Shown piece by piece: positions 1-64,000 of a DNA stretch of 64,000 nt. The notes under the pieces were generated by a model. That model searched no databases and was not told the DNA's origin. It worked only from the letters and a program-made list of their open reading frames with translations. Location: positions 1 through 64,000 of the forward strand of contig FZLS01000006.1 of the NCBI GenBank assembly GCA_900197625.1, written 5' to 3'. The DNA is from Rhodobacteraceae bacterium Water-Bin34 (lineage in GTDB: Bacteria > Pseudomonadota > Alphaproteobacteria > Rhodobacterales > Rhodobacteraceae). Made by a program: the position numbers and the translations under genes. Positions within the stretch are counted from its first letter, which is position 1; every line of letters begins with the position of its first letter.

Positions 1-2
1 TT

Positions 3-392
3 TTAGGGGGAGCAGCGATGTGTTTCCCAGCTAGTTGGAAGTTATCTGAAAAAATAATGCAACCAATGAGCATAATTCATAAACCTGTAGATGAGTTTAC
101 TGATAATATAGCAAGCAGGGTAGAAAGAATGTTTTGTTTAATGAGCTCAAAGCAAGATTTATGGAGAGCTAATTGGTTGATTTATAGTGACCCAAATTTA
201 CACCAACCTCGTAGACAGGCAGAGCTAAGGTCAAGAAATTTTGGTGAAGAATTTTGGGTTAGGGTAGAAAGACAAACATTTTGTAAGTTACCAAAAACAA
301 AAGCAGTGATATTTGGTATTCACACTTATGTTGTTCCCTTTTCAAAACTTAACAATGTTCAACGTAAATCAATATCTAATATTATAAATTAA
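3..392 (+). CDS. DUF3445 / heme-dependent oxidative N-demethylase-like protein, C-terminal part (cut by window edge)
   Basis: The reading frame is open from the first bases, so the true start lies left of the window. The first ATG (base 18) is internal, because the codons before it (LGGAA) continue the family pattern. The visible 130 codons hold two family-typical stretches: a 'CFPASWKLSEK' segment followed by 'IHKPV', and 'VERQTFCKLPKT' followed by a hydrophobic strand. These match the C-terminal half of the DUF3445 (HODM subunit) family, proposed to bind heme and demethylate amines. Family assignment is by recognition of these motifs. Substrate is unknown, and partner genes, if any, are outside the window. 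The gene ends at a strong hairpin terminator shared with the converging glnA. Confidence 0.75.
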   Translation, partial: LGGAAMCFPASWKLSEKIMQPMSIIHKPVDEFTDNIASRVERMFCLMSSKQDLWRANWLIYSDPNLHQPRRQAELRSRNFGEEFWVRVERQTFCKLPKTKAVIFGIHTYVVPFSKLNNVQRKSISNIIN

Positions 393-394
393 AA

Positions 395-426
395 AGCTCT
401 CACAAAATATTGTGAGAGCTTTTTTT
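395..426. terminator. Bidirectional intrinsic terminator between the DUF3445 gene and glnA
   Basis: An 11-bp perfect stem (AGCTCTCACAA at 395-405 with TTGTGAGAGCT at 410-420) closes a 4-base loop. It is flanked by an A-run on the left (391-395) and a T-run on the right (420-426), so it can terminate transcripts from both sides. It lies between two convergent genes, which supports this role. Confidence 0.93.
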
Positions 427-440
427 GAATAATTATTTAT

Positions 441-1847
441 TTAACAACTGTAATACATTTGGAACTCTACAGGATGTGGAGTGTGTTCATATGTTGTATT
501 TTCTTCTTCTTTAAGCTCGATATAGCCATCAATTTGTGATTTTGTGAATACACCACCTTCAAGTAAATAATCATGATCTGATTTTAATTCTTCAAGGGCC
601 TCGCGCAAAGAACCGCAAACAGTTGGAATGCCAGCTAATTCTTCTGCAGGAAGGTCATAGAGATCTTTATCTGAAGCAGGGCCTGGATCAATTTTATTTC
701 TTATACCATCAAGACCTGCCATTAATAATGCAGAAAAGCAAAGGTAAGGATTTGCTGCAGGATCAGGAAAGCGTGCTTCAACACGTTTAGCTTTTGGAGA
801 TTCTGCCCAAGGAATTCTTACGCATCCGGAACGATTTCTGGCAGAATAAGCTCTAAGAACAGGCGCTTCAAAGCCTGGAATTAATCGTTTGTAGCTATTA
901 GTTGATGGGTTTGTGAATGCATTAAGTGATTTGGCATGTTTTAAAATCCCACCAATAAAATATAATGCTTCATCTGAAAGATCCGCGTACTTATCTCCGG
1001 CAAAAAGTGGCTTTCCTTCTTTCCAAATTGACATGTTTACATGCATTCCAGTGCCGTTATCACCATAGATTGGTTTTGGCATGAATGTTGCAGATTTTCC
1101 GTACGCATGTGCAACATTATGAATAATATATTTGTATTTTTGTAATTCATCAGCTTGTTTAACAAGTGTTCCAAAAACTAAACCAAGTTCATGTTGACAT
1201 GATGCAACTTCATGATGATGTTTATCAACTTTCATGCCAATATTTTTCATGGTGGAGAGCATTTCTCCACGTAAATCATGGGAGGCATCAGTCGGGTTCA
1301 CTGGGAAATAACCACCTTTTATTCCTGGACGATGCCCCATGTTTCCCATTTCAAATTCAGTATCTGTGTTCCAAGATGCATCAGATGCATCAACTTCATA
1401 TGATACTTTGTTTATTGTGTTGGAATATCTTACATCATCGAATAAAAAGAATTCTGCTTCAGGACCCCAAAAAGAAGTATCTCCTATACCAGACGCAACT
1501 AGGTGCTCTTCAGCTCTCATTGCAGTTGATCTTGGGCAGCGTTCATATGTTTCACCTGTGTCTGGCTCAACCACATGGCAATGTACACACAATGTTTTTT
1601 CGGCATAAAATGGATCTAAATATGCACTGTTTGTGTCTGGAATTAACTTCATATCGGATTCTTCAATAGATTTCCATCCAGCAATAGATGATCCATCAAA
1701 CATAAATCCACCCTCGAGGAAGTCTTCATCAACCTCATCGTTTATAACCGTTACGTGCTGTAGGCGGCCACGTGGGTCTGTAAACCTAATATCTACATAT
1801 TTAATGTCTTCATCAGCTATGCGTTTTACAAGATCTTTAGCGCTCAT
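441..1847 (-). CDS. glnA: Type I glutamine synthetase
   Basis: Catalyses ATP-dependent formation of glutamine from glutamate and ammonia in the cytoplasm, the main ammonium assimilation step. At 468 aa it has the usual length of the adenylylated GS-I beta class. Landmarks include 'FMFDGSSIAGW' near residue 48, the 'NGTGMHVN' ATP/glutamate-binding segment near 264, and the 'KDLYDLP' adenylylation loop with Tyr397 at the canonical position. It lies 34 bases downstream of glnB in a probable glnB-glnA operon, the standard alphaproteobacterial arrangement. Control by PII-directed adenylylation is inferred from Tyr397; the adenylyltransferase is not in this window. Confidence 0.98.
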   Translation of the reverse strand: MSAKDLVKRIADEDIKYVDIRFTDPRGRLQHVTVINDEVDEDFLEGGFMFDGSSIAGWKSIEESDMKLIPDTNSAYLDPFYAEKTLCVHCHVVEPDTGETYERCPRSTAMRAEEHLVASGIGDTSFWGPEAEFFLFDDVRYSNTINKVSYEVDASDASWNTDTEFEMGNMGHRPGIKGGYFPVNPTDASHDLRGEMLSTMKNIGMKVDKHHHEVASCQHELGLVFGTLVKQADELQKYKYIIHNVAHAYGKSATFMPKPIYGDNGTGMHVNMSIWKEGKPLFAGDKYADLSDEALYFIGGILKHAKSLNAFTNPSTNSYKRLIPGFEAPVLRAYSARNRSGCVRIPWAESPKAKRVEARFPDPAANPYLCFSALLMAGLDGIRNKIDPGPASDKDLYDLPAEELAGIPTVCGSLREALEELKSDHDYLLEGGVFTKSQIDGYIELKEEENTTYEHTPHPVEFQMYYSC

Positions 1848-1881
1848 TTTGAGTCCCTTTCATTACTTATTCTTAAATTTT

Positions 1882-2289
<408 letters not shown>

Positions 2290-2326
2290 TTAAATTTCTT
2301 ACATGTACAATCTAGTATTTTGCGTA

Positions 2327-2379
2327 AGTGATTAAATTTTAGGCAAATTGATTAAAATTTAATCACTATAAGATTTGCC
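2327..2379. repeat. Nested inverted repeats upstream of glnB
   Basis: A perfect 15-bp inverted repeat has arms AGTGATTAAATTTTA (2327-2341) and TAAAATTTAATCACT (2353-2367) around an 11-base spacer. Inside it is a second perfect palindrome, TGATTAAA-A-TTTAATCA (2349-2365). A third pair, GGCAAAT (2342-2348) and ATTTGCC (2373-2379), encloses that palindrome and is followed on the plus strand by a T-run. The unit TGATTAAA thus occurs three times. It lies 107-159 bases upstream of the glnB start. It may be a multi-site operator, a 5'-leader hairpin or a terminator; the sequence alone does not decide. I found no good sigma-54 (GG-N10-GC) promoter here. Confidence 0.7.
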
Positions 2380-2492
2380 AATTTTTTTATGTATTTAAAA
2401 TAAACTAAAAAATATTTTTAAGCATGCATTTTGTACTGGTATAGAGCAAATCCTTAGGCTAGAAGACGCAAAATTCTAATTAGAATTACAAT

Positions 2493-2577
2493 GCGGGTGT
2501 GGCGGAATTGGTAGACGCACCAGATTTAGGTTCTGGCGCCGCAAGGCGTGGGGGTTCAAGTCCCTTCACCCGCACCA
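2493..2577 (+). tRNA. tRNA-Leu (anticodon UAG)
   Basis: An 85-base gene including encoded CCA. The acceptor stem pairs GCGGGTG with CACCCGC. A D-arm, an anticodon stem CCAGA/TCTGG with loop TTTAGGT (anticodon TAG at 2527-2529), a long class II variable arm (GGCGCC/GCAAGGCGT region) and a T-arm with GGTTCAAGTCC are all visible. The long variable arm and UAG anticodon identify leucine, reading CUA-type codons. It stands alone between the glnB upstream region and the Gfo/Idh/MocA gene, on the plus strand. Confidence 0.97.
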
Positions 2578-2661
2578 TCTTTTTACTTTATCTAAAGCAT
2601 TTTTCATGTCTTTATAATTCTATCCAGATTTATTCTGATAAATATCTCAAAGGATGATTAA

Positions 2662-3639
2662 ATGAGCGACGATTTAACCTGGGGTATATTGGGTTGTTCT
2701 AAATTTGCCTTAGAACATATGCTTCCTGCAATGCAACTTGCAAAAAATAATAAATGTATAGCTATTGCAACTACTGATATTTCAAAAACAAAGCCATTTC
2801 TTGAAATAAATAAAGATATAAAAATTTATCTTAATTACAATGAGTTATTAAATGATGATAACGTTGATGCCGTTTATATACCTCTACCAAATCATTTGCA
2901 TTTAGAATGGACAAAAAAGGCAATATTAGCAGGCAAACATGTGCTTTGCGAAAAGCCAATTGCATTAAAGGCAAATGATATTGATGAATTAATTAAGCTT
3001 AGAGACCAGACTGGATTATTGGTAGCTGAAGCATATATGATCATTCATCATCCCCAATGGACATATGCAAAGCAATTATTACAATCGGGTGCTATAGGAA
3101 ATTTGGTTCAGGTTGATGGAGTTTTTTCTTATAATAACTCTGCAGATATTAATAACATCCGTAATAACTCACTTTCAGGTGGTGGAGGCTTATTAGACAT
3201 AGGTGTTTACACATTTGGATCGACGCGATTTATGACAAATGAAGAACCTCAGGCAATATCACACGCATCTATTATTTGGGAAAATAAAGTTGATGTTTGG
3301 GCGCATGTGTCTGCGCAGTTTCAAACTTTTAATTTTATTGGCGTAACATCAATGAGGATGCATCCAAGGCAGGAAATGAATTTTCATGGATCAAAAGGAC
3401 TGATAAAATTAACATCACCATTTAATCCTCAAGTATTTGGAGAGGCTAAAGTCCATATTGATACAAAAGATGGTATGCGAAAGACTATGAAATTTACTAC
3501 TGAAAATCATTATGTAAATCAATTAGAAGCGTTTTCTTCAGCGATCAAAAGGGGCAGTGAATTTATTTGTAATTTAGAGTTCTCAAAAGGGACACTTAAT
3601 ATGATAGATATGGTTTTTGAGAACGAAAAAATTTCTTAA
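2662..3639 (+). CDS. Gfo/Idh/MocA-family NAD(P)-dependent oxidoreductase
   Basis: A 325-aa soluble oxidoreductase. The N-terminal Rossmann fold begins with 'WGILGCSKFA', a GxxGxxxxA dinucleotide-binding loop. The family signature 'LCEKPIAL' (about residue 100) supplies the EKP lysine, and 'GGGGLLDIGVY' (about 172-182) is the central motif of the substrate domain. Members oxidise sugars, inositols or diols. The substrate cannot be read from the sequence, and no sugar-uptake genes are adjacent. RBS AAAGGATG lies just before the ATG at 2662. It appears monocistronic, following the tRNA-Leu gene and converging on the small gene at 3657-3815. Confidence 0.88.
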   Translation: MSDDLTWGILGCSKFALEHMLPAMQLAKNNKCIAIATTDISKTKPFLEINKDIKIYLNYNELLNDDNVDAVYIPLPNHLHLEWTKKAILAGKHVLCEKPIALKANDIDELIKLRDQTGLLVAEAYMIIHHPQWTYAKQLLQSGAIGNLVQVDGVFSYNNSADINNIRNNSLSGGGGLLDIGVYTFGSTRFMTNEEPQAISHASIIWENKVDVWAHVSAQFQTFNFIGVTSMRMHPRQEMNFHGSKGLIKLTSPFNPQVFGEAKVHIDTKDGMRKTMKFTTENHYVNQLEAFSSAIKRGSEFICNLEFSKGTLNMIDMVFENEKIS

Positions 3640-3656
3640 ATTCGTTAATATTGTCC

Positions 3657-3815
3657 TTAAGCCATAGTCACACAAGTTTTTAATTCTTCACTCCAAATCA
3701 TACCTGGAACGCAAAATGTGTTTGGATCTAATCCTCTATTTGGGCAACTATTTGTACCTTGTGCTAATAGGGGGGACGTGAAAAATATCATTGATACTAC
3801 AGCTAATATTTTCAT
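3657..3815 (-). CDS. Small secreted cysteine-containing protein (52 aa)
   Basis: A short gene that size filters would miss. It starts at ATG 3815, six bases after an ideal RBS (AGGAGG), and ends at TAA 3657-3659. Residues 1-18 form a clear Sec signal peptide (MKILAVVSMIFFTSPLLA, cleavage before QG). The mature 34 residues carry three cysteines, at 24, 35 and 48, in the pattern C-P-N-x8-C-V-P-G-x-x-W-x6-C. This resembles a miniature chitin-binding (peritrophin-like) fold, or the short secreted cysteine proteins common in marine alphaproteobacteria. The function is unknown. The RBS plus signal peptide is the evidence that it is real. Its 3' end lies 17 bases from the stop of the converging oxidoreductase gene. 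Confidence 0.72.
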   Translation of the reverse strand: MKILAVVSMIFFTSPLLAQGTNSCPNRGLDPNTFCVPGMIWSEELKTCVTMA

Positions 3816-3926
3816 TATGGCCTCCTAAAAATATTAAAGTTAATTGTGATCTCAGCATGTGTTATTTTATATATAGAATAATTTAAATAATGATACAAAT
3901 TTAGCTGTCTAATTTATCTAACAATT

Positions 3927-3973
3927 CGCCCTTGCAAGCATTGCCTTGCACCCTTAGAAGGGCGTCAGTTTTT
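3927..3973 (+). ncRNA. Compound hairpin followed by U-run upstream of tig (leader/attenuator or sRNA 3' end)
   Basis: The outer stem CGCCCTT (3927-3933) pairs with AAGGGCG (3958-3964). The contiguous inner stem GCAAG (3934-3938) pairs with CTTGC (3945-3949), giving 12 bp with an 8-base bulge on one side. An alternative CCCTT/AAGGG pairing (3951-3955 with 3958-3962) competes with the outer stem. Five T residues follow at 3969-3973. It lies 56-102 bases upstream of tig and is more GC-rich than its surroundings. It could be an attenuator in the tig leader or the terminator of a short transcript beginning near 3820-3900. No known RNA family was recognised. Confidence 0.45.
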
Positions 3974-4028
3974 CTCATGCATGTGGGTTTATCTAATTTG
4001 ATATACTCCTAACTTAAAGGATAAATAA

Positions 4029-5357
4029 ATGGCAATTACTGAAACCCTTAATGAAGGCTTGAAACGCGGTTATATAATAAAAGTAACAGCTGCTGAACTT
4101 GACTCAACTGTGAATGCAAAATTAACAGAGGCACAGCCGAACATTGAAATGAAAGGTTTCCGAAAAGGTAAGGTACCTATGGCTATGTTGAAAAAACAAC
4201 ATGGTCCAGCTCTCTTGGGTGAAGCAATGCAAGAGACTGTAGATGGGGAAATGAACAATCATCTTGAAAAGTCTGGCGATAAGCCTGCTGGTCAACCAGA
4301 AATGAAAATGACTAATGAAAATTGGAAAGACGGTGATGATGTTGAGGTAAGTGTTTCTTATGAATGTTTGCCAGTTGTACCTGAAGTTGATTTTTCTAAG
4401 ATAGAACTAAGCCAAATGGTTGTAAAAGCTGGTGAGGATGACATAAAAGAAGCATTAGAAAATCTCGCTGAAACATCTCAGGATTTTGAAGATAAAAAAA
4501 CTGGGTCAAAAGCAAAAAATGGTGATCAAGTTGTTATAAATTTCTTGGGCAAAGTTGATGGAGAAGCTTTTGATGGTGGGCAAGCAGATGACTACCCACT
4601 GGTGCTTGGATCAAATAGTTTTATACCCGGTTTTGAAGAGCAATTAGTTGGATCAAAAGCAGGTGATGATGTAGAGGTAAATGTTTCATTTCCTGGTGAT
4701 TATGGCGCTGAAAATCTTGCCGGTAAGGATGCAGTATTTTCATGCAAAATCAATGCTGTAAAATCTGCAATTAAAGCCGAGATTAATGATGAACTCGCTA
4801 AAAAGTTTGGTGCTGAAGATTTAAATGATCTAAGAAATAAAATATCTGAGAGATTAGAAGAAGAGTTTAAAGGTGCCTCTAGAATTGTTATGAAGCGTGA
4901 TTTGATGGACAGTTTAGAAAAACTTGTAGATTTTGAACTTCCTGAAGGACTTGTTTCAACAGAAGCTGGTCAAATAGCTCATCAGTTATGGCATGAAGAA
5001 AATCCGGATGTCGAGGGTCATGATCACCCTGAAATAGAAACTACAGATGAACACACAAAACTTGCTGTTCGTCGAGTTCGGTTAGGATTATTACTTGCAG
5101 AAGTTGGTAACATCAAAGAAATAACAGTTTCAGACACAGAAATGCAGCAAGCTGTAATTCAACAATCACAACAATATGGATCAAATGCCCAGCAATTTTT
5201 TGAGTATGTTCAAAAAAACCCACAAGTACAGCAACAAATTCGTGCTCCATTGTTTGAAGAAAAAGTTGTTGATCATATAGTATCAGTAGCGAAAATGACT
5301 GATAATGAAGTAACAAAAGAAGAGCTGCAAAAAGCTGTAGAAGCACTGGAAGACTAA
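4029..5357 (+). CDS. tig: Trigger factor, ribosome-associated chaperone and prolyl isomerase
   Basis: Binds the ribosome exit tunnel and shields nascent chains. The 442 aa have three parts: an N-terminal ribosome-binding domain with the '[12 protein letters not shown]' signature (about residues 43-54, family motif GFRxGKxP), an FKBP-type isomerase domain (about 160-245, '[20 protein letters not shown]'), and a helical C-terminal domain. RBS AAAGGA precedes the ATG at 4029. It heads the conserved tig-clpP-clpX order, but a strong terminator after tig suggests that clpP also has its own promoter. A hairpin in the leader may regulate it. Confidence 0.98.
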
Positions 5358-5369
5358 AAATTAATTAAG

Positions 5370-5401
5370 AACATCTGTTGAATGGACAGGTGTTTTTTTT
5401 T
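5370..5401 (+). terminator. Intrinsic terminator after tig
   Basis: AACATCTGT (5370-5378) pairs with ACAGGTGTT (5386-5394), 9 bp including one G-T pair, around a 7-base loop. An uninterrupted run of T follows to 5401. It lies 12 bases past the tig stop codon, between tig and clpP. Confidence 0.88.
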
Positions 5402-5500
5402 ATGCAACATTTTTATTTATATGTGAAACATATCTTGAAGCGAGTTTGTGTGCGAACTACATTATAAATCAAAGTTATATATATTACAGGCAGGAAATAC

Positions 5501-6115
5501 ATGCATGATCCTTTAGAAGTTTATAATAATACTCTCGTTCCTATGGTAGTTGAACAAACATCAAGAGGTGAGCGTTCATTCGATATTTTTTCACGATTAC
5601 TCAAAGAGCGAATAATTTTTGTCTCTGGACCCGTTCATGATGGAATGTCCACTTTGATAGTTGCCCAACTTTTGTTTCTGGAAGCTGAAAATCCAAAAAA
5701 AGACATATCAATGTACATAAATAGTCCAGGCGGAGTGGTGACAGCCGGTATGGCGATATATGATACTATGCAATATATTCGTCCAAAAATTTCCACTTTA
5801 TGTGTCGGCCAAGCTGCTTCTATGGGATCATTATTGTTAGCCGCTGGAGACAAAGGCATGAGATTTGCGTTACCAAACGCTAGGGTGATGGTTCATCAAC
5901 CATCTGGTGGCTTTTCTGGTCAAGCGTCTGATATAGCTTTACATGCAAAAGAAATTTTAGAATTAAAAGATCGTTTAAATAAAATATACGTTAAGCATTG
6001 TTCACAAAAACTTAGCACAGTTGAAGATGCCCTAGATAGAGATAATTTTATGACTGCTGAAGAGGCCAAAGATTGGGGTCTTGTTGATGAAATTGTTCAA
6101 AAAAGAGAAGATTAA
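5501..6115 (+). CDS. clpP: ATP-dependent Clp protease proteolytic subunit
   Basis: Serine peptidase that forms the double-heptamer barrel degrading proteins fed by ClpX or ClpA. Its 204 aa contain the complete catalytic triad: Ser107 in 'GQAASMGS', His132 in 'MVHQPSGG', and Asp181 in 'DRDNF', with the spacing seen in E. coli ClpP. The 'INSPGG' oxyanion segment is at 73-78. RBS AGGAAA precedes ATG 5501. The gene is followed 87 bases later by clpX. In many alphaproteobacteria lon comes next; here it does not. Confidence 0.98.
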
Positions 6116-6202
6116 TTAGGTAATTTAATTGTAATAATACCATTGTCCTTAAGGTAATTCTGAAATATCTTAATAATAATGGTAAATAATGTGGAGTAAT
6201 GA

Positions 6203-7465
6203 ATGTCTAGTTCAAACGATGCTGATACTAAAGATACATTATATTGTTCTTTCTGTGGAAAAAGTCAGCATGAAGTTCGCAAACTTATAGCAGGACCAAC
6301 GGTGTTCATTTGTGATGAGTGTGTAGAATTATGTATGGATATAATTCGGGAAGAAGCAAAGGCAGGAGTAGCAAAATCTGGTGAAGGTGTTCCAACACCT
6401 GCGAAAATTTGTCAAATATTAGACGATTACGTAATTGGACAAGATGTTGCAAAACGTGTTTTATCTGTTGCAGTTCATAATCACTATAAACGTTTAGACC
6501 ATTCTGATACTAATGAAGAGATTGAATTATCAAAGTCAAATATATTATTAGTTGGGCCAACTGGTTGTGGCAAAACGTTATTAGCTCAAACTTTAGCTAG
6601 AGTTATTGATGTGCCATTTACAATGGCAGATGCAACAACTTTAACAGAGGCCGGCTATGTTGGTGAAGATGTTGAGAATATAATTTTAAAACTATTACAA
6701 GCATCTGAATATAACGTTGAGCGTGCAGAACGCGGTATAGTCTACATTGATGAGGTTGATAAGATTACAAGAAAGTCTGATAATCCATCAATAACTAGAG
6801 ATGTATCTGGTGAAGGTGTTCAACAAGCATTGTTGAAAATTATGGAGGGAACAGTAGCTTCAGTTCCACCTCAAGGCGGAAGAAAACATCCTCAACAGGA
6901 ATTTTTGAAAGTTGATACAACAAATATTTTATTTATATGCGGTGGAGCTTTTGCTGGGTTAGACAAAATAATAAGCCAAAGAGGGCAGGGTTCAGGTATT
7001 GGATTTGGCGCTGATGTTAAAGATGAAGAAAGTCGCGGTATTGGTGAAATATTCTCAGAAATGGAACCAGAAGACTTATTAAAGTTTGGTTTGATCCCAG
7101 AATTTGTTGGTCGGTTGCCAGTTTTAGCCACTTTAACTGATTTGGATGAGGATGCACTTGTAACGATACTTTCAGAACCAAAAAATGCATTGGTTAAACA
7201 ATATCAAACATTGTTCTCTTTGGAAGATACTAACTTAACATTTACAGATGATGCATTAAAAGCAATTGCTAAACGTGCAATTGCCCGCAAAACTGGCGCA
7301 AGAGGTTTAAGATCAATATTAGAAGATATCCTTCTAAATACTATGTTCGAATTACCTGGTCTTGAAAATGTAGAGGAAGTAGTTGTCAACGTTGAGTCCG
7401 TCGTTGGAGATAGCGAACCATTAATTGTCTATTCAGAGTCTGTCAAAAAAGCCTCAGCTAGTTAG
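6203..7465 (+). CDS. clpX: ATP-dependent Clp protease ATP-binding subunit ClpX
   Basis: AAA+ unfoldase that delivers substrates to ClpP. At 420 aa it has the full domain order: an N-terminal four-cysteine zinc-binding domain ('CSFCGK' and 'CDECVELC', about residues 13-39), Walker A 'GPTGCGKT' (about 116), Walker B 'IVYIDEVDK' (about 180), and the C-terminal small AAA+ domain with '[11 protein letters not shown]' carrying sensor 2. The pore motif 'GYVG' is present. RBS GGAG is six bases before ATG 6203. It is co-oriented with clpP and probably co-transcribed. The next gene (complex I subunit) begins 91 bases later. Confidence 0.98.
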
Positions 7466-7556
7466 TTTTAGAATACTAGATATGTATACTAACTTACGAT
7501 AGACTGTAGATGTTGTTTATTGCATAAGAAAAATATTAATTTTGAAGGCTTAATTT

Positions 7557-7931
7557 ATGGAATTTTTAAAAAGCTTAGTAACGTGGTGGAATTCTCAAAC
7601 ATTAAACACTCGTTTGCATACTTGGAAAAACGGTGTGAAAGTAGGTGAGGATGAACAAGGTAATGTATATTACACAACACGTGACGAAAAAAGACGATGG
7701 GTTATTTTCAATGGTGAAGCTGAAGCTTCTCGTGTAAATGCAGATTGGCATGGTTGGTTGCATCATACATTTAAAGAAACACCAACAAACAAACCGCTTA
7801 GTCACAAAGATTGGGAAAAACCACATCAAGAAAATTTAACTGGTACAATTTCTGCATATGTTCCAGATGGTAGTTTAAAAAGTATAGAGCCAAAAAAGAG
7901 AACTGATTATGAGGCTTGGCAGCCAGAATAG
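7557..7931 (+). CDS. NADH:ubiquinone oxidoreductase accessory subunit NDUFA12 (17.2 kDa type)
   Basis: A 124-aa homologue of mitochondrial complex I accessory subunit NDUFA12/B17.2, shared by Alphaproteobacteria and mitochondria. Family features are '[26 protein letters not shown]' (about 12-37), an aromatic-rich RRWVIFNG core, and 'WHGWLHHTF' near residue 62. It sits on the peripheral arm of complex I and has no signal peptide or membrane segment, as expected. Its location away from the nuo operon and directly upstream of mlaD and DUF2155 is the usual alphaproteobacterial arrangement. It overlaps no gene; mlaD starts 7 bases later. Confidence 0.93.
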
Positions 7932-7938
7932 GGCCATA

Positions 7939-8382
7939 ATGTCGAATTCAAAGATAGAAACAACAGTTGGTGCGTTAGTACTATTATTAGCCATTGGTTT
8001 TTTAGTTTATCTTTTAAACTCAACAAATCTTATTAATAATAATGATGGGTTAAACCTTAAAGCCTCTTTTCGATCAGCTGATGGCATTACAACTGGTACT
8101 GATGTTAGGATGGCTGGGGTCAAGATTGGCAGCGTTACTGGCATGAGATTAGATCCAGAAAGTTTTCGAGCTGAAGTATTATTCAGCCTGCGTAATGACT
8201 TAAAGATACCGGATGATAGCGGTGTAGCCGTAAGCCAAGATGGTCTTCTTGGAGGATCTTTTGTTGAAGTTATACCAGGGGGTTCTGAATTTGAACTGCA
8301 AGATGGTGCAGAATTTTTAGATACTCAAGGTTCTGTTAGTTTAGTTTCTTTATTATTAAAATTCGTTTCAAGTAGTGATTGA
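7939..8382 (+). CDS. mlaD: MlaD-type MCE-domain lipid-transport protein
   Basis: Periplasmic, inner-membrane-anchored component of the Mla phospholipid transport system that maintains outer-membrane asymmetry. I place the start at ATG 7939 (147 aa, MSNSKIETT). The frame is open ten codons earlier, but that would overlap the preceding gene. One N-terminal membrane helix (about residues 9-28) is followed by a single MCE domain: 'LKASFRSADGITTGTDVRMAGVKIG' region, then 'DGLLGGSFVEV'. The stop codon overlaps the next start as TGATG, implying translational coupling to the DUF2155 gene. The Mla ATPase and permease genes are not in the window. Confidence 0.93.
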   Translation: MSNSKIETTVGALVLLLAIGFLVYLLNSTNLINNNDGLNLKASFRSADGITTGTDVRMAGVKIGSVTGMRLDPESFRAEVLFSLRNDLKIPDDSGVAVSQDGLLGGSFVEVIPGGSEFELQDGAEFLDTQGSVSLVSLLLKFVSSSD

Positions 8383-8777
8383 TGCGAATCTTAACACTTT
8401 TATTTATTCTTTTTGCTCAAACTGCACTGGCTCAGGGATCTATTAAGGTTACAAACGGTTCAGGAGCAATACTAAGAACACTCGATAGACTTTCAGGAAA
8501 TGTGGCTGATTTCAAAGTAACTAATGGTGAGATAATTACGCTTGGTAATATTTCTGTTTTAATGAAAGAATGTCGATATCCTTCACAATCAATTGATATC
8601 GATGCTTTTGCTTATTTGGCTATTTCAGGACAGGAAACAGAGAAGGTATTTTTTGAAGGGTGGATGATTTCTAGTAGCCCAGCACTTTCGGCATTAGAGC
8701 ATCCTAGGTATGATGTTTGGGTTTTGAAGTGTATTCCTTATTCAAAAGGAAACTTCATGTACCAACGCACATTTTAA
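8382..8777 (+). CDS. DUF2155 periplasmic protein
   Basis: A 131-aa exported protein of unknown function, restricted mainly to Alphaproteobacteria and normally found beside mlaD and aat. It has a Sec signal peptide (about residues 1-18, ending ALA-Q), then the family core 'RTLDRLSGNVADFKV', a 'CRYP' cysteine, and the strongly conserved 'FFEGWMISSSPALSALEHPRYDVWVLKC' region. The two cysteines (in 'ECRYP' and 'LKCIP') may form a disulfide. It starts at ATG 8382, sharing one base with the mlaD stop. Its last 36 bases overlap the end of the converging aat gene. Confidence 0.9.
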   Translation: MRILTLLFILFAQTALAQGSIKVTNGSGAILRTLDRLSGNVADFKVTNGEIITLGNISVLMKECRYPSQSIDIDAFAYLAISGQETEKVFFEGWMISSSPALSALEHPRYDVWVLKCIPYSKGNFMYQRTF

Positions 8778-9338
8778 TAACTTAAGGTATTCTTTTTGAG
8801 ATATTTCAATACATCCTAATGTTTTAAGATGAGGGTTTTGAAATTGTGTATCAAATAGGGTAAACCCGCACTCGTTTAAATGATCTATTAAATGTTTAAG
8901 AGCAATCTTTGAGCCATTTGCTTTTTTAGAAAACATACTTTCTCCAAAAAAAGCAGATCCCAATGTAACGCCATAAACTCCACCTATTAATATTCCATCT
9001 TGCATAATTTCAATACTGTGCGCATTACCAATCTTGAATAGTTTTTTATATGATTCATATATAATTTTATTAATCCATGTTTCATCTCTATCAGAACATG
9101 CAGTTAAAACTTCCTCAAAATGAGTATCATATGTGACGGTGTAATCACCCTTATCAATGATTTTTTTCAACGAGCGAGATACATGAAACCCATCTAGTGG
9201 AATTATTCCACGTAACTTAGGTTCTACCCAGTACACTTCATTACTTTTAGCATTCTCCGACATTGGAAATACACCATTAGCATAACCATTTAGTAATAAG
9301 TCAGAGTTTATATAAGAATTAGTGAGCATCTCACTCAT
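8742..9338 (-). CDS. aat: Leucyl/phenylalanyl-tRNA--protein transferase
   Basis: Cytoplasmic N-end-rule enzyme that adds Leu or Phe to proteins with N-terminal Arg or Lys, marking them for ClpAP. The 198 aa include the N-terminal 'LLNGYANGVFPM' (family: AYxxGxFPW), 'YWVEPKLRGIIPLDGFHVSRSLKK', 'ETWI', 'HSIEIMQDGILIGGVYGVTLGSAFFGESMFS' and 'LFDTQFQNPHLKTLG'. All expected blocks are present. Start 9338; an in-frame ATG three codons later is an alternative. It is last in the accB-accC-aat operon, 12 bases after accC. Its 3' end overlaps DUF2155 by 36 bases on the opposite strand. Confidence 0.95.
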   Translation of the reverse strand: MSEMLTNSYINSDLLLNGYANGVFPMSENAKSNEVYWVEPKLRGIIPLDGFHVSRSLKKIIDKGDYTVTYDTHFEEVLTACSDRDETWINKIIYESYKKLFKIGNAHSIEIMQDGILIGGVYGVTLGSAFFGESMFSKKANGSKIALKHLIDHLNECGFTLFDTQFQNPHLKTLGCIEISQKEYLKLLKCALVHEVSF

Positions 9339-9350
9339 TTGTATTTTGAA

Positions 9351-10694
9351 TTAGAAACTTTTATCAAGCCATTTTTCCAACCAGTGGATATCATAGTCAC
9401 CGTTTTGAATGTCTTTTTCGTCTAACAATGCGTTGAACAAAGGTGTTGTGGTATCTACGCCATCTACAATTAATTCATCTAATGCTCTTCGTAGTCTAGC
9501 CAATGCTGCTGGTCTACTCGTCCCTGAAACTATTAATTTACCTATTAAACTGTCATAATAGGGTGGTATTGAATAACCAGCATATAATGCACTATCCATA
9601 CGTACTCCTAATCCTCCAGGCGCATGAAATGTTGATACTGTTCCAGGGCAGGGTGTAAAATTAGGCAATCTCTCTGCATTTATTCTTACTTCAATTGAAT
9701 GACCTTTGATTTCTAGATCATCTTGCTTGAATGTCATTTTTTCACCAGATGCTACTCGCAATTGTTCTTTAACTAAATCAACTCGAAATATAGTTTCAGT
9801 TACTGGATGCTCAACTTGCAATCGGGTATTCATTTCAATGAAATAAAATTCACCATCTTCATATAAAAATTCAATTGTCCCTGCTCCAGAGTATCCAATA
9901 TTGGCTACTGCTTCAGAGCATGTTGAACCGATCTTTTCACGTAACTCAGGAGTAATCGACGGGCCTGGGGCTTCTTCAAAAACTTTTTGATGTCGGCGTT
10001 GTAAAGAGCAATCCCTTTCACCTAGGTGAACAGCTCTACCTTTCCCATCTCCAAAAACTTGAACTTCTATATGTCTGGGCTTTTGTAAATATTTTTCAAT
10101 ATAGACTTCATCGTTTCCAAATGCAGCTTTTGACTCTGATCTAGCAGAACCAAAGGCTTCGTCTAAATCTTTTTTTGTAAGAGCTAATTTCATTCCACGG
10201 CCACCACCACCAGCAGTTGCCTTAACAATTACTGGAAAGCCCATTTCGTCTGAAACTTTATGGGCTTCCTCTAATGTGGGAACACCCCCGGGTGAGCCAG
10301 GCACACATGGGACGCCTAGATTTATCATAGTTTCTTTTGCTGTAATTTTGTCGCCCATCATACGAATATGTTCAGCGCTAGGACCTATGAAGGTAATTCC
10401 ATGGTCTTCTAATACCTGAACAAATGAAGCATTTTCAGATAAAAAGCCGTATCCTGGATGTACTGCTTCGGCTCCTGTAACTTCACAGGCTGCAATTATT
10501 GCTGCTACATTCAAGTAACTTTCAGATCCTGATGGAGGTCCAATACAGACAGTTTCATCTGCCATTCTGACGTGCATTGCATCACTATCAGCCGTTGAAT
10601 GAACTGCAACTGTGGCAACGCCTAATTCTTTACAGGCTCTAATAACCCTTAAAGCAATTTCACCGCGATTAGCGATCAGAATTTTAGAAAACAT
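9351..10694 (-). CDS. accC: Acetyl-CoA carboxylase, biotin carboxylase subunit
   Basis: Carboxylates biotin on AccB using ATP and bicarbonate, the first half-reaction of fatty acid synthesis. The 447 aa show the N-terminal 'MFSKILIANRGEIALRVIRACKELG' fold, the ATP-grasp 'GGGGRGMK' glycine loop (about 164-171), 'FIEMNTRLQVEHPVTE' with catalytic Glu and Arg residues (about 285-300), and the C-terminal 'RINAERLPNFTPCPG' region. Length is normal. It lies 19 bases downstream of accB in the same operon. Confidence 0.98.
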   Translation of the reverse strand: MFSKILIANRGEIALRVIRACKELGVATVAVHSTADSDAMHVRMADETVCIGPPSGSESYLNVAAIIAACEVTGAEAVHPGYGFLSENASFVQVLEDHGITFIGPSAEHIRMMGDKITAKETMINLGVPCVPGSPGGVPTLEEAHKVSDEMGFPVIVKATAGGGGRGMKLALTKKDLDEAFGSARSESKAAFGNDEVYIEKYLQKPRHIEVQVFGDGKGRAVHLGERDCSLQRRHQKVFEEAPGPSITPELREKIGSTCSEAVANIGYSGAGTIEFLYEDGEFYFIEMNTRLQVEHPVTETIFRVDLVKEQLRVASGEKMTFKQDDLEIKGHSIEVRINAERLPNFTPCPGTVSTFHAPGGLGVRMDSALYAGYSIPPYYDSLIGKLIVSGTSRPAALARLRRALDELIVDGVDTTTPLFNALLDEKDIQNGDYDIHWLEKWLDKSF

Positions 10695-10713
10695 ATTTTT
10701 ACTCCGCTACCGA

Positions 10714-11214
10714 TTATTCAATAATTATCAGTGGTGTTCCGAACTCAACTGGTGTGCCATCATCTACTAGTATTCTAGCAACTTTCCCTGATTTTGGTGC
10801 AGGAATTTGGTTCATTGTCTTCATCGCTTCTACTATTAAAATAGTTTGCCCTTCGGTAATTTTATCTCCAACAGAAATGAATGGTTGTGATCCTGGTTCA
10901 GCCTGTAGATAAACAGTTCCTACCATTGGTGAAGTAACTGCGCCAATTAAATTTGCAGGATCGTCTGGTGTTGGGCTTGGGCTTGGTGGTATGCTTTGAG
11001 TATTTGCGGCTGGTGAAACTGCTGCTATTTGAGGTTGAGTTACAGCTGCTAAGGCACTTGTTGTAGGAGCAAATGCTCTTGTGACTCTTACATCTAAAGT
11101 ACTATCAGCGCCATATTCTCGTTTTACTCTTACTTCTGCTAAATCATTAGTTTTAAGAACTTCGGCCAATGCCTGAATGAACTTAACGTCTGTGTCCTGA
11201 TCTTTTTTTGTCAT
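10714..11214 (-). CDS. accB: Biotin carboxyl carrier protein of acetyl-CoA carboxylase
   Basis: Carries biotin between AccC and the carboxyltransferase. The 166 aa have an N-terminal region, a proline/alanine/serine-rich flexible linker (about 55-88), and a biotinyl domain with 'VEAMKTMN', where Lys132 is the biotinylation site. First gene of accB-accC-aat. In many alphaproteobacteria aroQ precedes accB; here that position is a 103-base AT-rich gap, then the M48 protease gene. Confidence 0.98.
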   Translation of the reverse strand: MTKKDQDTDVKFIQALAEVLKTNDLAEVRVKREYGADSTLDVRVTRAFAPTTSALAAVTQPQIAAVSPAANTQSIPPSPSPTPDDPANLIGAVTSPMVGTVYLQAEPGSQPFISVGDKITEGQTILIVEAMKTMNQIPAPKSGKVARILVDDGTPVEFGTPLIIIE

Positions 11215-11317
11215 TTGTCCCTCAAGAAAGCTTATGGGTTTAGCCCCATTAAGTTTTATATAAGCTAATTAATACTAAGATAAAAGTCTGTTAGTTAGCT
11301 TAATTAATATAGCTAAA

Positions 11318-12637
11318 TTAATTAACTATATTTTCTATTTCTAAAACTAAATCTTCTGCTTTTAACCACACGATACTGCCGTGCGTGGACGTTCCTAGGA
11401 CTCTTTTTGCATGAAGCATTGCGTTTTTAAATTTACCATAAAGCGCATATCTTTCAGCTGTTAATAGTGAAGCCCACCCTGTTTCTCCAATATTTGAATA
11501 TGCTATGGCTAACTCTCTAAGTAACCTGCTATTATTTGGATCTTTAGTATAAATTTCCTTTAATAGACTAATTGAAGTTTTATATTCACCAATAGCATTT
11601 AAAGCTCTTGCATAACCAATCTTAAGTAAAAATTGATTAGGTTCCAATTCCAATGCTCGTTTATAATATTTTATAGATTCTTCTACATTTCCATTTTCTA
11701 ATAGGAATTGTGCTTTTAATTCATTATAATAGGGATCGTCTGGTTTTATTTTTAATAAATTTTCTATTTCCAGTTTGGCGAGTTTAAAATCTGGCATCCT
11801 GTGGTATGCAATTGCTCGAGTGTATGTCGTTAATTCTTTATTATTTTTAAAATTTGATATGCGTAAAATGCTATTAGGTTTACCTGTGAAGCCTATAAAT
11901 TTTGCACGCATTCTTTGAAATAAATAATCAAGATTCTTATCTCTGGGTTTAATTGTATAATTTAACGACTTTAGGGATTTATCGATACTCGATATTCGTT
12001 GAGAATTTAAAGGATGTGTTTGGATGTATGGATCTTGTCGTTTGGCAGTCAGAAATTCTTGACCTTTAAATATCTTAAGAACTTCTAAAGCAGCATTTGG
12101 GTTAATATTTGCTTCTGCCATTAACTTAATGCCAGTTTGATCTGCGCTTGCTTCTTGCGTCCTTGTGTTCTTTAAAAAAGCTCTTTTTGATGCGCTTTGT
12201 GTGCCAGCCGCTAATCCAATCACTACATTAGTATCTCCAGTGGCCAAACCCGCAGCTGCACTTAATGCCATACCAATTCCTGCTACAGTTTGTGCGCGGT
12301 CAAAGTCAGATATTCTTTGTATGTAATGACCACCTATAATATGAGCAATTTCGTGGGCAATTACAGATTGCAATTGCTCTACTGTTTCTAATTTTGCAAT
12401 TAACCCATAATGAATAAATATATTGTGTCCACTTGTTACAAATGCATTCATTGAACTATCATTTATTACAAGAATTTTGAAATTTTCTTTATCAATTTTT
12501 GTATTTTTGATTAGTGGTTCTGTAATTATCTTTAAGGTTTCTTCAATTTCAGCATCTCTTATTAACTCTTTTCCAAAAACGACTTTTGGTAAAAGCAAAG
12601 AAATAAACAAATATAAAAATAATATTTTTTTTATCAT
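11318..12637 (-). CDS. M48-family periplasmic metalloprotease with TPR repeats (BepA-like)
   Basis: A 439-aa exported zinc protease likely involved in outer-membrane protein quality control. Residues 1-22 form a signal peptide. The catalytic HEIAH motif is at 95-99 ('SVIAHEIAHIIGGH'), with a downstream 'EASADQTG' segment giving the third zinc ligand. The C-terminal half (about 260-420) is helical with TPR-like units such as 'NGNVEESIKYYKRALELEPNQ' and 'LLRELAIAYSNIGETGWA'. Architecture matches BepA/YfgC-type proteases. It lies between rne, which ends at a likely terminator, and accB on the same strand. BepA orthology is inferred. Confidence 0.9.
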   Translation of the reverse strand: MIKKILFLYLFISLLLPKVVFGKELIRDAEIEETLKIITEPLIKNTKIDKENFKILVINDSSMNAFVTSGHNIFIHYGLIAKLETVEQLQSVIAHEIAHIIGGHYIQRISDFDRAQTVAGIGMALSAAAGLATGDTNVVIGLAAGTQSASKRAFLKNTRTQEASADQTGIKLMAEANINPNAALEVLKIFKGQEFLTAKRQDPYIQTHPLNSQRISSIDKSLKSLNYTIKPRDKNLDYLFQRMRAKFIGFTGKPNSILRISNFKNNKELTTYTRAIAYHRMPDFKLAKLEIENLLKIKPDDPYYNELKAQFLLENGNVEESIKYYKRALELEPNQFLLKIGYARALNAIGEYKTSISLLKEIYTKDPNNSRLLRELAIAYSNIGETGWASLLTAERYALYGKFKNAMLHAKRVLGTSTHGSIVWLKAEDLVLEIENIVN

Positions 12638-12685
12638 ATCATTAAGTTAGATTTATATTCATTCAAATACAAATTAAGATTATTT

Positions 12686-12718
12686 CAAAAATGAAGTTAA
12701 TATGGAGTGGGCTTCATT
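12686..12718 (-). terminator. Probable intrinsic terminator after rne
   Basis: On the minus strand AATGAAG (12718-12712) pairs with CTTCATT (12696-12690) around a 15-base loop. It is followed by a short U-run (TTTTT, 12691-12687). It begins 3 bases after the rne stop codon. The stem is only 7 bp, so strength is uncertain. Confidence 0.5.
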
Positions 12719-12720
12719 AT

Positions 12721-15291
12721 TTATGATTTAGACCACCAACCTCGTCGTTTTGGCTTATCAGGCGCTTCGACTTTTAACTCGACCGATTTATCTTCATCTT
12801 TATCTTTAATTTCATCTGATGGTTTAGCTGTAGGTTTTTTTGCTTTCGTAACAGTCTTATTTTTACTTTTCGGTGTTTTGCTTTCAGATGTACTTACGTC
12901 CTGAGTTTTCTTTTTTAATTTCGCTTGGGGCTTTTTTGGTTTTTCTATTTCTTTATTTTTTTCTGCTTCAGCTTTATCAGCTTCAATTTGGGCTTTTGTG
13001 CGTCTTTTACGTTTTTTTGGTTTTGTTTCATCACTTAATTCGTCAACAGATTCATTAGACTCAGTTTGTTCATTTGGAGTATTTATTTCAATTTCAGTTA
13101 TCTTTTTTGGCTTTTGTTTTCTTTTGGCTTTCACAGCTTTTGATTCAACTGGTTGTTCTTGATCATTTTCTGAATTTTCGTCAGGAGAACTATTAAAAAT
13201 TGGAGTATCTACTTGATTAATATCATCAGAGCCTTCAGATGAATTTGTGGCAATATCATCTTTACGAGGCTTTCTGCGCCTTCTTCGGCGTCGCTTTTTG
13301 GGCTTATCATCATCCTCAAGGTTAGCTGAAGGTTCCGCATCATCAGAATTTTTTGCAACTTCTATATTTGCTACTGCTTCCATTTCGCGCGCAGTAGGCA
13401 TGTCAAATACATCTGCAATAATTCGCGACGTAGTTTTGCGTTTTTCTAATTCATAATCTGTTCCAACCATGGATGATGATGCTTCAATAATTATTGAAAT
13501 ACCATATTGTGACTCAATTAGAGCAATGTTTTCTCTTTTATGGTTCATAAGATAGTTAGATATTCCAACTGGAACTGTTGCTAAAATTTCTTTTGTACGT
13601 TTTCTTATGGCTTCTTCTTCAATCTCTCTAAGTATTGATAACGCTTGGCTATCATCTGATCGAACAAGTCCAGTTCCTAAGCAATGTGGGCATTCTTTTG
13701 TAGTTGCTTCTAACATACCAGGTCTTAGTCTTTGACGTGACATTTCCATAAGGCCAAACCCTGAAATTCGCCCTACTTGAATGCGGGCTCTATCAGATTT
13801 TAATTTATCTTTCATGCGTTTTTCGACTGCTATGTTATTGCGGCGTTCTTCCATATCAATGAAATCAATTACAATTAACCCAGCTAAATCACGTAATCGT
13901 AGTTGACGTGCAACTTCATCAGCGGCTTCTAGATTTGTTTTTAATGCAGTCTTTTCAATCGAAGACTCTTTTGTTGCTTTACCTGAATTAACATCTACCG
14001 CAACTAATGCTTCCGTTACGCCTATAACAATATATCCTCCAGATTTAAGCTGAACGGTTGGGTTGAACATGCCACCAAGATAATTTTCCACCTGATATCT
14101 TGCATATAGAGGCATTTTATTCTTGTATTGTTTAACTCGCTTTACATGTGTTGGCATTAACATTGTCATATAAGCTTTTGCCGCCTCGTAGCCTCGCTCA
14201 CCATCTACTATAATTTCGTCAATATCATTGTTATATAAATCACGAATTGAGCGTTTTATTATATCACCTTCAGCATAAATTTGAGTAGGGGCAATGCTTT
14301 CTAATGTAACATCTCTAATTTGTGTCCATTGTCGCATGAGATATTCGTAGTCTCTAAGTATATCGTCCCTATTGCGCTTTGCTCCAGCTGTTCGAACAAT
14401 TAACCCAGCACCTTTGGGCACATCTAATTCACTAGTAATTTCTTTGATCTTTTTACGGTCTTGAACATTTGTAATTTTACGAGAAATACCACCACCTCGA
14501 GCCGTGTTTGGCATTAAAACACAATAACGACCAGCTAATGATAAATATGTTGTAAGTGCAGCGCCTTTATTACCACGTTCCTCCTTAACTACTTGTATTA
14601 ATAATATTTGACGAACCTTAATTACTTCTTGGATTTTATACCTTCGAGGTCTAGGTTTTCTAGGTCGCACTTCTTCTTCAATGTCATCATCAGCAACAGA
14701 CTCAATTTCGCTGTCTGAATTTGCTTCATCGTCAGATTCTACATTAATTTCACTATTATTCTTTAAATCTAAATCGATAGGATTATCTGAAACTTCTTCA
14801 TTATCTGTAATAGAATTTGGATTTGAACTATCTTGATTTTCTGTCACATTTAGGGTTTCAACATTTTCATCTGATTTTTCAATGACATCTGATGAAATGC
14901 TAATGTCACTATCAGCCTCTTCTGCTATAACTTTTGGTTTTCGCTTCCTGATACGTGATTTTTTTTGTTGCGCTAAGTTTGCTTCTTCTTCCAATGTTTT
15001 TGCATAAGCTTCTTCTTCAGCTATTAATGCTTCTCGATCAGCAACTGGAATTTGGTAATAGTCAGGATGAATTTCTGCAAATGATAAAAATCCATGTCTA
15101 TTTCCACCATAATCTACAAAAGCAGCTTGTAGTGAAGGCTCAACACGCGTCACTTTTGCTAAGTATATATTTCCCGAAAGTTGTCTTTTGTTTAAACTTT
15201 CAAAGTCAAATTCATCAACTTTATTTCCTTCAACAACAACAACTCTGGTTTCCTCAGCATGTGTTGCATCAATAAGCATTTTCTTTGGCAT
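12721..15291 (-). CDS. rne: Ribonuclease E/G, degradosome endonuclease
   Basis: Main mRNA-decay and rRNA-processing endonuclease. The 856 aa start with 'MLIDATHAEETRVVVVEG' and an S1 domain. As in other Alphaproteobacteria, the S1 domain is split by a long acidic, low-complexity insertion (about residues 92-225) rich in Asp, Glu, Ser and Asn. The catalytic Asp residues lie in 'LVAVDVNSGKAT' and 'IVIDFIDMEERRN'. The zinc-link 'CPHCLGTG' allows tetramerisation. The last 250 or so residues form a disordered Lys/Arg- and Glu-rich tail with an Arg run (KKRRRRRRRKPRK), the usual RNA-binding and degradosome scaffold. Transcription diverges from mrcA across a 545-base region holding several hairpins, consistent with a long autoregulated leader. 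Confidence 0.97.
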   Translation of the reverse strand: MPKKMLIDATHAEETRVVVVEGNKVDEFDFESLNKRQLSGNIYLAKVTRVEPSLQAAFVDYGGNRHGFLSFAEIHPDYYQIPVADREALIAEEEAYAKTLEEEANLAQQKKSRIRKRKPKVIAEEADSDISISSDVIEKSDENVETLNVTENQDSSNPNSITDNEEVSDNPIDLDLKNNSEINVESDDEANSDSEIESVADDDIEEEVRPRKPRPRRYKIQEVIKVRQILLIQVVKEERGNKGAALTTYLSLAGRYCVLMPNTARGGGISRKITNVQDRKKIKEITSELDVPKGAGLIVRTAGAKRNRDDILRDYEYLMRQWTQIRDVTLESIAPTQIYAEGDIIKRSIRDLYNNDIDEIIVDGERGYEAAKAYMTMLMPTHVKRVKQYKNKMPLYARYQVENYLGGMFNPTVQLKSGGYIVIGVTEALVAVDVNSGKATKESSIEKTALKTNLEAADEVARQLRLRDLAGLIVIDFIDMEERRNNIAVEKRMKDKLKSDRARIQVGRISGFGLMEMSRQRLRPGMLEATTKECPHCLGTGLVRSDDSQALSILREIEEEAIRKRTKEILATVPVGISNYLMNHKRENIALIESQYGISIIIEASSSMVGTDYELEKRKTTSRIIADVFDMPTAREMEAVANIEVAKNSDDAEPSANLEDDDKPKKRRRRRRRKPRKDDIATNSSEGSDDINQVDTPIFNSSPDENSENDQEQPVESKAVKAKRKQKPKKITEIEINTPNEQTESNESVDELSDETKPKKRKRRTKAQIEADKAEAEKNKEIEKPKKPQAKLKKKTQDVSTSESKTPKSKNKTVTKAKKPTAKPSDEIKDKDEDKSVELKVEAPDKPKRRGWWSKS

Positions 15292-15836
15292 AATATTCTT
15301 TCGTCACGTAAATGGGGCCTCACTTTATAAAAAGTAGAGAATTTATTTACATGAATAGTTAAGGCGGAAATAAACGCGTGAATATCTTTGTAAAAGGCAT
15401 TAAGCCATTCAAATTTACTATATTTTGCACACACGCGTTTCATCGCGGGTTTCTCCTGTGATCTTATTATGATCACTAATAAGGCTAGTCTTGCACTTTT
15501 TGTGCAATAAAGCTGTTCTCTTAGCCACATGGCTTGTTAGAGTTTTTAGAGGAGGACTTTGGTTGGGTATTAGCCACTACCTGTCTCATAAATTACTACT
15601 AACGAATCTCTTAATGATTTATTTAAATCATATAGTTCTTTTTTAGTTTGCTAAAAAATTAATTACAACGTGTATTTAATATATTGATTATCATTAATAA
15701 TAATCAATAAAATTAAATATTTTTATTTTGCCCTTAAATAATTTATGATTGTTTGATATTAATTATTTAAATCATCTAGATAACGTCCATGACAAAAAAT
15801 GTATATTTTTGTTGCAATTAATTAGGAAATTACAAC
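15292..15836. promoter_or_regulatory. Long divergent intergenic region between rne and mrcA, with several stem-loops
   Basis: 545 bases with no convincing gene. Nearest rne (minus strand) are CGCG-tttcat-CGCG (15434-15447), GTGATC-ttattat-GATCAC (15458-15476), and TTGCAC-ttttt-GTGCAA (15491-15507). The last is enclosed by GGCTA/TAGCC (15483-15487 with 15522-15526). The cluster is less AT-rich than its flanks and could be a structured rne 5' UTR. Nearer mrcA is a 9-bp inverted repeat, ATTGATTAT (15683-15691) with ATAATCAAT (15700-15708), possibly an operator. In many relatives an amidase gene (amiC) lies between rne and mrcA; it is absent here. Confidence 0.55.
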
Positions 15837-18416
15837 TTGTTTCGTTTCATTTTTTCGTTTTTTGGATCTATTTTTGCTTTATTAACATTAGGATGTGCGC
15901 TGTTTGCTATAATTATAACAGCTATTTTCTATGCGTATGGAAATGATCTTCCTGATTATGATCAATTATCAAATTATCAACCAGCAACAATAAGTCGTGT
16001 TTATTCAAGAGATGGAAAAGTAATAGATGAGTTTGCACAACAAAGAAGATTATTTGTATCTGCTGATGAAATACCTGATATCGTAAAAAATGCCTTCATA
16101 TCAGCTGAAGATAAGAATTTTTATAATCACATAGGATATGATCCAGCTGGGATTGCAAAAGCAATTTTTGATGCTGCAAATGGTAAAGAATTGAGAGGTG
16201 CATCTACCATAACACAGCAAGTTATGAAAAACTTTTTATTAACAAGGTCTCGCTCAATTGATCGTAAAATCAAAGAAATTATTTTGGCGACACGTATCGA
16301 AAAGTCGATGTCAAAAGATAAAATCTTAGAGCTTTACTTAAATGAAATATTTCTTGGTCAAAATTCTTATGGAATAGCTTCAGCTGCAGATACATATTTT
16401 AGTAAATCGTTAGATGAACTAGCCTTAGAAGAAGCGGCTTATCTAGCGTCTCTTCCAAAGGCTCCAAGTAATTATCACCCTGTGCGCCAAAAGGACCGTG
16501 CTATTTCTAGAAGAAATTTTGTGATACGCGAAATGGCAGAAAATGGTTATATAACAGATAATGAAGCGATAATTGCAAAATCAAAGGAATTGATTACTGT
16601 TCAAGGAGGTCAATTAGCTTCAAAACGAGCAGCTAGAGCTCCTAGAACATACTTTACTGATGAAATACGTAGGCAATTATCTTTAAGTTTTGGTGAAAAA
16701 GAATTTTTTACGGGTGGATTAGCCGTAAGCGCAACAATGGACCTAAAATTACAGTCCGATGCTGCTCAGGCATTACGTAAAGGTTTGGAAGATTATGATC
16801 GTAAATATAGCCCATGGAGAGGTCCAATTGATAGAATTGAAGATACTCATCTTCAAGATGATACATGGCGTGAAATACTAGCAAAAAAGAAGTTACCTAG
16901 AGACATTAAAGATTGGCATTTAGCTGTTATTTATGATGTGAGAAAAACAATTGCCAAAATAAAAGTAGAAGGATTCCAAAATAATAAAAATCAATTTTTA
17001 ACTTTAAATGATGAAATGATTTGGGCCAAAAATAGGATATATGCCAACGGAAAGCGTGTAGTAATAAATACAGCAAAGGACATGTGGGCGGTTGGAGATG
17101 TAGTATTTGTTAAGCCCTTATATGACAGTGATAAAAATATTATCAAATGGACATTGCGACAAATACCAAAAATACAAGGTGCATTTGTTGCAATGGATAC
17201 AGAAACTGGCAGGGTGTTAGCTATGCAGGGTGGGTTTTCTTATCAACATTCTGTATTTAATAGGGCAACACAAGCAAAGCGACAACCTGGTTCGTCTTTT
17301 AAGCCTTTTGTTTATGCAGCAGCACTAGATGTTGGATATAGTCCTGCATCACTTATAATTGATGCTCCCATAGAGATTGATACTCCACAAGGATTGTGGA
17401 GTCCTAAAAATTCTTCAAACAAATTTTATGGACCCGCGCCACTTAGAATTGGTATAGAACAGTCACGAAATTTAATGACAATTAGGTTGGCACAAGACGT
17501 TGGGATGGAGGTAATAAGTGGTTATGCTGAACGTTTTGGTGTTTATAATAAAATGCAAAAGCTTCTTGCAGCATCATTAGGCGCTCAAGAAACTACACTA
17601 TATAGAATGGTATCATCGTACGCTATGTTTGCAAATGGAGGTGAACGTGTTGCCCCAACAATGGTTGACCGAGTTCAGGATAGATTTGGTAGAACTATCT
17701 ATAAGCACGATAAAAGAAAGTGCACTAATTGTGAAAATAATGTACTTCAAATGGGTAAATCACCATATATTAATAGTAACCGGGAGCGTGTATTAGATCC
17801 TCTTACTGCCTTTAGGCTGCAATCAATGATGCGTGGAGTTGTTGAAAGGGGAACAGCAAAATCGGTTGAAATTAAAGGAGTGGAAATTGCTGGAAAAACT
17901 GGCACAACAAATGACGCAAAAGATGTATGGTTTGTTGGGTTTACTCGAAATATTGTTGCAGGATGCTTTATAGGATTTGATACACCAAAGCCTTTACGCA
18001 AGGGTGCATCAGGTGGTGGTATGTGTGGTCCTGTTTTTAAAGAGTTTATGATTGAAGCTATAAAGAAATATGGTTCAGGAAGTTTTAGCCAACCTCCAAA
18101 CACATATTTTGCTAAGTTTGATAGAAACACTGGAGCGTTATTACCGGACGGCGGTACAGGAGGAAATCCAAATAATATACCAGGTTCAAATGTAACATCT
18201 GAATTGTTTAGGATAGGAGATGATCCAGTATTAGATGGTTTAATTACAGTTATAGATGGTGGTTTTTCTGTAATTGCGGATGAAGAAATATTTACTGAGT
18301 TTTCAGATGATTTAGGAATGACTACAGGAGACAACTGGATCAGGCATTACATAAATAGTAAAAAACAGCCAAATAAGATTAACTTTGGAAGTTTATCAAG
18401 TGGTGGTTTATATTGA
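15837..18416 (+). CDS. mrcA: Penicillin-binding protein 1A, bifunctional transglycosylase/transpeptidase
   Basis: Inner-membrane peptidoglycan synthase of 859 aa. One N-terminal membrane helix (about 8-35) precedes the GT51 glycosyltransferase domain, with 'ISAEDKNFYNHIGYDPAGIAKA' and its catalytic Glu, and 'GASTITQQVMKNFLL'. A PBP1A-type inserted OB-like region follows (about 310-440). The transpeptidase carries the serine motif 'GSSFKPF', the 'SRN' motif and 'KTGTT'. The start is a TTG at 15837; no ATG with a good RBS precedes the membrane helix. The gene is followed by prfB, the common alphaproteobacterial order. Confidence 0.96.
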   Translation: MFRFIFSFFGSIFALLTLGCALFAIIITAIFYAYGNDLPDYDQLSNYQPATISRVYSRDGKVIDEFAQQRRLFVSADEIPDIVKNAFISAEDKNFYNHIGYDPAGIAKAIFDAANGKELRGASTITQQVMKNFLLTRSRSIDRKIKEIILATRIEKSMSKDKILELYLNEIFLGQNSYGIASAADTYFSKSLDELALEEAAYLASLPKAPSNYHPVRQKDRAISRRNFVIREMAENGYITDNEAIIAKSKELITVQGGQLASKRAARAPRTYFTDEIRRQLSLSFGEKEFFTGGLAVSATMDLKLQSDAAQALRKGLEDYDRKYSPWRGPIDRIEDTHLQDDTWREILAKKKLPRDIKDWHLAVIYDVRKTIAKIKVEGFQNNKNQFLTLNDEMIWAKNRIYANGKRVVINTAKDMWAVGDVVFVKPLYDSDKNIIKWTLRQIPKIQGAFVAMDTETGRVLAMQGGFSYQHSVFNRATQAKRQPGSSFKPFVYAAALDVGYSPASLIIDAPIEIDTPQGLWSPKNSSNKFYGPAPLRIGIEQSRNLMTIRLAQDVGMEVISGYAERFGVYNKMQKLLAASLGAQETTLYRMVSSYAMFANGGERVAPTMVDRVQDRFGRTIYKHDKRKCTNCENNVLQMGKSPYINSNRERVLDPLTAFRLQSMMRGVVERGTAKSVEIKGVEIAGKTGTTNDAKDVWFVGFTRNIVAGCFIGFDTPKPLRKGASGGGMCGPVFKEFMIEAIKKYGSGSFSQPPNTYFAKFDRNTGALLPDGGTGGNPNNIPGSNVTSELFRIGDDPVLDGLITVIDGGFSVIADEEIFTEFSDDLGMTTGDNWIRHYINSKKQPNKINFGSLSSGGLY

Positions 18417-18459
18417 TGTGTTTTATAACAATTCATAATCAATAGATTAGGGCAAGTGG

Positions 18460-19587
18460 ATGCGTGCAGAAATTGAGAATATTATTAGTGAAATCCATAA
18501 GTCTTTGGAATTGCTAAAACAGCGAATGGATTGGGAAACAGCTGAGCATCGAATGGAGGAATTTGATGCAATGTCAGAAAACCCTGATTTATGGAATAAC
18601 CCTGAGAAAGCACAGAAATTGATGAGGGAAAGACAAATGCTTTCTGACTCAATATCAAACTTTAAAGAGCTAACATCTAATCTCCAGGATAATATTGACT
18701 TGATCGAGCTTGGTGAAATTGAAGAAGATGAAGAAATAATTAAAGAGGCTGAAAATAGTATATTAACGGTTCAACGAGAAGCGGCCAAACAAGAATTAGA
18801 GGCTTTATTGAATGGTGAGGTTGATTCTAATGATACATTTTTACAAATTAATGCTGGTGCTGGTGGAACAGAAAGTTGTGATTGGGCAAGTATGCTTGCT
18901 CGTATGTATATTAGATGGGCTGAACAAAAAGGTTATAAAGTAGACAGAATGGAAGAAAGTGTTGGTGATGAGGCCGGCATAAAGTCTGTTACATATCAGA
19001 TCAGAGGGCATAATGCTTATGGATGGATGAAATCTGAGAGTGGAGTTCATCGTTTGGTGAGAATTTCACCTTTCGATAGTAATGCAAAGCGCCATACTTC
19101 ATTTTCGTCTGTGTGGGTTTATCCTGTTGTCGATGATAATATTGACATTGATATTAACCCATCTGAAATACGTGTTGATACCTACCGCTCATCAGGTGCT
19201 GGGGGGCAGCATGTAAATACAACAGATTCAGCCGTAAGAATAACTCACATTCCTACTAATATAGTTGTTCAAAGCTCTGAAAAATCTCAACATCAAAATA
19301 GAGCCAATTGTATGGCAGCATTGAAGTCCAGGTTATATGAACTAGAAATGCGTAAAAGAACAGAAGGTATACAAGAAGCTCATGATAATAAAGGTGATGC
19401 AGGGTGGGGCAATCAAATCAGGTCGTATGTATTACACCCATATCAGATGGTAAAAGATTTAAGAACTAATGTAGAAACATCAGACAGCCAGGGAGTTTTA
19501 AATGGAGATCTTGATATGTTTATGGCAGCCACATTAGCACTTGATGTGGCTGGTAAAACTCGTGCTGAGGCACAATTAGATAACTAG
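18460..19587 (+). CDS. prfB: Peptide chain release factor 2
   Basis: Terminates translation at UGA and UAA. The 375 aa are encoded in a single continuous frame, so the programmed +1 frameshift known from E. coli prfB is absent. The stop-codon recognition motif SPF is in 'VRISPFDSNAKRHTSF', and the peptidyl-hydrolysis motif GGQ is in 'SSGAGGQHVN'. Length is normal. It lies 43 bases after mrcA and probably shares its transcript. It converges on the bactofilin gene. Confidence 0.98.
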   Translation: MRAEIENIISEIHKSLELLKQRMDWETAEHRMEEFDAMSENPDLWNNPEKAQKLMRERQMLSDSISNFKELTSNLQDNIDLIELGEIEEDEEIIKEAENSILTVQREAAKQELEALLNGEVDSNDTFLQINAGAGGTESCDWASMLARMYIRWAEQKGYKVDRMEESVGDEAGIKSVTYQIRGHNAYGWMKSESGVHRLVRISPFDSNAKRHTSFSSVWVYPVVDDNIDIDINPSEIRVDTYRSSGAGGQHVNTTDSAVRITHIPTNIVVQSSEKSQHQNRANCMAALKSRLYELEMRKRTEGIQEAHDNKGDAGWGNQIRSYVLHPYQMVKDLRTNVETSDSQGVLNGDLDMFMAATLALDVAGKTRAEAQLDN

Positions 19588-19646
19588 GAAGTGCTCTAAT
19601 TTGTTCAAAAATAAAATATGATAATCACTATAGATATAATTAGTGA

Positions 19647-20138
19647 TTACTCAGGAGATTTAATTGGAGATTTAACCTTTGCAGAACTAGCGTTCAAAGG
19701 ATCGTCTTGTCTTGTTACAGAGCCTTCGAAATGTGCACCGCTTTCAATTGCAATGGTTTTATGAATTATATCACCTTCAACGCGGGCTGTTGCGGTTAAG
19801 CGAACTTTTAGTCCTCTAACTCTTCCAATTACTCTGCCATGAACAACAATATCATCAGCTACTATTTCACCTTTGACTGTTGATCCTTCACCAACAGTAA
19901 GTAAATGTGCTCTAATATCCCCATCAACTGTGCCAGATATTTGAATATCACCAGAAGTTTTAACATTACCTTTTATGTGAATATCTGTTGATAATGTAGA
20001 AGCCGGTGGTTTGGCTTTTAATGATGTCGGTGTTGCTCCCATTGGGCTTGATGGTGCCGCTGGCGAACTAGCGGGTTTAGTAGGTGTATTATTGCCAATA
20101 GGTGAGGGTTTTTGTGGTTCTGGTTTCTTAGAAAACAT
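19647..20138 (-). CDS. Bactofilin (polymer-forming cytoskeletal protein)
   Basis: A 163-aa protein whose central region (about 50-140) is a bactofilin beta-helix with repeated short strands: 'IHIKGNVKTSGDIQISGTVDGDI', 'LTVGEGSTVKGEIVADDIVVHGRVIGRVRG'. The N-terminal 45 residues are a Pro/Ser/Ala-rich disordered tail. Bactofilins polymerise without nucleotide and position cell-wall enzymes. It overlaps the upstream M23 peptidase gene by 11 bases, the same pairing known in other bacteria where bactofilin and a LytM peptidase shape the cell. Function in local wall remodelling is inferred from that pairing. Confidence 0.93.
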   Translation of the reverse strand: MFSKKPEPQKPSPIGNNTPTKPASSPAAPSSPMGATPTSLKAKPPASTLSTDIHIKGNVKTSGDIQISGTVDGDIRAHLLTVGEGSTVKGEIVADDIVVHGRVIGRVRGLKVRLTATARVEGDIIHKTIAIESGAHFEGSVTRQDDPLNASSAKVKSPIKSPE

Positions 20139-21507
20139 TTTTTGTAGCCTTCATGTAATTTATTGCGTTTATTGGCTTCCCGCCAAGTCTTATTTCATAA
20201 TGTAGGTGCACGCCAGTGCTTCTACCCGAGTTCCCCATAGATCCGATTTGTTCACCTCGTAACACTTTTTGCCCTTTTTTTACATGAATTTTATGTAAAT
20301 GAGCGTAGTAGGTGATGAAACCTTGACTATGTCGAATTTTAATTAAACGGCCATATCCACCGTTGTTACCAGCGAATATAACAACACCATCGCCAGTGGC
20401 AACTATTTTCGTACCTAAAGGAGCTGCTAAATCAGTTCCATTGTGCATTCTGCGCTTCCCATTAACTGGATCTTTTCGATAACCAAAGCCACTTGTATAT
20501 CTGTGTGAGCCATCAACAGGATGGCCTAATGGAACTTTTGCAATTGCTAATTTTAATAAACTTACCTCATCAAGATCACGAAGTACTTTAGAAGCTCGTT
20601 CGGACATGTGATCATGCAAGACACTTTCTGAAGAAGTCTCTATTGGAGTAATAGCACCTCCAGTTCCAGAATATCCTCTCCTTACTTCATTCACTAAGGA
20701 TTTTGTATTTATACCTTTTTTGTTCAATACCTTAGATAAAGGAGCTAATGCAATATCGACAGCTTCTTCTAATCTATTAAATATTTGATTACCACGCTCT
20801 TGTAATAATGCAGAATCTAATTCTAGCGTTTCTACCTGGGTTTCCATAATTGTTGTCTCTTCATAGAGTTTGTCTCTCTCAGCAGAAGTTTTTTTGAGAG
20901 CATCAGATAGAAAGGCAAGTGTATCTTTATTGTCTATTGATTTTCCAAATTCTGAATTGATTTCATTTGAAACCGTCCTAAATTTATTTTGCAAATTATT
21001 TGCTCTTTCAATAGCATTGTCGCGTGCTTTAATTGCATCCTGCAACTTACGTTGCATAATATTCAATCCTTTACCTAATTCCCGGCGTTGTTCTTCTAAT
21101 TCTAGTAGCTCTGATTGCTGAATGGAAACTTGGTCAAGTGCTATGTAGAACCTCTCCAAGGATGTTTGGGCTTCTAATGATCTTTTATTACGCTCGTTCG
21201 ATAGTTGCTCTAAGCGGCTCTCGTAAGCTTGTTGTAAGACACCTGCTTGTTCTTTGTCAGTTTTAGCTGAAATTGCCTGTACCGCCAGCATAACTGTAGC
21301 TATTATCATCCAACAAAATGATAATGCGAATGTGGTTCCAACAACAGTTTGAATAATTGGAGTTAATCTTACATATCTTGCAGTTTTATCTGAACGTAAA
21401 TAAATCCGTTGCTCTGGAATACGCTTGCTTAAAAACATATTTATATTGGTAAGATTTTTCTGCATGCTAAGTTTCTTCCAATCGTGAAACAATTTATGGT
21501 AATTCAT
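20128..21507 (-). CDS. M23 (LytM) peptidoglycan endopeptidase with coiled coil
   Basis: A 459-aa envelope protein. A membrane helix (about residues 55-78) is followed by a long coiled-coil region (about 85-250) and a C-terminal M23 domain. The metal ligands and catalytic residues look intact: 'MHNGTDLAAPLGT' (H, D), 'YYAHLHKIHV' (HxH) and 'GVHLHYEIR' (HxH). It should therefore be an active endopeptidase rather than a degenerate activator. It precedes and overlaps the bactofilin gene. Start 21507 is the longest option; in-frame ATGs at about residues 15 and 24 also precede the helix. Confidence 0.92.
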   Translation of the reverse strand: MNYHKLFHDWKKLSMQKNLTNINMFLSKRIPEQRIYLRSDKTARYVRLTPIIQTVVGTTFALSFCWMIIATVMLAVQAISAKTDKEQAGVLQQAYESRLEQLSNERNKRSLEAQTSLERFYIALDQVSIQQSELLELEEQRRELGKGLNIMQRKLQDAIKARDNAIERANNLQNKFRTVSNEINSEFGKSIDNKDTLAFLSDALKKTSAERDKLYEETTIMETQVETLELDSALLQERGNQIFNRLEEAVDIALAPLSKVLNKKGINTKSLVNEVRRGYSGTGGAITPIETSSESVLHDHMSERASKVLRDLDEVSLLKLAIAKVPLGHPVDGSHRYTSGFGYRKDPVNGKRRMHNGTDLAAPLGTKIVATGDGVVIFAGNNGGYGRLIKIRHSQGFITYYAHLHKIHVKKGQKVLRGEQIGSMGNSGRSTGVHLHYEIRLGGKPINAINYMKATKNVF

Positions 21508-21602
21508 TAAGATCTTTTCTTTGGTTACTCAATGAATTTCATAAATCGATTTGTTTTAATTTATTAATGGCCTGAAATAAGCAAAATATTGCCAGTTTTT
21601 TA

Positions 21603-22406
21603 TCAGCTAACTGCTATTGGCCAATAAAAGTCTAGTGGTATACCAGCTTCAGCTCTCTTTTCGTCATTAAATGGAGGTTTTAGACTACTTTTAAAATATT
21701 TCTTAACTAATTCATGAAACGTTTCTTTTGGATCTTTATCATACCTTCCACATAAAAAATGAAACCATTTAGAGCCAAAAGCAACATGGCCTACTTCCTC
21801 CGAATAAATAATTTCCAAAGTTTTTACAGTTTCTTTATCGTTTATATCCTTAAAAAGTTTTATCATTCCTGGTGTTACATCTAGCCCTCTGGCTTCAAGG
21901 ACCATAGGAACTATGGCAAGTCTTCCAAGGAAATCTTCAGATGTTTCCTCTGCTGAGCTCCACATTCCAGCATGAGCAGGTAACTCGCCGTAGTATGATC
22001 CCTTAGCAATTAGGCGCTCAGATAGTAATCTAAAATGTTTACTCTCTTCTTGAGCGGCTTTTACCCAATCATCAAAGTAGCCCATTGGCATTTTAATATG
22101 AGCAAATCTTGCGATAATATCCCAGTGCAAATCAACTGCATTTAATTCTATATGGGCTATTGCATGCAAAAGTGCTATTCGACCTTTTTCATTACCATAT
22201 TTTCGTTTGGGCATGTCTCTTGGAGGTAATAATATTGGGTTCTGGGGTCGAGAAGGTTTAATTGGAGGTATTGTGTCTCCAATATCAATGTTTTTATTAA
22301 ACTTATCTGAAGAAAACCATATTTTAGAATATTCTTCTGATTTTAAAATTTTTAAATGTGGATCAGATGTTGTTAAAACATCAACAGCCATTTGTGTTAG
22401 TGTCAT
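21603..22406 (-). CDS. DUF455 ferritin-like protein
   Basis: A 267-aa protein of the DUF455 ferritin-like family. It contains the expected di-iron-type helical motifs: 'IAHIELNAVDLHWDIIARFAH' (ExxH-like, about 84-104), 'AAQEESKHFRLL' (about 118-129) and 'IIYSEEVGHVAFG' (about 198-210). The conserved Glu and His residues suggest a carboxylate-bridged di-iron centre. The substrate is unknown. The start ATG overlaps the bcp stop by 4 bases (ATGA), so the two are translationally coupled, suggesting a redox or oxidative-stress role. No signal peptide. Confidence 0.88.
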   Translation of the reverse strand: MTLTQMAVDVLTTSDPHLKILKSEEYSKIWFSSDKFNKNIDIGDTIPPIKPSRPQNPILLPPRDMPKRKYGNEKGRIALLHAIAHIELNAVDLHWDIIARFAHIKMPMGYFDDWVKAAQEESKHFRLLSERLIAKGSYYGELPAHAGMWSSAEETSEDFLGRLAIVPMVLEARGLDVTPGMIKLFKDINDKETVKTLEIIYSEEVGHVAFGSKWFHFLCGRYDKDPKETFHELVKKYFKSSLKPPFNDEKRAEAGIPLDFYWPIAVS

Positions 22407-22873
22407 GATAAATTTTGCTTTTTAATACTTTCAAGTAAGATTTTGGCATGACCTGCAACCTTAACTTTTCTCCATTCATGCAATATTTCACCCGTTGGAT
22501 TGATGAGAAATGTAGATCGCTCTATGCCCATATATTTTTTACCGTACATATTCTTTTCAACCCATACATCAAAAAATTCACATAAAGTTTTATTGGTGTC
22601 TGAAAGTAATTCTAAATTTAGGTTATGTTTAAAAATGAATTTATTATGTGCCTCAAGAGTATCTGTAGATACTCCTATTATAATAGTATTTAACTTATCA
22701 AATTCTGGTTTTAGTTCAGTAAAATCTTTGGCTTCTTTTGTACACCCAGGTGTATCATCTCTAGGATAAAAATATAATACTACATATTTCCCAAATAAAT
22801 CTGAGAACATAAATATTTTGTTATTCTTGTGCGTTATTTTTAAATTTTGCACATTTTTACCAATAATTGGCAT
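22403..22873 (-). CDS. bcp: Thioredoxin-dependent peroxiredoxin, Bcp/PrxQ family
   Basis: Reduces hydroperoxides in the cytoplasm. The 156 aa contain the peroxidatic Cys44 in 'PRDDTPGCTKEAKDF'. The usual resolving cysteine five residues later (CxxxxC) is replaced by Lys49. Another cysteine (Cys98, in 'NKTLCEFF') might serve, or the enzyme may work as a 1-Cys type. Overlaps the following DUF455 gene by 4 bases. Its promoter lies in the 95-base gap shared with the diverging YhdP-like gene. Confidence 0.95.
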   Translation of the reverse strand: MPIIGKNVQNLKITHKNNKIFMFSDLFGKYVVLYFYPRDDTPGCTKEAKDFTELKPEFDKLNTIIIGVSTDTLEAHNKFIFKHNLNLELLSDTNKTLCEFFDVWVEKNMYGKKYMGIERSTFLINPTGEILHEWRKVKVAGHAKILLESIKKQNLS

Positions 22874-22968
22874 TCATATTCCAATTCGCTAGTCTTATTG
22901 AAAAGTAACGTATAGTTAAAGGAATATAGGCTCAAGGTTTATATTAGAGTACAAAATGGGGAAATATA

Positions 22969-25900
22969 TTGGTTGATAAAGATCAAGAAATTCAAGAAGC
23001 TAATAATTACTCATTGGATGTAATAGCAAAGTTTATCCGATGGTCATTATATGTAATTTTATTTATTGTTTTTGTGCTACCAACAATATTTTTGAGTTAT
23101 ATTTACTTAAACGATGAAGCTGAAATAACAGAATTATCTTTTTTAAGAAGTTATGCTGAAGAAAAAATAGAACAACAGCTCGTTAAATATGATGTAAGAA
23201 TATCTTCAGCTGGTATAGCAAAAGGCGAGGCTTTCTTTTCACCAAAATTTATTTTTATGGATGTAACAGTCGATAATGAAAATGAAGATAGATTGTATGA
23301 GCTACCTAAAGTTTATACAAATCTCAACCTACTTAATAGAAATGATAAGGGTTCTATAACAATAGAAAACGCACAATTATTTTTAAAAAGAAATCTATCA
23401 GGTAGACTCATTATATCGTCTGATGAAATGTCTAAAGAGAATTTATTTGAAAGAATTGATTTAACATCAATTGCATTTTCAAAGATACCAATATTAAATC
23501 GCTTTACTAAATTCCATGCTGAAAATATTTCCATTGATTATCACGATGATAAAACAAAAAATAATTACATTTTCAAAAACGGTAAATTTAGCATAAAAAA
23601 AGATATAGATGATTTATCATTTTCGAGTACATTTGATTTAATTAAATCAAACAGTGATATTTCAATAATTAAACTGTCTGGAAATCATAAAATTAATGAT
23701 GAAACTTTTGAAGTAATTGCAAAAGTAGAAGACGCAGATCCATTAACATTAGCTAATCAAATTCCAGCTCTGGATTGGTTGCGAAACTTAGAAACTAATG
23801 TGAATGCATCAATCATCACATTATTTAATAGTGATATAGATATTTTAAACATGGATGGTGTGATTGAATTAGAAGCAGGTAAGTTGAAGTCAACACCTCA
23901 ATATGCATCAACGGATTTTCTACACTTAAAAACATATTTTGATTATGATTTAAATTCGGACATTTTTAATTTTTCAAACTTTGAATTTAAATCCAAGCAA
24001 CTATCAGCAAATGGATCTGCAAAAAACTTTCTTCTTAGGGACTCTAATTTTAATATAACGGGTTCTAAAACTAAATTAAAAATTTCAGAAGGTAAATTTA
24101 ATCGGCCAGATATTTTTGAAAATGAGACTATTTCATTAAAATCAGGATTTGCTGATTTATTGATAAATATCGAACCATTCAGCATTAACTTAGAAAATAG
24201 TAATATTCAAAGTGCTCAATCAAATTTAATATTAAATGGGAAATTATCAGCAAGAAATGATTATTGGGAAAGTGATTTTAATTTAGAAATTGATGTATTG
24301 GATAAGCAACAAATTATTGATTTTTGGCCAATAAATTATAATGCCAAATCTAGAAAATGGACTGCTCAAAACGTCAATAGTTCCTTGATTTCTAATATTA
24401 AAGGAAATTTGAAAAGTTCTATGGGTGTAACAAATTCAGAATTTACATTCGATTTTGATGATACAAGTATAAATGCAATAAAATCAGTTGTGCCGCTTGT
24501 TGGAATATCCGGTGAGGGAAGCTTATCTGATAATCAAATTACATTTAATTTAGAAAGTGGAGTATTTGAAACTTCACCGGGATATTTCACGAACTTAAGT
24601 GGTAGTATATTTCATATTCCAAACATAAAGGTTTTGCCTGCAAAAGGGCAAATGAAATTAAATGCAAAAGGAAAATTAAAGTCATTTTTTGAAATATTAG
24701 ACTCAGACAAATTTAAATATTTAGAAAAAGCTGGCTTTGATTCTGATATTGCAAATGGTTTGATGGAATTAGGTGGTTGGATCGAGTGGCCACTCATAAA
24801 AGGTGTATCTCAAGAACAAGTGCTATTCTCTGTTGATGGCATTTTATCAAATATTGAAAGTGATAAAATCATAAGAAATCGCAATATTGTCTCTGATAGT
24901 CTTGCATTAAAAGCTTCTGATGAGAAGTTATCCATTTTTGGAAAAAGTAAAATTGATAACTTTCCAATTGAATTTTCATGGATGCAAAATTTAAAAAATA
25001 ATTCTGATAGAATGAGTACTGTAGATGCTAAATTTTATATCAATCAAAACGGTTTAGATACATTTAATGTTTTATTACCTGAAGGTATGTTCAGTGGAAA
25101 TGCACAAGGGAACTTGAGATTAAGTTTAAGGCCAAAAAAACCAGCTAAATTTTTGATGAGTAGTAATCTTAAGGGGGCTGAAATTAATATCAATTCTCTT
25201 GGATGGAGTAATAAAAGCATCAAAAACGGTAACTTAAATATTCGGGGGAGTTTATCTACTCCAATTGATATTAATGAAATCAGAATTTTAGCTGATGATT
25301 TAAATGCTAATGGGAAAGTTAATTTTGATAATGATAGTAAATTTAAGTCAGCAGTTTTTCCAGAAATCAATGTTGCAGACTGGTTTTCGACATCATTGAC
25401 CGTAAGCAAAACTGATAGTGAAAGCTTGATGGAGCTAGATGGAGGTGTGGTTGATTTTAGAAAGCTTGTTTTTGGGAAAAGTGATGATACAGAAGTTGGG
25501 CTATTAAATGTTTCATTAGATAGTCTTAGAATTTCGGAAGGTATAGAGTTTACAAATTTTAGTACTAATATTGATTTTAGTCAAAAAGAATTAGGAAACT
25601 TTAAAGCCCAAATAAATGGTGGTGCGAATATTTTTGGCAAGCTTTCAAAGGGTGAATTTGGTACAATTATTACTTTGAATGGGGATGATGCAGGGCATGT
25701 ATTAAGATCAGCTGGAATATTAGATAACATTCGTGGTGGAAAATTAAATTTGGTACTAACTCCCAATGAAAAAAATGGATATTATACTGGCAGATTTATA
25801 ACAAATAAATTCCGTATGCTTCACTCAAATCCTGTAGCCTTATTACTTGATAGTTTAAGTTTAGTTGGACTTGTGGATAAATTGGAAAATGAAGGCATTC

Positions 25901-26253
25901 AATTCAATCAAGCAAAGGGTTGGTTAAATATAACTCCTGAAGGCATACAACTGCGTGATGTAAGTTTAGTTGGCTTGTCTATGGGAATGAGTATTACCGG
26001 TTGGTATGATAAAAAGAAAAAAGCTATTAATTTTGATGGTGTCATTACTCCTGTTTATGCAATAAATGGAGTTTTCGAAAGATTAGCAGGCAAGCTTTTT
26101 GGAGAACAAAAAGGAGAAGGTTTATTTAGTTTCGTGTATACGATGAAGGGCCCAACTAATGCGCCAAATGTTAAGGTTAAACCACTTTCAATTTTAACAC
26201 CTGGAGGTTTCCGCAAAATATTTAGATCAGATATACCCGCACCTTCCAAGTAA
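22969..26253 (+). CDS. Large AsmA/YhdP-like (DUF3971) inner-membrane-anchored protein
   Basis: A 1094-aa protein with one N-terminal membrane helix (about 22-45). A very long periplasmic region of repeated beta-rich segments follows, as in the AsmA/TamB/YhdP 'repeating beta-groove' proteins that bridge the periplasm for phospholipid transport. The C-terminal part ('GGKLNLVLTPNEKNGYYTGRFITNKFRM', 'GLVDKLENEGIQFNQAKGWLNITPEGIQLRDVSLVG') matches the DUF3971/AsmA C-terminal pattern. It starts with TTG at 22969 ('MVDKDQE') preceded by GGGGAAA; an upstream ATG at 22956 runs into a stop. It is 37 bases upstream of queA. The lipid-transport role is inferred from family. Confidence 0.85.
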   Translation: MVDKDQEIQEANNYSLDVIAKFIRWSLYVILFIVFVLPTIFLSYIYLNDEAEITELSFLRSYAEEKIEQQLVKYDVRISSAGIAKGEAFFSPKFIFMDVTVDNENEDRLYELPKVYTNLNLLNRNDKGSITIENAQLFLKRNLSGRLIISSDEMSKENLFERIDLTSIAFSKIPILNRFTKFHAENISIDYHDDKTKNNYIFKNGKFSIKKDIDDLSFSSTFDLIKSNSDISIIKLSGNHKINDETFEVIAKVEDADPLTLANQIPALDWLRNLETNVNASIITLFNSDIDILNMDGVIELEAGKLKSTPQYASTDFLHLKTYFDYDLNSDIFNFSNFEFKSKQLSANGSAKNFLLRDSNFNITGSKTKLKISEGKFNRPDIFENETISLKSGFADLLINIEPFSINLENSNIQSAQSNLILNGKLSARNDYWESDFNLEIDVLDKQQIIDFWPINYNAKSRKWTAQNVNSSLISNIKGNLKSSMGVTNSEFTFDFDDTSINAIKSVVPLVGISGEGSLSDNQITFNLESGVFETSPGYFTNLSGSIFHIPNIKVLPAKGQMKLNAKGKLKSFFEILDSDKFKYLEKAGFDSDIANGLMELGGWIEWPLIKGVSQEQVLFSVDGILSNIESDKIIRNRNIVSDSLALKASDEKLSIFGKSKIDNFPIEFSWMQNLKNNSDRMSTVDAKFYINQNGLDTFNVLLPEGMFSGNAQGNLRLSLRPKKPAKFLMSSNLKGAEININSLGWSNKSIKNGNLNIRGSLSTPIDINEIRILADDLNANGKVNFDNDSKFKSAVFPEINVADWFSTSLTVSKTDSESLMELDGGVVDFRKLVFGKSDDTEVGLLNVSLDSLRISEGIEFTNFSTNIDFSQKELGNFKAQINGGANIFGKLSKGEFGTIITLNGDDAGHVLRSAGILDNIRGGKLNLVLTPNEKNGYYTGRFITNKFRMLHSNPVALLLDSLSLVGLVDKLENEGIQFNQAKGWLNITPEGIQLRDVSLVGLSMGMSITGWYDKKKKAINFDGVITPVYAINGVFERLAGKLFGEQKGEGLFSFVYTMKGPTNAPNVKVKPLSILTPGGFRKIFRSDIPAPSK

Positions 26254-26290
26254 CTCTTGCATATAGAAAACAATCAATTAATTAAAACAC

Positions 26291-27337
26291 ATGAAATTAT
26301 CTGATTTTGACTTCAAATTACCAAATGAATTAATAGCATTGAGGCCTGCAGACCCTCGAAGTTCTTCAAAGCTATTAGTATCGTCAGGGGATGAAATCAT
26401 AGATGACCATTTCTTTAATATAATTAAGTATCTTAAAAGAGGTGACAGACTTGTTTTAAACGATACTAAAGTTATTCCAGCAAAGTTATCGGGGCAAAGA
26501 ATTCGTTATTCAGATAATGGAAAAACATCAGCAAATATTGGTGTAAATCTTTTGTCGATGATTAAAGAAGGACATTGGCTGGCCTTAGCGAAGCCGGCAA
26601 AAAGGGTAAATGTGGGTGAAACAATACACTTTGGTAAAGATCTAAACGCACTAGTTTTGGAAAAATCACCTGATGGATTGCTATTAAAATTTAATATGTC
26701 AGAAGAAAATTTTGAGAAAAAGTTAGAGACATTAGGGAAAATGCCTCTACCACCTTATATTGCTTCACAAAGATTACCCGATGAACTTGACGACAATGAT
26801 TATCAAACAGTATTTGCAAAACACTCTGGATCTGTTGCTGCACCGACAGCATCATTACATTTTGATAATATGATTTTAAAGCAATTAATTGATTGTGGAA
26901 TAAAAATTTCTAAAGTTACTTTACATGTTGGTGCAGGTACTTTTCTCCCTGTGAAAGTTAACAATATTGCTGATCATAAGATGCATGCAGAGTGGGGTGA
27001 GGTAAGTGATATTGCTGCATTAGAAATTGCTCAAACTAAATCTGAAGGTGGCCGAATTATACCAGTTGGAACAACTGCTTTGAGGTTAATAGAAACAGCA
27101 GCTAGATCAGGTCAAATTGAAGCTTGGTCTGGAGATACTGATATATTCATAACTCCTGGTTTTAAATTTAATATTGCAGATGGGTTGATTACAAATTTTC
27201 ACTTGCCAAAATCAACATTGTTGATGTTAGTAAGTGCTTTGATGGGATCTAAAAGATTAAAAAATATATACTCACATGCTATAAAGAATAAATATCGGTT
27301 TTTTTCTTATGGCGATGCATCTTTATTACTTCCATAA
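26291..27337 (+). CDS. queA: S-adenosylmethionine:tRNA ribosyltransferase-isomerase
   Basis: Adds the cyclopentenediol precursor to preQ1-tRNA in queuosine synthesis. The 348 aa show the full set of QueA motifs: 'FDFKLPNELIALRPADPR' at the N-terminus, 'RLVLNDTKVIPAKL', 'PPYI', 'YQTVFAKHSGSVAAPTASLHF', 'LHVGAGTFLPVKV' and 'TNFHLPKSTLLMLVSAL'. In many alphaproteobacteria tgt follows; here an MFS carrier follows instead, so the partner tgt must be elsewhere. Confidence 0.97.
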   Translation: MKLSDFDFKLPNELIALRPADPRSSSKLLVSSGDEIIDDHFFNIIKYLKRGDRLVLNDTKVIPAKLSGQRIRYSDNGKTSANIGVNLLSMIKEGHWLALAKPAKRVNVGETIHFGKDLNALVLEKSPDGLLLKFNMSEENFEKKLETLGKMPLPPYIASQRLPDELDDNDYQTVFAKHSGSVAAPTASLHFDNMILKQLIDCGIKISKVTLHVGAGTFLPVKVNNIADHKMHAEWGEVSDIAALEIAQTKSEGGRIIPVGTTALRLIETAARSGQIEAWSGDTDIFITPGFKFNIADGLITNFHLPKSTLLMLVSALMGSKRLKNIYSHAIKNKYRFFSYGDASLLLP

Positions 27338-27424
27338 AATATAAACGACTTTATAAGCGTCGCTAATACACAAATCATTAATTTTGATTCTGTTATTATT
27401 TACATAATTTTTTTGGATAATCTG

Positions 27425-28681
27425 ATGTTTTTTGTAATCAAAAATTCGTGGGCTTTGTTGTTTGGCATGTTCTTATTAATGCTAGGAAATGGCCTTCAGG
27501 GGACTCTTTTAGGTGTCAGGGGTTCTATAGAAGGAATGTCTCCGCAAACAATGTCTTGGGTTATGACTGGCTATTTTGTTGGGTTTTTATTTGGATCGCA
27601 GCTGACGCCAAACATGATTAGGAGAGTAGGACATGTTCGGGTATTTGCGGCTTTGGGTTCGCTAGTATCGGCTTGCTTAATCTTATATGCAGCTTGGACC
27701 AATCCATATTTTTGGTTTTTATTAAGAATAATTGTTGGATTTTGTTTTTCTGGTATTTATGTGGTTGCTGAAAGTTGGTTAAATGATTCATCTTCAAATG
27801 AGACAAGAGGACAAACATTATCTGCTTATTTAATAGTTCAGATGATGGGAATAGTTCTCGCTCAGGCTGTTTTGAACTTTGCTGATCCATCGGGTTATAT
27901 GTTATTTATCATAATTTCAGTTGTTGTATCTCTTTCATTTGCTCCAATATTGCTTTCAGTTAGCCCAGCACCTCAATTTCAAACATCAAAGAGAATGACT
28001 TTATCACAGCTATGGAGTATTTCCCCTCTTGGTGTTGTAGGGCAATTTTTTCTAGGTGCTATATTTGCTGCATTATTTGGAATGGCGTCGGTTTATGGTA
28101 CTGAAAGAGGTTTGACAGTAAAAGACATATCATTATTTGTAGCTGCAATATATTTTGGTGGAATGATTTTACAGTACCCCATTGGATGGGTGTCCGATCG
28201 AATGGATCGTCGTGTTCTGATATTTATAGTTTGTTCAATTGGAACATTTTTTAGCTTTGCTGCAAATTTATCTGATAGCTTTATATGGCTCCTCATTGTT
28301 GCTTTTATAATTGGTGGAGTATCTAATCCATTATATTCTTTATATATCGCATACACTAACGATTACCTTGAACATGATGATATGGCATCTGCTTCGGGGG
28401 GGTTGATATTTTTGACTGGTATTGGGGCCATATTCGGACCAAGTATAGTTGGATGGTTATTGGATGCATATGGTGCAGCTAGTTATTTTTGGTTTATAGG
28501 GAGTGTAATGGCTATCATGGGTAGTTATGCCTTGTACCGTATGACGCAAACTTCAAGCACGGCAGTTGAAGATACAAGTGCTTATGCTCCCATCACACCA
28601 ACTTCGACGCCGGTTGCCATGGAACTTGCCCAAGAGTATGCAATTGAAATGGCCTTGGAGGAAGAAGAAATCAATCAATAG
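27425..28681 (+). CDS. MFS transporter, YcaD-like
   Basis: A 12-helix major facilitator carrier of about 418 aa. The first helix starts near residue 7. The loop 2/3 region 'GYFVGFLFGSQLTPNMIRRVGHVRVF' carries the MFS signature, and the second half repeats it as 'GWVSDRMDRRVLIF'. This is the YcaD-like group, with unknown substrate. ATG 27425 is preferred to the TTG at 27413, because GGA at 27415-27417 gives normal RBS spacing for the ATG. The C-terminal 40 residues form a hydrophilic Thr/Ser- and Glu-rich tail. Confidence 0.87.
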   Translation: MFFVIKNSWALLFGMFLLMLGNGLQGTLLGVRGSIEGMSPQTMSWVMTGYFVGFLFGSQLTPNMIRRVGHVRVFAALGSLVSACLILYAAWTNPYFWFLLRIIVGFCFSGIYVVAESWLNDSSSNETRGQTLSAYLIVQMMGIVLAQAVLNFADPSGYMLFIIISVVVSLSFAPILLSVSPAPQFQTSKRMTLSQLWSISPLGVVGQFFLGAIFAALFGMASVYGTERGLTVKDISLFVAAIYFGGMILQYPIGWVSDRMDRRVLIFIVCSIGTFFSFAANLSDSFIWLLIVAFIIGGVSNPLYSLYIAYTNDYLEHDDMASASGGLIFLTGIGAIFGPSIVGWLLDAYGAASYFWFIGSVMAIMGSYALYRMTQTSSTAVEDTSAYAPITPTSTPVAMELAQEYAIEMALEEEEINQ

Positions 28682-28755
28682 TTTTTAAAAATCTATTAAA
28701 TATGCAAAAATAGCTAGGCTTGTATATCTCTGATTTATCATCCATAATAAATATA

Positions 28756-28769
28756 GTTTAATATTAAAC
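28756..28769. promoter_or_regulatory. 14-bp perfect palindrome upstream of lpd
   Basis: GTTTAATATTAAAC is perfectly self-complementary and lies 16-29 bases upstream of the lpd ATG, just before the RBS (GGAG). It may be an operator or occur by chance in AT-rich DNA. No regulator is identified. Confidence 0.3.
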
Positions 28770-28785
28770 AATATTTGGAGTTATT

Positions 28786-30177
28786 ATGGCTACAGACTAT
28801 GATATGATTGTAATTGGTGCTGGTCCGGGAGGTTATGTAGCAGCGATTAGAGGTGCGCAATTAGGTCTAAAAGTTGCTATTATTGAGCGAGAGCATATGG
28901 GTGGGATATGTCTCAATTGGGGCTGTATACCAACCAAAGCTATGCTGCGATCGTCTGAAATATTTCATTTAATGCATCGAGCAAGTGAATTTGGTTTATC
29001 CGTTGATAAAATTAACTTTGATTTAGAAGCTGTAGTGAAGCGTTCTAGAGGAGTTGCATCAAAGCTTAATTCAGGAATTAGTCATTTGTTAAAGAAAAAT
29101 AAAATTGATGTATTGATGGGGAATGCATCAATCACAGCTAAAAATACTGTTACTGTTGAAACAGATAAGGGTATGAAAAAGCTTCAAGGACAAAATATAA
29201 TTCTCGCAACAGGTGCAAGAGCAAGAGAGCTCCCCGGACTAGAGGCTGATGGAGATCTAGTATGGACTTATAAAGCTGCTTTGACACCAACAAGAATGCC
29301 AAAAAAGCTATTGGTAATTGGTTCGGGTGCAATAGGTATAGAATTTGCAAGTTTTTATAATACTTTAGGCGCTGATACCACTGTTGTTGAAGTTATGGAC
29401 CATATATTACCCATAGAAGATGAGGAAATTTCACTATTTGCAAAAAAATCTTTTATTAAACAGGGTATGAAAATTATAGAAAAAGCAACTGTAAAGAAAT
29501 TGGATCGCCTCAAAGGAAAAGTAGTTGCGCATATTGAAATAAATTCCAAAATTGAAAAACAAGAATTTGATACAGTTATTTCCGCTGTGGGCATTGTTGG
29601 GAATATAGAAAATATTGGCCTAGAGACTTTAAATATAAAAGAAGAACGAAGCCATGTAGTCACAGATAAATTCTGCAGAACAAATGTAGAAGGAGTTTTT
29701 GCAATTGGAGATCTGGCTGCGCCACCATGGTTGGCTCATAAAGCTTCACATGAAGGTGTTATGGTTGCTGAACTTATTGCTGGTAAAAACCCACATTCAA
29801 TAAAACCTGAAAGTATTGCAGGATGTACGTATTGTTATCCACAGATTGCTTCTGTTGGGTATACTGAAGCAAAGGCAATAGAGAAGGGCTTTGATATAAA
29901 AGTTGGCCGTTTTCCTTTTGTTGGAAATGGAAAAGCAATTGCACTAGGTGAAACTGAAGGGTTAGTAAAAACAATTTTTGATGCAAAAAATGGCGAACTA
30001 CTTGGTGCACATATGGTTGGAGCAGAAGTAACTGAAATGATACAAGGGTATGTGGTATCAAGACAGTTAGAAACAACCGAACAAGATTTAATGAATACAG
30101 TATTTCCACACCCAACTTTATCAGAGATGATGCATGAGAGTGTATTAGATGCATATGGGCAAGCGATACATATATGA
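28786..30177 (+). CDS. lpdA: Dihydrolipoyl dehydrogenase (E3)
   Basis: FAD-containing dithiol oxidoreductase that reoxidises lipoamide in 2-oxoacid dehydrogenase complexes. The 463 aa have the FAD-binding 'GAGPGGYVAA' (about 11-20), redox-active Cys42 and Cys47 in 'GGICLNWGCIPTKA', NAD-binding 'GSGAIGIEFASFY' (about 184-196), a second FAD motif 'FAIGDLA', and the C-terminal active-site 'HPTLSEMMHE' with the catalytic His-Glu pair. There is no N-terminal lipoyl domain. The stop overlaps the next start by 4 bases (ATGA), coupling it to the PhnD-like gene. lipA lies about 4 kb downstream, beyond three inserted genes. Confidence 0.95.
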   Translation: MATDYDMIVIGAGPGGYVAAIRGAQLGLKVAIIEREHMGGICLNWGCIPTKAMLRSSEIFHLMHRASEFGLSVDKINFDLEAVVKRSRGVASKLNSGISHLLKKNKIDVLMGNASITAKNTVTVETDKGMKKLQGQNIILATGARARELPGLEADGDLVWTYKAALTPTRMPKKLLVIGSGAIGIEFASFYNTLGADTTVVEVMDHILPIEDEEISLFAKKSFIKQGMKIIEKATVKKLDRLKGKVVAHIEINSKIEKQEFDTVISAVGIVGNIENIGLETLNIKEERSHVVTDKFCRTNVEGVFAIGDLAAPPWLAHKASHEGVMVAELIAGKNPHSIKPESIAGCTYCYPQIASVGYTEAKAIEKGFDIKVGRFPFVGNGKAIALGETEGLVKTIFDAKNGELLGAHMVGAEVTEMIQGYVVSRQLETTEQDLMNTVFPHPTLSEMMHESVLDAYGQAIHI

Positions 30178-30959
30178 TTTCTAGTTTACGTATGTATGAA
30201 TTCCCTGAGTTGCAAAACGCATTAAATAATTATTGGAATTTAATACATAATGAACTTTTAAGTTATGGTATTAATTCACCATTATCGCTTGATACTTCAA
30301 GTAACGAACAACAAGTATGGCTAGACCCTAATCTTGTCTTGGCTCAAACATGTGGTATGCCGTATCGAAAGTTTTTACATGAAAAAGTTACATTAATTGG
30401 TACGCCAGATTTTGGTGTAGATGATTGTCATGAGGGTTATTACAATAGTGTTTTTATATCTAATATAAATGATAGTAGAAAACATTTATTTGATTTTAAA
30501 GATGCATTGTTTACATACAATATGGTTAACTCTCAGTCTGGGCTGGCTGCAGCTTATACTGATGCAAAAAAAAATGGTTTTTGGTTTAAACGAAGAATTA
30601 TTAGTGGAAGCCATAAAAAGTCTTGTGAGATGGTTGCTAATGGAGAAGCTGATATAGCTTGTATTGATGCAATAACATGGCGATTTATTGAAAAATATAC
30701 TTCATTAAAAAAATACATAAGAATTATATCTAAAACTGATCCTACGCCTGGGTTACCATATATTTCTTCGATTGAAGCAAATCAAAGTATAGTTTTTAAT
30801 TCAATAAAAATTGCTTTAGAAAAATTAAATAATAATGAAAAAAAAATGTTAGGAATTAAGAGGATAGTTTGGATCACTAAATCTGAATATTTAAGATATG
30901 AAAATCCGCCAACAGACGCAACTAGAGGTGATTTATCTATCATGCCTGGTTCTTATTAA
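30174..30959 (+). CDS. PhnD-like (phosphonate/phosphite-type) substrate-binding-domain protein without signal peptide
   Basis: A 261-aa protein with the PhnD-like periplasmic-binding fold. Family marks are 'LAQTCGMPYRK' near residue 58, 'YNMVNSQSGLAAAYTDAKKNGFW' near 118 (typical S-x-SG loop), 'SGSHKKSCEMVANGEADIACIDAITWR', and 'TDPTPGLPYIS'. It starts directly with the fold, with no signal peptide or lipobox, and no ABC permease or ATPase is nearby. It is therefore probably cytoplasmic or an orphan. Translationally coupled to lpdA by a 4-base overlap. Ligand unknown; naming it a phosphonate transporter would over-reach. Confidence 0.8.
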   Translation: MISSLRMYEFPELQNALNNYWNLIHNELLSYGINSPLSLDTSSNEQQVWLDPNLVLAQTCGMPYRKFLHEKVTLIGTPDFGVDDCHEGYYNSVFISNINDSRKHLFDFKDALFTYNMVNSQSGLAAAYTDAKKNGFWFKRRIISGSHKKSCEMVANGEADIACIDAITWRFIEKYTSLKKYIRIISKTDPTPGLPYISSIEANQSIVFNSIKIALEKLNNNEKKMLGIKRIVWITKSEYLRYENPPTDATRGDLSIMPGSY

Positions 30960-31693
30960 GAAAATGCTAATCCAACAAGATAAGCAACAATTGCACAGAC
31001 ACCACCAACTAGAACTGTTTCGCTAACGCTCCTATATATATTTTGTCTGACAACAAAATATCGCAGTAAACCTAATGCTATTAGTGCAAAAAATGTTGAA
31101 AATACAGATACTTGAAAGGTAAAGCTATTAGCTTCTAAAATAAAGTATGGTAAGAGAGGAATTATTCCGAAACATATAAATGCCATAAATGTTGCCAATC
31201 CATTAAATATTGGATTTTCTCCATTTGGATCTGCCATTTGTATTTCATACGTCATCATAAAGTCAGCATAATGTTCGGGATAATGTTCTAAAATATCTGT
31301 CATTTCTTGCGCGTGTTCTAAAGAAAACCCTCTGTCTTGTAACATTTCGATAGATTCAATGCGCTCCATTTCAGGGTTATTTTTTATTTCATGAAGCTCT
31401 TTCTCACGGATAGAGTGATAAAGATCTTGTTCTGAACGTGCAGATAAGAATTCACCCAATCCCATTGCAGCTCCATCTGCAAACAAATTGGCCAATCCAA
31501 ATAATAAAACTGCTATTCCACCAATTTCTGCAATTCCCCCAGCTCCAGCACCTGCAAATCCAGCAACAACTGCAAATGTGGTTACAATACCGTCATTTCC
31601 GCCATATATAATTTGCTTTATAAATTCAGCAACTGGACTTATGTGATGTTCTCTGCCTTTATGATCGGCCATTTTATCTGAAGCAGTAATCAT
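30956..31693 (-). CDS. VIT1/CCC1-family iron/manganese transporter
   Basis: A 245-aa membrane protein of the vacuolar iron transporter family, which exports or sequesters Fe(II)/Mn(II). Features are 'IKQIIYGGNDGIVTTFAVVAGFAGAG' (first helices with the family's GxxDG), 'LFADGAAMGLGEFLSARSEQDLY', and a cytoplasmic Glu-rich helical metal-binding segment (about 90-150, including 'REKELHEIKNNPEMERIE'). Three hydrophobic helices end the protein. The start may be ATG 31693 or the internal ATG eight codons later. It converges on the PhnD-like gene with 4-base overlap and diverges from katG, which suggests an iron/oxidative-stress pairing. Confidence 0.9.
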   Translation of the reverse strand: MITASDKMADHKGREHHISPVAEFIKQIIYGGNDGIVTTFAVVAGFAGAGAGGIAEIGGIAVLLFGLANLFADGAAMGLGEFLSARSEQDLYHSIREKELHEIKNNPEMERIESIEMLQDRGFSLEHAQEMTDILEHYPEHYADFMMTYEIQMADPNGENPIFNGLATFMAFICFGIIPLLPYFILEANSFTFQVSVFSTFFALIALGLLRYFVVRQNIYRSVSETVLVGGVCAIVAYLVGLAFS

Positions 31694-31931
31694 GTATCTT
31701 AACTAGCTTGCTGGTATTAAAAGCACCAGAAAAATAATAGTATTTATATTTCTATTAATTAAAATCAATAAAAATAAGTGGATGAACTTTCTTGTGCGAT
31801 GACTGGCGCTTATGTTATGTATTTTGTTAAATTAGTTTTGAGTCGGGTGTAATTTTCTGTTTGAAAAAGCTTCTCATAACTCACCAAATTTACAGTAAAT
31901 AAATACTCTTTTAAGAACAAGTTTGAGCTAG

Positions 31932-34067
<2,136 letters not shown>

Positions 34068-34097
34068 ATATAATTTTCTAATTTATTAAATAAATAA

Positions 34098-34129
34098 AAG
34101 GGCCAATAAGAATTAATCTTTTGGCCCTT
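34098..34129 (+). terminator. Probable terminator after katG
   Basis: AAGGGCCAA (34098-34106) pairs perfectly with TTGGCCCTT (34121-34129), with a 14-base loop. The stem is GC-rich in an AT-rich gap and lies 30 bases after the katG stop. The T-tract after it is weak (CTTG), so efficiency is uncertain. Confidence 0.65.
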
Positions 34130-34266
34130 CTTGATCCAGAAACTTAATTTTATATTTTAGATAATTTCAAAGAATATATATTATATGATTAAAAATTTAT
34201 TGGATTTTTCCTACAAGACATTTATTTCTACATTATATATATAGGTCTTAAACAAGGATCTATTTT

Positions 34267-35217
34267 ATGCGTGATTTAACTATTCCAGCAGAGCGCCATC
34301 CAGAGAAAGCAAATAAGCCTGATAATGCGCAACCGAGTAAGCCTTCTTGGATTAGAGTTAAGGCGCCGGTTTCTGAAGGTTATAAAAAAACACGCGATAT
34401 AATGCGTGATAATAAATTAGTAACTGTATGTGAAGAAGCTGGATGTCCAAATGTTGGAGAGTGCTGGTCTCAAGGACATGCAACGATGATGATTATGGGT
34501 GAAGTATGTACTCGAGCTTGTACATTTTGTAACATAGCAACAGGTAAGCCCCCAGAAGATCTAGATATATTTGAACCTGGTCGAGTTGCAGATGCAGTAA
34601 AAAAACTTGGATTAAATCACGTTGTTGTAACTTCTGTAGATCGAGATGATGTTCAAGATGGTGGAGCTGAGCATTTTGCGCAAACTATTCGAGCAATTAG
34701 AAAAAAATCCCCAAACACTACAATAGAAATTCTTACACCAGACTTTATTAGGTGTGATGATAATGTTTTGAAAGTTGTAGTTGATGCAAAACCTGATGTT
34801 TTCAATCATAATTTAGAAACTGTTCCTGGTCTATATCCAGAAGTAAGGCCAGGAGCACGATATTTTCATTCATTAAGGTTATTGCAACGAGTTAAGGAAA
34901 TTGATCCTACCATGTTTACAAAGTCAGGAATTATGGTTGGGTTAGGTGAGAATAAACAATCTGTAGTTCAAATAATGGACGACATGCGAGCTGCCGATAT
35001 TGATTTTCTTACAATTGGTCAATATCTACAACCCACTCCTAAACATCATGCCGTTGATAGATTTGTTACGCCTGATGAATTCAAAGTTTATGAGAAAACT
35101 GCATATAATAAAGGGTTTTTAATGGTTTCTGCATCACCATTAACCCGTTCAAGTTATCATGCTGGTGATGATTTTTCAAGATTGAGAAAAGCTAGATTGG
35201 AAAAGTTTGGTAAATAA
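34267..35217 (+). CDS. lipA: Lipoyl synthase
   Basis: Radical SAM enzyme inserting two sulfurs into octanoyl groups on lipoyl domains. The 316 aa carry both Fe-S cluster motifs: the auxiliary cluster '[12 protein letters not shown]' (CxxxxCxxxxxC) and the radical-SAM '[10 protein letters not shown]' (CxxxCxxC). '[15 protein letters not shown]' and the C-terminal '[14 protein letters not shown]' are further signatures. Follows the katG terminator with its own upstream region. Functionally linked to lpdA 4 kb upstream. Confidence 0.98.
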
Positions 35218-35268
35218 TTTTTTCGATTAATTGAAATAAGTTACTACCCAAAGTTAATATAAAAGTCA

Positions 35269-36861
35269 TCATCTACGAGGTGTTTTATTTCCCTTGCCTT
35301 TGAATGTTTTTTTTCCAGATTTAACTTTGTTTCGATTATTATCCCTTGGTCCCGATCCTCTTTTTGAATTGGCACCTCCACCTCTTCTTCTTGGCACAGG
35401 TTTTTCAAAACTTGGAATTAAATTCTGTGTAAGGCCATCTATTTCTACAACTGGAATATCCATTTTAATAATCTTTTCGATATCCCATAATTGTTTGTGT
35501 TCATCAGGTGCACAAAATGCAATTGCTTTACCATTAGCACCAGCACGAGCAGTACGACCAATACGATGTACGTAAGATTCTGGAACATTCGGTAAATCAA
35601 AGTTTATAACAATTTCTATACCTGGAATATCTATGCCACGTGCTGCTATGTCAGTGGCAATTAAAACGTAAGTTTTACCCTTTTTAAAATCATCTAATGC
35701 TCTTTGACGTTGGCCTTGTGATTTATTACCATGAATTGCATCTGCAGCAATCTTTTGTGTTCCTAACCATTTAACTAGTTTGTCTGAGCCATGTTTAGTT
35801 CGTGAAAAAACAATAACTCTCTTTTTGGGATTTGCTGTTATTATTCTTTGTAATGCTAAACTTTTATTTTGCTTTGATAGATGCATTAAGCTCTGTTCAA
35901 TTTTATCTACGGTAGAATTTTCAGGCGTAACAGAAACTTGGATAGGATTATCTAAATACATTTCGGTTAGTTTTTTGATTTCTTTCGACATGGTTGCAGA
36001 AAATAACAGCGTCTGCCTATCTTTGCTAACTTTAGATATGATACGCTTAACTGCTGGTAGGAAGCCAATATCAAGCATTTGATCAGCTTCATCTAAAACT
36101 AAAAATTTTGTTTCATCTAATCGTAAACCTTTTTGATCAACTAAATCTTCAAGTCTCCCAGGTGTTGCCACTAAAATATCAACGCCTTTGGACAAATCAC
36201 GCATTTGTTTTCGTATAGGTGCTCCACCAATTGCATGTGTAAAGTTTAATGGTAATTTTTTGCCAAAACTTACAAAGGCTTCATGTATTTGTAGCGCTAA
36301 TTCACGTGTAGGAGAAAGAATAATAGCTCTTGCAGAGCGACCTTTTATAGCTATCGGATTCATTAATAATTGTTGTATTAATGGCAAAGCAAATGCGGCG
36401 GTTTTACCTGTTCCAGTTTGTGCTAATCCAACTAAATCTTTTTTATTTAAAACTGCGGGAATTGCTTGAGATTGAATTGGTGTTGGGACTGTATACCCAA
36501 GAAAGCCTAAAGCTTTGACGATCTCTGGGTCTAGGCCTAATTTTAAAAATGCACTTGCATCAGACTTAGGTTGCTCTACTTGCTTTTTTTTCTTTTCATC
36601 ACGATTTTTTAATTTTGAAGACGCTGAAGTTAATAAAGAGGCTTCATCTTTTTTAAGTATTGTTATGTTTGATGCAGCTTTTTTACCAGTTTTTTCATCT
36701 AGTAATAACTCATAAGTTAGCATATCGCCTTCTTTTACAACTTTTAAGCCTGAAGCTTTAAGTGCTGACATATGAACAAATACATCATCGCCACCTTGAT
36801 CAGGATTTATGAAACCTAATCCTTTTACAGGATTATACCAAATTACTGTGCCTGTTAGCAT
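35269..36861 (-). CDS. Cold-shock domain fused to an RhlE-type DEAD-box RNA helicase
   Basis: A 530-aa fusion. Residues 1-69 are a complete CspA-like cold-shock domain with RNP1-like 'KGLGFI' (13-18) and RNP2-like 'VFVHMSAL' (27-34). A charged Lys/Ser-rich linker follows (70-102). The DEAD-box helicase core contains the Q-motif region ('TPIQSQAIP', 127-135), Walker A 'AQTGTGKT' (147-154), 'PTRELALQ' (184-191), DEAD (257-260), SAT (288-290) and 'HRIGRTARAG'. The tail is basic and Gly/Arg/Lys-rich. All helicase motifs are intact. The frame is continuous with no stop between the two parts. Single-strand RNA capture by the cold-shock domain linked to unwinding is a reasonable inference. A structured leader precedes it. 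Confidence 0.93.
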   Translation of the reverse strand: MLTGTVIWYNPVKGLGFINPDQGGDDVFVHMSALKASGLKVVKEGDMLTYELLLDEKTGKKAASNITILKKDEASLLTSASSKLKNRDEKKKKQVEQPKSDASAFLKLGLDPEIVKALGFLGYTVPTPIQSQAIPAVLNKKDLVGLAQTGTGKTAAFALPLIQQLLMNPIAIKGRSARAIILSPTRELALQIHEAFVSFGKKLPLNFTHAIGGAPIRKQMRDLSKGVDILVATPGRLEDLVDQKGLRLDETKFLVLDEADQMLDIGFLPAVKRIISKVSKDRQTLLFSATMSKEIKKLTEMYLDNPIQVSVTPENSTVDKIEQSLMHLSKQNKSLALQRIITANPKKRVIVFSRTKHGSDKLVKWLGTQKIAADAIHGNKSQGQRQRALDDFKKGKTYVLIATDIAARGIDIPGIEIVINFDLPNVPESYVHRIGRTARAGANGKAIAFCAPDEHKQLWDIEKIIKMDIPVVEIDGLTQNLIPSFEKPVPRRRGGGANSKRGSGPRDNNRNKVKSGKKTFKGKGNKTPRR

Positions 36862-37071
36862 GTTAATTCGCTCTCAAGATTTATGCTTGTAGGCCGCATG
36901 GCACTAATTCAAGCTATTGATGGCTAAAACCTTGGGATTCTATATTACGAATCGCCGTCAAATGCTTATACACCTGGCCAGCCGAAGTTGATCTAATAGG
37001 TGACAGTGAAGATGAAAACAAGCGTGTTTATTAAATGAGTTGTAGTAATTAAATTTAAGTTAATAAGTTTC
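36862..37071 (-). promoter_or_regulatory. Candidate structured 5' leader of the cold-shock/DEAD-box gene
   Basis: This 210-base gap is noticeably less AT-rich than neighbouring gaps. Two hairpins are visible. GCTTG/CAAGC (36885-36889 with 36910-36914) encloses GCC-gcat-GGC (36893-36902), beginning 24 bases before the start codon. GATTC/GAATC (36936-36940 with 36949-36953) has an 8-base loop. Long folded leaders are usual for cold-shock genes, so a temperature-responsive element is plausible but not shown. Confidence 0.4.
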
Positions 37072-37608
37072 CTATTTAAATACAACTTTTCCAATATGAT
37101 CTAAATTTCTATTCCTTTGGGCATAATCAATACCATAGCCAACAACAAATTCATCAGGAATTTCAAAGCCAATCCAATCTGCTTTAATTTCTACTTCTCT
37201 TCTAGCTGGTTTGTCTAGGAGGGCGCATACTTTTAACCTGGCTGGTTTCCTGGACTCTAATAATGTTTTAACATGGTGTAATGTATGCCCAGTATCTACG
37301 ATGTCTTCGATTACTAAAACATCCCGGCCTTCAATTTCACCTCTCAAATCTTTAAGGATCCTTACCTCTCGAGAGCTTTCTGTAGAATTTCCATAAGATG
37401 AGGTTTCAAGGAAATCAACTTCGCACGGCAAATCTAATTCTCTTGCTAAATCCGCAATAAAAACAAATGAGCCTCGTAATAGACCGACAACGATAAGTTT
37501 ATCCGTATTCTTGAAATACAATGAGATATCCTCAGCGAGCTCTTCACATCTTGCAGCAATTGACTTTGCTGAAATCATTGGCTCTACAATATAGTTTGTA
37601 TGGTCCAT
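37072..37608 (-). CDS. hpt: Hypoxanthine phosphoribosyltransferase
   Basis: Purine salvage enzyme converting hypoxanthine or guanine plus PRPP to IMP or GMP. The 178 aa include '[21 protein letters not shown]' (the PPi loop region), the PRPP-binding '[14 protein letters not shown]' (about 95-108), and the C-terminal '[30 protein letters not shown]', all typical of Hpt. Located on the minus strand directly upstream of the helicase gene but separated by that gene's leader, so probably a separate unit. It diverges from the Coq10/RatA-type gene. Confidence 0.96.
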
Positions 37609-37741
37609 TATTACTACCGTATAAAAATCTAATAAATATGAAAAAATTTTAGTTTATTAACTTAATAGCTTCAATGAAAAAATATTCTTTAATATGTACT
37701 TTCTTGATGACGTGTGATTTTAATTTTATTAGAACACAAAT

Positions 37742-38185
37742 ATGCCAACACACACAGAAAAACGAATAATGCCTTACACTGCAAAACAGATGTATGATCT
37801 TGTTGCAGATGTAGAATCTTATCCTGAATTTTTACCCTGGTGTGCTGCATCAAGAATAAGAAATGTAATTAAAGAAGATCATAAGACTATAGTTGAAGCA
37901 GATTTAATTATTGCATTTAAAGTGTTTCGTGAACGATTTGGTTCAAGAGTTACTTTGACGCCTGAGAAATTTTCAATTGATGTAGAATACTTAGACGGGC
38001 CATTCAAATATTTAAATAATCATTGGGTATTTCATAATATTGATACTGGTTGTGAGGCTGAATTCTTTGTTGATTTTGAGTTTAAGTCAAAAGTTTTGCA
38101 AGCGCTTATTGGTGTAGTTTTCAATGAGGCAATGCAAAGAATCGTAAAAGCTTTTGAAGCTAGAGCTAATACCCTTTACCAATGA
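37742..38185 (+). CDS. Coq10/RatA-type START-domain protein
   Basis: A 147-aa START/SRPBCC-fold protein beginning 'MPTHTEKRIMPYTAKQMYDLVADVESYPEFLPWC', the hallmark of the Coq10/RatA family. In mitochondria Coq10 binds ubiquinone; some bacterial members are named toxin RatA. In Alphaproteobacteria the gene sits beside lipA and cinA, as here in broad terms. Without a ratB-like partner, a quinone or lipid-binding role is more likely than a toxin. A bidirectional terminator separates it from the converging amtB. Confidence 0.92.
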   Translation: MPTHTEKRIMPYTAKQMYDLVADVESYPEFLPWCAASRIRNVIKEDHKTIVEADLIIAFKVFRERFGSRVTLTPEKFSIDVEYLDGPFKYLNNHWVFHNIDTGCEAEFFVDFEFKSKVLQALIGVVFNEAMQRIVKAFEARANTLYQ

Positions 38186-38199
38186 TTATTAGGATAAAA

Positions 38200-38231
38200 A
38201 GGCTCCAATAAATTAATTATTATTGGAGCCT
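38200..38231. terminator. Bidirectional terminator between the Coq10-like gene and amtB
   Basis: A 12-bp perfect stem (AGGCTCCAATAA at 38200-38211 with TTATTGGAGCCT at 38220-38231) has an 8-base loop. It is preceded by an A-run that serves as a U-run for the minus strand. It lies 15 bases after one stop and 7 bases before the other, between convergent genes. Confidence 0.88.
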
Positions 38232-38237
38232 AATAAA

Positions 38238-39419
38238 TTATGATGCCATATCATATGCACGTTCACCATGAGAAGATTGATCAAGGCCGGTAAGCTCATT
38301 TTCTTCTGAAACACGAATGGGGCAAAATAATATTACAAATTTCACAATTAAATAAGTTGCAACTATAGTAAATATTCCAACTACAAGTAATGAACCTAGC
38401 TGCTCACTCCAACCAGCATAACCAAATACGGCAAGCATAATTGTTCCAAAAACGCCCCCTATACCATGAACAGCAAATACATCTAATGTATCGTCAATCT
38501 TGAAAAACCCTTTTATTACCTCACACATAATTTGACATAAGATACCTGCAATTCCACCAATGATCATAGCTTCAACAGGAGATACCCATCCCGAAGCAGG
38601 AGTGATAGAGGCTAATCCTGCTATTGTACCAGTTACAAGGCCAACCAGGGAGGATTTCCCATATTTTATTCGTTCATATAATGCCCAAGTTAATGATGCT
38701 GATGCTGCTGAAATGTGTGTAACGGTTATAGCCATTGCCGCACCACCATCAGCGGCTAATTGGGATCCACCATTAAAGCCAAACCATCCAACCCATAGCA
38801 TTGCAGCTCCAAGCATTACATAACCAGGATTATGAGGTGGAACATTTTTATTTAATCTTGGCCCAAGTGCAATTGCGATTACAAGCGCAGCTATTCCAGC
38901 AGTTTCATGTACAACAATACCACCTGCAAAGTCTTTAACGCCGTTTGCAAATAATGCACCGTCTGCTCCCGACAAAAGACCTCCACCCCAAATCCAATGA
39001 GTAACAGGCGCATATACTAAGATCATCCATAATGCTGAAAAGGTTAGCACAAAAGAGAAAGATACTCTCTCAACATATGCGCCAACTATTAGTGCTGGGG
39101 TAATTATTGCAAATGTCATTTGAAATGCAAAAAATAAAACCTCAGGAATTGTGCCAGATAAAGTATCAGAACTTATCCCTGTCAAAAACATTTTCCCAGT
39201 ACCACCCCAAAAAAGGTTTCCTTCACCAAAGGCTATCGAATATCCAAAAGCGAGCCATAATATCGACATTAAACATGCTATCGCAAAGCATTGCATAAAG
39301 ACCGAAAGAACGTTTCTTGCTCTAACGAGTCCGCCATAAAATAATGCTAATCCAGGTAAAGTCATAAACAAGACAAGAGCAGTTGCTACCATTATCCAAG
39401 CTGTATCTGCGCCATTCAT
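38238..39419 (-). CDS. amtB: Ammonium transporter
   Basis: An 11-helix trimeric ammonium channel of 393 aa. Signature regions are 'LFYGGLVRARNVLS', 'FAGGIVVHETAG' with the first pore His, 'GFNGGSQLAADGGAAMAITVTH', and 'VFAVHGIGGVFG' with the second pore His. The protein starts at what is the mature N-terminus of E. coli AmtB, without a signal sequence. RBS GGAGGA precedes the ATG. No glnK is adjacent; the only PII gene here is glnB at 2 kb. Nitrogen control through NtrC is likely, but I could not identify a convincing site upstream. Confidence 0.97.
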   Translation of the reverse strand: MNGADTAWIMVATALVLFMTLPGLALFYGGLVRARNVLSVFMQCFAIACLMSILWLAFGYSIAFGEGNLFWGGTGKMFLTGISSDTLSGTIPEVLFFAFQMTFAIITPALIVGAYVERVSFSFVLTFSALWMILVYAPVTHWIWGGGLLSGADGALFANGVKDFAGGIVVHETAGIAALVIAIALGPRLNKNVPPHNPGYVMLGAAMLWVGWFGFNGGSQLAADGGAAMAITVTHISAASASLTWALYERIKYGKSSLVGLVTGTIAGLASITPASGWVSPVEAMIIGGIAGILCQIMCEVIKGFFKIDDTLDVFAVHGIGGVFGTIMLAVFGYAGWSEQLGSLLVVGIFTIVATYLIVKFVILFCPIRVSEENELTGLDQSSHGERAYDMAS

Positions 39420-39568
39420 AATAAATCCTCCAAATGTTTGTTTCCATTTGTAGAAAAACTTGTTCCTTATAAAGATTAAACGCGATCATCTTTGTTGGGA
39501 TGTATAAATTGTCTATAAATTAGGCACATATATGGTCGGGTGTTGATTAATTGTGCGCTTTATGTACT

Positions 39569-40048
39569 TTATGCATGTTCATTTAATTTTTGTAAAATTA
39601 ACCTAATTGCATGATCGGTTGCTTTTTTTCTCACATTGTTACGCCCGATAGCACCAAAATATTTTGTAGTAGAGCTTATTGAACCATTCTTAATTGCTAA
39701 ACCAAAGCAAACGGTGCCTTCTTCTTTATGTTCAGAACCACCTGGGCCTGCGATACCTGTAATAGATAAAGTTAAATTAGCTATAGAGTTTTCTAAAGAT
39801 CCTATGGCCATTTCAATTGCTACTTGTTCGCTTACTGCTCCAAATGATCTTAATGTCGTTTGTTTTACGTTAAGCATATCAATTTTTGCATCATTAGAAT
39901 AAGTTATGAATCCTCTGTCATAAAAGTTTGAAGATCCAGGAATAGCGGTCAATTCACTAGAAATCATCCCGGCGGTACAGCTTTCGGCAGTAGTTATTCG
40001 CCAGCCAAGTTTTTGTGTGAGTTTGAGTATTTTTTCTAGGTTAGTCAT
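39569..40048 (-). CDS. pncC: CinA C-terminal family protein, nicotinamide-nucleotide amidohydrolase
   Basis: A 159-aa stand-alone CinA C-terminal domain that deamidates NMN to nicotinate mononucleotide. The N-terminal 'TTAESCTAGMISSELTAIPGSS' and 'TGIAGPGGSEHKEEGTVCFGLA' motifs are diagnostic. I choose ATG 40048 (MTNLEKIL), which overlaps the pgpA stop by 4 bases. An upstream in-frame ATG at 40084 lies inside pgpA and adds a non-homologous stretch. Last gene of ispDF-pgpA-pncC, a conserved alphaproteobacterial operon. Confidence 0.94.
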   Translation of the reverse strand: MTNLEKILKLTQKLGWRITTAESCTAGMISSELTAIPGSSNFYDRGFITYSNDAKIDMLNVKQTTLRSFGAVSEQVAIEMAIGSLENSIANLTLSITGIAGPGGSEHKEEGTVCFGLAIKNGSISSTTKYFGAIGRNNVRKKATDHAIRLILQKLNEHA

Positions 40049-40581
40049 GACAATAATCCAAAAAATAAAATAATAGTTAAACATAATGCAGAGAAAATTC
40101 CTGCTAGAATATCATCAAACATTACTCCAAATGGTGTCGATATCTGGTCTGCCCAACTTATCGGCCATGGTTTTATTATGTCAAAAAAACGAAATAGAAT
40201 AAAAGAAGACAAAAAGATAAGTATAATATCCATCGAATAAGTTTCGCTATTTATATTTATATTAAATACGTTTCTAGATATTGAAGTGTGAAATTTTTCG
40301 TTTGATGTAATAATAAACAGTGGTGTAAATGTAATCCACTGTCCAACAACCTCATCTATAACAATTTCACTTGGGTCATGTTCAGATTTTTCTTTTGTTT
40401 CGATAAGGGTTGCAAGCCAGCCAAGAATAAAAACTAATGTGCTTATAATTAATAAGTACAATACGTTTAATTCAATTATTAAAAAAATGTAAATGAATGG
40501 TAGGGCTCCTAATGACCCCCAAGTTCCAGGAGCTGGCTTCAAGAGGCCAATGTAGAACCATGTTGCAATAAAGCGCATCAT
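40045..40581 (-). CDS. pgpA: Phosphatidylglycerophosphatase A
   Basis: Inner-membrane enzyme dephosphorylating phosphatidylglycerol phosphate. The 178 aa show the family pattern 'TWFYIGLLKPAPGTWGSLGALP' at the N-terminus, 'DPSEIVIDEVVGQWITF' with acidic catalytic residues (about 70-87), and 'FRFFDIIKPWPISWADQ' near 130, with hydrophobic helices between. It overlaps ispDF by 4 bases and pncC by 4 bases, so the three genes are translationally coupled. Confidence 0.95.
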   Translation of the reverse strand: MMRFIATWFYIGLLKPAPGTWGSLGALPFIYIFLIIELNVLYLLIISTLVFILGWLATLIETKEKSEHDPSEIVIDEVVGQWITFTPLFIITSNEKFHTSISRNVFNININSETYSMDIILIFLSSFILFRFFDIIKPWPISWADQISTPFGVMFDDILAGIFSALCLTIILFFGLLS

Positions 40582-41723
40582 TTTCTAATCAATGTCGCTG
40601 TTGCTTGAGCTGCTATGCCTTCATTTCTTCCTGTAAAACCTAATTTTTCTGTTGTTGTGGCTTTGATAGATATATTCTCAACATTAACATTGGTTATCCT
40701 AGAAATATTTTCACACATTTTTTTTGCATAAGGGCCAATTTTTGGAGTTTCGCAGATTATTGTGCAATCTATATGATTTATATAAAATTCACGTTCGCTG
40801 CATAATAATACAGCTTTTCGAAGAAATATATCAGAGGAAGCATTTTTCCATTTTTGATCTGATGGTGGAAACCATTGCCCAATATCTCCTTCACTCAAGG
40901 CGCCAAAAATGGCATCAGTTATAGCATGCATGGCTACATCAGCATCTGAATGGCCCATCAATGCATTTGTGTGAGCTATCTCTATTCCATTCAAAACTAC
41001 TTGGCTTCCCGCTCCAAGGGCGTGCACGTCAAAACCATTACCAACTCTTATATCCATGGTGTTTCCTAAAATTTGTTTTGCTAAATCAAAATCTTCAAGG
41101 GTTGTAATTTTTATATTTCTTTCAGTACCTAAAATTGGCTTAACTTCAATTCCAGCAGACTGTGCTATCGCTACGTCATCTGTTGCTGACATATCTGCAT
41201 TTTTATATGCATTATATATTTGATTTAATTTAAATGCTTGTGGCGTTTGTGCTTTCCAAATCATATTACGAGGAATATTTTTTTGAATTTTATCTTTTGT
41301 GATAGACCATAATGTATCGGCTACTGGTAAGGCCAAAAAACAAGCATCATTATCTTCTAAGCCAGTAATAATTCGGTCGAGTGCGTCAATAGGAAGACAC
41401 GGTCGAGCGCCATCATGTATCAAGACATAATCGCTTGATGCGGCTTTTATACCTTCAAATACACTTTCTGACCTAGTTGCACCACCATGCACTGGTTCTG
41501 AAAGTCTATTATCATTTATTTTTGTTACCATATTCATGTATAGTTTCGTATCGTCTTCATGAATTACGCATACTATTTCACTTATTGCTTTATGAGAGAG
41601 CAGTGACTCAATTGTATGTTGTAAAATTGGTTTTTGGCCAATTTTGCGGTACTGTTTTGGTACTCCACTTCCAGCGCGAGTACCTCGGCCTGCGGCTACT
41701 ATTATGGCTGTTATAGAGTTCAT
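40578..41723 (-). CDS. ispDF: Bifunctional IspD/IspF isoprenoid biosynthesis enzyme
   Basis: Catalyses two non-consecutive steps of the MEP pathway: MEP cytidylyltransferase and MEcPP synthase. Of the 381 aa, about 1-220 are IspD ('AIIVAAGRGTRAGSGVPKQY', 'VLIHDGARP', 'KAQTPQAF'). About 224-381 are IspF ('IRVGNGFDVHALG' with the metal ligand D-x-H, 'HSDADVAMHAITDAIFGA', 'TTTEKLGFTGRNEGIA'). The fused form is typical of Alphaproteobacteria. First gene of the operon with pgpA and pncC; diverges from dusB. Confidence 0.98.
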   Translation of the reverse strand: MNSITAIIVAAGRGTRAGSGVPKQYRKIGQKPILQHTIESLLSHKAISEIVCVIHEDDTKLYMNMVTKINDNRLSEPVHGGATRSESVFEGIKAASSDYVLIHDGARPCLPIDALDRIITGLEDNDACFLALPVADTLWSITKDKIQKNIPRNMIWKAQTPQAFKLNQIYNAYKNADMSATDDVAIAQSAGIEVKPILGTERNIKITTLEDFDLAKQILGNTMDIRVGNGFDVHALGAGSQVVLNGIEIAHTNALMGHSDADVAMHAITDAIFGALSEGDIGQWFPPSDQKWKNASSDIFLRKAVLLCSEREFYINHIDCTIICETPKIGPYAKKMCENISRITNVNVENISIKATTTEKLGFTGRNEGIAAQATATLIRK

Positions 41724-41805
41724 GCATTTGTTTATAGAACGAAAGATTATCGATGCAAGTTACTTTAAACTTGTTATTAAAATTCTTAATGCCTATTAAT
41801 TAGTC

Positions 41806-42792
41806 ATGAGTTCATTAATGATCGGAAAACAGGCAATATCGCCTCCCGTTTTATTATCTCCGTTAGCGGGTATTACAGACTTACCATATAGAAATCTTGT
41901 TTCTAGTTTTGGGGCAGGTCTTGTAGTTTCCGAAATGGTTGCAAGTCATGAAATTATGCAAAAAGGTAAAGATGCGCGCGCAAGAGCTGAGTTAGGATTT
42001 AACGTTGAAGGAACATCCGTTCAAATCGCGGGAAGAGATGCTTATTGGATGTCTGAATGTGCAAAATTAATACAAGGAAATGGCGCTAAGATAATCGATA
42101 TTAACATGGGATGCCCGGCTAAAAGTGTAGTTAATGGAGCCTCAGGCTCGGCATTAATGCGAACGCCAGACCTAGCACTTCAATTAATTGAGGCCGTTGT
42201 AAATGCTGTTGATATACCTGTAACATTAAAGACTAGATTGGGATGGGATCACAATGATTTGAATGCAGCTGACTTGTCTATTAGAGCAGAAAAAATTGGT
42301 ATCCAAATGATTACAATTCATGGGAGAACAAGATGCCAATTTTATAAAGGTAATGCAGATTGGAAAAAAATTCGTGAAGTGAAAGAGTCTGTTGATATAC
42401 CTGTTATTGCTAATGGTGATATTGTTGACAGCGCATCTGCAAAATTAGCTATGAAACATTCAAAAGCTGATGGTGTAATGATTGGTAGAGGTGCTCAAGG
42501 CAAGCCATGGCTGTTATCCCAAATAGCCTCAGAAATATTCAACACCAAACCACCCGAAATACCTTCAGGAAATAAATTACTTAATATGATATCAATGCAT
42601 TACACTGAAATGTTAAACTTTTATGGTGAGCGACATGGAAATAAAGTCGCAAGAAAACATCTGGGATGGTATATGGATTATATAGGTGTCAGTTCTATTG
42701 ATAAAAGGGCATTACAAACAGAAACAGACCCCCAAAAAGTCCTCAAAATGATTTCTTTATTATCTGCAGAGGAGCCTAGTAAGTGCCAATGA
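41806..42792 (+). CDS. dusB: tRNA-dihydrouridine synthase, DusB/NifR3 type
   Basis: FMN-dependent reductase of uridines in the tRNA D-loop. The 328 aa contain 'SPLAGITDLPYRNL', 'INMGCPAKSVVNGASGSALM' with the catalytic Cys, 'KTRLGWD', 'TIHGRTRCQFYKG', 'PVIANGDI' and 'GVMIGRGAQGKPW'. Its old name nifR3 reflects its constant position at the head of the ntrBC operon, as here. The end overlaps the ntrB start by 10 bases. Confidence 0.97.
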   Translation: MSSLMIGKQAISPPVLLSPLAGITDLPYRNLVSSFGAGLVVSEMVASHEIMQKGKDARARAELGFNVEGTSVQIAGRDAYWMSECAKLIQGNGAKIIDINMGCPAKSVVNGASGSALMRTPDLALQLIEAVVNAVDIPVTLKTRLGWDHNDLNAADLSIRAEKIGIQMITIHGRTRCQFYKGNADWKKIREVKESVDIPVIANGDIVDSASAKLAMKHSKADGVMIGRGAQGKPWLLSQIASEIFNTKPPEIPSGNKLLNMISMHYTEMLNFYGERHGNKVARKHLGWYMDYIGVSSIDKRALQTETDPQKVLKMISLLSAEEPSKCQ

Positions 42793-43865
42793 TTGATTTT
42801 AATCACGTTTGGAATACAATTCCTTTTCCTGCATTCATTATTAATTCAGAATTCAAAATAATTGAGGGTAATTCATCTGCCGAACAAATAATTCATACAT
42901 CTCGAAAACAAATGTTTGGAAAAGAGTTAGGAGTTTTTTTTGGTATAAATTCAGTGGTTTTAGAAACGGTCAAGCAAGTAAGGCAACAGAATTCATCCCT
43001 AAGTCAATATGGAGTCGAGATTTCCACAATTGATAGGGTATCATTTGAATGTAATCTTCATATAAATCCTCTAGACAAAAATAATGAAAAATATTTACTG
43101 ATTATTCAGCCAAATAGTTTTGCACAAAAAATTAACCAATCGTCAACCCAACGTACAACAGCACGTTCAGTAACTGCAATGGCCTCAATGCTTGCACATG
43201 AAATCAGAAATCCTCTTGCTGGGATTTCTGGTGCTGCGCAGCTTTTGGCAATGAATGCGAATGATGATGACGTTGAATTGGCCGATATGATAGGTCAGGA
43301 AACAAAAAGAATTGGAACATTAGTCGATAGATTTGAAGTATTTTCAGATATTCGACCAGCACTAAGAGATGCGTATAACATTCATGACGTTTTAGACAGA
43401 GCAATAAGATCATCATCTGCTGGCTTTGCGTCAACAATAAAGTTCACAAAACAATATGATCCATCATTGCCTGATGCATCTGGTGATGCAGATCAAATGC
43501 TGCAAGTTTTTCAAAATATCTTAAAGAACGCATGTGAAGCAATTCAAAAAGATCGTGGAAAAATAGTGATTTGCACATCTTATAATTCTGGAGTGAGATA
43601 TACTATTTCTGGAAATCAGTCAGAAATACTGCCGCTTCAAATAGAAATAATTGATAATGGTAAAGGTATTCCTGGAAATATAATTGATGAAATTTTTGAA
43701 CCCTTTGTTTCATCAAAAGTTAATGGAACAGGTCTAGGCTTAGCATTTGTCTCAAAAATTGTAACTAGTCATGGTGGTTTGATTGAATGTACCACAGATC
43801 ATCCTGGAACCAAATTTACTTTACGCCTTCCTATATGGAAAAAATCTGCAGAGGATAGAATATAA
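42783..43865 (+). CDS. ntrB: Nitrogen regulation sensor histidine kinase NtrB
   Basis: Soluble kinase/phosphatase controlled by PII that phosphorylates NtrC. The 360 aa have an N-terminal PAS domain (about 8-115), the H-box 'MLAHEIRNPLAGISGAAQLL' with phospho-acceptor His139, and a HATPase with N-box 'QNILKNACEAI', G1 'DNGKGIP' and G2 'GTGLGLAFV'. There are no membrane segments. The start is GTG 42783, chosen because GGAG at 42771-42774 gives 8-base spacing; the ATG at 42789 would be too far. Overlaps dusB by 10 bases and shares one base with ntrC. Confidence 0.97.
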   Translation: MPMIDFNHVWNTIPFPAFIINSEFKIIEGNSSAEQIIHTSRKQMFGKELGVFFGINSVVLETVKQVRQQNSSLSQYGVEISTIDRVSFECNLHINPLDKNNEKYLLIIQPNSFAQKINQSSTQRTTARSVTAMASMLAHEIRNPLAGISGAAQLLAMNANDDDVELADMIGQETKRIGTLVDRFEVFSDIRPALRDAYNIHDVLDRAIRSSSAGFASTIKFTKQYDPSLPDASGDADQMLQVFQNILKNACEAIQKDRGKIVICTSYNSGVRYTISGNQSEILPLQIEIIDNGKGIPGNIIDEIFEPFVSSKVNGTGLGLAFVSKIVTSHGGLIECTTDHPGTKFTLRLPIWKKSAEDRI

Positions 43866-45262
43866 TGGATGGAACAATATTAGTTGCCGATGATGATCGA
43901 ACAATAAGGGCAGTATTAACACAAGCACTAACCCGTGCTGGGTGTAAAGTGAGAGCAACTGGAAGTATAGAAACATTATGGCGTTGGATAGATGAGGGTG
44001 ATGGTGATGTTGTAATTTCTGATGTTAATTTACCAGATGGTGATGGGTTGGAAATGTTACCAGCTATTAAGCGTAAACGAAAAGATTTACCCGTTATAAT
44101 TATTTCAGCTCAAAATACTGTAATTACTGCAATCAAAGCTTCTGAATTAGGTGCTTATGATTATTTACCTAAGCCATTTGATTTAAAAAAATTATTATCA
44201 AAGGTTAATAAAGCATTATCGAACCAAGGAACAAACAATAATATTATCCAGCAAGATGGGGCTGTTGATCAAGAATTGCCTCTAATTGGCTCTTCTCCAC
44301 TTATGCAGGATGTTTACAGGTTTTTAGCGCGTGTATTACATACCGATCTTTCAACTATTATTACGGGTGAGAGTGGAACTGGTAAAGATCTATTGGCTCA
44401 TACTATGCATGATTTGGGGCCAAGAGCACCTATGGACTTTGTTCGTATTAACATATCTTCATCGAATATAGATAAGATAGAAGGAACTTTAATAGGTGGG
44501 AAAGAAGATCTGAATATATCTCCAGCATCGAAGAGTTCAACTATTTACTTTGATGAAATTTCTGAAATGTCTGATGAAACCCAATTGCAATTATTAGATC
44601 TATTGAGATCAGATGCAGTTATAAGCAAAAATTATAGATTTATCTCATCATCTAGGCTGTCATTACAAAATTTGATTAGCCAAGGAATTATAAGAGAAGA
44701 TTTATTTTACCGTTTAAATGTTGTGAATATAAATCTCCCCCCCTTACGCGATAGGGTGGGGGATATTCCTGATTTAACAAAACATTTTTTACAGCAATCA
44801 GCATTATCAGGAATGCCAAAAAAAGTTATATCAGCTAAAGCAATACAGTTGCTTCAAAATGCGCCATGGGCTGGAAACATAAGAGAATTAGAGAACTTTA
44901 TAAATAGTTTAGTAGTTTTAATTTCAGATGAAGAAATTACACCTATTCATGTTGAAGAAAATTTAAATTTAATTCCATCTGTAAATTCAAATGAATTAGA
45001 CGCTGACAACGGCAAATTATCATCTTCAGTTGAAAAGCATATAAAAAGATATTTTGATCTTCATGGCGATAATTTACCTCCTCCTGGATTATATAATAGA
45101 ATTTTAAAAGAAATTGAACTGCCGCTTATCGCATTATCCCTATCAGCAACCAGAGGAAATCAAATTAAAACATCCGAATTACTTGGTATTAATCGCAATA
45201 CTCTAAGAAAAAAGATTAAAGATTTAGATATTGTAGTTACAAGAAGTAAAAAAATGATGTAA
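43865..45262 (+). CDS. ntrC: Nitrogen response regulator NtrC lacking the GAFTGA sigma-54 loop
   Basis: A 465-aa regulator with receiver (1-118, phospho-acceptor Asp53), AAA+ domain and a C-terminal Fis-type helix-turn-helix ('GNQIKTSELLGINRNTLRKKIK'). Walker A 'GESGTGKD' and Walker B 'STIYFDEISEM' are present. Between them, where sigma-54 activators carry GAFTGA, the sequence reads 'IEGTLIGGKEDLNISPASKS', with no such motif. Rhodobacter capsulatus NtrC is also known to lack it and to act with sigma-70. I infer that this protein activates nitrogen genes without sigma-54. It shares one base with ntrB. Confidence 0.95.
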   Translation: MDGTILVADDDRTIRAVLTQALTRAGCKVRATGSIETLWRWIDEGDGDVVISDVNLPDGDGLEMLPAIKRKRKDLPVIIISAQNTVITAIKASELGAYDYLPKPFDLKKLLSKVNKALSNQGTNNNIIQQDGAVDQELPLIGSSPLMQDVYRFLARVLHTDLSTIITGESGTGKDLLAHTMHDLGPRAPMDFVRINISSSNIDKIEGTLIGGKEDLNISPASKSSTIYFDEISEMSDETQLQLLDLLRSDAVISKNYRFISSSRLSLQNLISQGIIREDLFYRLNVVNINLPPLRDRVGDIPDLTKHFLQQSALSGMPKKVISAKAIQLLQNAPWAGNIRELENFINSLVVLISDEEITPIHVEENLNLIPSVNSNELDADNGKLSSSVEKHIKRYFDLHGDNLPPPGLYNRILKEIELPLIALSLSATRGNQIKTSELLGINRNTLRKKIKDLDIVVTRSKKMM

Positions 45263-45310
45263 CGATGCAACATAGTGTAGTAAATATAGAACTATAAGTA
45301 ACAAAGACTT

Positions 45311-47536
45311 ATGATGAAAAATATACTTGGCAAATTAAAGCAATGGCGTAATCGGCGTAAATTTTTAACAATTTTAGCTTGGTCTTTAATCTTACTTGGA
45401 CCAATCTTAACAGGGCTTACTGTTTCAATATTACAGGGAGAATTTGGTAGTAAATTAAGTAATATTTTACGATTAATACTTCTTGCTGATGGAATTTATC
45501 TTTTAGTTGTTATTTCAATTGTTGGATATGCGGTTATGAGAATGTTTGCTGCTAGAAGAGCAAAATCAGCAGGTTCACGTTTACACATGCGCTTAAGCAG
45601 AGTTTTTGCTATTGTTGCGCTTATCCCAACTGTTCTTGTAGCAGTTTTTGCTGTTGTCACGTTAAGTATTGGCGTTGAAGGGTGGTTTTCAAAAAATGTT
45701 CAGAATGTTGTGAAATCTTCCTTATCTGCTGCAGAAGCTTATAAAAACGAACAAAGAGATGATTTGAAAATTGATTTAAGTTTTATGTCGGTAAGACTAA
45801 ATGAATATAAGAAATCAAACTCATTCGTAAGTGATAGCGATTTAAGAGTACAATTGATTTCTATTCAAAAGCTAATCCAAAGAGGATTAAAAGAAGCTTA
45901 TATCATTGATAGGAACGCAAATTTGAGATCAAGGGGAGAGCTTAGCTACTTGTTTGGCTACGAAGAACCTTCAGATGAAATAATGAAATCTGCTGAGCTT
46001 GGTGATTTAATAATAATTGAAGATTGGCCAAATAATGAATTTAGAAGCTTAATTAGATTAGAAAGTTTTGAAGATAAATATTTATACATATCTAGAACTG
46101 TTGATGGTAAAATTCTTAATCTATTAGATAAAACAATGGAATCTGCCATTACTTATAATACAATGGAGTCTCAGCGCGAAAAAATTCTTTGGTCATATGG
46201 ACTTTTATATCTGGGGTTTGCAACATTTGTTATTCTATCCTCAATTCTACTTGGTATGTTGTTTGCTGAGCGATTATCAAGACCGGTGGGTCGATTAGCT
46301 GGAGCTGCACAAAGATTGGGTGCGGGTGACTTTGATGTTAAAGTGATTGAAGAAAAAGGTGATGATGAGATTGCAATGTTAAGCCGTGTATTTAATCACA
46401 TGACAAAACAGGTAAAACGTCAAAGAGATGACTTAATAGCTGCAAATGATTATACGGAAAGAAGGCGTAGATTATTTGACAGTGTTTTATCTGGAGTTAC
46501 TGCGGGTGTTATTGGCTTATCATCTGATGGTAATATTGGGTTTATAAATTTAGCTGCACAAAAGTTATTAAATTTGAATTCAGATAATCATGAAGGAAAA
46601 AGTATTCAAATAGCAGTCCCTGAATTTATTGATCTATTTAGGCTGATACAGAAAAATGATAATAAAACCCAGCAACAAGAAATCAAATTAACACGTGCTG
46701 GAGCTATTGAAATTCTTTTAGTAAGGATTTCAGCAAGAATTTCTGAAAATGAATTAGTTGAAGGGTATGTTATTACCTTTGATGATGTTACGAATCTAGT
46801 GTCAGCTCAAAGATTGGCTGCATGGGGAGATGTTGCCAGAAGAATTGCACATGAGATTAAAAATCCTTTAACTCCAATTCAGTTGTCAGCAGAACGCCTA
46901 AAGCGTAAATATTCACCAATTGTTGGCACTGAAGACAGTAACCTTTCACAATATTGTGATGTCATTATTCGCCAAACAAATGATTTAAGAAGAATTGTTG
47001 ATGAATTCTCTAAATTTGCCAGAATGCCGGAACCTATAAAACGGCCAACAAATGTGACTAAGTTACTTAAAGATGTAATATTATTATTTCAGGTATCATC
47101 TCCAAAAATTAGTATAGTTTTTAATAATTTATATGATGATTTTAATGTCAGCATAGATGAAACAATGATTAATCAAGCATTTACTAATTTAATAAAAAAT
47201 GCAGGTGAGGCTATTGAAAGTAAATTAAATTCACAGCCAGATCTTAAATTTGATCCTGAGATTAGAATAACTATCGATCAAATTATGAATGATCTTGAAA
47301 TCACCATTGAAGACAACGGAATTGGTCTACCAAATCAAGGGCGGTCACGATTATTTGAGCCTTATGTAACCAATAGAGAAAATGGGACAGGGTTAGGTTT
47401 ATCGATAGTTAAAAAAATAATTGAAGAACATAATGGATCACTGGAATTATTGGATGCATCTCCATTTTCTAAAACGGATAGTTTTGGTGCTAAAATGCGA
47501 ATTGTATTTCCAAAAGAAATAATAATAGAGAATTAA
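45311..47536 (+). CDS. ntrY: Nitrogen regulation sensor histidine kinase NtrY
   Basis: Membrane-bound kinase paired with NtrX. The 741 aa begin with membrane helices (about 20-110) and an extracytoplasmic region, with a further helix near 290-315. Then come HAMP ('RLSRPVGRLAGAAQRLGAGDFDVKV'), PAS (about 385-490), the H-box 'RRIAHEIKNPLTPIQLSAERL' and a HATPase with 'NLIKNAGEAIESK', 'EDNGIGLP' and 'GTGLGLSIVKKI'. Domain order and length match alphaproteobacterial NtrY. Follows ntrC by 48 bases; ntrX follows 33 bases later. Confidence 0.96.
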   Translation: MMKNILGKLKQWRNRRKFLTILAWSLILLGPILTGLTVSILQGEFGSKLSNILRLILLADGIYLLVVISIVGYAVMRMFAARRAKSAGSRLHMRLSRVFAIVALIPTVLVAVFAVVTLSIGVEGWFSKNVQNVVKSSLSAAEAYKNEQRDDLKIDLSFMSVRLNEYKKSNSFVSDSDLRVQLISIQKLIQRGLKEAYIIDRNANLRSRGELSYLFGYEEPSDEIMKSAELGDLIIIEDWPNNEFRSLIRLESFEDKYLYISRTVDGKILNLLDKTMESAITYNTMESQREKILWSYGLLYLGFATFVILSSILLGMLFAERLSRPVGRLAGAAQRLGAGDFDVKVIEEKGDDEIAMLSRVFNHMTKQVKRQRDDLIAANDYTERRRRLFDSVLSGVTAGVIGLSSDGNIGFINLAAQKLLNLNSDNHEGKSIQIAVPEFIDLFRLIQKNDNKTQQQEIKLTRAGAIEILLVRISARISENELVEGYVITFDDVTNLVSAQRLAAWGDVARRIAHEIKNPLTPIQLSAERLKRKYSPIVGTEDSNLSQYCDVIIRQTNDLRRIVDEFSKFARMPEPIKRPTNVTKLLKDVILLFQVSSPKISIVFNNLYDDFNVSIDETMINQAFTNLIKNAGEAIESKLNSQPDLKFDPEIRITIDQIMNDLEITIEDNGIGLPNQGRSRLFEPYVTNRENGTGLGLSIVKKIIEEHNGSLELLDASPFSKTDSFGAKMRIVFPKEIIIEN

Positions 47537-47569
47537 AAATAGCTTTAATTAGCATAAAAGGAAAAAAAT

Positions 47570-48979
47570 ATGGGCGATATTTTAATTGTGGATGATGAAA
47601 AAGATATCCGTGAGTTAGTATCTGATATCCTAATTGATGAAGGTTATACCACGCAATTAGCAGCAAACTCTGAAGATACGTTTAAATCAATTGAAAAATC
47701 GAAACCAAAGTTAATTATTTTAGATATTTGGCTAAAAGAAAGTAAGCTAGATGGAATTGATATACTAAAACAAGTTAAATTAAATAATCCAGATATACCA
47801 GTTGTGATTATCTCAGGTCATGGAAACATTGAGATTGCTGTAGCTGCTATAAAGCAAGGTGCATATGATTTTATTGAGAAGCCATTCAATATAGATCAAT
47901 TGACAGTTGTAATTGCACGAGCAATGGAAACATCTCGCCTTAGGATTGAAAATGCTGCATTTAAAATAAAAGAAATACCATCCTTTGAGTTAATTGGTAA
48001 TTCGTCAGTGTTTAAAAGTTTTAATCAACAACTTGATAAAGTATCATCTGGAAATAGCCGTATTATGCTAACTGGACCTTCTGGATCGGGCAAAGAAGTT
48101 GCAGCTAGATATATTCATAAGAATTCACCACGAAAAGATTTTGCATTTGTAACTGTAAATTCTGCTTCAATGTCCTCTGAAAGAATGGAAGAATTATTAT
48201 TCGGTTCCGAGTCAAATGGAAACATACAATTAGGTTTATTAGAACAAGCCAATGGCGGTGTATTATATTTAGATGAAGTAGGCGATATGCCAATTGGTAC
48301 ACAATCAAAAATTCTTAGGGTATTAATAGACCAGCAATTTATGAGAATTGGTGGTAAAACAAATTTATCTGTTGATTTTAGAGTGATTTCATCAAGTAGT
48401 CAAAATCTAGTTCAAGAAATCCAAAACAAAAATTTTAGAGAAGATTTGTATCATAGACTTAATGTTATTCCAATTTCTGTACCATCATTAGAAGATAGAA
48501 TTGAAGATATTCCACTGATATCAAACTTTTTCATAGATGAGTTGAGTGAGAAGCAAGGTTTACCTAAGCGAAAGTTAAGCCAAAAAGCAGTTGTCCATTT
48601 ACAATCCCGCAATTGGCCAGGTAACATCAGACAACTTAGAAATGTTTTAGAGAGATCATTAATTTTGGGTTCACAATCAGGTGAAATATCTATTGCTGAA
48701 TTACAAACTAAAGAAATAATCAAGAGCGATAATTCAGTCGAAATGGATGGAAATATGCTTGGCCTTCCATTGAGAGAGGCACGTGAGTTATTTGAAAAAG
48801 ACTATCTTGTTGCCCAAATTAATAGATTTGGAGGCAATATTTCTAAAACATCACAGTTCGTTGGTATGGAACGCTCTGCATTACATAGAAAACTAAAAAC
48901 ATTAAATGTAGTAACTTCAACTGATACAGGTACACGGGTTGCAAAAACAGATGATGTTGATAGTAATGACTTAATATAA
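47570..48979 (+). CDS. ntrX: Response regulator NtrX lacking the GAFTGA loop
   Basis: Partner regulator of NtrY, linked in Alphaproteobacteria to nitrogen, redox and envelope control. The 469 aa have a receiver (Asp52 in 'IILDIWL'), an AAA+ domain (Walker A 'GPSGSGKE', Walker B 'GVLYLDEVGDMP') and a C-terminal Fis-type helix-turn-helix ('GNISKTSQFVGMERSALHRKLK'). After 'EELLFGSE' the sequence is 'SNGNIQLGLLEQANGG', so GAFTGA is missing, as reported for other alphaproteobacterial NtrX proteins. RBS AAAGGAAAA precedes the ATG. Confidence 0.96.
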   Translation: MGDILIVDDEKDIRELVSDILIDEGYTTQLAANSEDTFKSIEKSKPKLIILDIWLKESKLDGIDILKQVKLNNPDIPVVIISGHGNIEIAVAAIKQGAYDFIEKPFNIDQLTVVIARAMETSRLRIENAAFKIKEIPSFELIGNSSVFKSFNQQLDKVSSGNSRIMLTGPSGSGKEVAARYIHKNSPRKDFAFVTVNSASMSSERMEELLFGSESNGNIQLGLLEQANGGVLYLDEVGDMPIGTQSKILRVLIDQQFMRIGGKTNLSVDFRVISSSSQNLVQEIQNKNFREDLYHRLNVIPISVPSLEDRIEDIPLISNFFIDELSEKQGLPKRKLSQKAVVHLQSRNWPGNIRQLRNVLERSLILGSQSGEISIAELQTKEIIKSDNSVEMDGNMLGLPLREARELFEKDYLVAQINRFGGNISKTSQFVGMERSALHRKLKTLNVVTSTDTGTRVAKTDDVDSNDLI

Positions 48980-49044
48980 GTCTATATTTAAGGCATAATT
49001 ATTAATTAAAATATTAAAATTATGAGTTCTTTTGGGAGCATTAA

Positions 49045-50421
49045 ATGAAGGTAATTATATGTGGGGCAGGTCAAGTTGGTTGGCAAATAGCACGCCACTT
49101 ATCGTCAGAAAAAAATGATGTTACTGTAGTTGATAACAATTCAGAATTGGTTGCGCGAGCAGTAGATACCTTAGATGTAAACGGTATTGCTGGAAACGCG
49201 TCATATCCTGATGTTTTATCCATGGCAGGAGCTGGCGATGCAGATATGATTATTGCTGCTACTTATTCTGATGAAGTAAATATGGTAACTTGCCAAGTTG
49301 CTCATTCAGTTTTTAAGATTCCAAGAAAAATTGCTCGATTACGAGGTCAATCTTACTTAGATGCAATTTATTCAGATCTTTACCAAAGAGATCATTTGCC
49401 AATTGACGTGGTAATATCTCCTGAAAAAGAAGTCGCTATACAAGCACTACGTCAATTAAGATCACCGGCTACTTTTGACACTGAACCGTTTATGGAAGGC
49501 AAAGTTGAGTTACTAGGTTTGATTTTAACTGAAGAATGTAATGTTTTAAACACATCTCTTCGACAGTTAAGTGAACTTTTCCCAAATTTGCGTGCAAATA
49601 TAGTAGCTATAAGACGAAATGGGGCTTTAATGGTTCCCGACAGTCAGGAACAGTTAATCGTAGATGATCAAGTTTATGTATGCACAAATGCAGATGACAA
49701 AGAACGATGTTTGGAAATATTTGGTAAGACCAACAAAAAACAAGATCGTGTAATCATAATAGGTGGTGGTAATGTTGGTTTAATGGTGGCCAAATCACTA
49801 GAAAATAATGCAATTAAAATTCATACCAAAATTATTGAATCAAATAGAGAATGTGCTGAACGAATTGCTGATCAATTAGAGCGAACAATAGTTTTACATG
49901 GCGATGGCTTAGATATGGAGCTTTTGGAAGAAGCAAATATATCGAAAACCGATACAGTATTAGCTGTAACGGATGATGATAAAACAAACCTTCTTGCTTG
50001 TGCTAGAGCAAAATCACTTGGATGTCCTATGGTAGTAGCGCTAATTAATGATCCAACATTAACTACACTTATGTCTCCATTAAATATAGATGCCTCTGTT
50101 AACCCGAGAGCGACAACTGTTTCTTCAATTCTACGGCATGTAAGGCATGGGCGCGTAAAAGCTGTTTATTCTATTGGTGATGCTGAAGCTGAAGTAATTG
50201 AAGCACAAGTTATGTCTACTTCTCCAATTGTAGGCTCAATGATTAAAGATGTAGAGTGGCCAAATGGATCAATTATTGGCTCAATCCAAAAAAACAGTGA
50301 AATATTTAGGCCTAAAGGCAGCACAAAAATTGAAGAAGGAGATATTGTTGTGATATTTACTCTGTCACAAGATGTTTCTGAAGTTGAAAGATTATTTCAA
50401 GTTAACATTGATTTTTTCTAA
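49045..50421 (+). CDS. trkA: Trk potassium uptake regulatory subunit TrkA
   Basis: Cytoplasmic NAD(H)-binding gating subunit of the Trk K+ uptake system. The 458 aa contain two RCK_N/RCK_C tandem units. The first Rossmann motif is 'MKVIICGAGQVGWQIARHLS' and the second is 'VIIIGGGNVGLMVAKSLE' (about residue 233). Both halves carry the characteristic 'HGDGLDMELLEEA'-type segments. RBS GGGAG precedes ATG 49045. Followed 2 bases later by trkH. TrkA after ntrX is the usual alphaproteobacterial order. Confidence 0.97.
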   Translation: MKVIICGAGQVGWQIARHLSSEKNDVTVVDNNSELVARAVDTLDVNGIAGNASYPDVLSMAGAGDADMIIAATYSDEVNMVTCQVAHSVFKIPRKIARLRGQSYLDAIYSDLYQRDHLPIDVVISPEKEVAIQALRQLRSPATFDTEPFMEGKVELLGLILTEECNVLNTSLRQLSELFPNLRANIVAIRRNGALMVPDSQEQLIVDDQVYVCTNADDKERCLEIFGKTNKKQDRVIIIGGGNVGLMVAKSLENNAIKIHTKIIESNRECAERIADQLERTIVLHGDGLDMELLEEANISKTDTVLAVTDDDKTNLLACARAKSLGCPMVVALINDPTLTTLMSPLNIDASVNPRATTVSSILRHVRHGRVKAVYSIGDAEAEVIEAQVMSTSPIVGSMIKDVEWPNGSIIGSIQKNSEIFRPKGSTKIEEGDIVVIFTLSQDVSEVERLFQVNIDFF

Positions 50422-50423
50422 TA

Positions 50424-51932
50424 ATGTCAGTTTTTAGAAATCAACCTCTATTTGTTCTATTATTTGGAATGATGTCTTTGCTAATGTATGTTCCTGTGCT
50501 TTTTTCAGTAAGGCTAGATCAATGGCTTTATGCACGGACTTTTTTTTATCATGGAACTTTTTTTCTTATCATAAGTGTTTTATTGGGAATTGCATTCTCA
50601 TCACAAAAATTACAAAAAAAGATAGTTCAAAACATATTTGATTTATTTTGTTGTTTTGTTTTCTTGCCAATATTTATGGCTATCCCTTTAAACTATTTAA
50701 TAATAAATATTGATTTTTTTGATGCATATTTCGAAATGTTATCATCATTTACAACAACTGGAGCATCAATTTTTGATGATAGTACTAAAATACCAGATGT
50801 ACTTCATTTGTGGCGGGCATTAATTGCTTGGGTTGGTGGATTATTAATGCTTGTTGCTGCTTTAGCAATATTTCAACCAGCAGGATTAGGTGGATTTGAT
50901 GTATATGCTAGGAAAAATAATTCAAGCAACCTAAAAAATCAGATAAAAAGTGCAAACATAAGATCAAGAATAATAAAATATACCATTTTGATTTCACCTA
51001 TATATTTTGTTTTAACAATTATTATGAGCATTCTTTTGATACTCAGTGGTGATAGGCCTCTTGTAGCAGTAATTCATGCTATGAGCACTTTCTCAACTAG
51101 TGGAATTAGTAATGTTAGTGGTCTCCAGGGAGCAAATTCTGGTATTATAGGTGAATTGTTGATTGCTCTTTTTCTAATATTTGCGATATCGCGTTTCATG
51201 TACCAACAAGACTCAGAAGGTAGAGGATACCGTAGGCTTAAAAAAGATAAAGAAGTAAATATAATGTTAATATTAATAATAATAATTCCATCGTTATTAT
51301 TTTTAAGGCATTGGTTTGGTGCAATTGAAGCTTCTGAAAGTTTTAGTTTTCAATCGGGATTATCAGCATTCTGGGGTGGGGTATTTATGGTTATTTCTTT
51401 TCTATCCACAACAGGGTTTGAAAGTGAGCATTGGTCTGCTTCACAAATGTGGTCAGGATTAAAGACTCCTGGACTAATTTTGATGGGCCTTTGTGTTCTT
51501 GGTGGTGGTATAGCAACAACGGCAGGGGGTGTTAAATTACTTCGAGTATACGTTCTTTATAAACATGGTATAAGAGAAATGACACGATTGAGTTATCCTC
51601 ATTCAGTTGCGGGAGCCGGTGAAAAAGCAAGAAGTTTTCGTAAGGAAGGTGCATACGCTGCTTGGATATTTTTTATGTTATTTCTTGTAAGCTTAGCCTT
51701 AATTATTCTTGGTTTTTCGGCTACAGGTATAAAGTTTGAGCATAGTCTAATACTTGCAATATCTGGCTTATCAACTGTTGGTCCACTCATTAATGTTGCT
51801 GGAGATGGATCCTTAAATTATTCGCAAATTTCTGATATTGCAAAATTTATATTCTGCATAGCTATGGTACTTGGCCGATTAGAAGCTTTAGCTGTTATTG
51901 CATTATTCAATCCTAATTATTGGTCAAAATGA
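50424..51932 (+). CDS. trkH: Trk potassium uptake channel subunit TrkH
   Basis: Membrane channel subunit of 502 aa. Hydrophobic helices are arranged in four M1-P-M2 units whose pore loops contain the selectivity Gly residues, for example 'SSFTTTGASIF', 'STFSTSGISN', 'SFLSTTGFESEHW' and 'SGLSTVGPLIN'. These 'TTGA/TSGI/TTGF/TVGP' loops are diagnostic. Coupled to trkA with only 2 bases between them. Confidence 0.97.
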   Translation: MSVFRNQPLFVLLFGMMSLLMYVPVLFSVRLDQWLYARTFFYHGTFFLIISVLLGIAFSSQKLQKKIVQNIFDLFCCFVFLPIFMAIPLNYLIINIDFFDAYFEMLSSFTTTGASIFDDSTKIPDVLHLWRALIAWVGGLLMLVAALAIFQPAGLGGFDVYARKNNSSNLKNQIKSANIRSRIIKYTILISPIYFVLTIIMSILLILSGDRPLVAVIHAMSTFSTSGISNVSGLQGANSGIIGELLIALFLIFAISRFMYQQDSEGRGYRRLKKDKEVNIMLILIIIIPSLLFLRHWFGAIEASESFSFQSGLSAFWGGVFMVISFLSTTGFESEHWSASQMWSGLKTPGLILMGLCVLGGGIATTAGGVKLLRVYVLYKHGIREMTRLSYPHSVAGAGEKARSFRKEGAYAAWIFFMLFLVSLALIILGFSATGIKFEHSLILAISGLSTVGPLINVAGDGSLNYSQISDIAKFIFCIAMVLGRLEALAVIALFNPNYWSK

Positions 51933-52063
51933 ATATTTTAACCATTTTTAGTTAATAATTATGGATTATTTGATCTATTTTTGGAATTATTCTAAAATAT
52001 AGCTTTACATATTATTCATGCTCAATCATCAGTTATGATAATTAATAATAAAAGGCAGTTGCA

Positions 52064-52309
52064 ATGGCTAATGATAATCGTAATTTACAAGATGCTTTTT
52101 TAAACCATGTCCGAAAAGCAAAAATTTCAGTTACTATATTTTTAATAAATGGTGTAAAATTGCAAGGAAATATTAGCTGGTTTGATAATTTCTGTGTGCT
52201 ATTAAGAAGAGATGGGCAATCACAGTTAGTATATAAACATGCAATATCAACAATAATGCCAGCACAACCGGTTGTATTATATGATGGTGAAGAACCACAA
52301 TCGGAATAA
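52064..52309 (+). CDS. hfq: RNA chaperone Hfq
   Basis: Hexameric Sm-like protein aiding sRNA-mRNA pairing. The 81 aa contain Sm1 ('[39 protein letters not shown]') and Sm2 with '[10 protein letters not shown]', the family's near-invariant segment. The C-terminal tail is short, as usual in Alphaproteobacteria. It has its own 130-base upstream region after trkH, and is followed 3 bases later by hflX. Confidence 0.99.
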
Positions 52310-52312
52310 ACT

Positions 52313-53566
52313 ATGCATGTAAGTGTTCTACATCCAAATTTGTTAAACCCTCATAAGCGACGCACTCCAAAAAATTCATTGGAAGAGGCGGTCTCATTAG
52401 CAAATGCCCTTGATATTGAAATATTACATCAAACAGTTGTTCCATTGAAAAGACCCAATGCGGCTACTCTTTTTGGATCAGGAAAGTTAATTGAATTATC
52501 TCAAATTTTTAAAGCTAACGATATTGATTTAGTAATAATTGATGGACCACTCACTCCAATTCAACAAAGAAACCTTGAAAAAGAATGGAATTTAAAAGTC
52601 CTAGACAGAACAGGTTTAATCTTAGAAATATTTGGTGATAGAGCTCAAACCCGAGAAGGTGTGCTTCAAGTTGACCTAGCTGCCCTTAATTATCAACGCT
52701 CTCGTTTAGTTCGTTCGTGGACGCACTTAGAAAGACAAAGAGGAGGATTAAGTTTTGTTGGTGGAGCAGGTGAAACACAAATTGAAAGTGATAGAAGACA
52801 AATTGATGACGCTATATTAAGATTAAAAAAACAATTGGAAAAAGTGGTAAAGACACGTGAATTGCATAGGTCTGCGAGAAAAAAAATACCTTACCCAATT
52901 GTTGCATTAGTCGGCTATACTAACGCTGGTAAATCTACATTATTTAATCATATGACTGGTGCTAAAGTTTTTGCAAAAGATATGCTATTTGCAACATTAG
53001 ACCCAACCATGAGAGAAGTTGAGCTGCCTTCAGGTCAAAAGATAATTTTATCAGATACTGTTGGATTCATCTCGGAATTGCCAACACAATTAATTGCCGC
53101 ATTCAGAGCGACTTTAGAAGAAGTTTTGGATGCAAATTTGATACTTCACATCAGAGATATTTCACATCCCGAAACTGAAGCACAGGCCAAAGATGTTAAC
53201 GATATTTTATTAGATTTAGATGTCTCAGATGATGCTAAAGATAGTATATTAGAGGTATGGAATAAGACGGATTTACTATCAATTGATGATTTAAATAATG
53301 CAAAAAATATTTCAAATAGAACTGAAAAAATAAGAACTGTTTCCGCCTTAACTGGAGATGGCTTGGATGGACTTTTAAGAGAAATTGATGATAGTTTAAA
53401 AGAAATTACAACATCAGATACAGTTAAGTTATCATTAGCTGAAGGTGGTAGGCGTGCATGGTTATATAAAAATAATTTAGTTCGAAATGAAGTTTCAAAT
53501 GAAAATTTTATTGAACTTTCAGTCACTTGGACGTCAAAGCAAGCAGCTCAATTTCTCAAGGTTTAA
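52313..53566 (+). CDS. hflX: Ribosome-associated GTPase HflX
   Basis: GTPase that splits and rescues stalled 70S ribosomes. The 417 aa have the HflX N-terminal domain ('VPLKRPNAATLFGSGKLIELSQI'), a glycine-rich 'ERQRGGLSFVGGAGETQIESDRR' linker, and a G domain with G1 'GYTNAGKST', G3 'DTVGF' and G4 'NKTD'. It forms an operon with hfq. Only 3 bases separate its stop from the stop of the converging acylase gene, and I see no terminator between them. Confidence 0.97.
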   Translation: MHVSVLHPNLLNPHKRRTPKNSLEEAVSLANALDIEILHQTVVPLKRPNAATLFGSGKLIELSQIFKANDIDLVIIDGPLTPIQQRNLEKEWNLKVLDRTGLILEIFGDRAQTREGVLQVDLAALNYQRSRLVRSWTHLERQRGGLSFVGGAGETQIESDRRQIDDAILRLKKQLEKVVKTRELHRSARKKIPYPIVALVGYTNAGKSTLFNHMTGAKVFAKDMLFATLDPTMREVELPSGQKIILSDTVGFISELPTQLIAAFRATLEEVLDANLILHIRDISHPETEAQAKDVNDILLDLDVSDDAKDSILEVWNKTDLLSIDDLNNAKNISNRTEKIRTVSALTGDGLDGLLREIDDSLKEITTSDTVKLSLAEGGRRAWLYKNNLVRNEVSNENFIELSVTWTSKQAAQFLKV

Positions 53567-53569
53567 GGA

Positions 53570-56026
53570 TTATTTCTTTTTAAGAATTATTGATCCTAAC
53601 GAACCGGCACGAGCTAAATCTGGATCAAGAACCATCGGGATATATTCCCCTCGTTTCCATAAATTTGCTAAATTATCATACTGATTTGATAGTAAGTGGC
53701 CAGATTGTCCCGTTGAGATGATGTATAGTGAGCTTTCTAGGTCGGAAAAATCTACGATCATTCTAAAACCTGCTGAATGAACATTTTCGAAAGGGTTTTG
53801 GCCATAATTTTTTGTTTTTGCTCTCATTAATGTGTCATCGCCACCTGATGTTGATTGCTTAATGTTAGATAACCAATTTATTATAGGTATTGCCCCAAAT
53901 ACCTCATGTTTATGGTTAGCTATATGAGCTTCGCCCCATTGCCAGTTTTCTAAATTATTACCATATTTATTTGATAATTCTTCTATGGCTAAAATAAGAG
54001 ATTCTTCAGCAATTTGATTGCAAGTCTCTACTTCTGATGAAGGAACTATATCGCACCAAGTAGATGCATTATCTATATTACGAAGTACTCTTTCTAAAAA
54101 GATAGGGTCAACTTGATTAAATTTCTGAGTAAGGCGACCTAATTCATCTTGTATTATAAGCTTTTGAAATTTAGAAATCCAAGCACTATAAATTAATGGC
54201 TCAGGCATATGTTCATTCATTTCACCGTTCCAATCTGCAAGCAAATTCAATGCTTTAGAAGCCAAAATATATGAACTTGATTTCTTAGACAAATTATTTT
54301 TGTACCAAAGTTCTTTTGCAATTAGTGGCAAAATTGTCCTTGCTGTAACTGATATAGTATCTAATTGTGCCTCCATAAAGCTATCGCGTGTATGAATCTC
54401 TCGTTCATTCATTAGCTTTGATAAGCGCTTTATTCTAAAATTATCTCCCCACCTATGTGTAATATGATTGGGAAAAACTTTATTTGTGGTTCTGTTATTA
54501 GTATTTGCAACAATACCATTGTTTGGGTTCATAATGGCTGGATTTTCTAGATAATCGTAATAACCGTTCCATTGATTTCTTTTTAACCATCCCTGAGAGG
54601 GTAATCTGCCTTGACCAAAATGATTAGGATTTCTTCTTGGGATTTTTCCGATTACTTTCAGTGTTACATTATCTTTGTCTGCAAGGACCATATTATAGAT
54701 TGGTGTGACATAGTCATTAAATTGTGATTGAGCCGATTTAATGTTTGTTTGTGTAGTCATATTAAATAATGAACTATAAGATTTATCAAAAGAATCTAAT
54801 GCAGTTGATTTTATACTCGCAACTTTATTTTGGGGCATTATTTGCCTAATATTGAAAAAATTATTTGGTAATACAGGCCTATTATTTGCCCATAACAAAT
54901 CTATAGTTCTACTTTTTGAACCATAAATCTTTATAATTTCTTTTTTAGTATCAAACGAAACAAAATTATTTCCATCATTATATTGGGTTTCGTCCAATGG
55001 ATTTAGCTGTTCTATGTAAATGTCTGTATCATCTCCATTGCCTGCAGAAAAACCCCATGCAAGGTATTTTGATCTTCCTGACATAATCAGAGGTATACCA
55101 GGGATTGTCGCGCCAATAATACCACCATTCTTCAGCTCTAATCTTGCGAGAGACCAATATCCTGGAGCTGTTAGGCTGTTATGTGGATCAGCAGCCAATA
55201 AACTAGATTTGCTTGATGTTCTATTTGGATGAGCGGCCCAAACATTTGACGCAGGCGTATTTCTAAATTGTCCTAAATTACTTATGTTAAATTTCTCAAA
55301 TGTTTTATTTCGTAAAATATCTTTATTATTAATTATATCGCTATATTCAACAAAGGATTTAACGCTATTGCTTGGATCATCTGGTAAAATATCTCGTGTT
55401 TTTTTATTGCCAACTAAAAGAGAAACCTGCGCACGAATGATTTCTGACTCAAGATGATCACTTGATTGTATTGCCATGAGTTTAAGTATTGCTAAGCTAT
55501 CAGCAGGCATCCAAGGTTCAATTTCTGGTTTAAATAAAAAGAATTCTGGCGCTCCACGACCTAAAGCATTCTTATTGAGTATTCTTAGCCATGCATTAAT
55601 ACCATTAGAATATGCAATTAATGCATCTAATGCTTCTTTGGATTGGTACTGTACTGATGTTTTTGCAATATCATAAATACCTAACCTTCTTATCAATTCA
55701 TCTGATTTAATTGTTTTTTCGCCAAAGATTTCTGAAAGGCGGCCTTGAGCAGTTCTTCTTAGAAGTGTTATTTGCCATAATCTATCTTGTGCGTGTGAAA
55801 AGCCTAATCCAAAGTATGCATCATTTGATGAAGAGCTAAATATATGCGGTATGCCTTTGTTATCGCGTACAATCTCAATCTCTTCTATTGTATCGTCTAA
55901 TTTATAAGTAGTGTTATAGCTTGGTATTGATTGAATTGAAAAATAATAAACTAAAATCAATGCACTAATAGCTAATGCAGATAGGAGTAAAAATACTCTG
56001 AATAGCCATTTGAATGTTTTAAGCAT
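53570..56026 (-). CDS. Penicillin-acylase family Ntn hydrolase, membrane-anchored
   Basis: An 818-aa N-terminal-nucleophile amidohydrolase. A hydrophobic helix (about 9-29) exports or anchors it. The alpha-chain region with 'GIPHIFSSSSNDAYFGLGFSHAQDRLWQ' and 'RRTAQGRLSEIFG' precedes the self-cleavage site before Ser260 in 'TPASNVWAAHP', which becomes the beta-chain nucleophile. 'LLAADPHNSLTAPGYWSLARLE', 'GIPLIMSGRSKYLAWGFSAGNGDDTDIYIE' and 'NGIVANTNNRT' complete the family pattern. Known substrates include beta-lactams, N-acyl-homoserine lactones and other acyl amides. Which is used here cannot be told. It diverges from rpe. Confidence 0.93.
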   Translation of the reverse strand: MLKTFKWLFRVFLLLSALAISALILVYYFSIQSIPSYNTTYKLDDTIEEIEIVRDNKGIPHIFSSSSNDAYFGLGFSHAQDRLWQITLLRRTAQGRLSEIFGEKTIKSDELIRRLGIYDIAKTSVQYQSKEALDALIAYSNGINAWLRILNKNALGRGAPEFFLFKPEIEPWMPADSLAILKLMAIQSSDHLESEIIRAQVSLLVGNKKTRDILPDDPSNSVKSFVEYSDIINNKDILRNKTFEKFNISNLGQFRNTPASNVWAAHPNRTSSKSSLLAADPHNSLTAPGYWSLARLELKNGGIIGATIPGIPLIMSGRSKYLAWGFSAGNGDDTDIYIEQLNPLDETQYNDGNNFVSFDTKKEIIKIYGSKSRTIDLLWANNRPVLPNNFFNIRQIMPQNKVASIKSTALDSFDKSYSSLFNMTTQTNIKSAQSQFNDYVTPIYNMVLADKDNVTLKVIGKIPRRNPNHFGQGRLPSQGWLKRNQWNGYYDYLENPAIMNPNNGIVANTNNRTTNKVFPNHITHRWGDNFRIKRLSKLMNEREIHTRDSFMEAQLDTISVTARTILPLIAKELWYKNNLSKKSSSYILASKALNLLADWNGEMNEHMPEPLIYSAWISKFQKLIIQDELGRLTQKFNQVDPIFLERVLRNIDNASTWCDIVPSSEVETCNQIAEESLILAIEELSNKYGNNLENWQWGEAHIANHKHEVFGAIPIINWLSNIKQSTSGGDDTLMRAKTKNYGQNPFENVHSAGFRMIVDFSDLESSLYIISTGQSGHLLSNQYDNLANLWKRGEYIPMVLDPDLARAGSLGSIILKKK

Positions 56027-56146
56027 AAATTTATCCCATTTTAATATTAATTATCAGGCGTTTTAAATATGAGCAACTATAATGGGACTGGACTGATCAT
56101 ACTAAGCTAACTAAATAGTACTGAATATTGTTTTAAGGAAAAAATC

Positions 56147-56830
56147 ATGGCCATAGAATTTAACCAAAACAGACCATTGATAATTGCACCGTCAATACTT
56201 TCTGCAGATTTCGCAAAGTTAGGTGATGAAATAACAAGTGTTGAATCTGCGGGTGCTGATTGGATACATGTTGACCCGATGGATGGACACTTTGTTCCAA
56301 ATTTAACAATTGGTCCAAATGTTGTTGCTGCAATTAGGCCATATGTTAAAACCGTTATGGACGTACATCTAATGATTTCACCAGCAGATCCATATTTAGA
56401 AGCTTTTGCTAAAGCCGGGTCTGACTTTATAACAGTTCATGCTGAGGCTGGACCACATCTTGATAGATCGCTGCAAGCTGTTCGCTCATATGGTTGTAAG
56501 GCTGGTGTAGCCTTAAATATCACTACACCACTTTCTGTTATTGAATATTGTTTGGATAAAATTGATTTGATTTTAATTATGACAATAAATCCCGGGTTTG
56601 GTGGTCAAAAATTTACTCACTCCATGATCGATAAAATATCAAAAGCCAGAAAAATGATTGGCGATAGGCCAATTTGGCTTGAAGTAGATGGTGGCGTTGA
56701 TCCTACCACAGCCCCACTTTGTTGGAATGCTGGAGCAAACGTATTAGTTGCTGGCTCAGCAGTATTTAAAGATGGGTCATCTGATAAATATCAAGAGAAT
56801 ATAAACGCTTTAAAAAGTTCGTGTGTTTAG
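56147..56830 (+). CDS. rpe: Ribulose-phosphate 3-epimerase
   Basis: Interconverts ribulose-5-phosphate and xylulose-5-phosphate in the pentose phosphate or Calvin pathways. The 227 aa form a TIM barrel with '[14 protein letters not shown]', the metal-binding '[19 protein letters not shown]', 'DVHLMIS', '[12 protein letters not shown]' and 'LEVDGGV'. In '[12 protein letters not shown]' the usual 'HVDVMDG' has Pro in place of the second Val. No Calvin-cycle genes are nearby. Confidence 0.97.
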
Positions 56831-56838
56831 AATATTTT

Positions 56839-57396
56839 TTAACGGATAATTCGTGAATACTTAGAGCCTTCCAGAGTTAAGCCTAAATGAAGGCCTTCTT
56901 GGCCAAAAATCACTCCGTAAACATCATCTAGATAGGTATTAGTATCTATATCAACAACGTCGCCTTGATCTATCAAAGTATATCCTAAGTCAGCTCCAAC
57001 AGTCCAACCATCCTGTCTTCGAAAACGTGCAAGGCTTCGCTCAGATGTGAAAAACATTGCTGAAGAATAACGTTGGATACCGAACTGGGGCCCAATTGAT
57101 ACAGATGCTATAGAATAGTACTCAACAGGAGCTTGACCTATAAGAAGTGAACCTTCTCCATATGATGTGCCGAGGCCAATACTACCTCGTCTTATTCTGG
57201 GCATAACTAAAATGCCTGCTGAGCTGTCAATTAAATTTGAAAATCTATTTCCTAAATTTTTCAGTTCTCTCATCGCCGTATCGACGCGACTATCAATACG
57301 ACTACGGCTTGCCGCTAATGCAGGAGATGTAATACTTGAAGTTACAATTCCAGCAGATGAACCAATTATAAAAGATCTTCTTGATGGTTTATGCAT
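56839..57396 (-). CDS. Tat-exported SYLF/YSC84-domain (lipid-binding) protein
   Basis: A 185-aa exported protein. The N-terminus 'SRRSFIIGSSAGIVTSS' is a twin-arginine signal (Arg6-Arg7) with a mild hydrophobic core ending near 'ALA-A'. The rest matches the SYLF/YSC84 family: 'LIDSSAGILVMPRIRRGSIGLGTSYGEGSLLI' and 'YYSIASVSIGPQFGIQRYS'. Eukaryotic members bind phosphoinositides; the bacterial role is unknown. The stop lies 8 bases from the rpe stop. Tat export suggests folding before export. Confidence 0.85.
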   Translation of the reverse strand: MHKPSRRSFIIGSSAGIVTSSITSPALAASRSRIDSRVDTAMRELKNLGNRFSNLIDSSAGILVMPRIRRGSIGLGTSYGEGSLLIGQAPVEYYSIASVSIGPQFGIQRYSSAMFFTSERSLARFRRQDGWTVGADLGYTLIDQGDVVDIDTNTYLDDVYGVIFGQEGLHLGLTLEGSKYSRIIR

Positions 57397-57495
57397 TTAA
57401 ATCTCCTGTACTACTGCTTTCACTCTTTGGTGAATTTTTATTAATTATACATTAAACTAAATTTCATGTCACCTATATAGATTACTAATATGATA

Positions 57496-58500
57496 CTATA
57501 ATGGACTATCCAATATTTCTGCCATTTTTATAGCATGATATGTTAAAATTCCTGCACATCCAGCACGTTTGAAAGAAAGAAGTGACTCAAAAATAACTTT
57601 ATCTCTTTCAATCCAACCATTACGTGCTGCAGCTTCTATCATGGCGTACTCACCTGATACTTGATATGCAAAGCAGGGGGCAGATATTTCTTTATTTATG
57701 CTTTGGCAAATATCTAAATAAGGCATTCCTGGTTTGACCATTACCATATCTGCTCCCTCTGAAAGATCACGATGTATCATTCTTAAAGCTTCATTTTTGT
57801 TTGCTGGATCTAGTTGATAAGTTTTTTTATCGCCTTTAAGCGCACCTGATGCTCCAACGGCATCTCGAAAAGGACCATAATATGCTGATGAGAATTTTGC
57901 AGAATATGCCATAATCGCAACATTTTGAAAATCGTTAGACTCTAAAGCGGATCTGATAATACCAATTCGGCCGTCCATCATGTCTGAGGGACCTAATATA
58001 TTTGCACCTGATTCAGCTTGAACGATTGCCTGTTTCTCAAGTGCCATTAATGTTTCATCGTTGATAATCTCTCCATCCCTTAAAATTCCATCGTGGCCAT
58101 CTGAATTATATGGGTCGAGTGCGACATCTAGCATTATGCCAATATCTGGTACAGCTGCTCGAATTGCCCTAGTAGCTCTATTTACTAAATTTTCTGGATT
58201 AAATGCTTCTGTGCATTCTTTATTTTTATTTTTTTTATCTGTATAAGGAAATAATGCTATTACAGGTATTCCAATGTTAGCAGCATGATTTGCCATTTCT
58301 ACGGCCATATCTATACTCAATCGATTTACACCAGGCATTGATAATATCGGATCAGTTATTTTTTCTCCATCACAAATAAACATAGGATATATTAAATCAT
58401 CTGGGCTAATTACTGTCTCAGATACCATTCTTCGCATCCAATCAGTTTGGCGAAGTCTTCTTGGGCGTGACATAGGAAATGGTGCTATCTGATTTTCCAT
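57496..58500 (-). CDS. hemB: Porphobilinogen synthase (delta-aminolevulinic acid dehydratase)
   Basis: Condenses two 5-aminolevulinates into porphobilinogen for heme and other tetrapyrroles. The 334 aa contain both active-site lysines, in 'MAYSAKFSSAYYGPFRDA' and 'DMVMVKPGMPY'. The metal site reads 'LDVALDPYNSDGHDG', with Asp rather than the zinc-binding Cys triad, the Mg-dependent alphaproteobacterial type. It diverges from mfd across 136 bases. Confidence 0.97.
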   Translation of the reverse strand: MENQIAPFPMSRPRRLRQTDWMRRMVSETVISPDDLIYPMFICDGEKITDPILSMPGVNRLSIDMAVEMANHAANIGIPVIALFPYTDKKNKNKECTEAFNPENLVNRATRAIRAAVPDIGIMLDVALDPYNSDGHDGILRDGEIINDETLMALEKQAIVQAESGANILGPSDMMDGRIGIIRSALESNDFQNVAIMAYSAKFSSAYYGPFRDAVGASGALKGDKKTYQLDPANKNEALRMIHRDLSEGADMVMVKPGMPYLDICQSINKEISAPCFAYQVSGEYAMIEAAARNGWIERDKVIFESLLSFKRAGCAGILTYHAIKMAEILDSPL

Positions 58501-58636
58501 TGAACTCTCTTTTTGTTGTAATATTTTATGATTTAGCCTTTTATAACAATAAAATCCATTCTTTTTAACGATTAAATATTAAAGCTATTTAAGGGTAGGG
58601 GTTGCACATAAAACTTGCTCAAGTTAAGCAAAATTT

Positions 58637-61600
58637 ATGAACAGTTTTTCCAAAAATATTATAAACTTATCTGGATCTCCTGACGGTTTTGACGCAAAAA
58701 TTTTATCTAATTTTATAAATGAGCAACAAAAATCTATAATTTTTGTTGCAAGAGATGACAAACGTTTAGATCTAATGCGTAAATCACTTTGGTTTTTTTC
58801 GCCAAACACTATCGTTTTAGACTTCCCGGCCTGGGATTGTTTGCCATACGATAGAGTTTCCCCTAATGCAGACGTTGCATCAGCTAGGATGGCTACACTG
58901 GCGGCATTAGCATCTGGATTTGACACACCGATTATACTTCTTACCACTTTAGCTGCAATCTCGCAATATATTCCAAATAGACAAACTGTTTCAAACAATA
59001 GTTTTGTTGCTACAGTAGGGCGTAATATTAATCTAATAGAATTAAGGACGTATTTTACAAAAATGGGTTTCGTCCAATCTCCAACTGTCACAGAACCTGG
59101 AGATTATGCAATCCGAGGGGGTATAATTGACGTTTTCCCCCCAGGAGAAAGTGGTCCTGTACGAATGGATCTTTTTGGAGATGAATTAGAGTCTGCTCGA
59201 AGATTTGATCCTATTTCTCAGCGTACAGTTGAAAGTTTAGAAAGAATTGAATTTGCTCCTGTTACTGAGGTAATTCTAGATGATTATGCAATCAGCCGCT
59301 TCAGGAGTAATTATCGTAAAGAATTTGGATCAGCTGGACTAGATGACCCTCTATATGAAGCCATCAGCGTAGGACGTAAGCATCAAGGTTATGAACACTG
59401 GGCACCGTATTTCCATGAAGATATGGAAACAATATTTGATCATTTACCTGAGGCAGTAATTTTTATGGATGAGAATATAGAAAGTGTGCATAAAAATAGA
59501 TGGGATGGAATTAACGATCAATACTCAGCGCGTTTGGACGGTTTGAACTCTAAAAATAGATTAGAGACAATATATAAGCCTATTAAGCCCAATGAATTTT
59601 ACATCTCTCCTAATGCGTTATTTGAAGTTTTAAGTGACCGTGAAATAAGAAGATTTATAGTCTTACCACAGCCAACTGGCCCAAATTCTCTTGATATGAG
59701 AGCAAGAATAGGCAGAAATTTTGCTCCGGAAAGGCAAAATGAAGAAATTGCATTATTTGAAGAATTTGCAAAACATATCACATATAAAAGAAAAACTACT
59801 TCAGTTGTAATCGCATCTTTTTCTTTAGGTGCCCGTGAAAGACTATTTGGATTATTAGAAGATCAAGGCTTATCAGGAATGATAAATATTAAGACTTGGA
59901 AAGATATAAATCAAGAAATCGGATCAATATCTCTTGTTGTTTGGCATTTGGAACATGGCTTTGAATCTCCTGGCTTGACGGTAATATCTGAACAAGATGT
60001 CCTTGGTGATTTTATAATTAGAAAATCAAACAAAAGAAAGCGTGCAAAAAATTTCCTAACAGAGGCGTCTAGTTTGTCACTTGATGATCTAGTTGTACAT
60101 GTCGACCATGGGGTCGGTATCTATCGAGGATTAGAAACTGTAAAAGCTGCAGGAGCTCCACATGATTGTTTGCTATTGGAATATGCGAATAATGATAGGT
60201 TATACCTACCTGTTGAAAATATTGAATTATTAAGCCGATACGGTCATGAAACAGGACTATTGGATCGGTTAGGGGGAAGTGCCTGGCAAGCTAAGAAAGC
60301 AAAACTCAAAGAACGCATTCGTGAAATGGCAAATAAATTACTTCGCATAGCGGCCGAAAGATCATTACGTAAATCCGAAATTTTAGAAGTATCACCTGAT
60401 AAATGGAATGCGTTTTGTGCACGTTTTCCATATGTGGAAACTGATGACCAAATGAATGCGATTGAAGATGTTGTTTCTGATATGTCTTCTGGAAAGCCAA
60501 TGGATAGATTGGTATGTGGAGATGTAGGATTTGGCAAAACTGAAGTAGCATTACGGGCTGCTTTCATAGCAGCAAATGCGGGAACGCAAGTGGCAATTAT
60601 TGCACCAACAACACTGTTGGCTCGACAACACTTCAAATCTTTCGAAGAAAGATTTCGTGGAACAAATATAAGAGTTAACCAGCTTTCAAGATTTGTAACT
60701 TCATCACAAATGAAAAAAAACCGAGAAGCCTTACGTGAAGGCGCTGTAGAAATTACAATTGGAACACATGCACTGCTGGCAAAAGAAATAAAATTTGCCA
60801 ATCTTGGACTTTTAATAATCGACGAAGAACAAAAATTTGGAGTAGGGCACAAAGAGCGTTTAAAACAATTAAAATCAGACATTCATGTGTTGACTTTAAC
60901 TGCAACACCGATACCGAGAACATTACAGTTATCTCTATCTGGCGTGAGAGAGCTCTCAGTAATTGGAACCCCACCTATAGATCGATTGGCCATTAGAACT
61001 TATGTAAGTGAATTTGATACTGTGACTTTGAGGGAGGCGTTGTTAAGGGAGCATTACAGAGGGGGACAGAGTTTTTTTGTTGTGCCAAGAATTTCTGACC
61101 TTCCTGAAATAGAAGCATTTATTGAAGAGCAAGTACCAGAAATAAAGCATGTGGTAGCACATGGTCAGATGCCTGCTGGTGAATTAGACGAAAGAATGAA
61201 TGCATTCTATGATGGAAAATTTGGTATTTTAGTAGCAACAACAATTGTTGAAAGTGGTTTGGATATACCTACTGCCAATACTATCATAATTCATAGGGCC
61301 GATATGTTTGGTTTATCACAGCTCTACCAAATTCGAGGCAGAGTAGGGCGATCTAAAACAAGAGCATACGCATATTTAACAACAAAACCACGACAGAAAT
61401 TAACTCCATCTGCAACTAAAAGACTTCGTGTTTTAGGGTCTTTAGATAGTCTAGGTGCTGGATTTATGTTAGCAAGCCAGGATTTAGATATCCGAGGTGC
61501 TGGCAACATTCTAGGAGAGGAGCAATCTGGTAATATTCGAGAAGTTGGATATGAACTTTACCAAGAAATGTTAGAGGATGCGATTGCCAAAATAAAATCT

Positions 61601-62092
61601 GGCCAAATGGAAGGCCTAACTGATGAGGGGTCATGGTCACCTCAAATAAATTTAGGAGTTCCAGTTTTAATTCCTGAAGTTTATGTTCCTGATCTAGATG
61701 TGCGCTTAGGTTTATATCGCCGATTGTCATCGCTTTCTAAAAAGATAGAATTAGAAGCATTTGCAGCAGAGTTAATTGATAGGTTTGGTAAATTACCAAA
61801 TGAGGTAGATATGTTGCTTAAAGTAGTTAGGATTAAAGGCATGTGCTACGCCGCGGGAATTTCGAAATTCGATAGTGGCCCAAAAGGCGCTGTAATACAA
61901 TTTCACCAAGATAAATTTATTAATCCAGTTGGTTTGGCGCAATATCTTTTAGATTCACGTGGTACTGCAAAAGTTAAGGACAACAAATTAATTGTCCTTA
62001 GAGATTGGATAAATAGTGATAAAAAAATTAAAGGAGCATATGTTATTGCTCGTGAACTTGCCGTAATGGCAAAAAACCTAAAGCCAAATTAA
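58637..62092 (+). CDS. mfd: Transcription-repair coupling factor
   Basis: Removes stalled RNA polymerase and recruits UvrA to lesions. The 1151 aa follow the family order. The UvrB-like N-terminal module has 'WDCLPYDRVSPN' and 'TEPGDYAIRGGIIDVFPPG'. The RNA-polymerase interaction domain has 'DDLVVHVDHGVGIYRGLE'. The RecG-like translocase has Walker A 'GDVGFGKTEVALRA', 'DEEQKFGV' and 'QIRGRVGRSKTRAYAYL', and a C-terminal TRCF domain follows. All parts look intact. The last 4 bases overlap the end of the converging MFS gene. Confidence 0.98.
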   Translation: MNSFSKNIINLSGSPDGFDAKILSNFINEQQKSIIFVARDDKRLDLMRKSLWFFSPNTIVLDFPAWDCLPYDRVSPNADVASARMATLAALASGFDTPIILLTTLAAISQYIPNRQTVSNNSFVATVGRNINLIELRTYFTKMGFVQSPTVTEPGDYAIRGGIIDVFPPGESGPVRMDLFGDELESARRFDPISQRTVESLERIEFAPVTEVILDDYAISRFRSNYRKEFGSAGLDDPLYEAISVGRKHQGYEHWAPYFHEDMETIFDHLPEAVIFMDENIESVHKNRWDGINDQYSARLDGLNSKNRLETIYKPIKPNEFYISPNALFEVLSDREIRRFIVLPQPTGPNSLDMRARIGRNFAPERQNEEIALFEEFAKHITYKRKTTSVVIASFSLGARERLFGLLEDQGLSGMINIKTWKDINQEIGSISLVVWHLEHGFESPGLTVISEQDVLGDFIIRKSNKRKRAKNFLTEASSLSLDDLVVHVDHGVGIYRGLETVKAAGAPHDCLLLEYANNDRLYLPVENIELLSRYGHETGLLDRLGGSAWQAKKAKLKERIREMANKLLRIAAERSLRKSEILEVSPDKWNAFCARFPYVETDDQMNAIEDVVSDMSSGKPMDRLVCGDVGFGKTEVALRAAFIAANAGTQVAIIAPTTLLARQHFKSFEERFRGTNIRVNQLSRFVTSSQMKKNREALREGAVEITIGTHALLAKEIKFANLGLLIIDEEQKFGVGHKERLKQLKSDIHVLTLTATPIPRTLQLSLSGVRELSVIGTPPIDRLAIRTYVSEFDTVTLREALLREHYRGGQSFFVVPRISDLPEIEAFIEEQVPEIKHVVAHGQMPAGELDERMNAFYDGKFGILVATTIVESGLDIPTANTIIIHRADMFGLSQLYQIRGRVGRSKTRAYAYLTTKPRQKLTPSATKRLRVLGSLDSLGAGFMLASQDLDIRGAGNILGEEQSGNIREVGYELYQEMLEDAIAKIKSGQMEGLTDEGSWSPQINLGVPVLIPEVYVPDLDVRLGLYRRLSSLSKKIELEAFAAELIDRFGKLPNEVDMLLKVVRIKGMCYAAGISKFDSGPKGAVIQFHQDKFINPVGLAQYLLDSRGTAKVKDNKLIVLRDWINSDKKIKGAYVIARELAVMAKNLKPN

Positions 62093-63291
62093 CTTATAAC
62101 TCTTGGATTTTTTAAATTCAGTACAAACGATAGTATAGCTAAAATAGTCACTCCAGTTATTAACGGCAGTCCAGTACCATTAAAAAGCATTCCTATAATC
62201 ATGGCTATAATTATACTAATAAAAGTTGAAGTAGATCCAATAATAGAAGATGCAAGTCCTGCTATGTGACCAACCGGTTCCATTGCCAATGCCATAAGGT
62301 TGCCAACAGACATAGCCATAGTGAACAAAAGTACAGATGACCAAATTATGAAGACTGGAAGATGTAATAAGTTTGGAATTAATTCTAAATAATAAATCAT
62401 TAGCGTGACCATTGAAAAAAACATATTAAAACCGATTGCACATGTTGATAAAAACCACATTCCTAATTTTTCGACCAGAAAGGCATTTAATATATTTGAA
62501 AGTGCAGAAAAAAGTGCAATGCCACAAAAGTACAAAGGGAATTTATTTTCTGCGTGAAGCCAGTTAGTAAATATTTGAGGCGAACTTGCAATATAGGAAA
62601 ATAATCCACCAAGTACTAATGCTTGAACGAGTGTCGATATCATAACTCGTTTATTTGTAAATACAGTTTTATAACCTTGTATCAAGTTTGAGATTAAAAA
62701 TGGGTTTCTATTTTCAATAATTAATGTTTCTTTTTGTCTTATTAAAAGCCATACAAAAGCTATTAATCCCGCAAATGCGCAGGCAATAAATATTGATTGC
62801 CAGCCAAATAATATCATTAGATACTGACCGATTAACGGAGAAATTGCTGGAGCAAGAACAAATATCATCATCGCTAACGAGATAACACGCGCTAATTTTC
62901 TTCCATTGTATAGATCTCTAACCATTGCTGTACCTGCAGCTCTTGGAGCTGATATGCCCAAGCCTTGAATGAACCTTGCTGTTAATAACATAAAGAAATT
63001 CGATGTAATTATTGCAGCAATGCTAGCCAATATAAATAAAGAAATTCCAGTGCATAAAACAATTTTACGACCATAAGTATCAGATAGTGGGCCTGATATT
63101 AATTGTCCCAGCCCTGTTCCGAGTAAAAAAACTGTTATTATAAGTTGCGCTTGGTTATTTGTTTGAAGGTCTAAATCATTCGCTATAAGATTTAATGCTG
63201 GAAGCATCATGTCAGTGCCGATAGCAATTAAAGAGAACAGAAATGCAATCAATGCTATAAACTCAGTAAGAGATAATCTTTTACCCATCAA
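62089..63291 (-). CDS. Bcr/CflA-family MFS multidrug efflux transporter
   Basis: A 400-aa 12-helix carrier. The Bcr/CflA subgroup is indicated by 'TDMMLPALNLIANDL' after helix 1, 'GLGQLISGPLSDTYGRKIVL' (MFS loop 2/3), 'FIQGLGISAPRAAGTAMVRDLYNGRKLARVISLAMM' and 'APAISPLIGQYL'. Likely exports small drug-like molecules. It overlaps the upstream DsbA-family gene by 11 bases, so the two form a coupled pair, and its end overlaps mfd by 4 bases. Confidence 0.92.
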   Translation of the reverse strand: MMGKRLSLTEFIALIAFLFSLIAIGTDMMLPALNLIANDLDLQTNNQAQLIITVFLLGTGLGQLISGPLSDTYGRKIVLCTGISLFILASIAAIITSNFFMLLTARFIQGLGISAPRAAGTAMVRDLYNGRKLARVISLAMMIFVLAPAISPLIGQYLMILFGWQSIFIACAFAGLIAFVWLLIRQKETLIIENRNPFLISNLIQGYKTVFTNKRVMISTLVQALVLGGLFSYIASSPQIFTNWLHAENKFPLYFCGIALFSALSNILNAFLVEKLGMWFLSTCAIGFNMFFSMVTLMIYYLELIPNLLHLPVFIIWSSVLLFTMAMSVGNLMALAMEPVGHIAGLASSIIGSTSTFISIIIAMIIGMLFNGTGLPLITGVTILAILSFVLNLKNPRVIS

Positions 63292-63925
63292 ATTTTGTAA
63301 CTTCTTGTATTTCTTTGATTATATTATCCCAAACGTCTGTATTTTGAGCACCCTGAACAACATATTCGTTAGCTACAACAAATGCAGGGACACCTTGTAT
63401 GCCTTTTTTTCTTGCGTCAGTATCACGTGCCATTATATCGTCTACATCAGCATCACTTTCTAATAAACGTCGTACAACATCTTGATTCATTCCCGCTGCG
63501 CTAGCAATGCGTGTGAGAACTGATTTTTCAGAAATATCACGTCCTTCCTGAAAATATGATTTAAATAATCTATCTACAATTATATTTTGTTTTCCTTCAA
63601 TTCCTGCCCAATGAATTAATCTATGTGCATCAATAGTATTTGGAGTTCTTTTAATCCCGCCAAAGTTCATTGAAATACCGCTTTCTTTAGCTGTTTTGTC
63701 AATATTGCTATAAACTTTTACGGCTTCTTCTTGGCCTCCAAATTTTGCCTCTAAATATTCTCTTCTATCCATACCTTTTTTTGGCATAGTTGGGTTTAAT
63801 TGAAACGGATGCCACTCAATAATAAAATTATGTGTAGGGTTTGCCTCCAGAGCACGATCTAGACGTGTTTTGCCAATAAAACACCATGGGCAAATTGGAT
63901 CAGATATTATGTCTATTTTTGCCAT
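63281..63925 (-). CDS. DsbA-family (FrnE-like) thiol oxidoreductase
   Basis: A 214-aa thioredoxin-fold protein with a helical insertion. The active site is 'DPICPWCFIGK' with Cys12 and Cys15 (CPWC). 'WHPFQLNPTMPKKGMDRREYLEAKFGG', 'RTPNTIDAHRLIHWA' and the cis-Pro loop 'GVPAFVVANEYVVQGAQ' match the FrnE / 2-hydroxychromene-2-carboxylate isomerase-like DsbA subfamily. No signal peptide, so it acts in the cytoplasm, probably in redox stress or polyketide-type chemistry. First gene of a pair with the efflux carrier. Confidence 0.92.
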   Translation of the reverse strand: MAKIDIISDPICPWCFIGKTRLDRALEANPTHNFIIEWHPFQLNPTMPKKGMDRREYLEAKFGGQEEAVKVYSNIDKTAKESGISMNFGGIKRTPNTIDAHRLIHWAGIEGKQNIIVDRLFKSYFQEGRDISEKSVLTRIASAAGMNQDVVRRLLESDADVDDIMARDTDARKKGIQGVPAFVVANEYVVQGAQNTDVWDNIIKEIQEVTKFDG

Positions 63926-64000
63926 ATATGCGGTTTCCTTTTAAATTTGGTTTTTTTAACTAATAGTAATTCATAAATGTAACCATCAGTTATGGTCTAA
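63926..64000. other. Right-edge non-coding stretch
   Basis: 75 AT-rich bases upstream of the DsbA-family gene. The reverse strand carries AAAAGGAAA as its ribosome binding site. I see no further feature before the window ends. Confidence 0.5.

Follow-up and report, generated by a model that had tools for sequence, protein, structure and literature searches.

A cold-shock domain fused to an RhlE-type DEAD-box helicase in one genus of the Rhodobacteraceae, with parallels in other Alphaproteobacteria

The 64,000-nucleotide stretch of DNA analysed here (the window) carries on its minus strand a gene in which a cold-shock domain (CSD), a lysine-rich linker, an RhlE-type DEAD-box helicase core and a basic tail follow each other in one open reading frame (Table 1). 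The stop-to-stop frame holds 534 residues, only 4 more than the 530-residue product of the ATG, and this start is thus hardly in doubt. Pfam places a CSD, a DEAD domain (165.3 bits) and a Helicase_C domain (116.2 bits) within this single frame, which bears out an earlier note, made from the letters of the DNA, that had described a continuous CSD-helicase fusion joined by a short charged linker. The flanking genes are taken to be lipA and hpt.

Table 1. Features of the fusion locus in the window, and the two related fusions found outside the genus
Feature	Position	Strand	Basis or remark
lipA	34267..35217	+	neighbour of the fusion gene in 18 of 19 fused genomes
CSD-RhlE fusion gene, 530 aa	35269..36861	-	ORF with ATG start; Pfam; full-length relatives
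Basic G/R/K-rich C-terminal tail, residues 476-530	35272..35436	-	sequence; mostly low confidence in the structure model
RhlE-type helicase core, residues 104-475 (DEAD 127-297, Helicase_C 334-441)	35437..36552	-	Pfam, NCBIfam, motifs
Lysine-rich linker, about residues 69-103	36553..36657	-	sequence; predicted mostly disordered, one short helix (71-77)
Cold-shock domain, residues 3-67	36661..36855	-	PF00313, 57.3 bits (gathering cut-off 27); same span in whole-genome search
Codon 15 (Leu), RNP1 aromatic position	36817..36819	-	F/Y in 75 non-fused CSDs; I/L/M in 17 of 17 distinct genus fusions
Putative 5' leader stem	36868..36939	-	pairs the region round a Shine-Dalgarno-like GAGAG (36871-36875); tentative
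hpt, hypoxanthine phosphoribosyltransferase-like	37072..37608	-	usual gene on the other side of the fusion
G216 CSD-helicase fusion, another alphaproteobacterial family	L175:3754-6015	minus	Pfam
G171 C-terminal fusion, a further alphaproteobacterial family	L343:847-2592	plus	582-aa frame with DEAD, Helicase_C, CSD

The Pfam domains, the conserved motifs and the fold identify the window protein as a DEAD-box RNA helicase of superfamily 2. The motifs AQTGTGKT, PTREL, TPGR, DEAD, SAT and HRIGR are invariant across three aligned fused proteins, and each of the 50 Foldseek matches listed for the structure model is a DEAD-box protein or a complex containing one. RhlE models take the first three ranks among NCBIfam models (PRK10590.1 with 447.4 bits against a curated cut-off of 743, RhlE2 with 445.2 against 925, and RhlE1 with 421.1 against 750), in keeping with the RhlE-type assignment made earlier, and because every one of these cut-offs is missed the protein is filed as RhlE-type and not as an RhlE equivalog. 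With RhlE it shares these best model matches, the core motifs and the basic tail, but it adds about 100 N-terminal residues, the CSD and the linker, which are absent from 11 unfused relatives in the genus. Among the 25 models listed out of 52 from NCBIfam, none spans both the CSD and the helicase. The structure model of the fusion protein (mean pLDDT 77.5, pTM 0.50) is confident in the helicase core, leaves the linker disordered (pLDDT under 50 at residues 60-94), renders the CSD as strand-rich at low confidence (block means 42-57, from a shallow alignment) and is silent on docking between the CSD and the helicase.

This is a real and conserved fusion of two known protein families, with one origin in one genus of marine bacteria and separate counterparts in at least two further alphaproteobacteria. 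A profile search of whole genomes found it in 19 of the 33 genomes in the GTDB genus to which the window belongs; in 18 of these, one match runs from position 1 to 511 or beyond in a continuous frame. In the nineteenth, G068, a run of N interrupts that match, and the reading of this locus as a split gene was therefore rejected. Eleven of the unfused genomes carry an RhlE-type match that starts at positions 98-103, G069 is fragmentary with one piece starting at 104, and G071 and G088 yielded no match above 350 bits with the fused profile. Pfam recovers CSD, DEAD and Helicase_C in all six genus relatives tested, whereas the unfused control G081 has DEAD and Helicase_C and no CSD. Full-length fusion proteins are also encoded by an uncultured Amylibacter (L033, 88% identical to the window's protein) and by Amylibacter marinus NBRC 110140 (L034, 80% identical). 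Both domains are under purifying selection: dN/dS is 0.00-0.12 for the CSD in seven genome pairs of fused genes, and 0.01-0.10 for the linker and 0.01-0.05 for the helicase in the six pairs each with usable dS (an eighth pair, G061-G092, was dropped, as the start pattern did not fit).

Stand-alone cold-shock genes (csp) adjoin rhlE in some alphaproteobacteria, namely at 9 of 142 unfused loci (6/78 in the named set, 0/36 in the family set and 3/28 in the class set) and also in G318, G215 and G358. The figure for the named set is inflated by selection, because the scan behind it, which covered the best 80 of 590 relatives, had one of its search patterns in the CSD. In six of the nine cases the csp lies upstream on the same strand (5/78 named, 1/28 class); a csp downstream of rhlE on the same strand is found in L096, L153, G318, G215 and G358. 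Such neighbours lend some substance to the idea that an assembly or sequencing error has merged two adjacent genes here, an idea that we rejected and hold to be vanishingly improbable: the same uninterrupted frame crosses the junction in 18 of the 33 genus genomes, including a named isolate and genomes assembled into one to four contigs, and codon-level selection spans the linker. The doubt raised in the earlier note, that two separate genes might lie behind a sequencing error, has thus been removed. Conversely, neighbouring csp and rhlE genes could be the raw material from which a fusion arises. No cold-shock ORF was found in the flanking DNA fetched with the genus's 11 unfused rhlE genes. 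Apparent fusions elsewhere (Bosea; Methylobacterium DS1.3.43, a MAG; L051, L096) were rejected, as the csp genes are separate and lie next to rhlE; in Bosea, the Methylobacterium MAG, G318, G215 and G358 there are two genes where the genus has one polypeptide. Arrangements on the same strand that possibly form a csp-rhlE operon were seen with csp upstream in L035, L036, L047, L052 and L051, and with csp downstream in L096, L344, L345 and L346.

Within the genus the fusion arose once. The helicase cores of the fused proteins (18 of 18, with G068 left out of the tree) form one clade with support 100/100, and adding four more members of the family and 10 of the 11 genes from unfused genomes of the genus gives a wider group with support 100/99; the unfused G079 helicase falls outside this genus group. 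One or two genes sometimes lie between the fusion and lipA, and the one fused genome in which lipA is not seen, G087, has a contig edge there. The single helicase clade together with the lipA neighbour indicates a single arrival of the gene at this locus. With no helicase in between, lipA sits next to hpt in G074, an unfused member of the genus, and in G619, which belongs to another genus; in G078 and G079 other genes occupy the space. The fusion seems to replace RhlE and not to add to it, since no second RhlE-like match above 350 bits was found in the fused genomes except in G000, the assembly from which the window comes (the two in G068 are parts of one gene). The second match in G000 (C191:3530-4825, 409.5 bits) has an internal TAG and lies in an assembly with 5.1% contamination, possibly on a foreign contig.

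Genes taken as species markers give a less simple picture. The mfd tree, of 28 chosen genomes (16 fused, 9 unfused and 3 from outside; G087 is a fragment), splits the 16 fused genomes between two clades, each with good support, and joining the two is marginally disfavoured (p-AU 0.0445). The lipA tree, made without G080, G071 and G088 (no lipA match) and G087 (none in reach), leans weakly the same way in that the fused genomes are not grouped, but their union in one clade is not rejected (p-AU 0.325). Both trees speak for transfer of the fused gene between two sub-clades, or for its repeated origin, in place of single descent with losses. We regard this as unlikely on the whole, if deserving of attention, and the part of it that supposes repeated fusion is opposed by the single 100/100 clade of 18 helicase cores and by the lipA neighbour, which is present in both sub-clades; transfer, or losses in the intervening lineages, may nonetheless have taken place. 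A single fusion, with later losses or with transfer inside the genus, is compatible with the helicase tree and the species-marker trees alike.

Outside the genus the N-terminal form is rare among the matches listed, yet recurrent. Among the matches listed for a family sample of 394 genomes, only two genomes match the fused profile from position 1, both of the window's genus; those listed for a class sample of 385 genomes include G000 and G216 (match 3-478), and those for a phylum sample of 398 genomes G000 and G061. A protein search that took a single genome from each of 61 genera in the family showed it in G000 alone. These profile searches listed about the best 150 matches, with three candidates scored per genome in the large samples, and as they look for a CSD in front of the helicase, C-terminal fusions do not show up in them and more may exist. 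The suggestion that the architecture may be widespread in the lineage was not borne out: among the matches listed, the N-terminal form was seen in those 19 genomes of one genus and, separately, in G216, and a C-terminal form in G171.

In G216 the CSD occupies residues 217-279 of the stop-to-stop frame and is followed in that one frame by DEAD and Helicase_C. Its helicase groups with the unfused G319 of its own family, in which one of three genomes has the fusion, and this points to an origin separate from that of the genus fusion. Both proteins have the CSD before the helicase, but G216 has an N-terminal extension and keeps the Tyr of RNP1. The extension comprises about 215 frame residues, in which a winged-helix-like segment can be made out by eye, with no Pfam match. 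In G171, which surfaced in a search of 289 class genomes using the CSD alone, the same domains are arranged the other way round: the helicase at residues 98-412 precedes a CSD at 516-580 in a single frame, in one genome, and the RNP1 Tyr is again kept. The CSD and RhlE have thus been joined at least three times in the class, at either end, and occur as gene neighbours besides, which by the "Rosetta stone" argument suggests a functional link and a lasting partnership of Csp and RhlE.

The fused CSD of the genus departs from its free-standing relatives in RNP1. It had been described as a complete CspA-like domain with both RNP motifs; RNP2 (DVFVH) is indeed intact, but in RNP1 the sequence KGLGFI stands in place of KG[FY]GFI, so that its aromatic residue is lost. 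All 17 distinct fused CSDs of the genus depart from the pattern K-G-[FY]-G-F-[IV], with Ile in 10, Leu in 6 and Met in 1 at the aromatic position. The comparison CSDs, which are those of the fetched loci, are aromatic there in 75 of 75 cases (Tyr or Phe in 59/59 stand-alone CSPs, Phe in 16/16 domains of double-CSD proteins), as are 36 of 36 CSD frames at the loci of the best class matches (Phe or Tyr, three frames counted twice). A further difference is the Met that follows the RNP2 histidine in fused CSDs, where 56 of 59 stand-alone CSPs have Ile or Val. Residues W8, K13, F17, F28 and H30 never vary among the 18 fused sequences compared, a set to which G216 belongs, and F28 and H30 match the RNP2-like pattern [VI]-F-[VI]-H in 18 of 18. 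The domain thus resembles the CspA family in exceeding the Pfam cut-off and in retaining the W, K, F, F and H of the RNA-binding face, and it differs from that family in not being free-standing, in its RNP1 substitution and in the Met after the RNP2 histidine. In the numbering of CspA, W11, F20, F31 and H33 would be retained in the fused CSDs and F18 would be the altered position, which would also be that of F15 in CspB of Bacillus subtilis. CspF and CspH depart strongly from the aromatic at the same RNP1 position.

According to PMC5572242, which cites Phadtare 2002, W11, F18, F20, F31, H33 and F34 of CspA/CspE are key for RNA binding, and F18, F31 and H33 are key for RNA melting. PMC8155936 states that nucleic-acid binding by B. 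subtilis CspB is abolished by F15A. With F18 tied to melting and F15A abolishing binding, a change to Ile, Leu or Met should reduce melting and may reduce binding as well. In an alphaproteobacterial clade of Csps, moreover, Val or Phe appears to be allowed at the RNP1 aromatic position, to judge from a table whose letters run together (PMC6719143). Since some free Csps lack the aromatic, the change may be older than the fusion and is not necessarily a result of joining, and since the G216 and G171 fusions retain Tyr, joining a helicase does not by itself remove it. The fixed substitution hints that the CSD of the genus fusion has been specialised, which is a specific and testable proposition.

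Cold-shock proteins and DEAD-box helicases have RNA substrates in common. That they pair in trans is already known, and the covalent form in one polypeptide is the variant described here. The helicases CshA and CshB of B. subtilis bind CspB, and AtRH7 of Arabidopsis interacts with AtCSP3 (both as given in PMC4846089); the same kinds of protein serve RNA metabolism in the cold, but as separate polypeptides there and as one here. Cold strongly induces cspA, cspB and rhlE of Caulobacter, and an rhlE mutant grows poorly at low temperature (PMC8552747). Among the titles and abstract openings listed in literature searches, none describes a CSD-DEAD fusion.

It is plausible that the fusion, as had been proposed from the letters alone, would couple strand capture to unwinding. 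The reading to which we incline, and which we judge somewhat better than an even bet, is that of a bifunctional RNA-remodelling protein in which the CSD would serve as a tether and the helicase as the motor, with the melting activity of the CSD given up or much reduced. A CSD was joined once, in a genus of the Rhodobacteraceae (Paracoccaceae in the NCBI scheme), to the N-terminus of the RhlE-type helicase of that genus; the lysine-rich linker that joins the two is observed, and its flexibility is predicted. The tethering CSD would bring single strands to the ATP-driven helicase and hold them there, probably during the unfolding of RNA under cold stress or in degradosome work, by analogy with Csps and RhlE in Caulobacter. 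The ATP-independent melting that is a CSD's own would have passed to the helicase. The proposed loss of melting is based on the fixed RNP1 substitution together with the published statement on the equivalent CspA residue, and the division of labour follows from the consideration that an attached ATP-driven helicase would make melting by the CSD dispensable, and the holding of RNA not. Several points tell against this reading. The Ala substitution F15A hits binding itself, so that binding too may suffer, though the residues here are Ile or Leu and not Ala; free Csps can lack the RNP1 aromatic, and the fusions of G216 and G171 keep their Tyr; the CSD is of low confidence in the structure model; and the species markers do not unite the fused genomes. 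How a Csp aids a helicase, whether by delivering RNA, by holding it open or by melting beside it, is hard to separate with free partners. The fusion makes the partnership permanent, and as a natural fusion with a fixed change at a melting-linked residue it renders the question testable within one polypeptide.

Two other accounts assign the CSD a different part. It might be a degenerate remnant, poor at binding RNA and retained as a spacer or because it helps folding, and the change of the RNP1 aromatic in all 17 distinct genus fusions, read with the loss of binding reported for CspB F15A, is what such an account would cite. The surface residues of a remnant should drift, however, and those of the RNA-binding face are the ones that stay invariant in the 18 fused sequences; the CSD dN/dS given above is likewise not that of a decaying domain, and we consider a remnant improbable. 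The CSD might also be mainly autoregulatory or targeting, binding its own leader or particular RNAs with little effect on helicase catalysis, which we think improbable too, a shade more so. It draws on the putative stem over the Shine-Dalgarno-like region of the leader. In six close relatives (G061 and G092, whose start pattern did not fit, and G086 were left out of the leader comparison) 96.0% of the cells of this stem are paired, and in 4 of 21 pairs both partners have changed; only 1-3 of 500 shuffles did as well, though such a control is lenient when the sequences are related. Taken singly, the six sequences fold mostly like their shuffles (z-scores -0.84, -1.86, 0.31, 0.81, -0.81 and -2.43), the leader of G065 favours a different outer stem, and inspection by eye does not reveal this form of the stem in the second fused sub-clade, nor in G063, G068 and G087. 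Rfam gave two matches to the leader (E 2.5 and 4), both at chance level and below the gathering score. The coding region offers a second argument for autoregulation, in that the CSD codons of 10 of 10 pairs show less divergence at four-fold degenerate sites than those of the helicase, with at most 1% of equal-sized helicase windows as low in 8 of the 10 (the exceptions being G065-G084 at 0.375 and G083-G085 at 0.056). This would fit a constraint at the level of RNA, but low four-fold divergence near a start may be plain codon bias.

The tether-and-motor reading can be carried further, tentatively and with rather more doubt than belief. The CSD would then be a pure single-strand tether devoid of the F18-type melting residue and would make the helicase more processive or more retentive in the cold; the leader and the CSD coding region would together form a structured and possibly self-regulated start; and alphaproteobacteria would repeatedly hard-wire a Csp-RhlE machine that is otherwise formed from neighbouring genes.

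A tree of 93 CSDs over 72 columns does not single out a donor of the fused CSD; two very long rows, L276 and L277, fell in the fused group of this tree. Within the same set, the stand-alone CSDs that score highest against the window's CSD come from csps that lie next to rhlE, at 75-77 bits, while the genus's own top csp reaches 70.5. A class-wide search turned up equally good csps of up to 78.6 bits (G144), and an rhlE-adjacent csp as the donor is therefore a weak hint. The complement of CSDs varies within the genus: in G000, G065 and G084 just two each were found, the fused one and one stand-alone, and in other members up to nine. In these three genomes no double-CSD protein was found (G084 is 84% complete). 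In the unfused G062, G064, G066, G073 and G081, a weak and divergent CSD match lies in a frame of 81-111 residues about 12-13 kb from rhlE.
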